Shown here: piece by piece, positions 1 to 64,000 of the stretch
Layout of the letters: every line of letters starts with the position of its first letter
Numbering within the stretch: position 1 is the stretch's first letter
Assembly (NCBI GenBank): GCA_002690805.1
Contig: NZFW01000020.1
Span: 25,474-89,473 of the forward strand
DNA from: Flavobacteriaceae bacterium
GTDB lineage: Bacteria > Bacteroidota > Bacteroidia > Flavobacteriales > Flavobacteriaceae
DNA: 64,000 nucleotides
Direction: 5' to 3'
Position numbers and translations under genes: made by a program
The notes under the pieces: model-generated
What the model was told of the DNA's origin: nothing
Databases searched by the model: none
The model's input: only the letters and a program-made list of their open reading frames with translations

Positions 1-926
1 GATAAATAAAGAGCATCTTGATTTTTCGGTGATTCATTTTCTGATTTTACAATACCAAAATTTCCTCTCAAAGGAGGGTCAGGAATCACAAATTGAAAAT
101 TTGGAAAGGAATATAAAGATCTAAGTACTAATTCTTGCTCTTTGTTATCTGTTATTTGCCCCTTAAACTGATCTGACATTCTTAAAAATGATCCTGAATA
201 TGGAGATTCTATATAATATTGTCCTAATTCAGAACGAATATTAATAGCACCATCAATTGGATTATTTAAGGTGAATAGGATATTGTTAATACTAGAAACC
301 TCCCCTTCCTTTAAAAAATGCTCATGTCTATTTCCGTCGTTTGCCTCAACAATTTTTAAATATCTGTCTCCACTTGGATCTAAGACTAATCCTTCAGAAA
401 CATTTTCCACATAATTAATTAGTGATATAGAAAAATCTTGTCCATGAAAATCTTGATTCCAATTAAGTTTATTAGAGGTGTGTTCAGAAAATAAAACTTC
501 ATCTTCTAATTTTAATCTTTGAACTAAACCATTTTTCTCTCCATCGACTAAAACAGTTAAAAAAGTTTTTTCTGAAATCATTTTATTGCTTTCATCACCT
601 TCTCTAATTGGCATAACCCCTTCAAAACCATAATATCTGGTTGTAAAAGCACCTAATAGGATAAGTATAAATGAAAGATGAAGTGATAAAACTGCCCATT
701 TTTCTTTTCTTAAAAGTTTGTACTTGAATATATTACCTATGAAATTCAACATCAATAACAACATAATAACTTCAAACCATCTTGCATTATAGATCCATAT
801 TTTGGCCGCCGTAGTTGAATAAAAAGTTTCTAGAAAAGTTCCAACTCCCATTGCCGTTGGAAAGGCAATAAACAAAATGGCCATTAACTTATTTGAAAAA
901 AGAAACCTTAATATTTTCTCTTGCAT
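1..926 (-). CDS. ResB/CcsA-type cytochrome c biogenesis protein, N-terminal part (runs off the left edge)
   Basis: Minus-strand reading from ATG at 926: MQEKILRFLFSNKLMAILFIAFPTAMGVGTFLETFYSTTAAKIWIYNARWFEVIMLLLMLNFIGNIFKYKLLRKEKWAVLSLHLSFILILLGAFTTRYYGFEGVMPIREG...; ResB-like TM layout. Open to the window edge, absent from the ORF track. Confidence 0.8.
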   Translation of the reverse strand, partial: MQEKILRFLFSNKLMAILFIAFPTAMGVGTFLETFYSTTAAKIWIYNARWFEVIMLLLMLNFIGNIFKYKLLRKEKWAVLSLHLSFILILLGAFTTRYYGFEGVMPIREGDESNKMISEKTFLTVLVDGEKNGLVQRLKLEDEVLFSEHTSNKLNWNQDFHGQDFSISLINYVENVSEGLVLDPSGDRYLKIVEANDGNRHEHFLKEGEVSSINNILFTLNNPIDGAINIRSELGQYYIESPYSGSFLRMSDQFKGQITDNKEQELVLRSLYSFPNFQFVIPDPPLRGNFGIVKSENESPKNQDALYL

Positions 927-1064
927 CAAAATTTAAAATTGGATTACAAATATACCCTTTGATACTGAATTTTAAAAGAATGTAAATGATTATATACAAA
1001 TATTTTTTACTTCTATTTTTATTGATATGGCTGATATTTAACAACATTATGTAAATTTGAAATT

Positions 1065-1808
1065 ATGTTTGAAGTAACAGTAATCGGGAATGGAAATGTT
1101 GGCACTCAACTTGCTATGAATATTGATGCACTTAAAGATTTCAAATTAAAAGAATGGTTCGGAAGATCATGGAAAAATAAAAAGATTCCAAAAAATGGTA
1201 TCGATAAAATAGAGAATCTTAAAGATGCTGATTTATTCATAATTGCTGTTTCAGATAGTTCAATTCAAAATATTTCAAAATTGATTAATAAAAACCACTT
1301 CTTAGTTCATTGTTCTGGAGCAACATCAATAAATGTATTTAACAAACATAAAAGATCAGGCGTACTATTCCCTGTTCAATCAATTACAAAAGACAAAAAC
1401 AATATTTTCGAAAAAACTCCATTTTGTATCGAAGCCAAAAAGGAAAACGATCTAAACTTATTAAAAAAATTAGTTTTATCATTGAAAGGAAGATATAAGT
1501 GTTTGAACTCTACAGAAAGAGCAAATGTTCATTTATCAGCAGTTTGGATTAATAATTTTGTTAATCATATTATATACAAGGGTAAAAAAATATGTGATGA
1601 AAACAATGTTCCATATTCAATTATTAAACCCTTATTAAAAAATACAATAAATCAAGTATTAACAAACGACCCCTTCATTATACAAACTGGTCCTGCTAGA
1701 CGAGAAGACGAAATAACGCTTAAAAATCATCTAAACCTAATGAATAATACTGATGATAAGAGTCTGTATTTAGCAATAACAAAATCAATAAAAAAAAGCT
1801 ATGAATAA
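1065..1808 (+). CDS. DUF2520 / Rossmann-fold NADP oxidoreductase-like protein
   Basis: ORF; N-terminal VTVIGNGNVGTQLA dinucleotide-binding motif; HCSGATS motif typical of the family. Confidence 0.8.
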   Translation: MFEVTVIGNGNVGTQLAMNIDALKDFKLKEWFGRSWKNKKIPKNGIDKIENLKDADLFIIAVSDSSIQNISKLINKNHFLVHCSGATSINVFNKHKRSGVLFPVQSITKDKNNIFEKTPFCIEAKKENDLNLLKKLVLSLKGRYKCLNSTERANVHLSAVWINNFVNHIIYKGKKICDENNVPYSIIKPLLKNTINQVLTNDPFIIQTGPARREDEITLKNHLNLMNNTDDKSLYLAITKSIKKSYE

Positions 1809-2313
1809 AGAAAATTATAAAATTAGATTGAAAAGAATTACAACATTTATTTTCGATATAGACGGAGTATTAACAGACGGAAAACTTCTTATAACAAATA
1901 ATGGAGAAATGTATAGAATGATGGATTCAAAAGATGGTTTTGCTATAAAATATGCAATTGACAGTGGATATAATATTTCAATTATTTCTGGAGCTATCAA
2001 CAAAGATCTTGATATAAGGTTAAAGTCTTTAGGTGTAAAAAATATTTATTTAGGAGCACATAAAAAAATTGAACCCTACAATGAATTGTTAAAAATTCAC
2101 GGAGTTTCATCAAATGAAATTCTCTACATGGGAGATGATATTCCAGATATTCCAGTGATGAAAAAAGTAGGTGTAAGTACCTGTCCCAAAGATGCAGTAA
2201 CAGATGTAAAAAAAATTGCTAACTACATTTCACCAAAAAAAGGGGGATTTGGATGTGTCAGGGAAATAATTGAACAGGTTTTAAGAGTTCAAAATAAATG
2301 GAATTTTATTTAA
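1801..2313 (+). CDS. KdsC-like HAD phosphatase (3-deoxy-D-manno-octulosonate 8-phosphate phosphatase)
   Basis: FDIDGVLTDGKL, MMDSKDGFAIKYA, YMGDDIPDIPVM motifs; overlaps the upstream gene. Confidence 0.85.
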   Translation: MNKENYKIRLKRITTFIFDIDGVLTDGKLLITNNGEMYRMMDSKDGFAIKYAIDSGYNISIISGAINKDLDIRLKSLGVKNIYLGAHKKIEPYNELLKIHGVSSNEILYMGDDIPDIPVMKKVGVSTCPKDAVTDVKKIANYISPKKGGFGCVREIIEQVLRVQNKWNFI

Positions 2314-2314
2314 A

Positions 2315-2893
2315 ATGGTTAAAAAGATTGATAAAGAAATAATTTTAGCTTCTAATTCCCCAAGGCGTAAAGCATTCTTTGAGCATTTTGACTTCCCTTT
2401 TACTATAAAAACTTTTGATGTTGAAGAGAAATATCCAAAAAAATTAAAAGGAGTCTCTATCGCTAGATATATTGCAGGTCTAAAATCCAAACCATTTAAA
2501 AAAATCATAGAGGAAAATCAAATTATTATTAGTGCAGATACTATTGTTTGGCATGAAAAAAAATGTCTTGGAAAACCAAAAACATTTGAAGATGCAAAAA
2601 GAATGCTACTATCTTTATCCGGTAAAACTCATAAAGTAATTACTGCAGTTGGATTTTTAACCTATGAAAACTATTACTGTATTGATGTAACAACCGAAGT
2701 TACATTTAATGAATTAAATGAAAAATTAATAGATAATTATATAATTAAACATAACCCCTACGATAAAGCTGGTTCATATGCAATTCAAGAATCAATTGGT
2801 ATATTAGGAGTTTCAAAAATAAAAGGAAGCTATACCAACGTTATTGGATTACCTGTTCCAGAAGTTTTAACTGAGATACAAAGATTAATTTGA
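2315..2893 (+). CDS. maf: Maf-like nucleotide pyrophosphatase
   Basis: LASNSPRRKAFFEH, SADTIVW, YDKAGSYAIQ motifs of the Maf family. Confidence 0.9.
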   Translation: MVKKIDKEIILASNSPRRKAFFEHFDFPFTIKTFDVEEKYPKKLKGVSIARYIAGLKSKPFKKIIEENQIIISADTIVWHEKKCLGKPKTFEDAKRMLLSLSGKTHKVITAVGFLTYENYYCIDVTTEVTFNELNEKLIDNYIIKHNPYDKAGSYAIQESIGILGVSKIKGSYTNVIGLPVPEVLTEIQRLI

Positions 2894-2933
2894 TATAATT
2901 TTTTAGGATTATTAAATATATTAACTTGAACCA

Positions 2934-5405
2934 ATGAAATATTTTTTTTTATTAAGTTTCTTTTTTCTATTCAAATCATTTCAACTAAAGTCTCAAAACA
3001 GTGCTGAGATTTATACAAAAATTCAAAAGCTAAATGTTTTAGGTAGCTTACTCCATATTGGGGCCCATCCAGATGATGAAAACACAAATCTTATTTCTTA
3101 TTTTTCAAATAAGCACCATATTGAAACAACCTATCTTTCTTTAACTAGAGGTGATGGTGGACAAAACAGAATTGGAACAGAATTAACAGATGCATTAGGC
3201 CTAATTAGAACACAAGAACTTTTAGCTGCAAGAAAAATTGATGGTGCAAATCAATTTTTTACAACTGCAAATGACTTTGGTTTTTCGAAACATCCAGATG
3301 AAACATTAAATATTTGGAATAAAAATGAATTGCTAAGTCAAGTTGTCAAGTATATAAGGACAATCCAACCTGATATAATTATAAATAGATTTGATCATAG
3401 AACTCCTGGAACTACTCATGGACATCATACATCATCAGCAATTTTGAGTTATGAAGCTTTTGATTTAGCTTCAAACGTTAATTATTTTCCAGAACAGTTA
3501 AAATCACTTTCTATTTGGAAACCAAAAAGATTATTTTTTAATACATCATGGTTTTTTTATGGGAGTAAAGAAAATTTTATGAAAGTTGACAAAAATAATT
3601 TTTTAAAATTTGATCAATCTGAATTTAATAATCTAAGAGGAATGACTTATGATCAAATAGCTGCTAAAAGTAGGAGTCAACACAAATCTCAAGGATTTGG
3701 AAGATCGCCAAAACCTGGAGGTCCACAATGGGGGTATATAGAATTAATTAAGGGTGAAGATGTTGCTTCAAATAATCCTTTTGAAGGAATCGATATTAGT
3801 TGGAATAGACTAAAAGGTGGTGATCAAATTAAAACTCTAATAGATAATCTTCTAACAGACTTTAATTTTAAAATCCCTGAAGAAAACATTCCTGATTTAA
3901 TCAATATTTATAAAAAAATTGAAAAGTTGGAAAATGGATATTGGAAAAACTTGAAGTTAAATGAGTTAAAAAGTATTATTTCTCTTTGTCTTGGATTAAA
4001 TATTCAACTTAATAGTATAAATATATTAGGTACTCCAAATAGTAAAGAAGTTTTTAATTTAAAAATTGTTAACCCTTCAAATACTGATGTTCTAATCAAA
4101 AAAATAAATCTAAATAATGATAATTTTATAATTAATGAAACTATAAAAAATAATTATTTATTTGAAAAAAAATTAGAAATCACAATTGGCAATATTATTT
4201 CGTCACCATACTGGCTAACAAAAGAAGGGACATTAGGAATGTATAAAGTTAATAATCAAAACTTAAAAGGTCTACCCGAAACTCCAATAGCAATAAAAGC
4301 TAAAGTGGACCTTGTAATAAATGGTTCAGGATTAACTATTGTTGTTGATGCAAAAAACAGAATTACAGATCCCGTTCAGGGTGAGGTTATAACTCCCTAC
4401 ACCGTTGTTCCTAAAGTCACAGTAAAACTTGATCAGCCCGTTTATATTTTCACTGATTCCAGACCAAAACAAGTTTCTGTTTCAGTTACCGCGCATAAAA
4501 ATAATATTCAAGGTACTCTAAGTCTTGAAATACCAGAAGGATGGAAAAGTAAACCCAGTGAATACTTAATTGATATTTCAAAGAAGAGTGAGCTAAAAAA
4601 TTATTTATTTAATGTTTATTCTAGTAATAAAAATAGCTTAGGTACTATAAAGCCAATTATAAATTCAAATAATGAAAAATACTCTAATCAGCTAATAACG
4701 ATTGATTATCCTCATATTCCAAAGCAATTCATTGTAAAACCAAGCTTTTCAAAGGTATTTGAAGTTGATTTGAAAAATAATGTTAATAAAGTTGGGTATT
4801 TGATGGGTGTAGGAGATAAAATACCTGAAGCATTAAAAAATATTGGAATAGAGGTTGTTGAAATTGATCCCTCTGAACTTATTTTAGAGAATATTGCAGA
4901 CTTTAAAACAATAATAATAGGTATTAGGGCATTTAATGTTATAGATGAATTACGTTTTAAAAATGAAGTTTTATGGAATTATGTTAAAAATGGAGGTACT
5001 TTAGTTATTCAATACAACACTAGCAGAGGATTAAAAACAAACAATATTACTCCATATAAGTTAACACTCTCAAGAGATAGAGTTACTGATGAAAATTCAA
5101 GTGTTGAATTTTTAAATAAATCTCATTCCATATTCAATCATCCCAACAAAATAGAGATTGAAGATTTTAATAATTGGGTTCAAGAAAGAGGTTTGTATTT
5201 TCCCAACAATTGGGATGAAAATTTTGAACCTCTTCTTGAAATGAGTGATGTTAATGAAACAAAAAAAAGAGGAAGCATATTAGCAGCTTCCTATGGAGAA
5301 GGTAAAATAATTTACACAGGCCTTAGTTTTTTTAGGGAATTACCCGCTGGAGTTCCAGGGGCATATAAACTTTTTATTAATTTGCTAAACTTTGGGCATG
5401 AATAA
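2934..5405 (+). CDS. Secreted PIG-L (LmbE) family deacetylase, large multidomain form
   Basis: Signal peptide; GAHPDDENTNLI and HHIETTYLSLTRGDGGQN motifs; long C-terminal extension with glutamine-amidotransferase-like region. Confidence 0.85.
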   Translation: MKYFFLLSFFFLFKSFQLKSQNSAEIYTKIQKLNVLGSLLHIGAHPDDENTNLISYFSNKHHIETTYLSLTRGDGGQNRIGTELTDALGLIRTQELLAARKIDGANQFFTTANDFGFSKHPDETLNIWNKNELLSQVVKYIRTIQPDIIINRFDHRTPGTTHGHHTSSAILSYEAFDLASNVNYFPEQLKSLSIWKPKRLFFNTSWFFYGSKENFMKVDKNNFLKFDQSEFNNLRGMTYDQIAAKSRSQHKSQGFGRSPKPGGPQWGYIELIKGEDVASNNPFEGIDISWNRLKGGDQIKTLIDNLLTDFNFKIPEENIPDLINIYKKIEKLENGYWKNLKLNELKSIISLCLGLNIQLNSINILGTPNSKEVFNLKIVNPSNTDVLIKKINLNNDNFIINETIKNNYLFEKKLEITIGNIISSPYWLTKEGTLGMYKVNNQNLKGLPETPIAIKAKVDLVINGSGLTIVVDAKNRITDPVQGEVITPYTVVPKVTVKLDQPVYIFTDSRPKQVSVSVTAHKNNIQGTLSLEIPEGWKSKPSEYLIDISKKSELKNYLFNVYSSNKNSLGTIKPIINSNNEKYSNQLITIDYPHIPKQFIVKPSFSKVFEVDLKNNVNKVGYLMGVGDKIPEALKNIGIEVVEIDPSELILENIADFKTIIIGIRAFNVIDELRFKNEVLWNYVKNGGTLVIQYNTSRGLKTNNITPYKLTLSRDRVTDENSSVEFLNKSHSIFNHPNKIEIEDFNNWVQERGLYFPNNWDENFEPLLEMSDVNETKKRGSILAASYGEGKIIYTGLSFFRELPAGVPGAYKLFINLLNFGHE

Positions 5406-5493
5406 AGTTAAAAACCAAACATATATATTATTATTTGGAATTAATATTCTTTACTGGTTCATATTTTACATCATTACGATAAATTATAATTAA
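5398..5493 (+). CDS. Predicted 31-aa single-TM microprotein between PIG-L and SSS genes (not in ORF track)
   Basis: ATG AAT AAA GTT ... AAT TAA = MNKVKNQTYILLFGINILYWFIFYIITINYN; overlaps PIG-L stop (5398-5405) and its TAA overlaps the symporter ATG as TAATG (5491-5495). Confidence 0.5.
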   Translation: MNKVKNQTYILLFGINILYWFIFYIITINYN

Positions 5494-7184
5494 TGCTAAA
5501 TATTGATTGGTTCCTTTTAATTGGAACACTTCTTTTTATCGCAATTTATGGGGTTTGGAAAAATCAAAATCATTCTTCTATTAAATCATATTTAAAAGGT
5601 GATAATAAAGCTAGGTGGTGGACTATAGGTTTTTCAGTAATGGCAACTCAGGCAAGTGCAATTACATTTTTATCTACTCCAGGACAAGCTTATAGTGATG
5701 GAATGGGTTTTGTTCAATTTTATTTTGGACTTCCTTTAGCAATGATAATTATTTGTCTATTTTTTTTACCAGTATATCAAAAGCTTAATGTTTATACTGC
5801 CTATGAGTTTTTAGAAAATAGATTTGATCTTAAAACTAGAACTTTAACTGCAATTTTATTTCTAATTCAAAGAGGTTTAGCAGCTGGAATTACTATATAT
5901 GCACCTGCTATAATTTTAAGTGTTGCTCTTGGGTGGGATTTAAAATTGCTAGTTATATTAATTGGGATAATAGTCATATTTTATACTTTAATTGGTGGAA
6001 CAAGTGCTGTCAATATTACTCAAAAACAACAGATGTTTATCATTATTATTGGATTGGTATCTGCATTTTGGATAGCGCTTATTAAAATTCCTGAAAATAT
6101 TGATTTCTCAAAGGCTATTAAATTGGCTGGCTATAGTCAAAAGTTACAAGTATTGGATTTTAGTTTTGATCCAAATAGTAGATATACCTTTTGGAGTGGA
6201 ATAACAGGTGGTCTTTTTCTTGCTCTTTCATATTTTGGAACTGACCAAAGTCAAGTTCAAAGATACCTTTCAGGAAAGTCACTCAAAGAAAGTCAAATGG
6301 GGTTAATTATGAATGGGTTTCTTAAAGTTCCATTCCAGTTTTTCATTTTAATGCTTGGAGTTGTTGTATTTGTATTTTATCAGTATAAAACACCTCCAAT
6401 TCATTTTAATTCAAAAAACATAACAGAACTAAAAAAATCTAATTATGCAAAAGATTTTTTTCAAGTTGAAAAGGAATATAAATTAACTCAAAATCTTAAA
6501 CATAAAATTTTATTAAATCCATTATTTTTTGAAGATAATAAATTAAAGAAAAACTATTTACAATTAGAATTAGATAACAAAAACCAAAGAGAAAAAGTAA
6601 ATAAATTAATTCTTAAAAATAACAGAAAAGCTTCAATTAACGATAAAGATTATGTTTTTATCACCTTTATTATCAACCACTTACCGCACGGAATGATAGG
6701 TTTGTTATTAGCTGTTATATTTGCGGCAGCTATGAGCTCTACAGCTTCTGAATTAAATGCTCTTTCAGCAACAACCCTTATTGACTTATACAAAAGACAC
6801 ACACCTAATCTATCTGCAAATCATTATGTGAATATGGCCAAATTATTCACTCTAATATGGGGAATAATTGCTGTTGCTTTTGCTTTTTTTGGTAATTTAT
6901 TTGAAAACTTAATTCAGTTAGTTAATATAATTGGATCTGTTTTTTATGGTACAATTCTTGGAGTTTTTTTAATTGCATTTTTCTTCAAAAAAATTAAAAG
7001 TAACCCTGTCTTTTATGGGGCAATTATATCAGAGTTAATTGTTATCTCCTGTTATCTGATAAATCTTTATGTAATACCATTATTTGGATATTTATGGTTA
7101 AATGTCATTGGATCTATACTAACAATAGTATTTGCGTTTTTATTTCAAAAGATTGAGAATAATAAAAAAAACCTCAATATTTAA
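5493..7184 (+). CDS. Sodium:solute symporter (SSS family)
   Basis: Multi-TM protein; GFSVMATQASAITFLSTPGQAY, DQSQVQRYLSGKS, FAAAMSSTASELNALSATT SSS motifs. Confidence 0.9.
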   Translation: MLNIDWFLLIGTLLFIAIYGVWKNQNHSSIKSYLKGDNKARWWTIGFSVMATQASAITFLSTPGQAYSDGMGFVQFYFGLPLAMIIICLFFLPVYQKLNVYTAYEFLENRFDLKTRTLTAILFLIQRGLAAGITIYAPAIILSVALGWDLKLLVILIGIIVIFYTLIGGTSAVNITQKQQMFIIIIGLVSAFWIALIKIPENIDFSKAIKLAGYSQKLQVLDFSFDPNSRYTFWSGITGGLFLALSYFGTDQSQVQRYLSGKSLKESQMGLIMNGFLKVPFQFFILMLGVVVFVFYQYKTPPIHFNSKNITELKKSNYAKDFFQVEKEYKLTQNLKHKILLNPLFFEDNKLKKNYLQLELDNKNQREKVNKLILKNNRKASINDKDYVFITFIINHLPHGMIGLLLAVIFAAAMSSTASELNALSATTLIDLYKRHTPNLSANHYVNMAKLFTLIWGIIAVAFAFFGNLFENLIQLVNIIGSVFYGTILGVFLIAFFFKKIKSNPVFYGAIISELIVISCYLINLYVIPLFGYLWLNVIGSILTIVFAFLFQKIENNKKNLNI

Positions 7185-7197
7185 AAGTGAGGTTTTT
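7164..7197. terminator. Bidirectional intrinsic terminator between convergent genes
   Basis: AAAAACCTCA-atatttaaaag-TGAGGTTTTT inverted repeat with A-tract and T-tract flanks; symporter stop codon sits in the loop. Confidence 0.8.
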
Positions 7198-7219
7198 AGT
7201 TTAAAAATATTAATCTTAT

Positions 7220-8056
7220 CTATTTTGACCACTCATCTATAGACTCCTTGTTCATTTTCAAGTAATCTTTATTTCCTGCAGCTTCTGCTAGTTGGTATGA
7301 CTTTTTAGCGACTTCAACAGCAGCAGAATTATCACCTAATCCTGCTAAAATCAATGAGTATTGTCTTAAATGATAATACTTGTCATTACCTTGCTTGACT
7401 GCTGTTTCCATCCATAATTTTGCTTGCTTTAAGTCCTGTCCGCTATTTAAATAATAAACTGCAGAACTATAATAATCTGAAGGACTCGGATCTTGTGACA
7501 ATGATTTTTTAATTGATGCCATAGTTTTTTCATGAGTTGGAACATTTATTAATGTACTAACTTTAGTATTCTCCCATGATATAGATAACTCAGCTGAGTC
7601 ATTTGAAATATTTTCAATTTGAATTGTAAATGATTCTACCTGATATCCAGTTTCATTTACCTTTGACTCGGAAACAACAGCAACTTGATTTGCATCCCAA
7701 ACTTTAGGTAGAGCCCAATTATCACTTTTTTTGTAAAAAAATACCTCCCACATTTCTTTCCCAGGACGAGTATATAAAGCATATTCTCCTTTTGGGATAG
7801 TAACACCAGAAATCGTTACTGGATCAGAAAAGCTAATTTTTGTATTTGCATTAGCACCTGTTCTCCAAAGTTCACCATAAGGAACTAAATCACCCATGAT
7901 TACTCTACCTCTCATTGCAGGTCTGGAGTACTCAATTTTAACATCTGTTAAGCCAATAGTTTGAATAACAGTAGAAGCAGGACTAGCCTGCGGAGATAGT
8001 ACTTGAGAAAAATTAAAAAATGGAACAAATAAAATTAATGATAGTAGTTTTTTCAT
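7220..8056 (-). CDS. DUF2911 domain-containing secreted protein with C-terminal TPR-like helices
   Basis: Signal peptide; SPASTVIQTIGLTDVKIEYSRPAMRGRVIMGDLVPYGELWRTGANANTKI is characteristic of DUF2911. Confidence 0.9.
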   Translation of the reverse strand: MKKLLSLILFVPFFNFSQVLSPQASPASTVIQTIGLTDVKIEYSRPAMRGRVIMGDLVPYGELWRTGANANTKISFSDPVTISGVTIPKGEYALYTRPGKEMWEVFFYKKSDNWALPKVWDANQVAVVSESKVNETGYQVESFTIQIENISNDSAELSISWENTKVSTLINVPTHEKTMASIKKSLSQDPSPSDYYSSAVYYLNSGQDLKQAKLWMETAVKQGNDKYYHLRQYSLILAGLGDNSAAVEVAKKSYQLAEAAGNKDYLKMNKESIDEWSK

Positions 8057-8202
8057 GATTTGATAATTTAATTTAAAATAAATTTAATAACTATATATTT
8101 ATTTATAAAATTAAGCATAAAATAATTTAATATATTATTTAATATAAATGATTCATTTTTAATAAAAACATAAAAATTATTTAAAGACAAAAATTCATGT
8201 AG

Positions 8203-8210
8203 TATATTTG
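8203..8210 (+). promoter_or_regulatory. Bacteroidetes-type -7 element TATATTTG about 11 bp before the start codon (near-leaderless)
   Basis: TATATTTG fits TAnnTTTG; TTTA (8180-8183) 19 bp upstream as weak -33. Confidence 0.45.
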
Positions 8211-8220
8211 TGATTGGTTT

Positions 8221-8730
8221 ATGAGAATCTATAATAAAACTACCTTTCAAAAACTACCGATTTCAATCAATAAAGCTTGGGATTTTCTTTCTAACCCCAA
8301 AAACTTAAGTACCATAACGCCTGACTATATGAATTTTAAAATTCTCAAAGGTGCAGATAGAAAAATATTTTCAGGTCAAATAATACAGTACACAGTAACA
8401 CCTATATTAGGAATACCAACAAATTGGGTTACAGAAATAACTCATGTTAAACACGGATCATATTTTGTTGACGAGCAAAGGTTTGGTCCATATGCTTTAT
8501 GGCATCACAAGCATTTTATTAAAGAAATTGAAGGTGGAGTTGAAATGGAAGATATTATAGATTATAAGATACCCTTTGGTATTTTGGGACAATTAGTTCA
8601 CCCAATAATTGTAAAACCAAAACTAGATGAAATATTTGATTACAGACATAATAAATTAATTGAGATTTTTGGAGATTTTGGAAAAACTGAGTCATACACA
8701 AGAAATGAATCATTAAAAAATATTATATGA
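8221..8730 (+). CDS. SRPBCC family protein (ligand-binding/cyclase-like)
   Basis: SINKAWDFLSNPKNLSTITPDYMNFKIL and GPYALWHHKHFIKEIEGGVEMEDIIDYKIPFG motifs. Confidence 0.85.
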   Translation: MRIYNKTTFQKLPISINKAWDFLSNPKNLSTITPDYMNFKILKGADRKIFSGQIIQYTVTPILGIPTNWVTEITHVKHGSYFVDEQRFGPYALWHHKHFIKEIEGGVEMEDIIDYKIPFGILGQLVHPIIVKPKLDEIFDYRHNKLIEIFGDFGKTESYTRNESLKNII

Positions 8731-9419
8731 AAAAAAACATATTGATTATAGGCGGTAGTTCAGGAATTGGATTAGAAATTGTAAGACAAATAAACGAGGA
8801 GCATAATGTATATGTTGCAAGTAGAACAAATGAATCTCTAACTCAATTAAAACATAAATTTTTAAAAATTGATATTAGTGATCAAACTATTGATTCAAGT
8901 TTAATACCTGAATGTTTAGATGGTTTGGTATATTGTCCAGGTACTATAAATTTGAGACCCTTTAGAGGTATTAAACCAGAGACTTTTATTGAAGATTTTA
9001 ATCTTAACGTAATGGGTGCAATTAAGAGTATACAAGCTGTTTTAAAAAATTTAAATAATTCTGAACATGCCAGTATTGTTTTATTCAGTACTGTAGCTGT
9101 TCAAACAGGTATGCCTTTTCATTCTTCTATAGCAGCTTCGAAAGGTGCAATAGAGGGATTGACAAGGTCCTTAGCTGCAGAATTTGCCCCAAAAATATCT
9201 GTTAATGCAATTGCACCATCTATTGTTGATACTCCTCTATCTGATAAGTTTTTAAATAATGAAGCTAAAATGCAAAGAGCAGTTGAAAGGCATCCATTAA
9301 AGAAAGTTGGATCACCAGGTGATTTAGCATCAACCGCTGTTTTTTTACTAACAAATTCTTCCTGGATTACAGGTCAAGTTATTGGAGTTGATGGGGGAAT
9401 AGGGAATCTGAAAATTTAG
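8727..9419 (+). CDS. SDR family oxidoreductase
   Basis: IIGGSSGIGLEIV, S...AASKGAIEGLTRSLAAEFAP, GQVIGVDGG motifs; ATGA overlap with upstream gene. Confidence 0.9.
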   Translation: MKKNILIIGGSSGIGLEIVRQINEEHNVYVASRTNESLTQLKHKFLKIDISDQTIDSSLIPECLDGLVYCPGTINLRPFRGIKPETFIEDFNLNVMGAIKSIQAVLKNLNNSEHASIVLFSTVAVQTGMPFHSSIAASKGAIEGLTRSLAAEFAPKISVNAIAPSIVDTPLSDKFLNNEAKMQRAVERHPLKKVGSPGDLASTAVFLLTNSSWITGQVIGVDGGIGNLKI

Positions 9420-10723
9420 AGGCGAGTTATTTTTGCACCAATATTTTTCAAGCGCACATCTATATTTTCATATCCACGATCAATTTGCTCAATATTATGA
9501 ATTATACTTGTTCCTTTTGCTGAAAGAGCAGCAATCAATAAAGATATTCCAGCTCTTATATCTGGAGAGCTCATTATAGTAGATTTTAATTGAGATTTAA
9601 AGTTATGTCCAATTACATTAGCTCTGTGGGGATCACACAAAATAATTTTTGCTCCCATATCTATTAGTTTATCAACAAAAAACAATCTACTTTCAAACAT
9701 TTTTTGATGTATGAGAAGGCTTCCTTTTGCTTGCGTAGCAACAACCAGTATGACACTTAATAGATCAGGAGTAAAACCTGGCCAGGGTCCATCTGAAACT
9801 GTCATAACTGATCCGTCAATATAATTTTGAATTTCATATCCATTTTTATGTCTTGGAATAAATATATCGTCATTAACTTTTTCAATTGTAATTCCAATTT
9901 TCCTAAAAATAGATGGAATTTGACCTAAATGATTCCAGCTCACATTTTTAATAGTCAATTCACTTTTCGTCATTGCAGCAAGACCAATCCAGCTGCCAAT
10001 CTCAATCATATCTGGAAGTAAAGAATGAGAAGTACCATTTAGCTTTTCAACACCTTCAATTAGAAGCTTATTAGAACCAATACCTGAAATTTTAGCCCCC
10101 ATTCTTACCAACATTTTGCAAAGTTGCTGCAGATAAGGCTCACAGGCTGCGTTATAGATTGTAGTCTTCCCAGATGCTAACACTGATGCCAATAGTATGT
10201 TTGCCGTACCAGTTACAGAAGGTTCATCCAAAAGCATCTCAACTCCTTTTAATTTATCTGACTTAACTGTATAAAAGTATTCTTCTTTATCATAATTAAA
10301 ATCAGCACCTAATTTTTTGAAACCTTCAAAATGAGTGTCCAATCTTCTTCTTCCAATCTTGTCTCCTCCAGGTCTTGGTATACTTCCAATTCCAAATCTA
10401 CCCAGTAAAGGTCCAACTAACATGATTGAGCCTCTCAATCCTTTACCATCAATTTTAAACTGATCGGATTCCAAATAGCTAAGATCTATATTAGAAGCTT
10501 GAAACTCATAATTACCCTTCCCAATCTTGTTTACAGAAACACCTAGGTTTACAAGAAGAGAAATAAGTTTATTAACATCAATTATATCAGGAAGATTTGA
10601 AATAATAACTTTATCATCAGTCAAAAGTAGTGCGCATAAAACCTGTAAAGCCTCATTTTTTGCTCCCTGAGGAACAATAGAGCCTATTAATTCATTTCCT
10701 CCTTCAATCTTAAAACTTCCCAT
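9416..10723 (-). CDS. murA: UDP-N-acetylglucosamine 1-carboxyvinyltransferase
   Basis: EPSP synthase fold: IEGGNELIGSIVPQGAKNEALQVLCALLL, GLRGSIMLVGPLLGRFG, RPGGDKIGRRRLDTH, PDIRAG. Confidence 0.95.
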   Translation of the reverse strand: MGSFKIEGGNELIGSIVPQGAKNEALQVLCALLLTDDKVIISNLPDIIDVNKLISLLVNLGVSVNKIGKGNYEFQASNIDLSYLESDQFKIDGKGLRGSIMLVGPLLGRFGIGSIPRPGGDKIGRRRLDTHFEGFKKLGADFNYDKEEYFYTVKSDKLKGVEMLLDEPSVTGTANILLASVLASGKTTIYNAACEPYLQQLCKMLVRMGAKISGIGSNKLLIEGVEKLNGTSHSLLPDMIEIGSWIGLAAMTKSELTIKNVSWNHLGQIPSIFRKIGITIEKVNDDIFIPRHKNGYEIQNYIDGSVMTVSDGPWPGFTPDLLSVILVVATQAKGSLLIHQKMFESRLFFVDKLIDMGAKIILCDPHRANVIGHNFKSQLKSTIMSSPDIRAGISLLIAALSAKGTSIIHNIEQIDRGYENIDVRLKNIGAKITRL

Positions 10724-10735
10724 TAGACAATAAAA

Positions 10736-11383
10736 TTAATATCGACCTCTTTTATTTTTATTTCGATTTTTAATATGTGAATTATTTGATCTAGGACCAT
10801 TACCATGCTTTGATCTTGCTTTTAAAAATTCGGAGGATTCTGTCAATGGCAATAAACTATCATTAACTTTTAAATTATTTTCTGATAATTCTTTCAAATG
10901 TTCAAAAATTAGAGTATCCTCAACCGAATCTTTATTCCAATTCAGGAAACATTTTTTCATATGATTTGCAATATTATAAACTAGTGCGTCTTTCATCTCT
11001 CCTTCCTCCCATCCTCTAGCAACCATAATCATCTTACTTATATTATTTCCATAGAACCTATATTTTTGAATACTAACTGGATAAGAAATACGTTGGGGTC
11101 TGGCTTTTAAAACTTCTTCTTGTGGTTTTTCAAAAGGAGAATCAACATCTAACTTAAAATCAGACATTATAAACAATTGATCCCAAAGCTTATGCTGAAA
11201 ATCAGGAACATCTCTTAAATGTGGATTGAGATTACCCATCACACCTATAATGGCTCTTGCCATTTTATTACGCTTTTCGCGATCCTCAATTTCGTGAACC
11301 TGATCTATCATTAAGTGAATATGACGTCCATACTCAGGAATAATAAGAGATTTGCGTTTTGTATTATACTGTAACGCTTCCAT
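10736..11383 (-). CDS. DUF4290 domain-containing protein
   Basis: MEALQYNTKRKSLIIPEYGRHIHLMIDQVHEIEDREKRNKMARAIIGVMGNLNPHLRDVPDF is the Bacteroidetes DUF4290 signature; adjacency to murA. Confidence 0.9.
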   Translation of the reverse strand: MEALQYNTKRKSLIIPEYGRHIHLMIDQVHEIEDREKRNKMARAIIGVMGNLNPHLRDVPDFQHKLWDQLFIMSDFKLDVDSPFEKPQEEVLKARPQRISYPVSIQKYRFYGNNISKMIMVARGWEEGEMKDALVYNIANHMKKCFLNWNKDSVEDTLIFEHLKELSENNLKVNDSLLPLTESSEFLKARSKHGNGPRSNNSHIKNRNKNKRGRY

Positions 11384-11436
11384 ATTTAAATTTGAATTGT
11401 TAATTTATTTGCAAATTACTAAAATTGATTGAATTA

Positions 11437-11715
11437 CTATAGAGACAAGACCCCTTTAAATTTTGAAACAATCTTATAAATTTGAATTACAGATTCAGGA
11501 TTTTCCATTGTTAAACTAATACTAATACTAATAAATTTATTTTTAGATGATTTTTTGATTGAAAAAACAGCCTCCATTCCTTTAAAAATATTTTCAATAT
11601 CTTCTCTAGTAGTTTCTTTATCTTTTAGAATAAACTTAAACATATAAGGACCAGGCCATTTTTGGGAAGACTCCAAGTTTTCAGAAAATCGTGAATAAAA
11701 TTCTTCATCAACCAT
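11437..11715 (-). CDS. DUF493 family protein (YbeD-like)
   Basis: MVDEEFYSRFSENLESSQKWPGPYMFKFI...; start moved from ORF-track 11826 because the upstream extension runs antisense into the next gene. Confidence 0.8.
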   Translation of the reverse strand: MVDEEFYSRFSENLESSQKWPGPYMFKFILKDKETTREDIENIFKGMEAVFSIKKSSKNKFISISISLTMENPESVIQIYKIVSKFKGVLSL

Positions 11716-11767
11716 AATTTGGCTTATTGAGTAGTTTAACTTTGTGTAAATATAGTTTAAAAAAGAA

Positions 11768-12307
11768 TTGAACTTAATTAGAATCATTATTACAGGAGCA
11801 CCAGGAACTGGAAAAACCTCAATCATTAATAGCTTAAAATCTAGAGGCTATACCTGCTTTGATGAGTATTCAAGGGATTTAATAAACTGGGGGCACAAAA
11901 ATGGAATAAAAAATTTCTTCTTAGATAAACCAAACACATTTAATTTCAACATTTTAAAAGGTAGAGTTAAACAGTACAAAGAATCTGAGAGAATAAAAAA
12001 AACAAAAGACTGTCTAGTTTTTTTTGATAGAGGTATTTTTGATGTCTTTGCATATCAAAAATTTATAAACCCATTATATGTACTACCAAAGAAAAACAAT
12101 TTATTTAATTACCAAAAGGTTTTTATTTTAAGTCCATGGAGCAAGATTTATATAAATGATGATCAAAGATTTGAAAATTATGAAACTTCAAAATCAATTC
12201 ATAAATCAATTAGTTCAACATATGACCATTTCGGATTTAAGTTAAATGAAGTTCCAAAATTAGATGTTGAAAAAAGGGTAGACTTCATTATAAACAGATG
12301 CTTATGA
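11768..12307 (+). CDS. AAA/P-loop ATPase (AAA_28-like), TTG start
   Basis: IIITGAPGTGKTSIINSL Walker A; CLVFFDRGIFD Walker B-like; TTG at 11768 is the only start before Walker A. Confidence 0.8.
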   Translation: MNLIRIIITGAPGTGKTSIINSLKSRGYTCFDEYSRDLINWGHKNGIKNFFLDKPNTFNFNILKGRVKQYKESERIKKTKDCLVFFDRGIFDVFAYQKFINPLYVLPKKNNLFNYQKVFILSPWSKIYINDDQRFENYETSKSIHKSISSTYDHFGFKLNEVPKLDVEKRVDFIINRCL

Positions 12308-14001
12308 AAGAAATTGAAGATCTCTTAAGAAGTTATTGGGGGTATAAAAGCTTTAAACCTCAACAAAAAAAAATTATTAATTCGATAATTAAAGGAAATA
12401 ATACTCTAGCTATTTTACCTACTGGTGGGGGTAAGTCGTTGTGCTACCAATTACCTTCATTGATATTGGAAGGTACTACATTAGTTATATCACCATTAAT
12501 AGCTTTAATGGAAGAACAGGTAGGTTTATTAAAAAAGATTGGTATTTCTTCATTTTACTTCAAATCCGAATCTCCAAATTCATCAACAAACCAACAACTA
12601 GACAATTTAATTAATGGAAACTACAAAATAGTTTACTGCTCGCCTGAAAAGTTTGTGAATAAAGATTTTTTAAATAAAATTAGCCAAGCTAATATAAACC
12701 ATATTGCAATTGATGAGGCGCATTGTATATCAGAATGGGGACATGAATTTAGACCTTCATACAGGAAAATTAGAAAATTATTAAATATATTAAGTAGTGT
12801 CACCATATCGGCTTTTACTGGTTCAGCAAGTAAACTAGTAAAAAAAGATATAATTAAAAGTTTAGAATTAGAAAACTTCAAAATCATTGAATCATCATTT
12901 GAAAGAAAGAATATATCATATAAAATAAATCACGCAAATGATAAAAACAAAGCACTTCTAAAGATTATTCAAAATGAAAGTTCCATAGTATATTGTAATA
13001 CAAGAAAAACAGCTGAAATTATTTCTAGGTTACTTAACAAAAATGGTTATTCTTCAGACTATTTTCATGGAGGTGTTTCATTAATTTTAAAAAAGGAAAA
13101 ATTATTAAAATGGCACTCTGAAGAAATTAAAACAATCATAGCTACAACAGCTTTTGGAATGGGTATAGATAAATCAAATGTTAGAAAAGTCATACATTAT
13201 AATTTTCCAAATAGTATTGAAAATTATTACCAAGAATCAGGAAGAGCAGGAAGAGATGGTAAAAATGCAGATGCTATAATTTTAATTAACGATCAAGAAA
13301 AAAAAATGTTTATTCAAAATAACCTTAATACCCTTCCAGACAAGTTCGACTTAATCAAAACATATAAAAATATATGCAGTCACCTTCAAATTCCTTTTGG
13401 TGAAGGTCAAGGAAATTCATACAATTTCGAATTAAGCTCATTTTGTTTAAAATATAATCACAATAAAAAAATCACACTTAATCTTCTCCGTTTTTTGGAA
13501 AATAAAAATTTAATAAAGCTTAATTACGTTTTTAATAAAAAAATAAAAATTCATATTCACTCAAATATTAGAGTCATTAAAGATTCAATTAAGTTATCCA
13601 CTAATCAGTCAATAATTCTAGAAAGCCTATTAAGATGTTATCCAAATATTTTAAACAAAAAAATATATGTTTCAATAAATAAACTAGAAAATGTTACAAA
13701 GCTAACTTCAGAAGAAATAATTAAATCTATAAATTTTTATGAAAAATCAAATTTATTGAAACTAGAAAATACAATATCTGAACTTCAGTTATTATGGCTA
13801 AAACCAAGGGAAGACAATTATACGATAGACCCTTTAATAAGTCAGTTAAATAAAATTAATGAAATCAAAAAAAATAAATATCAAAATATTCTAAATTTCA
13901 TTTACAATAATAAAATATGTAAAACAATTCAAATGCTTAGATATTTTGGGGAAATCAAAATAGATAATTGTATGAATTGTAGCTCAACATCATGTATATA
14001 A
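12304..14001 (+). CDS. recQ: RecQ family ATP-dependent DNA helicase (short form)
   Basis: PTGGGKSLCYQLP, IDEAHCISEWGHEFRPSY, ESGRAGRDG motifs; C-terminal C-x16-C-x2-C-x4-C; ATGA coupling at 12304-12307. Confidence 0.9.
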   Translation: MKEIEDLLRSYWGYKSFKPQQKKIINSIIKGNNTLAILPTGGGKSLCYQLPSLILEGTTLVISPLIALMEEQVGLLKKIGISSFYFKSESPNSSTNQQLDNLINGNYKIVYCSPEKFVNKDFLNKISQANINHIAIDEAHCISEWGHEFRPSYRKIRKLLNILSSVTISAFTGSASKLVKKDIIKSLELENFKIIESSFERKNISYKINHANDKNKALLKIIQNESSIVYCNTRKTAEIISRLLNKNGYSSDYFHGGVSLILKKEKLLKWHSEEIKTIIATTAFGMGIDKSNVRKVIHYNFPNSIENYYQESGRAGRDGKNADAIILINDQEKKMFIQNNLNTLPDKFDLIKTYKNICSHLQIPFGEGQGNSYNFELSSFCLKYNHNKKITLNLLRFLENKNLIKLNYVFNKKIKIHIHSNIRVIKDSIKLSTNQSIILESLLRCYPNILNKKIYVSINKLENVTKLTSEEIIKSINFYEKSNLLKLENTISELQLLWLKPREDNYTIDPLISQLNKINEIKKNKYQNILNFIYNNKICKTIQMLRYFGEIKIDNCMNCSSTSCI

Positions 14002-14045
14002 TTAAATTAAAAATAGATGTAATTTTATTACAAAATCATTAATTA

Positions 14046-14990
14046 ATGAAAACCAAAATTATATTTTTTGGCACACCAAATTTTGCGGTTGGAATACTTG
14101 ATGAAATTCAAAAAAGTGAATTCACAATTGTTGCTGTCGTAACCTCAGTTGATAAGAAATCTGGAAGAGGAAGAAAAATTAAAAGCTCAGCTGTCAAAAA
14201 CTATTGTCTTACAAATGAAATAAAACTCTACCAACCAAAAAGCTTAATAGATAAAGTTTTTATTTCTAAACTTAGAATACATAAAGCAGATTTATTTATT
14301 GTTGTTGCTTTTAGAATGATTCCAAAGGTTGTATGGTCTATTCCAAAAAAAGGAACATTTAATCTTCATGCATCATTGTTACCAAATTATAGAGGAGCTG
14401 CACCTATAAATTGGGTATTAATTAATCAAGAAAAAATGACTGGATTAACTACATTTTTTATTGATGAAAAAATTGATACTGGAGAAATATTGTTAAAAAA
14501 AGAATGTAAAATAAAAAACGATGAAACTTTTGATTCCCTGCATGAAAAATTATTGAAACTTGGTAAAGAGCTTGTAATTAATACAATAATAGGATTAACA
14601 AGTAATGTTTTATTACCTATAAAGCAAGCTAATTCAAAATACTTAAAGATTGCACCTAAGCTCAATAAAGAAAACACAAAAATTAACTGGAATCAACCAA
14701 TGAATCAAATAGTTTCATTCATTAATGGATTGAATAGTTATCCAGGAGCATGGTCAGAAATAAATAATAATGGACTTGTTAATACATTTAAAATTTATAA
14801 TTGTAGACTTGAATATTCAGACCATAATGTAAAGATTAATGATCTCATTATAGCAAATAAGCAAATAAAAATATCTCATAAAGAAGGTTTTCTAATTATT
14901 GAAAGCTTAAAACTACCCGGAAAAAAACAATTAACCAGTATAGAATTATTAAACGGATATTGTTTTGATACTGGTGTTTTCGTGTCATAA
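14046..14990 (+). CDS. fmt: Methionyl-tRNA formyltransferase
   Basis: IIFFGTPNFAVGILDEI, NLHASLLPNYRGAAPINW, DTGEIL motifs. Confidence 0.95.
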   Translation: MKTKIIFFGTPNFAVGILDEIQKSEFTIVAVVTSVDKKSGRGRKIKSSAVKNYCLTNEIKLYQPKSLIDKVFISKLRIHKADLFIVVAFRMIPKVVWSIPKKGTFNLHASLLPNYRGAAPINWVLINQEKMTGLTTFFIDEKIDTGEILLKKECKIKNDETFDSLHEKLLKLGKELVINTIIGLTSNVLLPIKQANSKYLKIAPKLNKENTKINWNQPMNQIVSFINGLNSYPGAWSEINNNGLVNTFKIYNCRLEYSDHNVKINDLIIANKQIKISHKEGFLIIESLKLPGKKQLTSIELLNGYCFDTGVFVS

Positions 14991-15115
14991 ATACCATTAT
15001 TATCAACAATAATGTGCACTTATCAACAAAAAAGAGTATTTTCCTCTACTTTTCTTTTGCATTTTAGTTAAAGGTTATAATTTGTATAGTATATAACTAT
15101 TAATAATAAATTATT

Positions 15116-15388
15116 ATGAACAAAACAGAATTAATAGATGCTATGGCATCTGACGCAGGAGTTTCTAAGGCTGCTGCAAAAAAAGCATTAGAATCTTTTC
15201 TAGGAAATGTTGGTGGAGCCCTTAAGGGTGGAGATCGAGTTTCTCTAGTTGGATTTGGATCATGGTCAGTTACTAGACGTGCTGCCCGAGATGGTCGTAA
15301 TCCTCAAACAGGTGCAACAATTAAAATTGCTGCAAAAAATGTTGTTAAGTTTAAAGCAGGAGCAGAATTATCTGGATCTGTAAATTAA
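15116..15388 (+). CDS. HU family DNA-binding protein
   Basis: MNKTELIDAMASDAGVSKAAAKKALESFL...VGFGSWSVTRRAARDGRNPQTGATIKIAAKNVVKFKAG. Confidence 0.97.
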   Translation: MNKTELIDAMASDAGVSKAAAKKALESFLGNVGGALKGGDRVSLVGFGSWSVTRRAARDGRNPQTGATIKIAAKNVVKFKAGAELSGSVN

Positions 15389-15410
15389 AGATTAGTTTAA
15401 TATTAATTTA

Positions 15411-15440
15411 AAGGCTCCACTAAAATGGAGCCTTTTTTTT
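15411..15440 (+). terminator. Intrinsic terminator of the HU gene
   Basis: AAGGCTCCA-ctaaaa-TGGAGCCTT followed by a T-tract ending at 15440. Confidence 0.9.
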
Positions 15441-15986
15441 ATGGAGAAAGGATTTGTTTTAGTATCAACTCCCCATGTAGTTGGAGATATTGATTTTCAT
15501 CGATCTGTAATAATTTTGATTAATAATTCAGATAAAAATTATATGGGCTTTATAATTAATAAAAAATTAGATTTTTCATTAAAAGAAATAACTAAAAAAA
15601 TTAAAAAACATATCCCTTTATATTATGGAGGTCCAGTTGAAAGAGACAATTTATTTTATATATACAAATCAAAAATTAAAGTTAACGGAACTGAAAAGCT
15701 AACTAATGACATAAGTTGGGGAGGGGATTTTGATGAGATTTTAGACTTAATAAACAAAAATATAATTTCTAAAAATGACATAAAATTCTTTATGGGATAC
15801 TCTGGATGGAGTGATATTCAACTAAATAACGAAATTGAAGATAATAGTTGGGAGCTATTTGACAACCCATCCCAACTGATGATTTTTTCTAATAAAACAG
15901 ATATGATCTGGAAAAGCTTTATTATGTCATTCGGAAATAAGTATATACTTTGGTCTAACTTACCAGAAAATCCAAATCATAACTGA
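15441..15986 (+). CDS. YqgE/AlgH family protein
   Basis: KGFVLVSTPHVVGDIDFHRSVIILI, MGFIINK, YYGGPVERDNLFYIYK, FFMGYSGWSDIQL. Confidence 0.9.
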   Translation: MEKGFVLVSTPHVVGDIDFHRSVIILINNSDKNYMGFIINKKLDFSLKEITKKIKKHIPLYYGGPVERDNLFYIYKSKIKVNGTEKLTNDISWGGDFDEILDLINKNIISKNDIKFFMGYSGWSDIQLNNEIEDNSWELFDNPSQLMIFSNKTDMIWKSFIMSFGNKYILWSNLPENPNHN

Positions 15987-15990
15987 CAAA

Positions 15991-16821
15991 TTAAATTACT
16001 TCATCAATAAAAGAATTAAAAATTTTTAAAATATTTTCATTAGCATATGTTTTTTTTCTAAATTTTAATACTGGATTTATTCCATTTTTAGTAGATAGAA
16101 TAGAAATTTCATCGGCAGTTTGTAATTCAAATATGCCAAAATTTTCATATGCAAATTCGTAATCATTTTTTTTAATAAAATCAATAAACATATCTGAAAT
16201 TACAATTGATTCTACACCAATATTCATAGATGGTGTAATAATTTTATTGCCTTTAAATAAAAATATATTTCCTAAAACTGAACCAATTACCAATTTTTGC
16301 TTATTTAAAATAATACTATCAACACATCCATTTTCGAAAGCATCAATGGAAGCAATTCTTTTTAGATCTTTCTGTAAGAAAGGAATTGTTCCAAACTCTT
16401 GGTCCGTAAAGTTATAATCATTAAAAAATGAAATTTGATTTATAGTTTTAAATTTTTTTAATTTAAGTGCATCAGTTTCATTTGCAGATATAGATAAAAT
16501 TAATTTAGGATTATAACTGTTAAATTTAACTTCTGAATCATTTGCAAATTTTAAAGTAACGATATAAGAGTTAGAATTATAATTGACTAATGTTTTATTT
16601 ATTTCATCAATAAAGAAGTCAAGGGTATAAAACATGGGTATATTTAACCTTAATCTTCTTAGTTGAGACATAATCTTAAAATAATGATTTTCTACAAAAA
16701 CAGATTGACCGTTTTCCCATCTTAATTGATATTCAAAAACAAGATTTAAATAAAAATATTTTAGAATAGCAGATGGAATGCTATTATAGTCTTCATAAAC
16801 TTTTCCATTAAAATTGATCAT
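15991..16821 (-). CDS. Aminotransferase class IV family protein (PabC/IlvE-like fold)
   Basis: FENGCVDSIILNKQKLVIGSVLGNIFLFKGNKIITPSMNIGVESIVISDMFI; ADEISILSTKNGINPVLKF. Confidence 0.75.
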   Translation of the reverse strand: MINFNGKVYEDYNSIPSAILKYFYLNLVFEYQLRWENGQSVFVENHYFKIMSQLRRLRLNIPMFYTLDFFIDEINKTLVNYNSNSYIVTLKFANDSEVKFNSYNPKLILSISANETDALKLKKFKTINQISFFNDYNFTDQEFGTIPFLQKDLKRIASIDAFENGCVDSIILNKQKLVIGSVLGNIFLFKGNKIITPSMNIGVESIVISDMFIDFIKKNDYEFAYENFGIFELQTADEISILSTKNGINPVLKFRKKTYANENILKIFNSFIDEVI

Positions 16822-16827
16822 TGAAAA

Positions 16828-17220
16828 CTAGCTAGAGCCCAAAACTTGCTTTAATGATGAAACGGAGTTTTCCCACAACATTTTAGATTCTTCTAACTCA
16901 TCTTCATCTGAAAAATCAGATATTATAAGTGAAACATCTTTAGTGATTTCATCTACCTGTATCTTAAATTCAAAATATACATCCTCAGCATCTTCTTCAT
17001 CATTTATCCAACGAAATCTCACTCTTTCGTTATTTTTCTTCTGAATAAGTTTTGCTGTCTCCTCACCATCATCCCAAAAAAAAGTAAAATCCTCACCTCT
17101 TGAATTAACATCATCTGCAAACCATTCAGATAAACCTGAAGGGGTAGATAAATATTGGAAAAGAAGTTGTGGAGAAGATTGAAAGTCTATCTCAAGTGTG
17201 AAAGGCACCCTTTTACTCAT
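16828..17220 (-). CDS. START-like domain (SRPBCC/AHSA1-type) protein
   Basis: MSKRVPFTLEIDFQSSPQLLFQYLSTPSGLSEWFADDVNSRGEDFTFFWDG-like; start shifted to internal Met. Confidence 0.85.
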   Translation of the reverse strand: MSKRVPFTLEIDFQSSPQLLFQYLSTPSGLSEWFADDVNSRGEDFTFFWDDGEETAKLIQKKNNERVRFRWINDEEDAEDVYFEFKIQVDEITKDVSLIISDFSDEDELEESKMLWENSVSSLKQVLGSS

Positions 17221-17292
17221 AATATTAAAAATTTTAGTCAATATATAAAAAAGATATTATTATATGGTTTGATAAGTTAAAATTATTTTGAA

Positions 17293-17323
17293 TTGTGTTT
17301 ATTTAATCCTTTTTTTATATTTG
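17293..17323 (+). promoter_or_regulatory. Promoter of tRNA-Met: TTG-N20-TATATTTG
   Basis: TTG at 17293-17295, TATATTTG (TAnnTTTG) at 17316-17323, about 10 bp before the tRNA. Confidence 0.65.
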
Positions 17324-17332
17324 CGCACTATT

Positions 17333-17406
17333 GGCGAGGTAGCTCAGTTGGTTAGAGCGTCGGATTCATAACCCGGAGGTCGGGGGATCATGCCCCCCTC
17401 TCGCTA
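17333..17406 (+). tRNA. tRNA-Met (anticodon CAT), no encoded CCA
   Basis: Cloverleaf by eye: GGCGAGG / TA / GCTC-AGTTGGTTA-GAGC / G / TCGGA-TTCATAA-CCCGG / AGGTC / GGGGG-ATCATGC-CCCCC / TCTCGCT / A. Elongator vs Ile2 identity not resolvable by eye. Confidence 0.9.
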
Positions 17407-17432
17407 CAATTCACTACGACAATATTTTTAAA

Positions 17433-18278
17433 TTATTGTTTTCTTTCTGAAGTAACAACAGAAGTACTGTTTCCTCCTGAAGAATTAGAAGCGTTTGCAC
17501 TTGTGCTTCCACCCACTGAAACAACAGATCTGGTTATAGTTTGAACTATGTTATTTGAACCATTTCCTTGACTAAAATAGCTATTACTTGAATTTAAAGA
17601 TCTATTATTTTTCAATTTATATTGTGAATTATCATATGCGTTAATTCTTTTAATATTGTAACCGTTATTAAGACTTGATTTTTTTCTACCTGGATGAGAA
17701 ACTATTTTATATTTCATTCCTTTTTTTGTCAAAACAGTTAAAATATCATCTCTTGATAAATTAGAATTTTTACTAGTTGTAGTGTCACCAAAATCGGCTG
17801 GCTCAATAATATCAACACCTAATAGCTGGAGTTGTCTTTTTACATAGAGGTTTTCATTTGATAAGTTAATTGCATATTGAAGACTTTCAGAAACATCCAG
17901 CCCAACAAAGAACTTAGAAACAGGCTTAAACCATTCGTAATTACCAAATGGTAGAATCAAATCCTCTCTCCATTTATTCCAAGTTAGAAATCTATTGTCA
18001 TAAAGTTCGACATAAGAATTCCACCCAAGTCGTCTCATTGAATTTAAATTAAAGTAATTAAAGTACCAAGACCTATTTTGGCTTGAAGCAAATCTGACAT
18101 AATCTGAAATAAAATTTTGATTTTTCAAAAAAAGATTTCTAACACTTATAGGATCTTCGAGTATCTTTAAATCGTAATTAATTTTAAAATCATTTTTTAT
18201 TTTATTTTCAAGATCTGACTGGGAATAACATTTAAACATATAAAACAATGTAAAAATGAGAAAAGTATAATACTTCAT
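17433..18278 (-). CDS. Secreted hypothetical protein with Ser/Asn/Gly-rich C-terminus
   Basis: Signal peptide MKYYTFLIFTLFYMFKCYS; low-complexity tail SVVSVGGSTSANASNSSGGNSTSVVTSERKQ; no family recognised. Confidence 0.7.
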   Translation of the reverse strand: MKYYTFLIFTLFYMFKCYSQSDLENKIKNDFKINYDLKILEDPISVRNLFLKNQNFISDYVRFASSQNRSWYFNYFNLNSMRRLGWNSYVELYDNRFLTWNKWREDLILPFGNYEWFKPVSKFFVGLDVSESLQYAINLSNENLYVKRQLQLLGVDIIEPADFGDTTTSKNSNLSRDDILTVLTKKGMKYKIVSHPGRKKSSLNNGYNIKRINAYDNSQYKLKNNRSLNSSNSYFSQGNGSNNIVQTITRSVVSVGGSTSANASNSSGGNSTSVVTSERKQ

Positions 18279-18341
18279 ATGTTTAATATTTAACAGTTAA
18301 TTTAGTTTATTTAAAATTAATAATAGTTTCATAATCTATAA

Positions 18342-18372
18342 TTTGGTGACATATTAAAAATCATTAATTTTG
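18342..18372 (+). promoter_or_regulatory. Bacteroidetes-type promoter TTTG-N19-TAATTTTG upstream of the lipoprotein gene
   Basis: TTTG 18342-18345, 19-bp spacer, TAATTTTG 18365-18372; start codon at 18452. Confidence 0.65.
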
Positions 18373-18451
18373 TAAAATTCAACTATTTATTATATACATG
18401 GCAAAATTGATGCCAAAGATAGTTTGTTAATTTTTATAAACATTTAAGAAT

Positions 18452-19045
18452 ATGTTTAAATCAAATTTTAGTAATTTATTTTTAGTTTTTTTAGCCTTAT
18501 TGTTAAATAATTGTAAGTCTGAAGAAGACTTACAAGTTTTAATTGAAGAAGAAGAAGAAGAAGAAGAAGTTCAATTATATAGTTGCGTTGACTATACCAA
18601 GGTTGATAATACCGATTTGATGAGCTATTGGGATCTATTTGTGGAAGATGTGAAATGTTCTAGAGGGGGGCCAGACTATGGAGAAATTAATACAAGTGTA
18701 AATTTGAAATTTGACATACAAACTCCAGAGGAATTTGCTTCGGGAGTAACACCAGATCATGCTGGGTATTCAACATTTGCAGGTTACTGTTCAAGAGAGG
18801 TAGTCTCAATAGGAGTGATTTTGAATTATTGGGAGGATTATACTGAAATCCAACAGCTTTGGCTTATGTATCATGAATTTGGTCATGATGTATACAAATA
18901 TCAACATAGTAATAATAGATCTGATATAATGTATCCGTCTGTTACTCGTGGAGATACAAAAATTAATGACTTTATTGAAGCAAAGAATAGGTTTTTAAGA
19001 AGAGATTTTCCCGGAATATCATACATTGAATGTCCAGGAGATTAG
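18452..19045 (+). CDS. Putative metallopeptidase lipoprotein with poly-Glu stretch
   Basis: Lipobox LLNNC; CKSEED resembles a Bacteroidetes lipoprotein surface-export signal; YHEFGHDVYKYQH...IMYP zincin-like motif. Confidence 0.75.
   Translation: MFKSNFSNLFLVFLALLLNNCKSEEDLQVLIEEEEEEEEVQLYSCVDYTKVDNTDLMSYWDLFVEDVKCSRGGPDYGEINTSVNLKFDIQTPEEFASGVTPDHAGYSTFAGYCSREVVSIGVILNYWEDYTEIQQLWLMYHEFGHDVYKYQHSNNRSDIMYPSVTRGDTKINDFIEAKNRFLRRDFPGISYIECPGD
18545..18568 (+). repeat. (GAA)8 trinucleotide microsatellite encoding EEEEEEEE
   Basis: Direct reading of gaagaagaagaagaagaagaagaa. Confidence 0.95.
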
Positions 19046-19890
19046 TTCTTATTTAAAGATTTGTATGAAAAATTAAATATTAACCCTCCAATAACCATAG
19101 TAATTCCCAATAAAGTTATAATTGTATAGGTTTCTTTTAATATAAAAACTCCAAATAAAATTGTAAAAATCACCTCTATATATTTTACAGGAGCAATTTT
19201 ATGGGCTGATCCATTTTGAAAAGCTTTTGTCATATAATATTGTCCAACAAAACCAAATAAACCAAGAATTAAAAGAAGGTTTAAATCTTCATGTTTTACT
19301 GGTGACCAATTAAAAAAAGCACCAATTAATCCAACAGAAAAAGAAGTCATCATAAAGTAATTAACAATTACCAGAGGGTGTTCTTTACTACCAATCAACT
19401 CAATAATTATATATACAAATGCAGAAAAAAAAGCAGCAAGTAAAGCCATTAAAAATCCAGTTAAATTATTTTCATTATCAAAGCCTTTAATTAAAAAAAC
19501 ACCAACAAATGAAATAAAATAAAAAAACCACTCAATTTTAGAAATGGTTTTTTTAAAAAAAATAATTGTAAAAACTACTGCAAAAATAGGTGAAATATAT
19601 CTAATTGTTACAGCTGAACCAACAGATATATATTTAACAGAAAAAAAGAAACATAGCATTGCTAAAGCTCCAACTACCCCCCTAATAGTCAAAATTAATT
19701 TATCTTTACCAAAAAACGGTATCTTTCTATATTTAAGTATACATGACGTAATAAATAATGTTGTAATTGACCTAAAAAAAACTAATTGAAAAGTACCATA
19801 ATTTGTTAAATGTTTTAATAAGACATTCATGATTGAAAAGGCAATTACACTAATCAACATATATATAATTGGACTGTCTTTTGTCTTCAA
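19042..19890 (-). CDS. EamA/DMT family transporter
   Basis: About 10 TM segments; FQLVFFRSITTLFITS and second-repeat motifs typical of EamA. Confidence 0.88.
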   Translation of the reverse strand: MKTKDSPIIYMLISVIAFSIMNVLLKHLTNYGTFQLVFFRSITTLFITSCILKYRKIPFFGKDKLILTIRGVVGALAMLCFFFSVKYISVGSAVTIRYISPIFAVVFTIIFFKKTISKIEWFFYFISFVGVFLIKGFDNENNLTGFLMALLAAFFSAFVYIIIELIGSKEHPLVIVNYFMMTSFSVGLIGAFFNWSPVKHEDLNLLLILGLFGFVGQYYMTKAFQNGSAHKIAPVKYIEVIFTILFGVFILKETYTIITLLGITMVIGGLIFNFSYKSLNKN

Positions 19891-19991
19891 TTAATCTTTT
19901 TTCAAATATCTATACTTTTTGTGACTATAGTGAGTTTTTATTTGTTATATATTAGTAAATTATAAAGTAAATCGTAGAATAATTTATTAAA

Positions 19992-21482
19992 ATGAATCAA
20001 AAATATATTTTAGCCATAGATGCTGGTACCACAAGTTCTAGATCAATACTTTTTGATAAAAAAGGAAATCAAGTCGCAATGTCCCAATATGAATTTGAAC
20101 AATTTTTTCCAAAGAAGGGTTGGGTTGAACATGACCCTGAAGAAATATGGGAAACACAATTAAAGTCTATAAAAGAAGTAATTAAATGTGCAAAAATAGA
20201 TCCAAAAGAAATTGACTCGATAGGAATTACAAACCAAAGAGAAACTACTGTAATATGGAATAAAAAAACAGGTAAATCAATTTATAATGCTATCGTTTGG
20301 CAAGACAGAAGAACTGCTTCAATTTGCGATAAACTTATAAATGAAAATAAATCATCTTTTTGTTTAGAATCACTTATTCAAAACAAAACAGGTTTAATTT
20401 TGGATGCATATTTTTCTGGAACAAAAATAAAATGGATTCTTGATAATGTAAAAGGTGCCAGAAAATGTGCTGAAAATAATGAATTAGCATTTGGGACAAT
20501 TGACACATGGTTAATATGGAAATTAACTAATGGCAAACATCACGTTACGGATGCTTCAAATGCAAGCAGAACTCTCCTCTACAATATAAATGATTTAAAA
20601 TGGGACGAAGAGTTACTTGAGTTACTAGATGTTCCCTCAAGTATACTTCCAAGCCTATGTCAATCATCAGAAATAATTGGTGAAGCAGAAATTTTAAATG
20701 AGAAAATTAAAATAGCGGGGGTTGCAGGTGATCAACAAGCAGCACTTTTTGGACAGCTTTGCTTTAATCCTGGGGATGTTAAAAATACTTACGGTACAGG
20801 TTGTTTCTGTATAATGAATACAGGAAATAAACCAGTAAAATCTAAAAACAAAATGTTGACAACAATTGGTTATCAAATAAATGGTAAAACCACATATGCA
20901 ATTGAAGGAAGTGTTTTTGTTGCTGGAGCACTAGTCCAATGGCTTAGAGATAAGCTTGGTATAATCAAATCTGCATCAGAAATTGAGGACTTAGCTAATA
21001 GCGTCAAAGATAGTGGTGGAGTTACCTTTATCCCTTCTCTTTCAGGATTGGCTGCTCCTTATTGGGAACCACACGCTAATGGTCATATTATGGGAATTAC
21101 CAGAGATACTACAAAAGGACATATTGCAAGAGCATCTTTAGAAGCTATAGCTCTTAGATGTAAAGAAATAGTTATGGCAATGGAAAAAGATTCAAATACA
21201 AAATTTAATTCCCTAAAAGTTGATGGTGGAGCATCTAACAATAACTTATTAATGCAAATCCAATCAAACATTCTCAATAATTGTGTTGTTAGACCAAAAA
21301 TAACCGAAACTACTGCTCTGGGAGCCGCATTTTTGAGTGGTTTAGCTACGGGTTTCTTCAAAGACCTTGATACAATTGAAGATTTATGGGAAAAAGATAA
21401 ATTATTTGAACCTGAAAAAGAACCATCCATTGATAAAGTGAGGAGTCTATGGAAAAAAAGAATGAACCAAATATTAGGTTAA
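19992..21482 (+). CDS. glpK: Glycerol kinase
   Basis: ILAIDAGTTSSRSILFD, GITNQRETTVIW, NAIVWQDRRT, GVAGDQQAALFGQ, DGGASNNNLLMQIQSNIL. Confidence 0.97.
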   Translation: MNQKYILAIDAGTTSSRSILFDKKGNQVAMSQYEFEQFFPKKGWVEHDPEEIWETQLKSIKEVIKCAKIDPKEIDSIGITNQRETTVIWNKKTGKSIYNAIVWQDRRTASICDKLINENKSSFCLESLIQNKTGLILDAYFSGTKIKWILDNVKGARKCAENNELAFGTIDTWLIWKLTNGKHHVTDASNASRTLLYNINDLKWDEELLELLDVPSSILPSLCQSSEIIGEAEILNEKIKIAGVAGDQQAALFGQLCFNPGDVKNTYGTGCFCIMNTGNKPVKSKNKMLTTIGYQINGKTTYAIEGSVFVAGALVQWLRDKLGIIKSASEIEDLANSVKDSGGVTFIPSLSGLAAPYWEPHANGHIMGITRDTTKGHIARASLEAIALRCKEIVMAMEKDSNTKFNSLKVDGGASNNNLLMQIQSNILNNCVVRPKITETTALGAAFLSGLATGFFKDLDTIEDLWEKDKLFEPEKEPSIDKVRSLWKKRMNQILG

Positions 21483-23039
21483 ATGAACAGATCAAAAAAT
21501 ATTAATAAAATTAAATCTGTTGAGATGTGGGATGTTATTATAATCGGAGGAGGTGCATCCGGTTTAGGCGCTGCAATAGAGTCTGCAACAAGAGGGTACA
21601 AAACCCTTTTATTAGAGAAATATGATTTTGCAAAGGGTACATCTTCTAGAAGCACCAAGTTAATCCATGGTGGAGTTAGGTATTTGCAAAATGGAGATAT
21701 ATCAATGGTAATTGAAGCTTTGAAAGAAAGAGGATTATTGAGAAAAAATGCCCCACACCTTGTAAAAGACATGAGTTTTGTAATTCCAACTTATGATTGG
21801 TGGAGTAGTCCTTTTTATGGGATTGGCTTAAAAATATATGATATGATGGCTGGAGATTTAGGCATTGGTCCCTCAACTATTCTTGATAAAAATGAGACAA
21901 TTGACTTAATTCCGAATGTTAATAAAGAGGGACTCAAAGGAGGGGTAATATATTATGATGGACAATTCGATGATGCTAGGATGGCTATTAGTCTCGCGCA
22001 AACAGCAGAAGATCATAATGCTATTGTGTTAAATTATGTTGAAGTAATTGATTTAATCAAAGGTGATGATAAAACAGTAAAGGGGGTTAGTGTTAAAGAT
22101 TCAATTAGTAATAATACATTCGAAATAAGATCCAAAGTAGTAATTAATGCTACAGGTGTTTTTTCTGATTCCATAATGCAAATGGATCAACCTAAGTCAC
22201 CTAAGATGATTCAACCAAGTCAAGGAGTTCATATCGTTTTGGAAAAACATTTTCTAAACAGTAACCATGCAATTATGGTTCCTCATACTAGTGACGGAAG
22301 AGTACTTTTTGCTGTTCCATGGCTTAATCATGTTGTTTTGGGCACTACTGACACTAAGATAAATAAAGCTAAAATAGAGCCAAAAGCTTTAAAGGATGAA
22401 ATAAATTTCATACTTTCTAATGCAGGAGAATACATGACTTCTAAACCTACAAAAAAAAATATAAAAAGTATTTTTGTTGGTCTAAGACCATTAGCAATCG
22501 ATAATTCAAAAGAGAACTCAACTAAAGAAATTTCAAGAGGACATAAAATAAAAGTCAGTACTACTGGTTTGATTAGTATTTTGGGTGGAAAATGGACAAC
22601 TTACAGAAAAATTGGTGAAGACTCAATCGAGTCCGCAATTATAGTAGGGGGATTAAAACATTCTAAAAGTATGACTGAAAAACTACCAATTCATGGGTTT
22701 GATTTAAAACCTGACTTTAAAGATCCTCTTCATGTATATGGTAGTGATAGCAGCAAGGTTAAATCCATGACTAAAGATCCAAAAGGAAACGTTTCTTTAT
22801 CTGACAAAATCTTTATTACAAAACATCAAATTTTATGGGCAATAAAAAAAGAAATGGCTATTAATCTTGAAGATATTTTAGCTCGAAGAACTCGTTGTTT
22901 ATTCTTAAATGTTCTTGAAACTGAAAATTTAATAAATAAGGTTTTGGATATAATGATGGAATTTTTAAAGAAAGATGAAGATTGGAAAAGTAAACAAAAA
23001 TTATCTTTTTTATCTTTAACAAAAAATTATAAATTATGA
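21483..23039 (+). CDS. glpD: FAD-dependent glycerol-3-phosphate dehydrogenase
   Basis: DVIIIGGGASGLGAAIESATRG, SRSTKLIHGGVRYLQNG, GGKWTTYRKIGED; internal Met (MWDVII) is an alternative start. Confidence 0.95.
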   Translation: MNRSKNINKIKSVEMWDVIIIGGGASGLGAAIESATRGYKTLLLEKYDFAKGTSSRSTKLIHGGVRYLQNGDISMVIEALKERGLLRKNAPHLVKDMSFVIPTYDWWSSPFYGIGLKIYDMMAGDLGIGPSTILDKNETIDLIPNVNKEGLKGGVIYYDGQFDDARMAISLAQTAEDHNAIVLNYVEVIDLIKGDDKTVKGVSVKDSISNNTFEIRSKVVINATGVFSDSIMQMDQPKSPKMIQPSQGVHIVLEKHFLNSNHAIMVPHTSDGRVLFAVPWLNHVVLGTTDTKINKAKIEPKALKDEINFILSNAGEYMTSKPTKKNIKSIFVGLRPLAIDNSKENSTKEISRGHKIKVSTTGLISILGGKWTTYRKIGEDSIESAIIVGGLKHSKSMTEKLPIHGFDLKPDFKDPLHVYGSDSSKVKSMTKDPKGNVSLSDKIFITKHQILWAIKKEMAINLEDILARRTRCLFLNVLETENLINKVLDIMMEFLKKDEDWKSKQKLSFLSLTKNYKL

Positions 23040-23779
23040 ATATTTCTCCTTTTATTGCTGAATTGATTGGCACAACTTTTCTTCTTCTTTTAGGACAAGG
23101 AGTTGTAGCTAATGTTAAATTAAAAAAAACTATTGGAGAAGGACAAAACCCCTGGTTATTAATAACATTTGCCTGGGGTTTTGCAGTTTTCGTTGGTGTT
23201 TTCATTGCTGGTAGTGTGAGTGGTGCGCATTTAAATCCAGCAGTTACTTTTGGCTTAGCAGTAGCTGGAAAATTTTCATGGAGTTTAGTTCCTTCATATA
23301 TATTAGCACAGTTAATTGGTGCAATGTTAGGATCCTGGCTATGTTATATTGCTTATATCGATCACTACAGAGAAACTAAAAATGAAGATGATGTTAGAGC
23401 AACATTTTGTACTGGACCTGCAATTAGGAATTATAAGAATAATTTATTTGCTGAGATTATAGGTACTTTTGTCTTAGTTTTCTGTGCATTGTCAATTGTT
23501 GGTCCCAATATTCATATTGAGGGAATAAATATTGAAAATTTTGGACTTGGTTCGATTGATGCTCTGCCTATTGGTATAGTTGTTATGGTTATTGGTATGG
23601 GTCTTGGGGGAAATACTGGTTTTGCAATAAATCCAGCAAGAGACTTCGGGCCAAGACTAGTTTATTCATTAATTCCAAGAGAAAATAAAAATTCTGATTG
23701 GGTCTATAGTTTGATACCCATAATAGGTCCTATTATTGGTGGAATTTTAGCTGGCTATTTTTTTATAGTTATTACTTAA
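23036..23779 (+). CDS. glpF: MIP family glycerol facilitator/aquaporin
   Basis: Two NPA motifs (GAHLNPAVTFG, AINPARDFGPRL), 6 TM; ATGA overlap with glpD. Confidence 0.95.
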   Translation: MNISPFIAELIGTTFLLLLGQGVVANVKLKKTIGEGQNPWLLITFAWGFAVFVGVFIAGSVSGAHLNPAVTFGLAVAGKFSWSLVPSYILAQLIGAMLGSWLCYIAYIDHYRETKNEDDVRATFCTGPAIRNYKNNLFAEIIGTFVLVFCALSIVGPNIHIEGINIENFGLGSIDALPIGIVVMVIGMGLGGNTGFAINPARDFGPRLVYSLIPRENKNSDWVYSLIPIIGPIIGGILAGYFFIVIT

Positions 23780-23799
23780 AATAATAAAACCTGCATTAG

Positions 23800-23932
23800 C
23801 CTGTTTTTGAACAAACTCCAAAAAACAAGTTTAAAGCTAACGAACTGATCAAGGATCTGTCTAAAACAGCATGCTTTTACAATCACGACTCACCTTTTAT
23901 AAAAAATTAAGCGTTGAGTTTGTCAAATAAAT
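23800..23932 (-). ncRNA. ssrS: Probable 6S RNA (6S-Flavo-like), downstream of zapA
   Basis: Minus-strand closing stem TTTGACAAACTC (23916-23927) with GAGTTTGTTCAAA (23806-23818), one bulge, enclosing about 97 nt with inner AAAGC/GCTTT and CTGT/ACAG helices; zapA linkage is a known 6S context. Ends approximate. Confidence 0.55.
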
Positions 23933-23955
23933 ACTAACACAGGTGTCATTATATA

Positions 23956-24252
23956 TCAATAACTATTTAAATGTACATCAATAATATTAATTAGCTCAAG
24001 AATCTTCTCCTTATCTATGTTTAAACCTTTATTGTTTTCTTTAGAAATGTTTTCAAGTTTTGTTGAATATTGTAAAGCACACATTGCTAGAACATCTTGT
24101 TTATCTCTTACTGCATAACTTTGTTCTAGCTGTTTTATCATTAATCCAACATTTTTTGCAGCATTTCTCAAAGATTCTTCTTGTTCAGGGTTTATAGATA
24201 ATGGATAAACTCTGTCAGCTATTGTAATTTTAATTTTGATTAAATCATTCAT
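23956..24252 (-). CDS. zapA: Cell division protein ZapA
   Basis: IKITIADRVYPLSINPEQEESLRNAAKNVGLMIKQLEQSYAVRDKQDVLAMCALQY. Confidence 0.9.
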   Translation of the reverse strand: MNDLIKIKITIADRVYPLSINPEQEESLRNAAKNVGLMIKQLEQSYAVRDKQDVLAMCALQYSTKLENISKENNKGLNIDKEKILELINIIDVHLNSY

Positions 24253-24560
24253 TAAGATTCATCATTTTTAATTTCAGTTATATGAATAATACAATCTTCA
24301 ACTTGTTTAATCAACCTATTAATTTTTGTTTTTGTAATATTTTTACCTTCAACTCCTCCCAACAAGTTATTTGCAATTTGTAAAGAATGATTTTGATTCT
24401 TTAATATATTTAATTTAGTACTTAAGCTTTTTTCGATAGTTTTAAGATCACTTAATTGTGTTTTTAATTGATTTAACATCAAATGATTCTCTTTTAAATT
24501 ATTAATTAATTTTATTATTTTTTTCTCTAAAACTAGCATTTCATGACTGTAATTATTCAT
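24252..24560 (-). CDS. Small coiled-coil protein upstream of zapA
   Basis: Heptad-rich sequence KKIIKLINNLKENHLMLNQLKTQLSDLKTIEKSLSTKL...; stop/start overlap with zapA. Confidence 0.75.
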   Translation of the reverse strand: MNNYSHEMLVLEKKIIKLINNLKENHLMLNQLKTQLSDLKTIEKSLSTKLNILKNQNHSLQIANNLLGGVEGKNITKTKINRLIKQVEDCIIHITEIKNDES

Positions 24561-24636
24561 AAAAACATTTACTTATTCACAAATCTAAAAATTATACTAA
24601 TAATTTATTTATTTTTCTTAGATAATTGAATTTTAA

Positions 24637-26298
24637 ATGCAAGTAAAAAATTTATTTAAGTTTATTTTTCTAGTATCAGCAATAGGATATGGACAAAATA
24701 ATATTTCCCCACTAGATATACCAATAAAGCTATCCGGTACTTTTGGAGAATTAAGAAATACACATTTTCATACTGGTATTGACATTAAAACAGGAGGTAC
24801 ACAAGGATTAAAAGTAAAAGCAGTTAAAAAAGGATACTTGTCTCGTGTTAGAGTAAGCGTAGGAGGTTATGGAAAAAGCTTATACATTAAACATTATGAT
24901 GGAACTACATCTGTTTATGCCCACTTAAAAAAGTTTTCCGATGTAATAGAAAAATATGTAAAAAAAATTCAATACAAAAAAAGATCATATGAAATTCAAA
25001 GTTTTCCCAAGGTTGATGAAATTACTTTTGATTCAGGAGAATTAATCGGTTATTCTGGAAACACAGGTAGTAGCTCGGGACCCCACTTACATTTTGAAAT
25101 TAGAAATTCTAAAAGTAATAGTCCATTAAACCCATTAAACTTAAATTTAAATATTGAGGATACAATTAATCCAATAATTAAGGGTATATATCTTTATAAA
25201 GTTTATAAAAATGGAGGATATAAGTTCTTAAAAGAAGTACCAATAAAAAAAATAAGTAATGATACATATGAAGCATCTTTAATAAAACAAATTGGAAGAA
25301 TAGGAATCGGTATAAACTATTATGATAAACAAGATAGAAGCTATAGTAAAAATGGAGCGTACCACCTTAATTTAATTGTTAACGATAACTCTATTTTTAA
25401 TTATAAAATGAATGAAATTAGTTTTAACGATAAAAAATTTTTAAAACTATTAGTGGATTATAAGAATTGGTATCTAAATAAAAATAAAATTCAAAAATTA
25501 TTTATTCATCCAAAATCTAGTTACAGTTTCATTGAAGACTTATCTAAAAATGGCATAATAAATTTATTAAAAGATGATAATTACGGTGGTAAGATTGAAA
25601 TTAAAGACCATAACGGAAATAAAACTCATGTAATTCTTAAATTCAGTGGAATTAAAAAAGATACTTTATTTGATAAATCTGATAAAAAAATAATATATCC
25701 TAATTATGAATACAATATAGGATTTAAGGGAATTGAAGTTAATTTTCCAAAAAATACCTTTTACAATCCAACTAGTCTTAAAATATCAACCAGAAATGAC
25801 ACTTTAGATCTAGGTAAAAATATACATCCAATAAATAAAAGTTTTGAAATTAAATTTAAAACAGATCAAATAGATAGCCTTACAAAAGAGAAAGGATTTA
25901 TTTCTAAAATAACTAAATATGGAAAACCACTTTTTTTAAAAACAACAAAGTCAGACAGTATTTGGTATGTAAATGTCTCATCATTGGGTAAATATACCTT
26001 TTCAATTGATAGTGTTGCACCGATTATTTCACCTATTAATTTTAAAGAAAAACAATGGCTAAGTAATTTAAAGAATTTAAAATTAAAAGTAAAAGATGAC
26101 TTATCAGGAGTAAAGTCAATAGAAGGAATCATTAATGGTCAATGGGTGCTTTTTGAATATGAGCCAAAAAATAATACAATAATTTATAATTTTTCTGATC
26201 TAAACTTCCCTGATGGAGAGCATAAATTAGTAATTACAGTTGAAGATTTAAATGGAAACAAGTCTAAGTATCAAACAGTATTTTTTAGAAAAAATTAA
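24637..26298 (+). CDS. M23 family metallopeptidase
   Basis: GTFGELRNTHFHTGIDIKT, YGKSLYIKHYDGTTSVYAHL, GSSSGPHLHFEIR LytM motifs. Confidence 0.92.
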   Translation: MQVKNLFKFIFLVSAIGYGQNNISPLDIPIKLSGTFGELRNTHFHTGIDIKTGGTQGLKVKAVKKGYLSRVRVSVGGYGKSLYIKHYDGTTSVYAHLKKFSDVIEKYVKKIQYKKRSYEIQSFPKVDEITFDSGELIGYSGNTGSSSGPHLHFEIRNSKSNSPLNPLNLNLNIEDTINPIIKGIYLYKVYKNGGYKFLKEVPIKKISNDTYEASLIKQIGRIGIGINYYDKQDRSYSKNGAYHLNLIVNDNSIFNYKMNEISFNDKKFLKLLVDYKNWYLNKNKIQKLFIHPKSSYSFIEDLSKNGIINLLKDDNYGGKIEIKDHNGNKTHVILKFSGIKKDTLFDKSDKKIIYPNYEYNIGFKGIEVNFPKNTFYNPTSLKISTRNDTLDLGKNIHPINKSFEIKFKTDQIDSLTKEKGFISKITKYGKPLFLKTTKSDSIWYVNVSSLGKYTFSIDSVAPIISPINFKEKQWLSNLKNLKLKVKDDLSGVKSIEGIINGQWVLFEYEPKNNTIIYNFSDLNFPDGEHKLVITVEDLNGNKSKYQTVFFRKN

Positions 26299-26300
26299 AT

Positions 26301-27440
26301 CTATTCAATAAATTCTTTTAAAACTTTCATTACGTAATCTATTTCTTCTCTTGTATTAAATTTTGAAAATGAAAACCTAAGAGATGGCCATTCATTAATT
26401 GAGTTTCTTTGAAGTTGTTCCAATACATGGGAACCTTTGTTGCTTCCAGATTGACATGCACTTCCCTTGGAGCAAGCTATTCCTTTCAAATCTAATTGAA
26501 AATCTAGTAGAGAAGCTTTCTCCTTAATTATTGGCAATGATACATTAACTAGCGTGTAAGTGCTCTGGGTTAAATTTGAGCTATATCCATTAAAATGGAT
26601 ATGTGGAAATATTTTCGTTATAGATTTTATGAAATATGATTTTAATGACAGTATATACTCTTTTTCTTGATTTATATTATTGTAGCTAATAGTCATTGCT
26701 TTTTCCATACCTATTATGTTTGGGAGAGCTTCTGTACCTGCTCTAAGTCCTCTTTCCTGAGAACCACCAAAAATAAATGGATTTATTCCACAATTATTAT
26801 TTACATAAGAAAAGCCAACTCCTTTAGGTCCATGAAATTTATGAGCTGCAGCAGACAAAAAGTCAATATTACATTTTTTTACATCAATATTGTAATGAGC
26901 AACACCTTGAACTGCATCAGTATGAAAAAAGGCTTGATATTGTTTGCAAAGTGCTCCTACTCTTTCAAGATCTAAAATATTTCCTATTTCATTATTGATA
27001 TACATTAAAGTAACAAGCTTCTTTGAGTCGTTTTCATTTAGCTTATTTTCAAGATCAGAATAATTAATCTGCCCGTTTATGTTTGTATCAACATACTTAA
27101 TTTTAATTCCACTTTTTTCAAGTTCATCCAGAGTATGAAGCACCGCGTGATGCTCTAGTTTTGATGAGATAATAGTTCTTACACCCAAGTCTTTGACTGC
27201 ACATCTAATTAACATATTATCAGATTCCGTCCCTCCAGATGTGAAAATAATTTCCTTGGAAGATGCATTTAAATATGAGGCAATTATTTTTCTAGCATTT
27301 TCAAGTTTGGCTTTTGCAGATCTGCCAAATGAATGTGTGGATGAAGGATTACCATAAGTCTCTAACATACAATTTCTGATCTCATCCACAACCTCGGCTC
27401 GAATAGGGGTCGTTGCAGCATTATCAAAATACACATTCAT
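26301..27440 (-). CDS. Cysteine desulfurase (NifS/IscS-like)
   Basis: YFDNAATTPIRAEVVDEI, FTSGGTESDNMLI, AAHKFHGPKGVGF, CSKGSACQSG. Confidence 0.93.
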   Translation of the reverse strand: MNVYFDNAATTPIRAEVVDEIRNCMLETYGNPSSTHSFGRSAKAKLENARKIIASYLNASSKEIIFTSGGTESDNMLIRCAVKDLGVRTIISSKLEHHAVLHTLDELEKSGIKIKYVDTNINGQINYSDLENKLNENDSKKLVTLMYINNEIGNILDLERVGALCKQYQAFFHTDAVQGVAHYNIDVKKCNIDFLSAAAHKFHGPKGVGFSYVNNNCGINPFIFGGSQERGLRAGTEALPNIIGMEKAMTISYNNINQEKEYILSLKSYFIKSITKIFPHIHFNGYSSNLTQSTYTLVNVSLPIIKEKASLLDFQLDLKGIACSKGSACQSGSNKGSHVLEQLQRNSINEWPSLRFSFSKFNTREEIDYVMKVLKEFIE

Positions 27441-27463
27441 AAATCTATTTTTTGCTAATATAG

Positions 27464-28771
27464 TTAAGATTCAAAATCTTGCAATGTTTTTGTAATAATA
27501 GAAATGCATTCAATTAATTGTGGTTTAGTCATTACCAAGGGAGGAGCAAATCGAATTATATTTCCGTGTGTTGGTTTTGCTAATAATCCATTATCTCTTA
27601 GTTTCATACAAATATCCCATGCAGTTTTACTATCCGGACTATCATTTATCACGATAGCATTAAGTAAACCTTTACCTCTTACAAGTTTGACGATTGAACT
27701 ATTTTTGATATAATTATTAATTTCTTTTCGGAAAAAATATCCTAGCACTCTTGCATTTTGAGTTAATTTTTCGTCTGTTATAACTTCCAAAGCTTTTTTA
27801 GCTACTGCAGAACCAAGAGGATTTCCTCCAAATGTACTACCATGTTGTCCTGGTTGAATAACATCCATTATGTTGCTATCACAAAGTACAGCAGAAACAG
27901 GATATGTACCACCACTGAGAGCTTTTCCTAAAATTAAAAGATCTGGCCTTGTGTAAGTATCAGTTTGCCTTTCACATTTATCTTCACATGAACAATTTCC
28001 ACAAACAGCAAGAAGAGAGCCTGTTCTTCCAATACCTGTTTGGATTTCATCTGCTATAAATAATACATTATTTTCTTTACATTTTTTTTTAGCTTCAGAA
28101 AGAAAATTTTCATCTGGAACATAGACACCTGCTTCACCTTGAATTGGTTCAACTAAAAAACCAACTACATTTTTAGAGGACTTAATTGCTTGCTCCAAAG
28201 CATTTAAATCATTGTATGGTATATGAATAAATCCTGGGGTGTGTGGTCCAAAAAAATCTTTTGAGCCTGGATCTGATGAAAATGAAATTACTGTTGTTGT
28301 TCTTCCATGAAAATTATTATTACACACTATTATTTGAGCCTGATCTTCAGGAACCCCCTTAATAGTATATCCCCATTTTCTAGAAATTTTTATTGCAGTT
28401 TCGACGCCTTCAGCTCCAGTATTCATTGGAAGTAATCGCTCAAAGCCAAAATAATTAGTAGCAAACTCCATATATTGACCTAATTTATTGTTATGAAAAG
28501 CCCGAGAAGTAAGGGTTAGATTTCTTGATTGATCAACAAGTGTTTTAATGATTTCAGGATGGCAGTGTCCTTGATTTACAGCAGAATATGCAGATAAAAA
28601 GTCAAAATATTTCTTACCAGTAACATCCCATAAATATACACCTTCTCCTTTTTTTAAAACTACGGGTAATGGATTATAGTCATGAGCTCCAAACTCCTTT
28701 TCAAGATCAAGGTGATAATCTATTTGACTTTGGTTTTCAATAGTATTGTTTATGAAATTTATATTTTTCAT
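27464..28771 (-). CDS. rocD: Ornithine--oxo-acid transaminase
   Basis: HDYNPLPVVLKKGEGVYLWDVTGKKYFDFLSAYSAVNQGHCHP; FGFERLLPMNTGAEGVETAIK. Confidence 0.95.
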   Translation of the reverse strand: MKNINFINNTIENQSQIDYHLDLEKEFGAHDYNPLPVVLKKGEGVYLWDVTGKKYFDFLSAYSAVNQGHCHPEIIKTLVDQSRNLTLTSRAFHNNKLGQYMEFATNYFGFERLLPMNTGAEGVETAIKISRKWGYTIKGVPEDQAQIIVCNNNFHGRTTTVISFSSDPGSKDFFGPHTPGFIHIPYNDLNALEQAIKSSKNVVGFLVEPIQGEAGVYVPDENFLSEAKKKCKENNVLFIADEIQTGIGRTGSLLAVCGNCSCEDKCERQTDTYTRPDLLILGKALSGGTYPVSAVLCDSNIMDVIQPGQHGSTFGGNPLGSAVAKKALEVITDEKLTQNARVLGYFFRKEINNYIKNSSIVKLVRGKGLLNAIVINDSPDSKTAWDICMKLRDNGLLAKPTHGNIIRFAPPLVMTKPQLIECISIITKTLQDFES

Positions 28772-28911
28772 AGTTTTTCTTAGTTGTTAAATTTATAACA
28801 TTATATAATGCTATTGTTGTAAATATACATAAATATAATCAGAGAATTTTTGATAAAAAAATAAAATTATAAATGTTTAAACTAAACAATAAACAATTTT
28901 AATTTTACAAA

Positions 28912-30321
28912 ATGCGAAATCAAAAAAAACAAAAGCTTTATAAGGATATAAAAATAATCGATACTGCTGATAAGGGAAGATCAATAGCAAAGACAGATGA
29001 TGGAAAAATTATTTTTATTGACAAAGGAGTTCCCGGAGATACGGTCAATGTAAATGTGTTTAAAAAAAGAAAAAAATTTTTAGAGGGAAATATTTTGGAA
29101 ATAACAACCGCTTCACCCAATAGAAAAGTTCCTGAGTGTGAACATTTCGGAATCTGTGGTGGTTGTAAATGGCAAAATATGAATTATGATACACAATTAA
29201 AGTATAAACAAAAGGAAGTTTTTGAAAACATCAAAAGAATAGGCAATATTAGAATATTAAAACCAGAGCCTATTATCGGTTCACCTGATCAATATTTTTA
29301 CAGAAATAAAATGGAGTTTTCTTTTTCCAATAAAAGATGGCTAACAAATGATGAAATAAATGATAAAAATTACAAATTAAATAGAAATGGTCTCGGATTT
29401 CATAAACCCGGTAAATGGGATAAAATTATAGATATAAAAAAATGTTATTTGCAAATAGATCCTTCTAATAATATTAGAAATTCAATAAAAGAATATTCGA
29501 TTAAAAATAATCTTAGTTTTTATGACTATTACAATAAGTCTGGACTACTTAGAAGTCTAATGATAAGGACCAGTAGTAATGGCGATATAATGGTTGTACT
29601 TCAGTTTTTTGAGAAAAACTCTAAACAAATTAATAACTTACTAAAATACTTAAGCACAGAGTTTTCAGAAATATCTTCTCTTAATTATTGCATTAATTCT
29701 AAGGCTAATGATTCACTTTATGATCAAGATATAATTTGTTACTCTGGTGATAAATTTATCACAGAAATAATGGGTGATTTAAAATTTATAATTACACCAA
29801 AATCATTTTATCAAACAAACAGTAAACAAGCCCATGAGTTATATAAAATAGCTTTAGAGTTTGCTAACTTAAAAAGTGATGAAACTGTATTTGATTTGTA
29901 TACAGGCACTGGAACAATTGCTCAATTTATTTCAAAAAAGTGTACTAAAGTAATTGGTATTGAATCAGTGCCTGAATCAGTAGAAGCTGCAATACATAAT
30001 TCCAAATTAAATAAGATAAATAATGTAGAATTTGTGGTCGGAGATATGAAAAAAGTTTTTAATGAAGAGTTTATAAAAAAATATGGCAAGCCAAATACTA
30101 TTATAACTGATCCACCAAGAGATGGTATGCACAAAAAAGTTATTAATCAAATACTAAGTTTAATGCCTAAAAAAATTGTTTATATAAGCTGTAATTCTGC
30201 TACACAAGCAAGAGATATTGCTATTTTAAAAAGTAGATATAAAATCATAAGATCAAGAGCAATTGATATGTTTCCTCAAACTCATCATATAGAAAATGTC
30301 GTACTTTTGGAAAAACGATGA
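28912..30321 (+). CDS. rlmD: 23S rRNA (uracil-C5)-methyltransferase, RlmD-like
   Basis: TRAM-like N-terminus; CEHFGICGGCKWQNMNYDTQLKYKQ Fe-S motif; FDLYTGTGTIAQF; ITDPPRDGMHKKV; ISCNSATQARD. Confidence 0.93.
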   Translation: MRNQKKQKLYKDIKIIDTADKGRSIAKTDDGKIIFIDKGVPGDTVNVNVFKKRKKFLEGNILEITTASPNRKVPECEHFGICGGCKWQNMNYDTQLKYKQKEVFENIKRIGNIRILKPEPIIGSPDQYFYRNKMEFSFSNKRWLTNDEINDKNYKLNRNGLGFHKPGKWDKIIDIKKCYLQIDPSNNIRNSIKEYSIKNNLSFYDYYNKSGLLRSLMIRTSSNGDIMVVLQFFEKNSKQINNLLKYLSTEFSEISSLNYCINSKANDSLYDQDIICYSGDKFITEIMGDLKFIITPKSFYQTNSKQAHELYKIALEFANLKSDETVFDLYTGTGTIAQFISKKCTKVIGIESVPESVEAAIHNSKLNKINNVEFVVGDMKKVFNEEFIKKYGKPNTIITDPPRDGMHKKVINQILSLMPKKIVYISCNSATQARDIAILKSRYKIIRSRAIDMFPQTHHIENVVLLEKR

Positions 30322-30836
30322 GAAACAAATTTTTATTTTTAATATTAATAACTTTCTGTTTTACAAATCTTAGTAATTGTGAAAGAGATGATATATGCCT
30401 AGAGGGAACTCCAGGAACACCAAATTTGATTATTAGGTTTTATGATGCAGAGAATATAAATAATCCAAAACCCCTTCGTTTATTTATTCAAGAAATGGAT
30501 GACGATAAAACAGATATAAGTAGTTATTTAATTAGATTTTTGATTCCAGGTGATTCTGTTTCAGTTCCATTAAGCTCTAATAAGGATTATACTGAATATA
30601 AATTATTTAATAATTGGGGTACTAACATAAGTGATCCTCAAATTGATACATTAAGAATAAATCATAGTAGAAATGATACTTATTTAAATCGAGCATGTGG
30701 ATTTATTGGGCAGTATATTTTTAGTGAAAATCCAATTGAAGGAATTAGTTTAGATAATTCTTGGATCAAGTCGTATAAAATAGTTAAAGATTCAATATTA
30801 AATGAAGAAAGCAAACATATTATACTATATCATTAG
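30318..30836 (+). CDS. DUF6452 family lipoprotein
   Basis: Lipobox LSNC; CLEGTPGTPNLIIRFYD signature; ATGA overlap with rlmD; next to DUF6048. Confidence 0.8.
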   Translation: MRNKFLFLILITFCFTNLSNCERDDICLEGTPGTPNLIIRFYDAENINNPKPLRLFIQEMDDDKTDISSYLIRFLIPGDSVSVPLSSNKDYTEYKLFNNWGTNISDPQIDTLRINHSRNDTYLNRACGFIGQYIFSENPIEGISLDNSWIKSYKIVKDSILNEESKHIILYH

Positions 30837-31527
30837 TATTGTTTATTTTGTTAACATAAATTTATTATTTGGACAAACTTTAAATGATAGTTTATTCAAA
30901 GCAAAGGAAAAGATACCAATAACGCTCCGTTTTGGAATAGATTTATTTTTACCTGTCACTAGTCAGTTTGATGATAACTTGAATGGATTTGAGGTAGTTG
31001 GAGATTTAAGAATCAAGGAGAATATATATTTAAGTACTGAATTTGGGTCACTTGAAAGAACTCAACAATCAGAACTTATAAATTTTACTAGCTCAGGAAG
31101 TTATGTCAAACTTGGAGCTGATTTAAATATGTATAAAAATTGGACGGGGATGAATAATCAAGTTTATTTAGGTATAAGACTAGCAAATAGTTTTTATAAG
31201 CATAATATTAATAATTATGTTTTATATCGAACAACAAGAGTTTTGGAAGAAGAAGTCGTTAGCAGCGGCTATTCTACTGGAGAAATTCCCAAATTAAATG
31301 CTCAGTGGATCGAATTTATAGCTGGAATGAAAGTGCAAATACTTAAAAATACATATTTAGGGTTTAGCATAAGATTAAATAGGCTTTTAAGTAACAGTGA
31401 TTCAGAAAATTTTGGAATTTTATATATCCCAGGTTTTAATAGAGTAACCGATGATAATATTTTTGGTTCATCGTTTAATTATACACTAACATACTCTTTA
31501 CCTTTCAGATGGAAAAAGTCTCAATAA
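30802..31527 (+). CDS. DUF6048 family protein
   Basis: Signal peptide; RFGIDLFLPVTSQFDDNLNGFEVVGDLRIKENIYLSTEFG outer-membrane beta-barrel-like; overlaps DUF6452 by 35 nt. Confidence 0.82.
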   Translation: MKKANILYYIISIVYFVNINLLFGQTLNDSLFKAKEKIPITLRFGIDLFLPVTSQFDDNLNGFEVVGDLRIKENIYLSTEFGSLERTQQSELINFTSSGSYVKLGADLNMYKNWTGMNNQVYLGIRLANSFYKHNINNYVLYRTTRVLEEEVVSSGYSTGEIPKLNAQWIEFIAGMKVQILKNTYLGFSIRLNRLLSNSDSENFGILYIPGFNRVTDDNIFGSSFNYTLTYSLPFRWKKSQ

Positions 31528-31540
31528 TAGTATTTTCAAA

Positions 31541-32695
31541 TTATTTTAATTTGTGAATTCTTTTTGTTCCAGCATAAACTGGAAAATGTAATAATCTAGA
31601 CTCCAACTTTCCGTTAAATAATTTTATTTTCCTACTAGGTCTTAATCCTATAAATTTCATAGCATCTAAGTTAGATGTTATAAACCATGCATCTGTATTT
31701 GAATATTTAACTTTCAAAGTGTCCCCTATATTTTTATATAAATCTTTTATATCTGTTTTTAATCTTTCCCCATAAGGGGGGTTTGATACTATTTGTAGTT
31801 TTTCATTTGATGATTTCTTCGACTGAAAAAAATCAGTATTATTTACACTTATAAAATCACTTAAACTTGCATTTTTAATATTTTCTTTAGATTTAACAAT
31901 GGCTGATGGAGATTTATCATATCCAAATATTTTTATTTCAGTCTCCTTAACTTTCTTTAATTGAGAGTTTTGAATTGTATCAAATAATTCAAGATCCCAG
32001 TCTGGCCATTTTTCAAAAGCGAACTCATCTCTATTTATATTAGCAGGGATATTACATGCCATCATTGCCGCTTCAATTAATAAAGTTCCACTTCCACACA
32101 TTGGGTCTAAAAAATCACATTTTTTATCCCAACCTGATAATTTAATAATTCCAGCAGCAAGTACTTCGTTTATTGGAGCTATATTTGTAATTGTTCTATA
32201 ACCCCTTTTATGAAGAGATTCTCCTGATGAATCTAATAATAGATTACATATATTATTATTAATATGAAGATGAAATCTAAAATCGGGGTGTTTTAAATCT
32301 ACATTTGGACGATCTTTATTTATATCTCTAAACTTATCTACTAAAGCATCTTTAGCTTTTTGAGAAACAAAAAGTGAATGATTAAAAATATTTCCTGAAA
32401 GAACTGAATCAAAAACAAAAGTGTTTGTATGATTCATAAAATGATCCCAATTAAAACTATACAATTGATCATATAATTCTTCATTTGAGTTGGCTTTAAA
32501 TTGATAAACAGGTTTTAATATTTTTAATGCAGTATGTAAACATAAGTTTGCTTTGTAAATAAACCCTTTATCTCCATAAAATGTAACAATTCTGTTACCT
32601 ACTTTAATTTTTTGAGCACCAAGTTCAAGAAGTTCTTTGGCTAGAACATCTTCCATTCCATAAAAAGTTTTAGCAACTATTTTAAAATTATCCAT
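31541..32695 (-). CDS. THUMP-domain class I SAM-dependent RNA methyltransferase (RlmL/Trm14-like)
   Basis: VAKTFYGMEDVLAKELLELGAQ; DPMCGSGTLLIEAAMMACNIPAN; IVSNPPYGERL. Confidence 0.92.
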   Translation of the reverse strand: MDNFKIVAKTFYGMEDVLAKELLELGAQKIKVGNRIVTFYGDKGFIYKANLCLHTALKILKPVYQFKANSNEELYDQLYSFNWDHFMNHTNTFVFDSVLSGNIFNHSLFVSQKAKDALVDKFRDINKDRPNVDLKHPDFRFHLHINNNICNLLLDSSGESLHKRGYRTITNIAPINEVLAAGIIKLSGWDKKCDFLDPMCGSGTLLIEAAMMACNIPANINRDEFAFEKWPDWDLELFDTIQNSQLKKVKETEIKIFGYDKSPSAIVKSKENIKNASLSDFISVNNTDFFQSKKSSNEKLQIVSNPPYGERLKTDIKDLYKNIGDTLKVKYSNTDAWFITSNLDAMKFIGLRPSRKIKLFNGKLESRLLHFPVYAGTKRIHKLK

Positions 32696-32823
32696 AGAAT
32701 ATTAATCGTCCAAAAGTACTTTAATTTAGTGAAATGTGAATTTTAAAATACTATGATATTAATATTATTTAATTAAATTCCGGAATAAATAATTATAAAA
32801 AACTGACTAAAATGATTATAAGG

Positions 32824-32869
32824 TGACATATTGTCATTTATATTTTGTTGTTTTAATGACATTTTGTCT
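32824..32869. promoter_or_regulatory. Two dyad operators TGACA-TAT-TGTCA and TGACA-TTT-TGTCt upstream of hsp20
   Basis: 32824-32836 perfect, 32857-32869 one mismatch; centres 33 bp apart; 65-110 bp upstream of hsp20 ATG. Confidence 0.65.
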
Positions 32870-32933
32870 ATTAAATAGATAGGCATTGATTTTGAATAAT
32901 ACTAAAAGAAATGTTTAACTAAAACAAAATATT

Positions 32934-33347
32934 ATGAATTTAATTAGAAAACAAAATACATGGTTTCCATCAGTGATGGATGATTTTTTGAATACAAATT
33001 GGAATATAAATGTTCCTAGTTATTCAAACACTTTACCAGCTGTAAATATTATAGAAAATGATACAGATTTCATCTTACATATTGCAGCACCTGGTTTAAA
33101 TAAAAATGATTTTGAATTAAGTATTGAAAACAAAGTTTTATCTATTGAAGTTGTTAAAGACCCATATAACGATGAATTTACTAGACAAGAATTTGATTAC
33201 AACTCATTCAAAAGAACTTTTAGCATTCCAAAAACAGTGGAAAAGTCAAAAATAAGCGCCTCTTATACCAATGGAGTTCTCAATATAACATTACCCAAAA
33301 CTAAAGATGCGTTAACTGAACCTAAAAAATTAATAAAAATTAAGTAA
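32934..33347 (+). CDS. Hsp20/alpha-crystallin family small heat shock protein
   Basis: PAVNIIENDTDFILHIAAPGLNKNDFELSIENKVLSIEV...FKRTFSIPKTVEKSKISASYTNGVLNITLPK. Confidence 0.95.
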   Translation: MNLIRKQNTWFPSVMDDFLNTNWNINVPSYSNTLPAVNIIENDTDFILHIAAPGLNKNDFELSIENKVLSIEVVKDPYNDEFTRQEFDYNSFKRTFSIPKTVEKSKISASYTNGVLNITLPKTKDALTEPKKLIKIK

Positions 33348-33370
33348 ATTTTAATATTGAAATATTAAGT

Positions 33371-33400
33371 AAAAACCCTCTATTAGGAGGGTTTTTTTTT
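33371..33400 (+). terminator. Intrinsic terminator of hsp20
   Basis: AAAACCCTC-tattag-GAGGGTTTT + T-tract. Confidence 0.9.
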
Positions 33401-33425
33401 GCAAAATATTTATGATATTTATAAC

Positions 33426-34202
33426 ATGATTGAAGTTTTAATTATCTCCATTTTTGCATGTTTAATAGCAATTCTTACCTTTTTTTCAGGTTTTGGACTT
33501 GGAACACTCCTAACACCAGTATTAATAGTTATATTTCCTGCTGAACTAGCCATTACACTGACCGGAATTGTTCATTTAGTTAATAATATTTTTAAGTGGC
33601 TTCTTGTAAGAAAAAAAGTTGATTGGTCAATTGTTATAAAATTCGGAGGACCCGCAATAATAGCTGCATTTATTGGAGCATATCTTCTTTTTACTTTTAA
33701 AAATCTAGATATAAACTATTCCTATACTTTATTTGGAAAATCAATTGAGCAAAACCTACTTAAAATAATTATTTCAATAATATTATTTTTTTTCACTTTG
33801 ATTGAACTCATACCAAAGACCTATGATCAAAAATTTGACACTAAATGGCTGCCTATTGGAGGTTTACTTAGTGGTTTCTTCGGAGGTCTTTCAGGAATTC
33901 AAGGAGCTCTAAGAAGTGCATTTTTAATTAAAATAAATCTTTCTAAAGAATCTTTTATAGCAACAACTATAACAATATCAACCTTAGTTGACTTTTCAAG
34001 AATTGGAGTTTATTTCTCTAAAATAAATATTTTGGAAACATCAAATCAATTCCATTTATTAATTTTCACTTGTCTTGGAGCTATTACTGGAAGCATAATT
34101 GGGAATTTCATGCTTAAAAAAACCACAATTACGTTTGTTCAAAAATTAGTAAACATATGTTTGTTGGTTTTAGCAATTAGTCTAGCAATAGGAGTTATTT
34201 AA
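33426..34202 (+). CDS. TSUP family (TauE/SafE) membrane transporter
   Basis: FFSGFGLGTLLTPVLIVIFPAELAI; LLSGFFGGLSGIQGALRSAFLI; start shifted to internal Met. Confidence 0.88.
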   Translation: MIEVLIISIFACLIAILTFFSGFGLGTLLTPVLIVIFPAELAITLTGIVHLVNNIFKWLLVRKKVDWSIVIKFGGPAIIAAFIGAYLLFTFKNLDINYSYTLFGKSIEQNLLKIIISIILFFFTLIELIPKTYDQKFDTKWLPIGGLLSGFFGGLSGIQGALRSAFLIKINLSKESFIATTITISTLVDFSRIGVYFSKINILETSNQFHLLIFTCLGAITGSIIGNFMLKKTTITFVQKLVNICLLVLAISLAIGVI

Positions 34203-34224
34203 ATCAATACATCAAATTAAAAAA

Positions 34225-35817
34225 CTACTTTTTGGGTTTAATTCTATTTAATAGATTTTTTCCAGTAACTGCACTGGCTGTTAATAGACCAGAAAACAAT
34301 GCACCACCTACTCCTGCAGTCACAATATCTTGACCTGTAAGGAAAAAATTTTTTATTTGTGTTTTTGGCTTTAAAAAGGTTTGATTAAAACGATCAGGAT
34401 TATGATCAATTCCATAAAGCTCACCCTTTTTATAATTAACGAAGTTTTGAGTGGTCAGAGGACTTGAAAGCTCATAATGATCTACTTTATCTTTTATATT
34501 TGGAAGCTGATGAAATAGGCAATTTAAAAGCCTTTGAGCTATTTTTTCTTTTAAATTATCGTATTCACCCCCCCTATTCATCCATTTTGTATCCTCCCAT
34601 TTAGAAAAGACCTCGTAAGGCAAAAGAGTAATCACATCAATAGTACTTTTTCCCGGATATCTTTTATTCCATGAAGGGTCCTTGGATGAAGGAAAAGAAA
34701 TATAAACCAATGGAAATGGTGCATCAATATCATTTAAATACTCATCTACACATTGATCATGACTTCCTTTATCTGGATATATCCAAAGGTTATTTTTGGG
34801 TAGATTTAAATCTTCTGGAGATCCATTTAGACCTATATATAAACATCCATGAGAAACAGAAGGATTAATTTTATTTAACTTTGAATTAAGTTTGTGTTGT
34901 TGATTGACTTTTTCAGGAATCAATTTTTCATATGTATTAAAAACTCCAGTGCCACTAATTATTGTTTTGGCATAAAACTCTTTACCATCATTCATTTTAA
35001 CGCCAGTAGCAGTATTATTTTTTACAATAATTTCTTGAACCTCTGCATTAACTAAAATTGTTCCTGATGAATTTTCTATAACTGGATCTATTGTTTCTAA
35101 AATTCTCGAAGAACCACCAATTGGAAAACTACCTCCATCAAAATAATGCTTAACCACAGAAGCATGCATTGCAAAACTACTCTGTTTGGGAGGAAGACCA
35201 TAATCTCCATATTGAGCTGTGAGAACTTTTAAAAGCTCATCATTTTTAGTAATCTTTGATAAAACCTCATAAGTTGTTTGGTTAGAATATTTTAAATAAT
35301 CTTTTCTCATAAAACGACCTATAATAATATCAATGAAATTTGGGAGAACCTTACTCATATAAAACTTACTCGTAGCTTTATTTGAAGAAAAAATAAGATC
35401 AATATAATTTTTAATTGAAGATTCTTCATCTGGAAAATATTCAACTAGTTTATTTCTGAAATTCTTGACTCCTTTTACAAAATCATAACTTTTTTTACCA
35501 ATAATTATCCTATCATAAACAGGACCCATATCAGCCCATTTAAGATTTGAATTCGTGATATAATCAAATAGCAATCTAATAGCACTATTCTTCCTTTGAA
35601 CTTCTCCTATATAATGAATACCAACATCCCATTCATAACCTCTTCTTTTAAAAACATGAGTAAATCCTCCAGCTGTATAATGTCTTTCTAAAACTAGAAC
35701 CTTCTTACCCTCTTTTGATAAAATTGCTGCAGTAGATAAACACCCAATTCCCGAGCCAATCATTATAACATCATAATGTTCTTCTATATCATGTTTTTTT
35801 TTATAAGATTGAATCAT
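34225..35817 (-). CDS. FAD-dependent phytoene desaturase/retinol saturase-like oxidoreductase
   Basis: YDVIMIGSGIGCLSTAAILSKEGKKVLVLERHYTAGGFTHVFKRRGYEWDVGIHYIGE; FFLTGQDIVTAGVGGALFSGLLTA. Confidence 0.9.
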   Translation of the reverse strand: MIQSYKKKHDIEEHYDVIMIGSGIGCLSTAAILSKEGKKVLVLERHYTAGGFTHVFKRRGYEWDVGIHYIGEVQRKNSAIRLLFDYITNSNLKWADMGPVYDRIIIGKKSYDFVKGVKNFRNKLVEYFPDEESSIKNYIDLIFSSNKATSKFYMSKVLPNFIDIIIGRFMRKDYLKYSNQTTYEVLSKITKNDELLKVLTAQYGDYGLPPKQSSFAMHASVVKHYFDGGSFPIGGSSRILETIDPVIENSSGTILVNAEVQEIIVKNNTATGVKMNDGKEFYAKTIISGTGVFNTYEKLIPEKVNQQHKLNSKLNKINPSVSHGCLYIGLNGSPEDLNLPKNNLWIYPDKGSHDQCVDEYLNDIDAPFPLVYISFPSSKDPSWNKRYPGKSTIDVITLLPYEVFSKWEDTKWMNRGGEYDNLKEKIAQRLLNCLFHQLPNIKDKVDHYELSSPLTTQNFVNYKKGELYGIDHNPDRFNQTFLKPKTQIKNFFLTGQDIVTAGVGGALFSGLLTASAVTGKNLLNRIKPKK

Positions 35818-35830
35818 TTAAAAATAGTTT

Positions 35831-36508
35831 TTAGGTTAGAAGTTGTTCAAAAAATCCTCCAATTTCTTTTTCTTTATCAATGAAATGTATTTCTAATATC
35901 CATTCTCTTTTATTTCCATTTTTATCTGGAGCATGCATGTCAATATCATTTTTTGGATGAACATAATTGGTTTTATCTTCTTTTTCTAATTTTTCATGAG
36001 GAAAGTGACCAATTAAATGTCCAGCAATTTCACCTCCAAACTCCCAATCATAACTTTTGGCATTTTTAACTGCATAATCATAAAGTTCAGCGCCGGTAAT
36101 ATACTTTTGTGAAATAAAAAAATCCCTACAATCCTTCCATGCTTTGGAAATATCATTCATAAGCTTAATTTTTAATTTATCCTTTCCTAGCACATATGTT
36201 CTTCCATAATCAGCTTCCCATTCGTCAAATATGGGGCCAAAATCAATAAATAAAATATCATCTTCTTGTATTATTAAATTCTCAGGATTCTCCTTGTATG
36301 GCTTCAAAGTGTTTTTTCCAGCTCTGACAATTCTTTTATGCCAGTATTTTTTTATTCCATACATTTCATAAGCAAGGTTGAATATGTCATCATTAAGCTC
36401 GTTTTCCGACTTACCTGGACATATTAGACCTTTATTACTAATCTGATCAAATAAAATGGAAGCTTTTTTTTCAGCATCTATTAATCGCAATTTAGCCTCG
36501 TTCATCAA
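35831..36508 (-). CDS. M24 family metallopeptidase-like protein
   Basis: IVRAGKNTLKPYKENPENLIIQEDDILFIDFGPIFDEWEADYGRTYVLG; GEIAGHLIGHFPHE. Confidence 0.85.
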   Translation of the reverse strand: MMNEAKLRLIDAEKKASILFDQISNKGLICPGKSENELNDDIFNLAYEMYGIKKYWHKRIVRAGKNTLKPYKENPENLIIQEDDILFIDFGPIFDEWEADYGRTYVLGKDKLKIKLMNDISKAWKDCRDFFISQKYITGAELYDYAVKNAKSYDWEFGGEIAGHLIGHFPHEKLEKEDKTNYVHPKNDIDMHAPDKNGNKREWILEIHFIDKEKEIGGFFEQLLT

Positions 36509-36541
36509 TATAATTTTTTTAAATTAATGATTATTTTTTAG

Positions 36542-36688
36542 ATGATGAATAAAAAAAATACATATGTAATTTCACTAATATTTGCTATTATGATTTGTTA
36601 TATATCTTATGTTTATTTTGGAATATTTTTATTCATATTTATACCACCACTAATTGTATACTTTTTTAATAAAAGAAAAGATAACTAA
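36542..36688 (+). CDS. Small predicted membrane protein, 48 aa (not in ORF track)
   Basis: MMNKKNTYVISLIFAIMICYISYVYFGIFLFIFIPPLIVYFFNKRKDN; continuous hydrophobic core with basic ends. Confidence 0.45.
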   Translation: MMNKKNTYVISLIFAIMICYISYVYFGIFLFIFIPPLIVYFFNKRKDN

Positions 36689-36737
36689 CTGATGATGATG
36701 AATTTAAATAAAATAAAAACTAAATATGATAAAAAAA

Positions 36738-37022
36738 TTACATTTCAGAAGTATCATGGTTAATTACACTTGAAATTTCAGTTATTTCTGTTGCAGGAAC
36801 TCCTGATCTTTCACTATGCTCCATTATTAAATCTTTAGAACTTGACTGATAAACACAAAAAATACAATCTCCAGCAACATAACTTTCAACTTGATTTATA
36901 TTTTTTCCTTCCGATCTCATTGCGGTCAGAACAGATTCTGAATTCTTTCCAGCTGCATCTAAATCATTAGCAGGAGCTCCTGATATACCAGGCATTTCTC
37001 TTTTTATCAAATATTTATTCAT
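36738..37022 (-). CDS. DUF4242 domain-containing protein
   Basis: MNKYLIKREMPGISGAPANDLDAAGKNSESVL...QVESYVAGDCIFCVYQSSSKDLIMEHSERSGVPATEITEI. Confidence 0.88.
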   Translation of the reverse strand: MNKYLIKREMPGISGAPANDLDAAGKNSESVLTAMRSEGKNINQVESYVAGDCIFCVYQSSSKDLIMEHSERSGVPATEITEISSVINHDTSEM

Positions 37023-37150
37023 CTTTTATTATTTATAGGGTTATTGAATTTTATATAAGTTATAAATAATTTTTATAAACGTAATATCTATAAATTAAAA
37101 AAGAGATTATTCTTAAAAAGACTTATCGAACTCTTAAACCATAAAAAGCA

Positions 37151-37252
37151 ATGTACAGAAAACACAATAAAATTTCTTTAAAAACTGTAGAGTCTCACAT
37201 AACGAAAGCATTTAAATTGCTGCGTCACAAAGTAAAAGAGTTAAAGCATTAA
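37151..37252 (+). pseudogene. Fragment resembling ECF sigma factor region 4.2 (or other HTH)
   Basis: MYRKHNKISLKTVESHITKAFKLLRHKVKELKH*; ISxKTVExHIxKAxKLLR is the region-4 recognition helix pattern; rest of gene absent. Confidence 0.5.
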
Positions 37253-37268
37253 CTCTATATACTTGTGA

Positions 37269-38021
37269 CTATAGTTTTAAATGTGATAAAATAATTTTTT
37301 CCATTACTTTATAGCCAGCCAAATTTGGATGAACTAAATCATTAGATGCGGTAAATTCAGGAACTCGGAGCCCACCTTTAGAATCTGACATTGAAGAGTA
37401 GTAATCAACATAAGTTAAATTATTTTTCTTACAGTAATTCTTTAATAAAGCGTTTAGCTTTATTATTTTTGGAGCTGGAGCCAATCCGCGTGACCAAGGG
37501 AAATCAATTGCAGGAAGAGTTGAACAAATATATACAGATATATTATTTGCAATAGCAATTTCAGCCATGGAAAATATATTATCTGCAGTATTTTCAATAG
37601 ATATTGGACCAGTATTCCCAGCTATATCGTTGGTACCAGCCATAATTACGACACTTTTAGGATTTAAATTAACAACATCAGATTTAAATCTTATAAGCAT
37701 TTGAGGAGAAGTTTGACCTCCAATACCTCTATTCACAAATGAATTATCAATAAAAAAATCATTATCAAATACACTCCAACTCTGAGTAATTGAGTTGCCC
37801 ATAAAAACAACTCGATTTGGATCATTTATTTTTTTTAACTCATCATTATTTTCTTCATAAAATTTCAAATTTGCCCAATCCATGAGACTTCCTCCTCCTG
37901 CAATTGCAATTTTTGGGCTTGACTCTATATCTTCCAATTTTCCAGCTTCAATTAGATCTTGTGCGTTTGTTAACAATGTTGCAAAAATTAATATTAATAA
38001 AGTGAATTTATTTAATCTCAT
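37269..38021 (-). CDS. SGNH/GDSL hydrolase family protein
   Basis: VVFMGNSITQSW, VNRGIGGQTSPQMLIRF, VVIMAGTNDIAGNTG, NDLVHPNLAGYKVM. Confidence 0.92.
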   Translation of the reverse strand: MRLNKFTLLILIFATLLTNAQDLIEAGKLEDIESSPKIAIAGGGSLMDWANLKFYEENNDELKKINDPNRVVFMGNSITQSWSVFDNDFFIDNSFVNRGIGGQTSPQMLIRFKSDVVNLNPKSVVIMAGTNDIAGNTGPISIENTADNIFSMAEIAIANNISVYICSTLPAIDFPWSRGLAPAPKIIKLNALLKNYCKKNNLTYVDYYSSMSDSKGGLRVPEFTASNDLVHPNLAGYKVMEKIILSHLKL

Positions 38022-38069
38022 TATTTTTTATTTGATTCTAACCAAGTTACGATCTCAAAAATAAAAACC

Positions 38070-38615
38070 CTATTTATCATAAATTATTGGTATGAGTATC
38101 TCATTAGTTCTATTTATAAATCTATAAGGACTATTATAAATAAGAACTTTTGGCACACCATTAATTAAAATATTTTTATTTTTAAGTTTTGTTATAAGCT
38201 CCCTAGTAAATATATTTTCTTTCTCTAAATTAGAATAGCCTCCATATTTAATTGAGGCAAAATATTCAGCTTTACTTTGATATAATTCTAATTTACTATT
38301 GTTTGGTTTTGGAGCATTTTCAAGATTAAATTTTTTTGGAAGAACAAACTCCATAGAAGATCCCATTTTATTTTGAGTCATATGAACAGGTGTTGTCATT
38401 GAAATTTTTTTCTTTAGATCATTTTTACCTGATATATATCCAAATAAGTTCCTAAAACCATTATTCCCATTATGTTTTATCATCATTGATGGAGGGTAAT
38501 ATCTAATCTCAATTCCATCAGAATCAGATATTAATTCAAACTGTTGTGTTTCATATTGAGGGTACACTAAAAATGGATATATAAGAAGAAAAAGTTTTAG
38601 AAAACTATTTTCCAT
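38070..38615 (-). CDS. SOUL heme-binding family protein
   Basis: YETQQFELISDSDGIEIRYYPPSMMIK, KKISMTTPVHM, ASIKYGGYSN. Confidence 0.9.
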   Translation of the reverse strand: MENSFLKLFLLIYPFLVYPQYETQQFELISDSDGIEIRYYPPSMMIKHNGNNGFRNLFGYISGKNDLKKKISMTTPVHMTQNKMGSSMEFVLPKKFNLENAPKPNNSKLELYQSKAEYFASIKYGGYSNLEKENIFTRELITKLKNKNILINGVPKVLIYNSPYRFINRTNEILIPIIYDK

Positions 38616-38832
38616 TTTGAATAGGTTCAGTGTCAGGCATCATTTTGTTCAATACAAAATATACCGGACAAAACTTTGTAACTGGACTAATTAACTGAAG
38701 TACTCCTACTCCAATAGCAATATATATCCATTCTATTGAAAAATTAATTGCTAAAAATGCACTTGCCAAATATAAAACTCCACATATTGCATCATGTCTT
38801 CTGACTTTAATTACGTCTCTATTATTTTTCAT
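38605..38832 (-). CDS. DUF2892 (YgaP-like) membrane protein
   Basis: Short 2-TM protein ending SPVTKFCPVYFVLN. Confidence 0.85.
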   Translation of the reverse strand: MKNNRDVIKVRRHDAICGVLYLASAFLAINFSIEWIYIAIGVGVLQLISPVTKFCPVYFVLNKMMPDTEPIQNGK

Positions 38833-38934
38833 TTTAAATAAATTTCAAGCAATTTAAAAAATTGGTATTAGAAAACAAATATTAAATATTAACAAAAATG
38901 AAATTATATTTGTATTTAAAACTCCCATAGTATT

Positions 38935-41028
38935 ATGAATTTTAAAAGAATTTATTTCTTAATATTTGTGACTTCATTTTTCTTTTTCACAAGCTATGTT
39001 ATCGGTCAAATTAATCCTGAAAATATTACTATTGCCAGAGATGAATATGGAGTCCCTCACATTTTTACAAAAACAGATGCTGAGCTTGCCTATGGTTTGG
39101 CTTGGGCTCATTCTGAAGATGATTTTAAAACTATTCAACAATCATATTTAGCTGGAAACGCAATACTTTCAAAACATATAGGATTAAAAGGGTCTGGAGC
39201 TGATTTTTTAGCCCAATTAATAGGTTCTGATCAAATAGTTGAAAAAGACTATGAAAGCAAAATAAGTAAAGAATATAAAGAAATTTTAGAAGCATACTCA
39301 CAAGGGATTAATAGTTATGCCAAACAAAACCCTGAAAAAGTTCTTCATCCAGATTTATTTCCTGTTACGCCAAAAAAAATGTTGAGATATGGCCAATTAC
39401 AACTATTTATTTCTTCAATGGGTGATTATTGGGTGAGTAAAATAGTTCGAAATGATTTAAAATACCAAAAAATAAATGAATCTGACTCACTATATTCAAA
39501 ACAAGAAAAAGGGTCTAATACATTTGCCTTTAACAGCAATAAGACTTCAGATGGTAATACATATCTTGCAATTAATACTCATCAGCCTTTAGATGGACCA
39601 GTATCATGGTATGAAGCTCATTTGCAAAGTGAAGAAGGCACCAATATATTGGGAGCATTATTTGCAGGGAGTCCAAGTGTTTTAATTGGTGTAAATGAAA
39701 ATATTGCTTGGTGCCATACTGTTAATCAACCAGACAAAACAGATGTGTTTGCTCTTGAAATGCATCCTAAAAATAAAAACAAATACCTAGTTGATGGAAA
39801 GTATTATGATCTAGAAAAATATAAAGCAGAATTAAGAATTAAAATTCTTGGTATTCCTTTCAAAATCAAAAAACGCTATTATAAAAGTATGTATGGTCCG
39901 ACTTTGAAAAATAAGTCTGGATACTTTTCAATCAAAACTCCTGCTTTAAGTGAAATTCGTGGACTCGAACAATGGTGGAAAATGGGTAAATCAAAAAATT
40001 TCACAGAGTTTTATTCAACACTGAAGATGAAAGCTATTCCTGGATATAATATAGGTTATGCAGATAAAAATGACACAATTTTTTACATATCTAATGGATT
40101 GATTCCAAAAAGAAAAGCAGGTTACGATTGGAAAAATGTAGTGCCAGGGAATACAAAAAAGACTCTTTGGACCACTACTTATAACGTAGAGGATCTTCCG
40201 CAAGTTCTTCAGCCAAAGTCAGGGTATTTTTATAATACAAATCATTCTCCATTTTTATCCACGTCTATTGACGAAAACCCTATTAAAAATAATTTTTCTG
40301 AAGATATGGGGTTCGAAAATTATAATAATAATAGATCAATTAGATTAAAATATTTGATCGATGAAAAACAAAAGTTAGATTTCAATGACTTTAAAAAAAT
40401 TAAATATGACCATACACTCCCAACTCCACTAAAATATTCATGGATGGATATAAATGAGTTATTTGAAATTGATGCCAAAAAGTACCCAGATATTAAAAAC
40501 ATATTAATTGATATCCAAAAATGGGATAGAAAAGCTGAAATAAACTCCATTGGCGCTGGAGCTTTTGCGATATTTTATAGTAAATTGGGAAAATATTACA
40601 ATCAACTTCCTGCTCCAAAAATTTTTCCTAAAACATTTCTAATTGAAGCCTTAAAAGATACTAAAAAACACATGTTGAAATATTTTGGAAAGGAAAAGAT
40701 AAAATTAGGAGAATTTCAAAAACTTGTTAGGGGTGATAAAGAAATACCTATTTATGGACTAAGAGATGTTTTAACTGCGATGAAATCGGTTCCATATAAA
40801 GATGGTATGACAAGAGTTAACGCTGGTGAATCTTACATAGAACTAGTTAAATTCACTCCCAATGGACCTGAAATAGAGTCTATAATTTCTTACGGGAGTT
40901 CCGATAATCCAAATAGTAAACATTATAATGATCAAATGGATAAGTATGCATCTTTCCAAACAAAAAAAATGTCCTTAAGCAAAAAAGAAGCTCTTGAAAA
41001 AGCGATTAAAATATATAGCCCTAAATAG
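38935..41028 (+). CDS. Penicillin acylase family protein (Ntn hydrolase)
   Basis: ITIARDEYGVPHIFTKTDAELAYGLAWAHSEDDF; EKGSNTFAFNSNKTSDGNTYLAINTHQPLDGP (candidate Ser nucleophile after Gly); GVNENIAWCHTVN. Confidence 0.93.
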   Translation: MNFKRIYFLIFVTSFFFFTSYVIGQINPENITIARDEYGVPHIFTKTDAELAYGLAWAHSEDDFKTIQQSYLAGNAILSKHIGLKGSGADFLAQLIGSDQIVEKDYESKISKEYKEILEAYSQGINSYAKQNPEKVLHPDLFPVTPKKMLRYGQLQLFISSMGDYWVSKIVRNDLKYQKINESDSLYSKQEKGSNTFAFNSNKTSDGNTYLAINTHQPLDGPVSWYEAHLQSEEGTNILGALFAGSPSVLIGVNENIAWCHTVNQPDKTDVFALEMHPKNKNKYLVDGKYYDLEKYKAELRIKILGIPFKIKKRYYKSMYGPTLKNKSGYFSIKTPALSEIRGLEQWWKMGKSKNFTEFYSTLKMKAIPGYNIGYADKNDTIFYISNGLIPKRKAGYDWKNVVPGNTKKTLWTTTYNVEDLPQVLQPKSGYFYNTNHSPFLSTSIDENPIKNNFSEDMGFENYNNNRSIRLKYLIDEKQKLDFNDFKKIKYDHTLPTPLKYSWMDINELFEIDAKKYPDIKNILIDIQKWDRKAEINSIGAGAFAIFYSKLGKYYNQLPAPKIFPKTFLIEALKDTKKHMLKYFGKEKIKLGEFQKLVRGDKEIPIYGLRDVLTAMKSVPYKDGMTRVNAGESYIELVKFTPNGPEIESIISYGSSDNPNSKHYNDQMDKYASFQTKKMSLSKKEALEKAIKIYSPK

Positions 41029-42151
41029 AACCATCTAAAGCTTTCTTATAAATTAACTCATACTTTGGGATTATATTGGAAATATCGAAAATCTTTGCTC
41101 TTCTGAATGCTCCTTCTTTAAGTCTATTGAATTCATTTTCATCTTTTAATATTTTGATAGCATTTTTTGCCATTTCCTTAACATCTCCAACAGGAGATAA
41201 ATAACCAGATTCACCATCAATATTAACCTCCGATAATCCACCTGCATTACTAGAAATAACAGGAACTTTGTGGATCATTGCCTCCAAAGCAACCAAACCA
41301 AAACTTTCTTTTTCAGAAGGCAGTAAGAATATATCACTGTAACATAATAGCTCATTTATTTCATTACTCTTTCCTAAAAAAAGAACCTTATCACTTAAAT
41401 TATGTTTTTTAACATACCTCTGAGCCTTAATTCTTTCAGGTCCTTCCCCAACCATTAATAATTTTGATGGAATATCCCTTTGAACAATTTCAAAAACTTT
41501 AACTACATCTTTAACTCTTTTTAAGGGTCTAAAATTAGAAATATGAGTTATAACTTTTTCTTTGTTTTCAGCTACAGATTCTCTGTGACATGGTCTTTCA
41601 AGATGAGCATGCTTATTAACATCAATGAAATTAGGAATCACATCTATTGATTTATTAATATCAAATAAGCTTTCGGTATCATCTTTTAAACTTTTTGAAA
41701 CTGAAGTAACATAATCAGAATTGTTAATGCTAAAAGTAACTGCTGATCTATAAAACGGGTGACTACCAACCAGAGTTATATCAGTGCCATGGAGGGTAGT
41801 AACAATCGGGAGACCAATTCCAATATCTCTAAGCATCATTTTCGACATATATGCTGCATAGGCATGGGGTATTGCGTAATGAACATGCAAAACATCAATA
41901 TTGTGAGCTTTAACAACATCAACTATTCTACTTGAAAGAGCCAATTCATATGGTTGGTAATGGAAAAGATCATATTCTGGAACAAAAACTTCATGAAAGT
42001 GAATATTTTTATTTAATGTGTCAAGTCTAACTGGTTGTTTATATGTTATGAAATGAATTTCATGACCTCGCATTGAAAGAGAATGACCCAATTCTGTAGC
42101 TACTACTCCACTGCCTCCATATGTAGGATAACAAACAATTGCAATTTTCAT
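41021..42151 (-). CDS. bshA: N-acetyl-alpha-D-glucosaminyl L-malate synthase (bacillithiol biosynthesis)
   Basis: MKIAIVCYPTYGGSGVVATELGHSLSMRGHEIHFITYKQPVRL; GTDITLVGSHPFYRSAV; GT4 motif EKESFGLVALEAM. Confidence 0.93.
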   Translation of the reverse strand: MKIAIVCYPTYGGSGVVATELGHSLSMRGHEIHFITYKQPVRLDTLNKNIHFHEVFVPEYDLFHYQPYELALSSRIVDVVKAHNIDVLHVHYAIPHAYAAYMSKMMLRDIGIGLPIVTTLHGTDITLVGSHPFYRSAVTFSINNSDYVTSVSKSLKDDTESLFDINKSIDVIPNFIDVNKHAHLERPCHRESVAENKEKVITHISNFRPLKRVKDVVKVFEIVQRDIPSKLLMVGEGPERIKAQRYVKKHNLSDKVLFLGKSNEINELLCYSDIFLLPSEKESFGLVALEAMIHKVPVISSNAGGLSEVNIDGESGYLSPVGDVKEMAKNAIKILKDENEFNRLKEGAFRRAKIFDISNIIPKYELIYKKALDGSI

Positions 42152-42161
42152 ATATAACAAT

Positions 42162-45092
42162 TTAATCTTCTAAAGCATCATATAAAATACTCTGAATTCT
42201 TGTACGAATATTATGACTTACCAGTAATCGATTTTCCATAGTTGGAAAAGTTCTATTTGACAAAAATACAAATACTATTTTCTTTTCAGGGTCAGCCCAA
42301 GCAAAAGTTCCTGTAAACCCAGAATGACCGAAGCTCTCTTTAGAAACACATCCACATGTAGACCCATTACCTTCTATCTGTGGCTTATCAAATCCCACTC
42401 CTAGTCTATTTCCGTTTTTACAATAATAGCATTTATTAAATAAATCAAAAGTTGAGCTTGGAAACAGTCGTACACCGTCGTAAATCCCTTTTTGTAAATA
42501 CATTTGCATTATTACTGCAACTTCGTAAGCATTTGAAAAAATTCCCGCATGTCCACCAACCCCACCTAGCATTCCTGCACCCATATCGTGAACATCACCC
42601 TGAAGTTTTATTTTACGAAAATAATTATCAATTTCAGATGGTACAATTAGGTCTTTAGAATAAGAGGATTTTGGATTATATGTTGTGTATTTTAAGCCCA
42701 GTGGAGAATAAATATTTTTCTTTACCAAAACATCTAAATCATTATTTTTAGTCGTCTCTAAATACTCCTTTAAAATATAGTAAGGTAAATCAGAATAATT
42801 ATTTTTCCATTCATAAAATTCTCTTTTGGACTCATCAATTAATTCGCTTCCTTTAATTTGATTAATTATATTTTTTTCATATTTATTTTTCAAAAATAAA
42901 TTATCAACTACTCTTAAGCTATGTGACCTAGAATATTTTAAATTATAAAGTTTTCGTTTTGGGTTACCATTTCTATCCAATGTTTCTTTGTAAAAAGGTA
43001 TCCAAGGCTTCAATCTCCCATAGTGAGAAAGCATTTCTTTGAGGGTGATATTAGCTTTATTAGAATTATTCCATTTTGGCAGTAATTCACCAATTTTGGT
43101 GTTAAGATTGATTTTATTGGCTGAAACATCTTGAATTATTAAAGGGAGTGTAGCTAAAATTTTTGTTAGGGATGCAACATCATAAACAGAACTATCAGTA
43201 ACCTTTTTTAACTTATCATAAGTATGGTATCCAAAGTTTTTATTGTAAATAATTTTTCCGTTTCTAGAGATTAACATCTGAATTCCAGGCGTCATCATTG
43301 AGTCAATTGCAATCTTTGCTAGACTATCAATAGCTAGTAACTTTTTACTATTAAAACCCTCTAATGCAGGACTTGAATATCCTAATATTTTTTTTGAAGG
43401 AATTATGATGCCACTTCCCATTGGATATTTTTTTCCTACTGAAACAGGTATTTTACCTTCAATTTTATTAATTCCAAACATTGCATCAGCACTAGTGGTT
43501 TGCGCAATTTGACTATTTTGATAACTAACAATTAAACCTTTTAAATCTTTTATTTTGTTAATTTGAGATACGGCATATGGGTTAGAAAAAATATTAATTA
43601 TAACTGGAAAAGCAGCACTTACTTTTTTTAATTTTTGAATTGTTCTAAGAGAAAGTTTACTAATTAAATATGGATTGTCGTCTTTTGCATTTGGGTGCCA
43701 CCCAACTATAATTGCACTCCATTTTTTTTTCTTAGCCTGATCAATAATCTCTTTTGAACTTAAATCAATGACTTTATCAACATGAGCATATAAACTTAAT
43801 TTATTTTTAAAGAAAGAACCAGATCCACTATCAATAGATAAATAACCGTATTTATTATCTTTACTTAATGGTAGTATACCATTTTTATTTTCCAAAACAG
43901 TTATGGCTTTTTGAAAAACTTTAGAAACTAAAAGTGAATCCTGGGCTGAACTCAATGAAGTATTCAACCTTTCTATTGGCTTATAATTATTTAAATTAGA
44001 CTTGTACTTAGCTTTGAGAATCTTCTTTACCGAGTGTTCTAGTCTAGATTCTGATATTAAACCAGAAAGATATGCTCTTTGAATAGAGTTTATACCTTCA
44101 GAAATATTTTCAGACATTAAAAGAATGTCGTTTCCAGCTAAAAATGCTGCTAAATCAACATTACCAATATTTTTAACTTCAGTAACACCTTTCATATTTA
44201 AAGCATCAGTAAAAATTAGTCCATTAAAACCTAATTCATTTTTCAATAAATCTGTGACAACCGATTTTGAAAGAGTTGATGGCAATCCTTTCTCCTGAAG
44301 ACTGGGAATATTCAAATGTGCAATCATAACAGAAGAAAGACCTTGCTGAATAAGAACTCTATAAGGTTCTAATTCAATATCTTTTATTCTGTTTTTTCCA
44401 AATTTAATCGTTGGAAGAGTTTTATGTGAGTCCTTAGAAGTATCTCCATGACCTGGGAAATGCTTCCCAGATGTTAAAATATTTGCTTCATGCATGCCTT
44501 TCATGATTGAAAGACTTTTGGCTGAAACAATTTCTGAAGATTCACCAAAAGATCGATTCCCAATAATTGGATTTTTTGGATTTGTATTTATATCTATAAC
44601 TGGAGCAAAATTCATATGTATACCTAGTCGGTTAAGTTGCTCACCAATTCTTATGCCTATCTTTTTAATTAACTCATCGTCATCAATAGCCCCTAATGTC
44701 ATATTCCATGGATATGCCAATACATTATTCAATCTCATTGCTACTCCCCATTCTGCATCCATGGAGACTAATAAAGGGATTTTAGAATTTGATTGAAAAA
44801 TATTACTCCAAGAAATTTGTGAACTCACTGACCCTTTTGAAAAAATTAGACCACCAATATTATTTAATTTAATTAAATCTATTATATTATTTAAATGAGT
44901 AGAATCTTTATTAGAAAAAACCATTGGAATAAAAAGTTGTCCAATTTTTTCTTTTAATGTAATTGAATTATAAATACTATCTACCCATTTTTTTTGGAGT
45001 AAATAATCAGATGAAATAAGAGGGTCAGGCTGTTGGGCATTAATATTTGAATAAATCAATATAACTGTGAATAATTTCAGAAAATATTTCAT
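42162..45092 (-). CDS. Glycoside hydrolase family 3 (NagZ-like) fused to serine hydrolase/beta-lactamase domain
   Basis: SGKHFPGHGDTSKDSHKTLPTI and GFNGLIFTDALNMKGV (GH3); VYDVASLTKILATLPLI (SxxK) and GHSGFTGTFAWADP (class C beta-lactamase-like). Confidence 0.92.
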   Translation of the reverse strand: MKYFLKLFTVILIYSNINAQQPDPLISSDYLLQKKWVDSIYNSITLKEKIGQLFIPMVFSNKDSTHLNNIIDLIKLNNIGGLIFSKGSVSSQISWSNIFQSNSKIPLLVSMDAEWGVAMRLNNVLAYPWNMTLGAIDDDELIKKIGIRIGEQLNRLGIHMNFAPVIDINTNPKNPIIGNRSFGESSEIVSAKSLSIMKGMHEANILTSGKHFPGHGDTSKDSHKTLPTIKFGKNRIKDIELEPYRVLIQQGLSSVMIAHLNIPSLQEKGLPSTLSKSVVTDLLKNELGFNGLIFTDALNMKGVTEVKNIGNVDLAAFLAGNDILLMSENISEGINSIQRAYLSGLISESRLEHSVKKILKAKYKSNLNNYKPIERLNTSLSSAQDSLLVSKVFQKAITVLENKNGILPLSKDNKYGYLSIDSGSGSFFKNKLSLYAHVDKVIDLSSKEIIDQAKKKKWSAIIVGWHPNAKDDNPYLISKLSLRTIQKLKKVSAAFPVIINIFSNPYAVSQINKIKDLKGLIVSYQNSQIAQTTSADAMFGINKIEGKIPVSVGKKYPMGSGIIIPSKKILGYSSPALEGFNSKKLLAIDSLAKIAIDSMMTPGIQMLISRNGKIIYNKNFGYHTYDKLKKVTDSSVYDVASLTKILATLPLIIQDVSANKINLNTKIGELLPKWNNSNKANITLKEMLSHYGRLKPWIPFYKETLDRNGNPKRKLYNLKYSRSHSLRVVDNLFLKNKYEKNIINQIKGSELIDESKREFYEWKNNYSDLPYYILKEYLETTKNNDLDVLVKKNIYSPLGLKYTTYNPKSSYSKDLIVPSEIDNYFRKIKLQGDVHDMGAGMLGGVGGHAGIFSNAYEVAVIMQMYLQKGIYDGVRLFPSSTFDLFNKCYYCKNGNRLGVGFDKPQIEGNGSTCGCVSKESFGHSGFTGTFAWADPEKKIVFVFLSNRTFPTMENRLLVSHNIRTRIQSILYDALED

Positions 45093-45095
45093 ATT

Positions 45096-45581
45096 CTATT
45101 TAATAAAACGAGAATGCCAACTATCTTTCATCTGAATTTCCCATTCAGATCTATATCCAGCCATATCATTAACTAAATTATTAAAAACAATTGTTTCAGA
45201 ATTAACTGATCCATTTTTTACCATACTCTTAAAATCATTTAAAGTCTTGTGTGTTAAAAATTGACCTTGTTTAAAAGTAACATTCATTTTATCAAGTAAA
45301 GAAATATTAAATTTATTTTCCAAATACTGAATAAAATGAACAGATGAATCAATTGAACATCCAGATGGAGAATTGAAATCAACTTCCAAGCCAAAAACAA
45401 TGAATCTACTATATGGAATATCAAATGATGCAAGAAGAGTATTGTTATGAGAAGTCCATTTCGCTATAAATTCACTACACAATTCTTTAATTTCAATAAC
45501 TTCATTATCACTTAGTTTACGATCAGATGGATATATCCATATCCTAGCATTATCTGAAAGAGTTTTAAAAGGTATTTCCAT
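45096..45581 (-). CDS. Conserved flavobacterial hypothetical, about 160 aa (homologs often mislabelled 'ABC transporter ATPase')
   Basis: IPFKTLSDNARIWIYPSDRKLSDNEVIEI; contains no Walker A/B or signature motif. Confidence 0.7.
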   Translation of the reverse strand: MEIPFKTLSDNARIWIYPSDRKLSDNEVIEIKELCSEFIAKWTSHNNTLLASFDIPYSRFIVFGLEVDFNSPSGCSIDSSVHFIQYLENKFNISLLDKMNVTFKQGQFLTHKTLNDFKSMVKNGSVNSETIVFNNLVNDMAGYRSEWEIQMKDSWHSRFIK

Positions 45582-45583
45582 TT

Positions 45584-46363
45584 TTATAAATCTTTAGCTT
45601 CAGCAATAAGCTCAGCTATATCCTTTACCGGAAGGATATTCTCTTTTTCTTTACTTTTGACTCCATCCGACATCATTGTATTACAAAATGGACATCCAGC
45701 AGCTATAATATCTGGCTTTACATTAATAGCTTGCTCTGTTCTTTTAATATTTATATCCTTATTTCCTTTTTCGGGCTCTTTAAACATTTGAGCACCTCCA
45801 GCTCCACAACATAAACCCTTAGATTTACAATTTTTCATTTCAATAAGTTCAGCATCCAATTTTTTAATCAAATCTCTAGGAGCCTCATATACATTATTTG
45901 CCCTGCCTAAGTAACAAGGGTCATGAAATGTTATTCTTTTGCCTTTAAAGACACCACCTTGAATTTTAATTTTTCCTTCATTAAGTAATTTTTTTAAAAA
46001 CTGAGTATGATGCTCAACTTCGTAACTTCCTCCTAATTCAGGATATTCATTTTTTAAAGTATTAAAACAATGGGGGCAAGTAGTTACAATTTTTGTAATC
46101 TCATATGAATTCAAGACCTCAATATTAGCCATTGCCTGCATTTGAAATAAAAACTCATTTCCTGAACGCTTAGCTGGATCTCCAGTACAACTTTCTTCAG
46201 GACCAAGAACAGCATATGATATTCCAGAATTATTTAAAATCTTAACAAATGCTTTTGTGATTTTTTTAGCTCTCTCATCAAAACTACCAGCACAACCAAC
46301 CCAAAAAAGAACATCAGGCTTTTTTCCCTGTGCAGTCAAATCGGCTAGTGTATTTACATTCAT
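45584..46363 (-). CDS. CCG-domain (Fe-S)-binding protein, heterodisulfide-reductase-like
   Basis: VLFWVGCAGSFDERAKKI; TTCPHCFNTLKNEYP; FHDPCYLGR; GLCCGAGGAQMF; AAGCPFCNTMM. Confidence 0.92.
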   Translation of the reverse strand: MNVNTLADLTAQGKKPDVLFWVGCAGSFDERAKKITKAFVKILNNSGISYAVLGPEESCTGDPAKRSGNEFLFQMQAMANIEVLNSYEITKIVTTCPHCFNTLKNEYPELGGSYEVEHHTQFLKKLLNEGKIKIQGGVFKGKRITFHDPCYLGRANNVYEAPRDLIKKLDAELIEMKNCKSKGLCCGAGGAQMFKEPEKGNKDINIKRTEQAINVKPDIIAAGCPFCNTMMSDGVKSKEKENILPVKDIAELIAEAKDL

Positions 46364-46372
46364 AATTTAAAA

Positions 46373-46816
46373 TTAAGATTTACCATCATCAAACACCTCA
46401 ATCTTGACTTCTTTTTCTACTAGATCGGTAAATTTTCCATTATAGCGAGTGGCTTTGACCAAGTGATTATCTACCCAGTGATAATTTCCTCCTCTAGGTT
46501 TGCCCATAAGTAGACTATGATATTTAAAACCATTATCCTTTAACCATTTTGAAGTTACAGCTCGATGTGATTCGACTCTAGATGTAAAAAAACAAATTAA
46601 ATGACCTTCATCGTACCATTTATTTAATGTTACCAGGGCATCAGGATAAACAGTTGCAGTTGCCATTCTTTCTGGCTCCTCATTGGGAATGTCATCGCAT
46701 ATAGTACCGTCAATATCTATTAAATAGTTTTTGACTCCATCAGGTAAAACAGGACTGACAACTTCACCATCTTCAACTTTTTTATGTAAATAATTTTCTG
46801 CTTCTTCTTTTTGCAT
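46373..46816 (-). CDS. HAD-superfamily hydrolase
   Basis: YLIDIDGTICDDIPNEEPERM; CFFTSRVESHRAVTSKWLKDNGF. Confidence 0.82.
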   Translation of the reverse strand: MQKEEAENYLHKKVEDGEVVSPVLPDGVKNYLIDIDGTICDDIPNEEPERMATATVYPDALVTLNKWYDEGHLICFFTSRVESHRAVTSKWLKDNGFKYHSLLMGKPRGGNYHWVDNHLVKATRYNGKFTDLVEKEVKIEVFDDGKS

Positions 46817-46831
46817 AAGTTTAATAATTAA

Positions 46832-48169
46832 TTAGTTTTCATTTGCCCATAACAATCTCTCTTGATTATTAAAGGGCCATGGAGCCCCATTATTTTCAAT
46901 ATTTCCCATCATATTATTTAGATCTCCAGGAGCGGAAGATTGTTCCATAACTAAATATTGTCGCATATCCATTATTATAGATAAAGGATCAATTCCAATA
47001 GGACAAGCTTCTACACACGCATTACAAGATGTACAAGCCCAAAGTTCTTCAGGGGAAATATAATCATTTAGAAGTTCTTTTCCGTCAGGAATAAATTTCT
47101 TGTTATTTATTCTATAGTTATCTCCAACTTCAGTTAATCTATCACGAGTATCCATCATTATTTTTCTGGGGGATAGTTTTTTACCAGTCTGATTTGCTGG
47201 ACATTCACTGGTGCACCTTCCACATTCAGTACAAGAATAAGCATTTAATAGTTGAACCCAATTCATATCAATTACATCTGAGACACCGAATTTTTCTGGT
47301 GGAGAATCAGATGAATTTACAGCATAGGGATCTGCATTTGGATCTAACATTAATTTAACTTCTTTTGTAACATTAGCATTATTCTTAAACCTACCCTTAG
47401 AATCAAGATTAGCAAAAAATGTATTTGGAAAAGCTAATAGTATATGCAGGTGCTTGGAGTAGTATAGATAATTTGCAAAAATTAAAATTCCAATAATGTG
47501 TAACCACCAAAAAACCCTTTCTAAAATAATTAAATTGGATTGAGAAAAATCATTAAATAAAGGTTGTAAATATTTTGAAATTGGAAATGAACCTGCATTT
47601 ATATAATTTGGAGTATTTAAGTCCTGTAATAAAGAGTCAGTGGCATTCATAGAAAGAAATAAAAACATCAAAACAATTTCAAAATAGAGAATAACGTCTG
47701 CATCATATTTAGGCCACCCTTTCATCTCTGGATTCATAAACCTTTTAATCTTGATCATATTTCGTCTGATCCAAAAAACAACAACTGATATTATCACTAA
47801 AAAAGCTAATATTTCAAATGTTGCTGTTAGAAAATTATAAAAACTTCCCATGAATGGTGCAAAAACTCTATGAGTTCCAAGTATTCCATCAGTAACAATT
47901 TCAAGTAACTCTACATTAATCAAAATAAAACCGACATATACAACTACATGTAAAACTCCAGAAATGGGTCTATGAATCATTTTAGTTTGACCAAGGGCTA
48001 AAAGGATCATGTTTTTCCATCTTTCTGACTTATTATCATACCTGTCAATATCTTTTCCCAGCTTGATGTTGTAGATTAATTTTTTAATGTTTAAAACAAA
48101 GAAACCTATTCCTATCGAAAGGATTATAAAGAATAAAAAGTTTGGCATTAATTCCATTAAATTAATCAA
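46832..48169 (-). CDS. Membrane-anchored 4Fe-4S (HdrD/GlpC-like) oxidoreductase subunit
   Basis: N-terminal TM segments; CTECGRCTSECPANQTGKKLSPRK and CTSCNACVEACPIGIDPLS ferredoxin motifs. Confidence 0.92.
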   Translation of the reverse strand: MINLMELMPNFLFFIILSIGIGFFVLNIKKLIYNIKLGKDIDRYDNKSERWKNMILLALGQTKMIHRPISGVLHVVVYVGFILINVELLEIVTDGILGTHRVFAPFMGSFYNFLTATFEILAFLVIISVVVFWIRRNMIKIKRFMNPEMKGWPKYDADVILYFEIVLMFLFLSMNATDSLLQDLNTPNYINAGSFPISKYLQPLFNDFSQSNLIILERVFWWLHIIGILIFANYLYYSKHLHILLAFPNTFFANLDSKGRFKNNANVTKEVKLMLDPNADPYAVNSSDSPPEKFGVSDVIDMNWVQLLNAYSCTECGRCTSECPANQTGKKLSPRKIMMDTRDRLTEVGDNYRINNKKFIPDGKELLNDYISPEELWACTSCNACVEACPIGIDPLSIIMDMRQYLVMEQSSAPGDLNNMMGNIENNGAPWPFNNQERLLWANEN

Positions 48170-49105
48170 TTATTCATCTATGGATTTTTCCTTCTTTCCG
48201 AATATTGAAAAATGAACATATCGTTTAGGATTTTGCTTTAGATCTTTGATAAGGACATTCATAGAGTTTGAAACTTCATTTAATCTATTGTATAATGAAT
48301 CATCTTTAAGAAACTTACCAACTGAACCTTCTCCTTTATCAAGAGATATAAATAACTTATTGATATTATTAGCGACAGTTTCATACTTTTTTACAGTAGA
48401 GTTAAAATTAATAGCAGAAATAGAATCAGTGATAACTGATAAGTTTTCTGAGGTGACATTTAGATTATTCATAGTATTTGAAAAAGCATCCTGGTTAGCA
48501 ATTAATAAATCAGCCAATACTGAGGAAGCATTATTTATATTTTCTAGTGAAATACTTAAGTTTTCTAGAGTGTTTTTTAAATTATTTTGGGTATTAACAT
48601 TTAAAACATTACTGACTCCAACAAATAATGAATCAACACTAGTGAGAGTACTGACTATCTTTTCTTGAAGTGGAGCAATTTGACGGTTTACAAGTTCTGT
48701 AAATCCTGGCTTAATGGAGGATTTTAGTGTGTCTCCAGTCTTCACTAATTTTTTTGAATCAAAATTTGGAATTATTGATACTGCCTTGCCACCAATAAGT
48801 CCAGTCTCATAAAGCACAGCTTTACTTTGATTTGAGAAATTAATATCACCCCTTATATTCATTGTAATTAAAATTTTTGTGGATCCAGGAAGAAAGTCTG
48901 CTTGAGTTACAGAACCGATAGATAATCCATTTAGGGTAATTTTAGCACCAGGTATCAGACCCTCTATCTCAGGATAGATAGTATAAATTATTTTTTGACT
49001 TTTAAGAAGAGATTGTCCCTTTAAAAAATTATAACCGAAAATAAACATCAAAAGGCCACAAGCAACTAGAATAAAAGCCTTAATTTCTTTAGAAATCTTA
49101 ATCAT
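48170..49105 (-). CDS. MlaD/MCE domain protein
   Basis: IYTIYPEIEGLIPGAKITLNGLSIGSVTQADFLPGSTKILITMNIRGDI...LIGGKAVSIIPNF. Confidence 0.92.
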   Translation of the reverse strand: MIKISKEIKAFILVACGLLMFIFGYNFLKGQSLLKSQKIIYTIYPEIEGLIPGAKITLNGLSIGSVTQADFLPGSTKILITMNIRGDINFSNQSKAVLYETGLIGGKAVSIIPNFDSKKLVKTGDTLKSSIKPGFTELVNRQIAPLQEKIVSTLTSVDSLFVGVSNVLNVNTQNNLKNTLENLSISLENINNASSVLADLLIANQDAFSNTMNNLNVTSENLSVITDSISAINFNSTVKKYETVANNINKLFISLDKGEGSVGKFLKDDSLYNRLNEVSNSMNVLIKDLKQNPKRYVHFSIFGKKEKSIDE

Positions 49106-49143
49106 ATCACAAATCTAGGCAAATTCGATTGTGAATTAATATT

Positions 49144-50244
49144 TTATTCAATTTTTTTAGCTTCTTCAATAGAAATAACTTTATCGTTAAAAAAAGCAAC
49201 TATAAAGGCTGATTTAAAACCTTTATTCTTCGCTTTTTTTAAATCTTTTTTTGCACTTTTATATTTTAACGAATTTCCATAATAATATCTGTATGTTTCT
49301 CCACTTTTTATTCGGGTAATTGAATTTAATCTATTAAAATTATAAGATTTTGTTTCAATTTTATTTTTACTTGCAGAAATTTGAACTTTATAGGAAATTG
49401 ATTTTGTTAATTCGACTTTATCCTTAGAAATTGAGCCAGTAATCAATGGAGTAAACTTTTCGACTGAAACGAATGTATTTAGCTGATTTTTATAATTAAT
49501 AATAGCTTTTGAGATGGTTTTTGCCATAGAGTTTTGGCCTTCTTTTGAATTTAAATAAGCTCCTTCCTTCTTATTTGTTAAAAAACCAGTTTCGACTAAT
49601 ACGCTGGGCATATATGTATATTTTAAAACAATAAAACCAGCCTGTTTTACAGTACGATCTTTTCTTCCTAAAACACTAACAAAACTCTTTTGAATTGATG
49701 TTGCTGCAACGATACTTTGTTCTAAATACTCTTCCTGCATAAGCAATAGACTAATTATTGACTCAGGATTATTTGGATCAAAACCGTCATAATTTTTTTC
49801 ATAGTCATCCTCTAGAAAAATCACAGAATTTTCTTTCTTTGCAACCTCAAAATTTCGTTCATTAGCATGGAGTCCTAAAACAAAAGTTCCAGCTCCATAT
49901 GCTTTTGGTGAAGTAAAAGCATCGCAGTGAATAGAAATAAATAAATCTGCATTTGCATCATTAGCTATTTGTGCTCTTTTTAAAAGGTCAACATACCTAT
50001 CATCTTTTCGAGTGTAAATAACCTTAATATCTTTATTCCTTGAAAGTAATTTTCCAATTTCTAGAGTAATCGTTAAAGCGATTTCTTTTTCTAAATATCC
50101 ATTTCCTCTATTTCCAGAATCATGACCACCATGACCTGCATCAAGGACAACAATAAATTTATCTTTTAATTTATCATTATTATTTGCCATTACTGAAAAT
50201 GAAAATAAAAGAATAAATATGAAATTTAATATGAGAATTTTCAT
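49144..50244 (-). CDS. N-acetylmuramoyl-L-alanine amidase (Amidase_3)
   Basis: VVLDAGHGGHDSGNRGNGYLEKEIAL; ADLFISIHCDAF; VLVETGFLTNKKEG. Confidence 0.95.
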   Translation of the reverse strand: MKILILNFIFILLFSFSVMANNNDKLKDKFIVVLDAGHGGHDSGNRGNGYLEKEIALTITLEIGKLLSRNKDIKVIYTRKDDRYVDLLKRAQIANDANADLFISIHCDAFTSPKAYGAGTFVLGLHANERNFEVAKKENSVIFLEDDYEKNYDGFDPNNPESIISLLLMQEEYLEQSIVAATSIQKSFVSVLGRKDRTVKQAGFIVLKYTYMPSVLVETGFLTNKKEGAYLNSKEGQNSMAKTISKAIINYKNQLNTFVSVEKFTPLITGSISKDKVELTKSISYKVQISASKNKIETKSYNFNRLNSITRIKSGETYRYYYGNSLKYKSAKKDLKKAKNKGFKSAFIVAFFNDKVISIEEAKKIE

Positions 50245-50265
50245 TTCATTAACTTTACTTTACCA

Positions 50266-50293
50266 TTGAACTACAAAAATATCCTTAATTTTG
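50266..50293 (+). promoter_or_regulatory. Promoter TTG-N17-TAATTTTG upstream of lptD
   Basis: TTG 50266-50268; TAATTTTG 50286-50293. Confidence 0.5.
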
Positions 50294-50333
50294 AATTTAT
50301 ATTAGCTCCTATACAAATTTAAGAGGTTTCATC

Positions 50334-52982
50334 TTGCGGTCAAAGTTTAGTTATACATCATTATTGTTTATATTTTTTTGGAATGCATTTGTCCATGGAC
50401 AGTCTGATTCATTGTCTATTGGTGATGAAAGTCTAAAAAAAGAAATAATAATTGACAGTACTGATGTTTCGGTGGATGAACCACTCCTGCTTGATATGAT
50501 TACGTATAAAGCAAAAGATTCTGTTAGAATTAATAGAACTAAAAACAAAATCTCTTTATACAACGAAGCAGAATTATATTATGGTGATATAACACTTCGT
50601 TCAGGTATTATAGTTCTTGATTATAAAGAAAAGGAAGTTTATGCAGGGAGAATAATTGATACCAGTGGAACATTAGTTCAATATCCATTTTTTAAACAAG
50701 GTATTAATGAAATAAATCCTGATTCAATCAGATACAATTTTGATACTCAAAAAGCTTTAATATGGAATTCTAAGACAGAACAGGGAGGAATGAATGTTTA
50801 TTCAAATTACACAAAAAAACAAAATGACTCTGTTTATTACATAAAAGATGCAAGAGTAACTACTGGAGGAGAATTAGATGATGCTGATTACTATTTCAGG
50901 GTTAGAAAAGGAAAGCTTGTACCGGGCGGTAAAATAGTTACAGGATTTACAAATATGTATATTGCAGATGTGCCTACACCACTAATGCTACCCTTTGCTT
51001 ATTTCCCAACTACTCAAAATCAATCATCAGGTTTTATTTTTCCTTCTATTGGTGAAAATAACAATAGAGGATATGCAATTCAAAATGGAGGCTACTATTT
51101 TAATTTATCTGATTATTTTAACCTAGCCCTTATTGGTGATTATTATACAAATGGAAGTTATGGTATTAGAGCAGATACTCAATATAAAAAAATGTATAAT
51201 TATAATGGGAATTTGAGTTTTAGATATGAAAACTTAGTCACTGGAGAAAGAGGGTTTTCAGACTATTCTAAATCTACCGTTTTTAATTTTAGATGGTCAC
51301 ACTCAAAAGACCAAAAAGCTTCTCCATATTCTACTTTTTCTGCATCAGTTAATTTTGGTAGTAGTGATTATTATCAGCAATCCGTTAATCAATTAAATAA
51401 TCCTAATTTTCTAAACAATAATTTAAGTTCCTCAATATCATATTCTAAAACATTTCCTGGAAGTCCTAGAGTTAATATTTCCCTTACATCATCAATGTCT
51501 CAAAATTCACAAACACAAAACGTAAATTTAACATTACCAACACTCCAAGCCAATATGGAGAGAATTTTTCCATTTGCACCAAAAGAAGGTGGAAAGAAAG
51601 GTATAATTCAAAATATAAATTTCCAATATACTTCAAGAGTTGAAAACAGAATAATTACCACAGAAGATAATTTATTTAAGTCTGATATGTTTAAGGAGGC
51701 TAGATCAGGTATTGTTCACAACATACCATTGAGTACGAATTTTAAAGTTTTAAAACATTTAAGTTTTAGTCTTGGTAGTGCTTACCAAGAGGTTTGGCCC
51801 CCACAAACAATAAGATTTAATGACTACAATGAGAAGCTAGATATGGTCGTTAAAGATACAATAAATGAGTTTGATGCATTTAGAACATATAATCTAAATT
51901 CAAGTATCGGAACTACAATATATGGGATTTTTAATTTTGGAGAGGATAAAAAAATTCAATCAATTAGACATACTATTCGTCCTTCAGTTTCCTATAACTA
52001 TAATCCCAGCTTTGAGGATCAATACTATGATGAATATATAATTGATGCAAATGGAAATACAGCTTCATATACAAGATTTCAAGGAGGTTTGTTTGGAGCG
52101 CCAGGAAATTCTTTTTCAAGCAGTTTAGGAATAACCATTAATAATACTTTTGAGGCAAAAATTACAGACAAAGACACTACAAAAGTTGAACCAAAAAAAA
52201 TAAAACTCTTAAATAATTTAAATTTATCTACCAGCTATAATATAGCTGCGGATTCATTAAATTGGTCACCTGTAAGAATGACCACAGGATTTGCAGCACT
52301 TAAAAATAAATTAAACTTAAACCTTGGGGCAACTTTTGATCCCTATGCTTTGGATGAAAATAAAAGACGATACGGTACATTCAACTTTAAAAATGGAGGT
52401 TCGTTATTAAGAATGACAAGTGCCAATATTAATATGAATTTTAAAATATCTAATAAAGACTTTAATAAAGGGAAAAATAGTTCTGATCAAGATGATAAAA
52501 CCAAAGATGATGATGATGATGAAGAAACTTCATCAAGCGGAGGAAGAGGTGATGGGCTTTTCGGTCGAGCTGTTAAACTTGACGGTAGTAGAACGAATCA
52601 ATTCAAACAATCTATGTCAGAGAATAAATATCCTTTCTATAAGTCAAAAATACCCTGGGATTTTCGAATTGCATGGTCCTTTACATATAGTAATCGAAAA
52701 CAAGAACGTGAAATTTCAAATAATTCATTGATGTTTAGCTCTAACATAACATTGACTCCAAAATGGCAAATTTCAGCTTCGTCTGGGTATGATTTTAAAG
52801 GGAAAGGTTTTACATATACTTCATTGGGATTCGATAGGGATTTAAAAAGTTGGAGAATGAGTTTTGATTGGGTACCTTTCTCAAATAGAGCCTCTTGGAA
52901 CTTTTTTATTGGAATTAAATCAGGCTTATTGAGTGATATAAAGTATGAGAAAAATAGAGAACCAGATAGAAAATTAAACTAA
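50334..52982 (+). CDS. lptD: LPS-assembly protein LptD (OstA-like), TTG start
   Basis: Signal peptide; OstA-like N-terminal region, GFIFPSIGENNNRGYAIQNGGYYFNLSDYFNLALIGDYYTNGSYG; C-terminal beta-barrel. Confidence 0.9.
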   Translation: MRSKFSYTSLLFIFFWNAFVHGQSDSLSIGDESLKKEIIIDSTDVSVDEPLLLDMITYKAKDSVRINRTKNKISLYNEAELYYGDITLRSGIIVLDYKEKEVYAGRIIDTSGTLVQYPFFKQGINEINPDSIRYNFDTQKALIWNSKTEQGGMNVYSNYTKKQNDSVYYIKDARVTTGGELDDADYYFRVRKGKLVPGGKIVTGFTNMYIADVPTPLMLPFAYFPTTQNQSSGFIFPSIGENNNRGYAIQNGGYYFNLSDYFNLALIGDYYTNGSYGIRADTQYKKMYNYNGNLSFRYENLVTGERGFSDYSKSTVFNFRWSHSKDQKASPYSTFSASVNFGSSDYYQQSVNQLNNPNFLNNNLSSSISYSKTFPGSPRVNISLTSSMSQNSQTQNVNLTLPTLQANMERIFPFAPKEGGKKGIIQNINFQYTSRVENRIITTEDNLFKSDMFKEARSGIVHNIPLSTNFKVLKHLSFSLGSAYQEVWPPQTIRFNDYNEKLDMVVKDTINEFDAFRTYNLNSSIGTTIYGIFNFGEDKKIQSIRHTIRPSVSYNYNPSFEDQYYDEYIIDANGNTASYTRFQGGLFGAPGNSFSSSLGITINNTFEAKITDKDTTKVEPKKIKLLNNLNLSTSYNIAADSLNWSPVRMTTGFAALKNKLNLNLGATFDPYALDENKRRYGTFNFKNGGSLLRMTSANINMNFKISNKDFNKGKNSSDQDDKTKDDDDDEETSSSGGRGDGLFGRAVKLDGSRTNQFKQSMSENKYPFYKSKIPWDFRIAWSFTYSNRKQEREISNNSLMFSSNITLTPKWQISASSGYDFKGKGFTYTSLGFDRDLKSWRMSFDWVPFSNRASWNFFIGIKSGLLSDIKYEKNREPDRKLN

Positions 52983-52987
52983 AACAT

Positions 52988-53368
52988 ATGAATAAAAAAA
53001 TTATATTAACCAATGATGCTCCTTCTCCAATAGGACCATATAGTCAAGCTATATTGATTAACAACACATTATATATTTCTGGTCAGATTCCTTTGACACC
53101 TAAAATGAATTTGATAGAAAATGATCTAAACAATGAAGTCAAGCAGGTAATGGAAAATCTTGGAGCTATTCTCAATGCTGCTAAGATGGAATTCACTAAT
53201 GTTGTTAAAAGCACAATTTATTTAAATAATATGGACAATTTTGAAAAGGTTAATAAAATCTATGGACAGTATTTTGATAATAAATTAGCTCCAGCAAGAG
53301 AGACTGTGGCAGTTAAAACTTTACCAAAAAATGTTAGAGTTGAAATAAGTATGATAGCATATAGATGA
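52988..53368 (+). CDS. RidA family protein (enamine/imine deaminase)
   Basis: APSPIGPYSQAILINNTLYISGQIPL; PARETVAVKTLPKNVRVEISMIAY. Confidence 0.95.
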   Translation: MNKKIILTNDAPSPIGPYSQAILINNTLYISGQIPLTPKMNLIENDLNNEVKQVMENLGAILNAAKMEFTNVVKSTIYLNNMDNFEKVNKIYGQYFDNKLAPARETVAVKTLPKNVRVEISMIAYR

Positions 53369-53376
53369 AAAAATGT

Positions 53377-54234
53377 CTAAGTATCAATTTGCAACTTGTG
53401 GTATTTTAATAGACCATCAATTGGCCTCATTATTATATTTCCGATTTTTAGATTATAATCATCTAAGATTTCTTTAATTTCATCTTTAAGATAAAAAGCA
53501 ATTGATCCAACAAAATGAATTGGAACTTCCTTACAGTTATCAAATTGTAAAATTTGATGTTCAATAAATCTCTTAAGTCCTTTTCTAATTATTTCTCTCA
53601 TAAAGGGATGTTTTTTTCTAATTATTAGAAACTTAGCAAATGTTGCTAGATAAGTATTGGGATTTTCTTTTCTATATATATTTTCTTTAATTGTATCGGG
53701 ATCAACTTTAAATTCTTTTTCAAAAGATTTTATAAATTCTGTTGGCAATTCATTAAAATAATAGCTTCTTAATAACTGTTTTCCATAAAAATTTCCACTA
53801 GCTTCATCCATTAAAACATAACCAAGAGAAACTATTCTTTGTTCTATATCATTACCATCATAATATGTGCAATTTGACCCAGTACCTAGAATACAAACTA
53901 TTGAAGGATCTCCTTTTTTAAAGGCAGAATAAACAGCCGCATAAGTGTCTTCTTTAATATCTAATTTAGCATTACAAAATATTTCTTTAAATATCTTCTC
54001 AATTCTCTTGGAAGAAGACTCTACCCCACATCCTGCTCCATAAAAAAATAATTGAGAAACTTCATCTCTATTTTGAAATAGATCATAATTATTAATTATT
54101 CTTTCTTTTAAAATAGAGCTTGATAAAACTTGTGGATTTAGACCTAAAGTTTGTGTTGAAAATAAAACAGAGCCTTTGTCATCTATTGCTATCCAATCAG
54201 TCTTTGTAGACCCACTATCAACAACTAAAATCAT
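53377..54234 (-). CDS. BadF/BadG-type N-acetylglucosamine kinase-like ATPase
   Basis: ILVVDSGSTKTDWIAID; ILGTGSNCTYYDG; GSIAFYLKDEI. Confidence 0.88.
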   Translation of the reverse strand: MILVVDSGSTKTDWIAIDDKGSVLFSTQTLGLNPQVLSSSILKERIINNYDLFQNRDEVSQLFFYGAGCGVESSSKRIEKIFKEIFCNAKLDIKEDTYAAVYSAFKKGDPSIVCILGTGSNCTYYDGNDIEQRIVSLGYVLMDEASGNFYGKQLLRSYYFNELPTEFIKSFEKEFKVDPDTIKENIYRKENPNTYLATFAKFLIIRKKHPFMREIIRKGLKRFIEHQILQFDNCKEVPIHFVGSIAFYLKDEIKEILDDYNLKIGNIIMRPIDGLLKYHKLQIDT

Positions 54235-54236
54235 AA

Positions 54237-55244
<1,008 letters not shown>

Positions 55245-55266
55245 TTAATTAAAAATTAATTTTTTT

Positions 55267-56250
55267 TTATATCGATAAAATTTCTGAAACTCGTATTAAA
55301 TTTTTATTAATATCTGTTTTACCTTTTACCGCATCCACTAAAGGGCTTAAAACCATTTTCTGGTTATTTATTCCAACCATAACATTATGACTTCCTTTTA
55401 AAAGGGAGTCGATTGCATAAACACCCATTCTTGAAGCTAAAACCCTATCAAAACATGTAGGCCTACCGCCTCTTTGTATGTGTCCTAGGACAGAAACTCT
55501 AACTTCATAATCTGGCATATTATTTTCTACATATGAAGCAATTTCAAAAATATTTTTTCCTGTTTTATCACCTTCTGCAATCATAACAATACTTGATGTT
55601 TTTCCAGATTTTTGACTTATTCTTAGAGAATCTAACAACCTATCTAAACCCATATCTTCTTCTGGAATTAAAATTTCTTCGGCACCAGCACCTATTCCGG
55701 CATTTAAGGCAATATGTCCAGCATCACGACCCATTACTTCAACAAAAAATAATCGATTATGCGAAATAGCAGTATCTCTAATTTTATCAATCGATTCAAC
55801 TACTGTGTTAATGGCTGTATCAAATCCAATAGTAAAACTAGTACCAAAAATATCGTTATCAATAGTCCCAGGAATTCCTATTATTGGTAATTTGTGCTCT
55901 TCATAAAACTTGATTGCGCCGGTAAAAGATCCGTCTCCTCCTATCACAACCAAAGCATCAATTTGATATTCATTTATTTTTTTAAATGCTTTTTTTCTTC
56001 CTTGTTTGGAATAAAACTCCTTACATCTTGCAGTTTTAAGAATTGTGCCTCCTTTATTAATAATATTATTTACACTTCTTGCGTTTAAAGGTTTGATTAA
56101 CCCATCAATCATTCCCTGATAGCCTTTGTAAATACCAAAACATTCAATACCATTAAAAACACTTGACCTAACAACTGCCCTAACTGCCGCATTCATTCCA
56201 GGTGCATCTCCACCAGAAGTTAAAACTCCAATTTTTCTTATTTTATTCAT
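55267..56250 (-). CDS. pfkA: 6-phosphofructokinase
   Basis: GVLTSGGDAPGMNAAVRAVVR; VIGGDGSFTGA; GIPGTIDNDI; GHIQRGGRPTCFDRV. Confidence 0.97.
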   Translation of the reverse strand: MNKIRKIGVLTSGGDAPGMNAAVRAVVRSSVFNGIECFGIYKGYQGMIDGLIKPLNARSVNNIINKGGTILKTARCKEFYSKQGRKKAFKKINEYQIDALVVIGGDGSFTGAIKFYEEHKLPIIGIPGTIDNDIFGTSFTIGFDTAINTVVESIDKIRDTAISHNRLFFVEVMGRDAGHIALNAGIGAGAEEILIPEEDMGLDRLLDSLRISQKSGKTSSIVMIAEGDKTGKNIFEIASYVENNMPDYEVRVSVLGHIQRGGRPTCFDRVLASRMGVYAIDSLLKGSHNVMVGINNQKMVLSPLVDAVKGKTDINKNLIRVSEILSI

Positions 56251-56339
56251 TTAAATCAAACAGATTGCAAATTTAGCTATTCTACATGGCAAAAAAAAAC
56301 TAAGTTCTAATTTAAATCTAGCCTAAACTCTTGAATCAC

Positions 56340-59300
56340 TCATTTATTTGATTCTTTAATTATTAAATTAATTAACTCTTTAAAGTTATTGAAATCAACA
56401 TTATAAGAAAGACCCATACCTTGAGTATATCCTAATTTATCCCCTATATACCTAAACTCATTTTCTTTATTAAAAACCTTGGCCTTAAGTGAGCCATCTT
56501 CATTTAAAATAAAATCAATTTGAACATCTCCAACAATTAGAGTTTCATTCACTCCGCCAATCGGTACACCGATTTTACCATTTATTAAAATTTTATCACT
56601 CACTTGAGTTGAAAGAGTTAATCCAAGTCTATCCTCAGAAAAAACATCCAAATTATTGTTTTTATCGCCTTTGAGATAGTTAATACCAACTTTAAGCTTC
56701 TCGTCACTATCACCAATTATTGAATTGAATAAATCAGACGCTTTCTCATATAAATTATTTGTTATTCCCTGAACAGACAGACTTACATCATTAATAAATA
56801 TTCCCTGAGACAAAAGAGAAATAGCTTGAAGCTGTCTGGTTTGGGGGTCTAATAAACGATAATTAATTTCTGAAACTACAGTAGCATTTGTGTTTGGAAA
56901 AGAAATTTCAAAATTTGGATTGTCAGGTTTCAACAAATTCCCTTGTAGGTTAATTTCAACATTGGTGGGGATTTTTTTATTAAAATTTGGATTATCCAGC
57001 AAGAGGGCTGGATTTGCACCTCCAGGAACCTCATATAATGCGTTCAAATTCATTTGAGCACCCAAAGGGTTTCCATCCCAAACAATAGTACCACCTTGTT
57101 CCAAATCAAATTTTTTATCAAGAATACCAAAATTCTTAAAGTTGTATATGCCTTCAGTAGTTGTGAAATTTCCAAAAATGTTAAATTTTCCCTTGGTATT
57201 TGTTTCCATCAATAGTCTTCCATTTCCCCTTCCACTTAAAAAACTTCCAGAAGACTGATCAATTACTATTTCAACCTCTGCATCGTTATTTATGTCTAGT
57301 TCAAAAAACATTTCCAATCCTCTAGATTCTTTTATATCTTGAATTTTTTCATTTATATTATTTTCGTTAGGTACAGCTTTTTTATCTACAAATTTTATGA
57401 AGCTTAGATCTGTAAGTTCCTGTGTTTCTCTCCACGGAATTTTAATTGAAGTGCCAGGTGCTGTTGATCCAAAAAGTTCTAATTGGGGGTTTTTTGTGGA
57501 TCCCGACATTAATATTTGACCTAGAAAAAAACCTTTACCATAAAAAAGTGCATCTGGAGTTTTCTTTTTATCTAAAAGAAGAAGACCTTCAGAGTTTACA
57601 TTTAGATTCATATTCCAATTCTTAAAACTTGAATGAGAAAATTCGGCTGTTAAATTTGATTTTGTTTTAAAATTTTTATTAGAAATTTCAGTTGGCAAAA
57701 GCAGTAAAACATTCTTATCAAACTTAATTTTTGAATCATTAGATAAAGTATAATCTGTGTTGACGTATGGAATTGAAAAGCCTGATTTTACCAAATTAAC
57801 TTGACCATTAGTTTGAAGATTAGAAAAATCTCCCCAAATATTAAAATTACCATTTAATTGCCCATAAATATTTGATAAAGATTTTCTTCCTAATGATGAT
57901 AAAAACGAAATATCAAAATCAGATAATAAAACATCTAAATCAACCTTAGATATTTTAGAGTCTAAGATTAAACTTCCTTTTCCTGAAAATGTTTCTTTTA
58001 AATTTTTAATAACATTTAAATTAATTAAATATGATTTCAATAAATTATTACCTTTTATTTTAAATTCCAGGTCACCGACTAGGATTTTATTAACTATGAT
58101 ATCAGATGATTTTAGATATCCATTTAGGTTATTATCAATATTAGATCGTTTGATCTTCCAATTAGAATTTATATTTCCCTGAGTATTAAAATATTTATTT
58201 TGATTTAAAATTTTATTTAGTTTTAAATTTTTTATAGTTATGCCAAAGTCATAATCTTCATAATTATTAAAATAACCTTTAAATTCTATTTGAGATTTAT
58301 CAGAAAGTATCTCAAAATTTTTGACTTCAACTGAATTCTTATTAAAGTCATAAATTATATTTTTTTGCTTTGAACCTTCCAGGGTCCAACTAAATCCATT
58401 ATATAAAATTGATGAATCTGTTAAACGAAATACACTCCTACTGTCTGTTAGCTTATCAAAAATGAAATTTAAATCAAATCCATAATCACCTTCCTCAAGT
58501 GAATTTAACTGAGTACTTACAAGTAAATTATTTTTATAGCGCTTACTTAACAATGAAAAACTACCGAGATTTGAGCTGTTATAAATTATCTTACCTATTA
58601 ATAATTGACTATCTCTATTTGATGATTTGTTATCAATATTAATTTTTAGATCTTGGGCGTAAAAATTTAAATATTGGAAAAAAGGGACCTCTATATTCAA
58701 AAAGGACTTATAATTTTCATTACTTAAATATCCTGATAAGATGAAATCTTCTTTACTTTGAATATCAGGATTTAAAATATTAACAAGATCTTTTGATAAG
58801 GTAAAATCAAAGCTCATATTTTGATCCTTTGATAATTTTAATTTAGGAATGATTGGGAAAGTTTCTGCTAATGCATTATTCACTAATGGTTTAATTTTTG
58901 ATAAATCAAATTTTCCAACAGCTTCTCCAGAAAATAATGTTGAATTAATAATTGAGAAATTACGAGACTGATTTTTTAAAAAGCTATTAACATAGAAATC
59001 AGATGAACTTAGAGTCCCGTTTTTATGTTTAATTTTTAAGTCCTGAACGGTAAGAATAAGTGATGCTTCATCAATAGATTCAACTTCAATTTTACTTTTT
59101 AGAATTCCACTTAACTCAGCCTTTCCATTTCCTATTTTATTATTAAAATCTGACAGGTTTAGTGATGATAGATTAAGAATTGAGCTTATTTGATTGATTT
59201 TATTTGAAAAATCGTAATCAATTTTACTTGGTAAAACCCTAAGTCCTTTTGATGCCTCCCATATAATATTACCTTTTGCAAAATTACCAATACCACTGGC

Positions 59301-60590
59301 TAAAAAATTTATTGGTTTCATTTTGTTTCCAACAAAAACACCTTTTGAAAGAATCCAATCTGCATTATCATCAGTAATATTAATATTTAAATCAGCAGAT
59401 AATAATCCATTCGGAAATGAACTATTTATATCTGACAAGTTCATGTTATAAATATTTAAAAAGAATGAGCTCAAATTACTAATATTCGAATTCTTCTTAA
59501 TGTCACCTATTACATTACCTAAACTTGTTTTTAAGTCAATATTAAAATTCCATTTTGATAAAGAAAAAGTTCCTTTAAGTTTTAAAGATCTAATTCTTTG
59601 TTCTTTAAAAATTTTTAATGGAATAGTCGAGGACTTAAAAGCTTCATTTAAATCATTAATTGCTATATCATCAGCAATAATATTTCCTGAAAATATATTT
59701 TCTTTATTTGAGAAAAGATTTGTTACGTTAAACTCGGAATTAACTTCTGAAAAACCTAGATCTAACTTAACCTTCTTAAAGCTAATTGAATCTAAAGAAC
59801 CCGATAAGTCAAACTCAGCTGACAAAATCTTTAATGAATCAGTTTTAAAACCAAATTTATAGGGTATAAAATTAGATAATCTGTTTTTAGAGTTAATGTT
59901 TGAATTTATATTATCATCAAATAAGGAACCTTTATTATTTGACAAACTAAAGGCTCCATTTAATTCTCCATCGTCAGAAATTAATGAGTAATTCTCAGTT
60001 GATAATGAACACCCTAAAAATTGAAAAGAATTAAAATCCAAAATGAAATTTTGATTTTGATTCAGCTCAAATTTTCCATTCAGAAAACTTGATTCAATAT
60101 AATCTGGTCCAATCAAAAGATTAGTTGAGCTTAAATCATTAACCGTAAAAGAATGCCTAAGTTTAGGATGTCGAATCTTCGAGTTTTTAAGCTTTAAGTT
60201 GGAAATAAATATTGAAGGAAAAATTTTAGAACTATTATTATTGGATCGAATACTATTTATTAGAAATTCAAGACTATTAATTTGATTCTTTGAGTGATTT
60301 TTTATATTTAAAATCAAACCATCTATATTAAGATCAGAAAGTCTGATGTTACCTTCAATAAGTTTTTCAAATGAGCTTAAATTGGTATTTAATTTTTTAA
60401 TAAAAATTAAGGTATCGTTAAAACGATCATTTAATAAAATCTCTTCTAATATTATTCCTTCCTCAAAAGATATCTTTGAGGACTTAATACTAATGTCAGT
60501 TTCGTATTTTTCACTAAATTCTTTAGTTATTCTTTTAATAAATTTATTTTGAATAACGCTTGATTTTAAGGAATAGAGAACAGTTAGCAT
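56340..60590 (-). CDS. tamB: TamB-family translocation/assembly module protein
   Basis: 1416 aa, N-terminal anchor, AsmA-like repeats, C-terminal DUF490 (EGIYNFKNFGILDKKFDLEQGGTIVWDGNPLGAQMNLNALYEV). Confidence 0.9.
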   Translation of the reverse strand: MLTVLYSLKSSVIQNKFIKRITKEFSEKYETDISIKSSKISFEEGIILEEILLNDRFNDTLIFIKKLNTNLSSFEKLIEGNIRLSDLNIDGLILNIKNHSKNQINSLEFLINSIRSNNNSSKIFPSIFISNLKLKNSKIRHPKLRHSFTVNDLSSTNLLIGPDYIESSFLNGKFELNQNQNFILDFNSFQFLGCSLSTENYSLISDDGELNGAFSLSNNKGSLFDDNINSNINSKNRLSNFIPYKFGFKTDSLKILSAEFDLSGSLDSISFKKVKLDLGFSEVNSEFNVTNLFSNKENIFSGNIIADDIAINDLNEAFKSSTIPLKIFKEQRIRSLKLKGTFSLSKWNFNIDLKTSLGNVIGDIKKNSNISNLSSFFLNIYNMNLSDINSSFPNGLLSADLNINITDDNADWILSKGVFVGNKMKPINFLASGIGNFAKGNIIWEASKGLRVLPSKIDYDFSNKINQISSILNLSSLNLSDFNNKIGNGKAELSGILKSKIEVESIDEASLILTVQDLKIKHKNGTLSSSDFYVNSFLKNQSRNFSIINSTLFSGEAVGKFDLSKIKPLVNNALAETFPIIPKLKLSKDQNMSFDFTLSKDLVNILNPDIQSKEDFILSGYLSNENYKSFLNIEVPFFQYLNFYAQDLKINIDNKSSNRDSQLLIGKIIYNSSNLGSFSLLSKRYKNNLLVSTQLNSLEEGDYGFDLNFIFDKLTDSRSVFRLTDSSILYNGFSWTLEGSKQKNIIYDFNKNSVEVKNFEILSDKSQIEFKGYFNNYEDYDFGITIKNLKLNKILNQNKYFNTQGNINSNWKIKRSNIDNNLNGYLKSSDIIVNKILVGDLEFKIKGNNLLKSYLINLNVIKNLKETFSGKGSLILDSKISKVDLDVLLSDFDISFLSSLGRKSLSNIYGQLNGNFNIWGDFSNLQTNGQVNLVKSGFSIPYVNTDYTLSNDSKIKFDKNVLLLLPTEISNKNFKTKSNLTAEFSHSSFKNWNMNLNVNSEGLLLLDKKKTPDALFYGKGFFLGQILMSGSTKNPQLELFGSTAPGTSIKIPWRETQELTDLSFIKFVDKKAVPNENNINEKIQDIKESRGLEMFFELDINNDAEVEIVIDQSSGSFLSGRGNGRLLMETNTKGKFNIFGNFTTTEGIYNFKNFGILDKKFDLEQGGTIVWDGNPLGAQMNLNALYEVPGGANPALLLDNPNFNKKIPTNVEINLQGNLLKPDNPNFEISFPNTNATVVSEINYRLLDPQTRQLQAISLLSQGIFINDVSLSVQGITNNLYEKASDLFNSIIGDSDEKLKVGINYLKGDKNNNLDVFSEDRLGLTLSTQVSDKILINGKIGVPIGGVNETLIVGDVQIDFILNEDGSLKAKVFNKENEFRYIGDKLGYTQGMGLSYNVDFNNFKELINLIIKESNK

Positions 60591-60680
60591 TAAAACAATT
60601 AGTGCTGAAAAAATTCCAACTAAAATTTTATATCTCCGTTTAATGTTAATCGTTTATTTTTGTCAAGTTACTATTCATTT

Positions 60681-61703
60681 ATGAAACAAAAACCGTGCTA
60701 CATTTTAGGAATTGAATCTTCATGTGATGATACTGCAGCTGCTGTTTTAAATCATAACAAAGTTCTATCAAATTGTGTAACCAACCAAGAAATTCATAAT
60801 CAATATGGTGGTGTTGTTCCTGAATTAGCTTCCAGGGCCCATCAAATAAATATAATTCCAGTTGTTGATAGAGCTCTTGCTGAGGCAAATATTAGTAAAA
60901 AAGATCTAAATGCAATTGCTTACACAAAAGGTCCTGGACTGCTAGGATCACTTCTTGTGGGTAATAGTTTTTCAAAATCAATGAGTATGGGTCTCAATAT
61001 TCCATTGATTGAAGTTAATCATATGCAAGCGCATGTCTTAGCCCATTTTATTGAAAATAAATCGAAAAAGCCTCCGAAGTTTCCATTTATAGGTGTTAAT
61101 ATTTCTGGAGGCCATACTCAAATTTTAATTGTGAATAATTATTTTGAAATGAAATTAATTGGTGTTTCACTAGACGATGCTATTGGTGAGGCCTTTGACA
61201 AATGTGGAAAAAAAATGGGACTTGATTATCCTTCAGGACCATTAATTGATAAACTTTCCAAAAAAGGAAATCCAAAACGATTTAAATTTCCAATTCCTAA
61301 AGTTGATGGATTAAATCTAAGTTATAGTGGATGTAAAACTTCCTTTATGAATTTTATTGATAAAGAACTAAATACAAATCCAAAATTTATAATTGATAAT
61401 CTTAATGATTTGTGCAGTAGTATTCAATCAACTTTAATAGGAATAATAACACAAAAAATTGAGGCTGCAGTTGAGGAAACAAACATAAAAACTGTAGCAA
61501 TTGGTGGTGGTGTATCAGCTAATAGTGAAATTAGGAAGTTTTTGATTCAAAAAGAAAGAAATAACGGATGGAAAGTTCATATTCCACTAATAGAATATTC
61601 AACAGATAATGCGGCAATGATTGGAATTGTTGGGTATCTTAAATGGAGGTATAAGGATTTTACCGATTATTATTCTGTTTCTAATTCAAGAATGTCTATA
61701 TAA
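60681..61703 (+). CDS. tsaD: tRNA threonylcarbamoyladenosine biosynthesis protein TsaD
   Basis: ILGIESSCDDTAAAVL; NHMQAHVLAHF; GGGVSANSEIRKFL; ATG at 60681 preferred over TTG at 60660. Confidence 0.97.
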   Translation: MKQKPCYILGIESSCDDTAAAVLNHNKVLSNCVTNQEIHNQYGGVVPELASRAHQINIIPVVDRALAEANISKKDLNAIAYTKGPGLLGSLLVGNSFSKSMSMGLNIPLIEVNHMQAHVLAHFIENKSKKPPKFPFIGVNISGGHTQILIVNNYFEMKLIGVSLDDAIGEAFDKCGKKMGLDYPSGPLIDKLSKKGNPKRFKFPIPKVDGLNLSYSGCKTSFMNFIDKELNTNPKFIIDNLNDLCSSIQSTLIGIITQKIEAAVEETNIKTVAIGGGVSANSEIRKFLIQKERNNGWKVHIPLIEYSTDNAAMIGIVGYLKWRYKDFTDYYSVSNSRMSI

Positions 61704-62426
61704 ATGAATTTATTTTTTAACCAAAATATAGATCATAAAACTGTAATTTTTACTTTTTCAGTAGATGAGAGTAAACACATATATAAGGTCTTAAGAAAAA
61801 AAAAAGGAGATGAAATTTTAGTAACAAATGGAAAAGGCTTAAAGTGGTTGGGTGAGTTAACTGAAGTTAAAAGCAAAACCGTTTCTGTTAAAAAAATTAG
61901 TGCTAAAATATATGAGAACAAATCTTACAATCTTGAGATTGCTATTTCTCCGCCAAAAAGTAATAATAGAATTGAATGGTTTGTTGAAAAAGCAATAGAA
62001 ATTGGAATTCAAAAAATACATTTCATTAAAACAGAAAATAGTGAACGTAAAGCAATAAATTTTAAAAGGCTTTATAAGCTTGCAGTCAGTGCCATGAAAC
62101 AATCAAAACAATTATATTTACCTGAAATTAATAATATAATTGAATATGAAGATTTTTTAAAAGAAACCAAATGTGAGCAGAAATTTATTGCTCATTGTGA
62201 AAGTAGCTCAAAAGAACATATTGCCAATATTCCATTAGATTTAAAACCTGTTATAGTTTTAATTGGTCCTGAAGGGGATTTTACTAAAAAAGAAATTGAT
62301 TTAGCAATTTCAGCCAATTATCTAGCAATTAGCCTAGGTGAAAATAGACTTAGAAGTGAAACAGCAGCAATATCTGTTACTCAAACATTTTCAATACTTT
62401 TTCATCTTAGAAAAAAAATATTATAA
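61704..62426 (+). CDS. rsmE: 16S rRNA (uracil(1498)-N(3))-methyltransferase
   Basis: HIYKVLRKKKGDEILVTNGKG; IGPEGDFTKKEIDLA; LGENRLRSETAAISV. Confidence 0.95.
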   Translation: MNLFFNQNIDHKTVIFTFSVDESKHIYKVLRKKKGDEILVTNGKGLKWLGELTEVKSKTVSVKKISAKIYENKSYNLEIAISPPKSNNRIEWFVEKAIEIGIQKIHFIKTENSERKAINFKRLYKLAVSAMKQSKQLYLPEINNIIEYEDFLKETKCEQKFIAHCESSSKEHIANIPLDLKPVIVLIGPEGDFTKKEIDLAISANYLAISLGENRLRSETAAISVTQTFSILFHLRKKIL

Positions 62427-62447
62427 GAGTTTTATATCTTTATATCC

Positions 62448-63533
62448 ATGGATCAACACACTATTGCTAAAGGAATTTTAATTGCCACTTACAAACTTTT
62501 ATTTTTTGTCATTGGTGTTTTTTTAATATACTCCCTTAAAGAATTAATCATTCACATTTCAATAGCTGCTGTTTTGGCTCTATTAGGAAGACCATTAGTT
62601 TTGTTTTTAGAACAAAAATTAAATTTTTCTTCATTATGGGCTGCAATAATAACATTGTTGATTTTTTTAATGTTGTTTTTTGGCATATTCTCACTATTTA
62701 TCCCTCTATTACTTAAGCAGGGAGATAATTTGTCACTTCTAAATGTTGAAGAATTAGAAAATAATTTTATTCTTTTAAGTAGCCAAATTTCAAATTTTAT
62801 TGGTCTAGATTATATATCTATAAATAATTCATTGTCAAATAATTTATTTTCAAATATTGGATTGAATAGTATTCCTGAATTTTTAAATAGTTTTTTTGGC
62901 GCGTTAAGTAACTTTACTATTGGTTTATTTTCTGTAATATTTGCCGCTTTTTTCCTTCTTAAGGATAGTAAGATAATTGAAAAAACTGCCTTAGTATTTG
63001 TTAAGGATAATCAGGAAAGAAAATTTAAGAAAGCCTTAGAAAAGATTAAAGATTTACTCTCAAGATATTTTGTTGGACTTGTTTTTCAGATTACAATTTT
63101 ACTAATCATTTACACTATAGTCCTTTTAATTTTTGGAGTTCAGAATGCTTTTATCATTGCTTTTTTATGCGCTATCCTAAACCTAATTCCATACGTGGGT
63201 CCAATGATTGGTGCAGTTTTAATTAGTATTTTAACAATGACAAGCTTTATAGAGGCCTCATTTACAGATGTTATTCTTCCAAAAACAATATATGTTTTTT
63301 TAGGCTTTACTTTTGGTCAATTAGTAGATAATTTCTTCAGTCAGCCATATATTTTCTCTAAAACAGTCAAATCTCATCCATTGGAAATTTTTATAGTAAT
63401 TGTAATTGCTGGAACTCTATTTGGAACAATTGGATTAATAGTCGCTATTCCTTCATACACAGCCATAAAAGTTATGCTCCAATCTTTTTTTGAAGAAAAT
63501 AAAATCGTAAAATCATTAACAAAAAATTTATAA
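62448..63533 (+). CDS. AI-2E family transporter
   Basis: Multi-TM; LLSRYFVGLVFQITILLIIYTIVLLIFGVQNAFIIAFLCAILNLIPYVGPMIG. Confidence 0.92.
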   Translation: MDQHTIAKGILIATYKLLFFVIGVFLIYSLKELIIHISIAAVLALLGRPLVLFLEQKLNFSSLWAAIITLLIFLMLFFGIFSLFIPLLLKQGDNLSLLNVEELENNFILLSSQISNFIGLDYISINNSLSNNLFSNIGLNSIPEFLNSFFGALSNFTIGLFSVIFAAFFLLKDSKIIEKTALVFVKDNQERKFKKALEKIKDLLSRYFVGLVFQITILLIIYTIVLLIFGVQNAFIIAFLCAILNLIPYVGPMIGAVLISILTMTSFIEASFTDVILPKTIYVFLGFTFGQLVDNFFSQPYIFSKTVKSHPLEIFIVIVIAGTLFGTIGLIVAIPSYTAIKVMLQSFFEENKIVKSLTKNL

Positions 63534-63586
63534 AATATCCACAAACAGATATATTTATTTATAAATTAATAGATCCCAAATAAGGT

Positions 63587-64000
63587 TTATTTAAAAATTT
63601 CTAGTAAACTTTCTTGTTTCTTGATTGAAGATTTAAATTCATCCTTTAGCTGTGAAACCAATAAATCTGTTGACTGAACATTATTTATAGTAGTTACACC
63701 CTGTCCTGCTGACCATATTGTCTTCCATGCTTGAGCCTCTGCTTTAGCAGCATCTAATTCACTTCCAAAATCAACTTTTTTAGATTTAGACCATTGTTCT
63801 TCTGTTATACCCATAGCCTCTAGACTTGGTCTTAAAAAACTTCCATGAACTCCTGAAACAGCCGCTGTATAAACGATATCTTCGGCAGAGCTATCTATAA
63901 TCATCTGCTTATAATCTTCACTAGCATTACTTTCAGTTACATTTATAAATCTAGTACCCATGTAAGCAAAATCAGCTCCCATTTGTAAAGCGCTGGCAAT
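63587..64000 (-). CDS. Nitronate monooxygenase-like FMN protein, C-terminal part (runs off the right edge)
   Basis: Reading frame stays open past the tracked Met: IASALQMGADFAYMGTRFINVTESNASEDYKQMI; NMO/2-nitropropane dioxygenase-like. Confidence 0.88.
   Translation of the reverse strand: MASALQMGADFAYMGTRFINVTESNASEDYKQMIIDSSAEDIVYTAAVSGVHGSFLRPSLEAMGITEEQWSKSKKVDFGSELDAAKAEAQAWKTIWSAGQGVTTINNVQSTDLLVSQLKDEFKSSIKKQESLLEIFK

Follow-up and report, generated by a model that had tools for sequence, protein, structure and literature searches.

A putative single-helix accessory subunit encoded directly upstream of an SSS symporter clade in Bacteroidota

Introduction

In the genome of a Flavobacteriaceae bacterium, the gap between the genes for a PIG-L family deacetylase and a sodium-driven SSS symporter is occupied by a 31-codon open reading frame (ORF) that touches both neighbours. 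A preliminary description, made from the sequence alone, had proposed that this ORF encodes a selected small membrane subunit translationally interlocked with the two flanking genes. The locus thus poses three questions: whether so short an ORF is a gene at all, to which of its neighbours it belongs, and what its product may do. We addressed them starting from the 64,000-nt stretch of DNA that contains the locus (referred to here as the window) and extending the comparison to the genus, the family and the phylum.

Arrangement of the locus

The window segment 1065–5493 is a tightly packed series of same-strand genes for DUF2520, HAD hydrolase, Maf and PIG-L proteins, leading through the microprotein ORF into the symporter gene (Table 1). 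The deacetylase was identified by its Pfam match (E=1e-15), and the symporter by Pfam (E=1e-44) together with TIGR00813; its SSF profile and SSS fold place it in TC 2.A.21, with SiaT, SMVT, SMCT1 and NIS as the nearest solved structures. From its ATG at 5398, the microprotein ORF runs for 31 codons (product MNKVKNQTYILLFGINILYWFIFYIITINYN) to a TAA at 5491–5493. Its first 8 nt overlap the end of the PIG-L gene, stop included, and its last base doubles as the A of the symporter ATG (5493), exactly the geometry first described. An in-frame TTG at 5392, upstream of the ATG, leaves the start ambiguous by two codons. The product had been characterized as almost entirely one hydrophobic helix, and one hydrophobic helix is what we found.

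Table 1. Coordinates (window positions) of the microprotein ORF and of the genes and signals around it.
Feature	Position	Strand	Remarks
Upstream DUF2520, HAD-type hydrolase and Maf-like protein genes	1065..2893	+	
PIG-L family deacetylase, 823 aa	2934..5405	+	PF02585; frequent but dispensable neighbour
31-aa single-TM microprotein ORF	5398..5493	+	Predicted N-in/C-out; without known family
TAATG junction (overlapping stop and start) that couples the symporter to the microprotein	5491..5495	+	
SSS (SLC5-type) symporter, 563 aa	5493..7184	+	PF00474, TIGR00813; constant genomic partner of the microprotein

Conservation of the ORF

The way in which the ORF fills its gap had been considered unlikely for random sequence, a point that did not survive a shuffle test. 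When the PIG-L–SSS gap was dinucleotide-shuffled and scored with loose start and stop rules, 17% of the shuffled gaps contained a comparable coupled ORF 25 aa or more in length, so that the gap arrangement alone is weak proof of a gene and would be compatible with a chance ORF in AT-rich sequence. The improbability of the ORF stems instead from its conservation. In each of the six further genomes of the genus, whose symporters are 74–85% identical to that of the window, the ORF sits at the matching position with the same TAATG junction. An intact copy is present in 7/7 members of the genus, in 27/27 additional loci from the family and in 80/80 named loci. Over the core 23 codons, pooled for the seven species of the genus, pN/pS was 0.41 in the ORF frame versus 0.89 and 0.90 in the other two frames, both of which also hold stops, pointing to purifying selection specific to the ORF frame. 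Moreover, among 168 microprotein–symporter pairs from many families, a Trp before the helix was retained in 135, Y9 in 164 and F23 in 149. A conserved frame in the orthologous gaps, a Ka/Ks-type signature and conserved Trp and Tyr positions had been named beforehand as checks, and each was found; the counter-evidence named with them, orthologous gaps lacking an ORF or bearing frameshifts, did not materialize in these loci. Judged by these comparisons, the ORF is shown to be a real protein-coding gene under purifying selection; with frame and sequence conserved over a phylum, the chance reading is already refuted and retains practically no credibility.

Pairing with the symporter

Co-occurrence was counted by comparing two full genome lists, one of all genomes matching the SSS orthologue and one of all those matching the microprotein profile. 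Among 301 Flavobacteriaceae-type family genomes, both were present in 262 and neither in 32, while six had the symporter only and one the microprotein only, the latter on a weak match (E=0.007). The six symporter-only genomes comprise one with a divergent microprotein (G225), two whose contig stops within the SSS gene, and three true losses (G070, G286 and G173), where the PIG-L and SSS genes lie side by side without the microprotein. Counting G225 in and leaving the two contig-end cases out, the microprotein occurs in 263 of the 266 testable SSS-bearing family genomes. It adjoins the SSS gene in 80/80 named loci, and an SSS start lies directly behind it in all 30 loci retrieved by the microprotein profile alone. 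The microprotein is therefore encoded directly upstream of one SSS clade and is a constant companion of that clade. Other SSS paralogues of the genus had none: the profile gave no match at convincing scores (0/23), and a rule based on small hydrophobic ORFs flagged only one of 25, which proved to be a DUF4212 partner.

Two family genomes (G225 and G039) have a symporter of another lineage, grouping with the L314/L315 clade (support 0.996) and outside the family clade, and their microprotein carries the matching non-family motif; the two proteins thus appear to have been replaced together, exchanged as a unit. G039 also has two extra SSS copies (L321, L322) that are nested in the same SSS clade and are accompanied by neither microprotein nor PIG-L. 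Separately, the PIG-L–microprotein–SSS arrangement is present twice in G587 (L136, L137), once towards each end of a 3.86 Mb contig, and one copy has stops and frame breaks; rather than a duplication, this is probably a circular contig whose overlapping ends were left unclipped.

The deacetylase gene as a neighbour

Adjacency in the window and in 73/80 named loci could also suggest that the microprotein is a partner of the PIG-L deacetylase, serving for example as its membrane tether. PIG-L is, however, absent from the flank in the other 7/80, and microprotein–SSS pairs without it were found at L090–L093 and in a second class (L124–L133), where no PIG-L gene directly precedes the pair, nor does one in f24; a Maf gene occupies this position in G010, G246 and G101, and the upstream gene is divergent in G041. 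Beyond the genus, most relatives either start the ORF downstream of the PIG-L stop or have no PIG-L there, and conversely PIG-L can remain where the microprotein is lost. Because the pair persists without PIG-L, and SSS paralogues go without the microprotein, gene neighbourhood shows the microprotein to be tied to the symporter and not to the deacetylase, and a PIG-L partnership, already largely refuted, is very improbable. Of the subunit originally proposed as interlocked with both genes, what stands is a membrane microprotein that is under selection and linked to the SSS symporter, whereas the PIG-L interlock is incidental. The junction with the symporter takes the form TAATG, TAATATG, TAAnnnATG or a 4-nt overlap in relatives, mostly the last outside the family; as read from these loci, coupling on the SSS side is conserved and the PIG-L overlap is local. 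A similar DUF2520/HAD/Maf-like trio also precedes the microprotein–SSS pair in genomes without PIG-L.

Distribution across the phylum and natural losses

SSS orthologues were detected in 144/396 genomes of the phylum. From those outside the window's family we took 60 loci, chosen regardless of the microprotein, and searched them with profiles built without the family being tested. The microprotein was recovered in 53/60 of these loci (17 other families), always just upstream of the SSS gene and with zero off-target matches, and two more of the 60 (f38) carry a short hydrophobic ORF that has diverged beyond the reach of the profile. Loci fetched from other families by the microprotein profile likewise all had it directly upstream of an SSS gene (the second class L124–L133, f5 and f35). 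The shared motif is about W-x3-Y-x2-V/L-...-I-x2-F-Y-x2-T/M-K-x-F, and carriers include Flavobacterium, Polaribacter, Tenacibaculum, Maribacter and Zobellia as well as many other families of the phylum. A second match in one family genome (L138) lay inside an unrelated 203-aa membrane protein and was rejected as a chance match.

The symporter is kept without the microprotein in several lineages (G070/G286, G173, G458 and G440/G412). At L224, L230 (f25), L171 (f5), L312/L316 and L318, the PIG-L end lies close to the SSS start with no microprotein between them, and in terms of gene order these are independent natural losses. Several losses imply that the microprotein is not strictly essential.

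A conserved helical face

Lys and Arg are concentrated at the N-end of the microprotein (mean of 2.9 in the N-tail vs 0.5 in the C-tail; higher at the N-end in 150/168 pairs), from which an N-in/C-out orientation is inferred by the positive-inside rule. Conservation along the sequence has an alpha-helical period of 100 degrees (permutation p 0.0006), and the conserved face comprises, in window residues, Y9, L12, N16, Y19, F23, T27 and Y30. A single conserved face of this kind would be expected if the helix packs against a partner. It also bears on whether the ORF could be a translational leader, whose translation opens or couples the SSS start while the peptide itself does little. A leader would account for the shortness of the ORF and for the very common stop–start overlap with SSS, and in the loss lineages the nearby PIG-L end could provide the coupling instead; but it requires no amino-acid conservation, yet the Trp, Y9 and F23 positions hold, a helical face is conserved and pN/pS is low, and we regard it as quite unlikely.

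Two attempts were made to place the helix on the symporter. AlphaFold2 (AF2) was applied to the Galbibacter locus L282 with microprotein and SSS in one frame, read through the TAA, where the very short tether would bias placement; the SSS part was folded (pTM 0.73) and the microprotein helix had a pLDDT of about 55, so that the docking was rejected as unreliable. Foldseek confirmed the SSS fold only. Mutual information over the 168 pairs peaked at SSS residues 457–483, but those columns also distinguish the family from the other groups, and within the family the signal was not reproduced, so this segment was set aside as a contact site. The loss lineages show no compensating change at SSS 457–483, where they look like their microprotein-bearing relatives.

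Proposed role

We favour the reading, to which we assign a probability of roughly three in four, that the microprotein is a small accessory subunit of the SSS symporter whose gene follows directly downstream, its physical binding and function being putative. The microprotein would insert N-in/C-out, and coupled translation would supply it just before the transporter and in matched amounts. Much as MAP17 sits on TM13 of SGLT2, the conserved face of the microprotein may pack against a helix in the symporter's fixed scaffold. The microprotein would aid folding, stability or full activity of the transporter, with no part in carrying the substrate.

The alternative closest to such a subunit is an assembly or quality-control factor specific for this SSS clade, such as a membrane-insertion aid or a protease adaptor, that does not become a lasting part of the transporter. 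All the evidence tying the microprotein to SSS fits it equally, and it would sit well with the tolerated losses; genomic association as such cannot tell a lasting subunit and an assembly factor apart. The tight one-to-one pairing and the coupled translation nevertheless favour a stoichiometric partner, and an assembly factor could serve several SSS paralogues, yet those have none of their own. On balance, we judge an assembly factor unlikely.

If the microprotein is indeed a subunit, attempts to express, crystallize or assay such symporters without it may fail. Gene finders skip genes so short, which may hide a conserved apparent transporter component in almost every genome of the family. The few lineages that have naturally lost it offer ready comparison pairs.

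Relation to known small membrane partners

DUF4212 and DUF485 had been cited as precedents for small membrane partners of SSS transporters, and the likeness holds in role, not in sequence. Neither the window microprotein nor six diverse homologues matched any Pfam family up to E=10, NCBIfam and PHROGs gave nothing above cut-off, no PDB chain matched the microprotein profile at E<=1 (MAP17 included), and the curated DUF4212, DUF485 and DUF3311 profiles did not match the microprotein. In the literature searched we found no description of it, and a review of SSS (PMC7918813) never uses the term 'subunit'.

Like the microprotein, DUF4212 (PF13937) is a small membrane protein whose gene immediately precedes that of an SSS symporter, but it has about 80 aa compared with a single TM of about 31–45 aa, lacks a sequence match and goes with a different SSS clade. 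Its profile does recognize a genuine DUF4212 protein within the genus (L029:1188–1460, G005), a two-helix partner upstream of another SSS; the window genome, in its assembled form, lacks DUF4212. DUF485 (YjcH/Pflu1813) with ActP and DUF3311 next to MctP are likewise small membrane proteins of SSS operons, although both are larger than the microprotein, which has no Pfam match to either. DUF485 is reported to accompany actP invariably, with a probable functional association (PMC5715377), and DUF3311 is located next to MctP (PMC9100948). The closest model for the putative role is MAP17 (PDZK1IP1) of human SGLT2, a single-TM auxiliary subunit of an SLC5/SSS transporter; the microprotein too has a single TM. 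MAP17 sits on TM13 of SGLT2 as part of the fixed scaffold, contributes to stability and surface expression and, when co-expressed, greatly enhances hSGLT2 activity (PMC10803289). It differs from the microprotein in being eukaryotic and larger, with soluble tails and no detectable sequence relation, and its binding helix, TM13, appears to be missing from the shorter SiaT-like bacterial SSS.

Very short single-helix proteins of large membrane complexes are known elsewhere, KdpF among them. AcrZ (PMC7267776) and CydX (PMC6005532) are likewise very short single helices, each associated with a large membrane complex; all three differ from the microprotein in belonging to different complexes and in having no Pfam/NCBIfam relation to it. 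As far as sequence comparison goes, the kind of protein is known from the SSS partners DUF4212, DUF485, DUF3311 and MAP17, but the microprotein family itself is not. With somewhat less assurance than for the subunit role itself, we lean towards the broader view that an SSS clade spread across much of Bacteroidota has a dedicated single-helix subunit of about 30–50 aa, a bacterial counterpart of MAP17–SGLT2 that arose independently of the two-helix DUF4212/DUF485 proteins. If so, SSS transporters would have gained small helix partners several times, and the role of such partners would be directly testable in small bacterial systems.

Other features of the symporter gene

The symporters of this clade contain a hydrophilic insert of roughly 80 aa (window 6390–6645, SSS aa about 300–385) at the place where solved SSS proteins have the loop between the equivalents of TM7 and TM8; profile matches break there. 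It is predicted to form a helical hairpin and, by analogy with the SGLT topology, would be periplasmic. Beyond it, an inverted repeat (AAAACCTC ... GAGGTTTT, window 7168–7200), with a loop longer than the scan applied could span, lies between the SSS gene and a convergent DUF2911 gene and is likely a shared two-way terminator for both.
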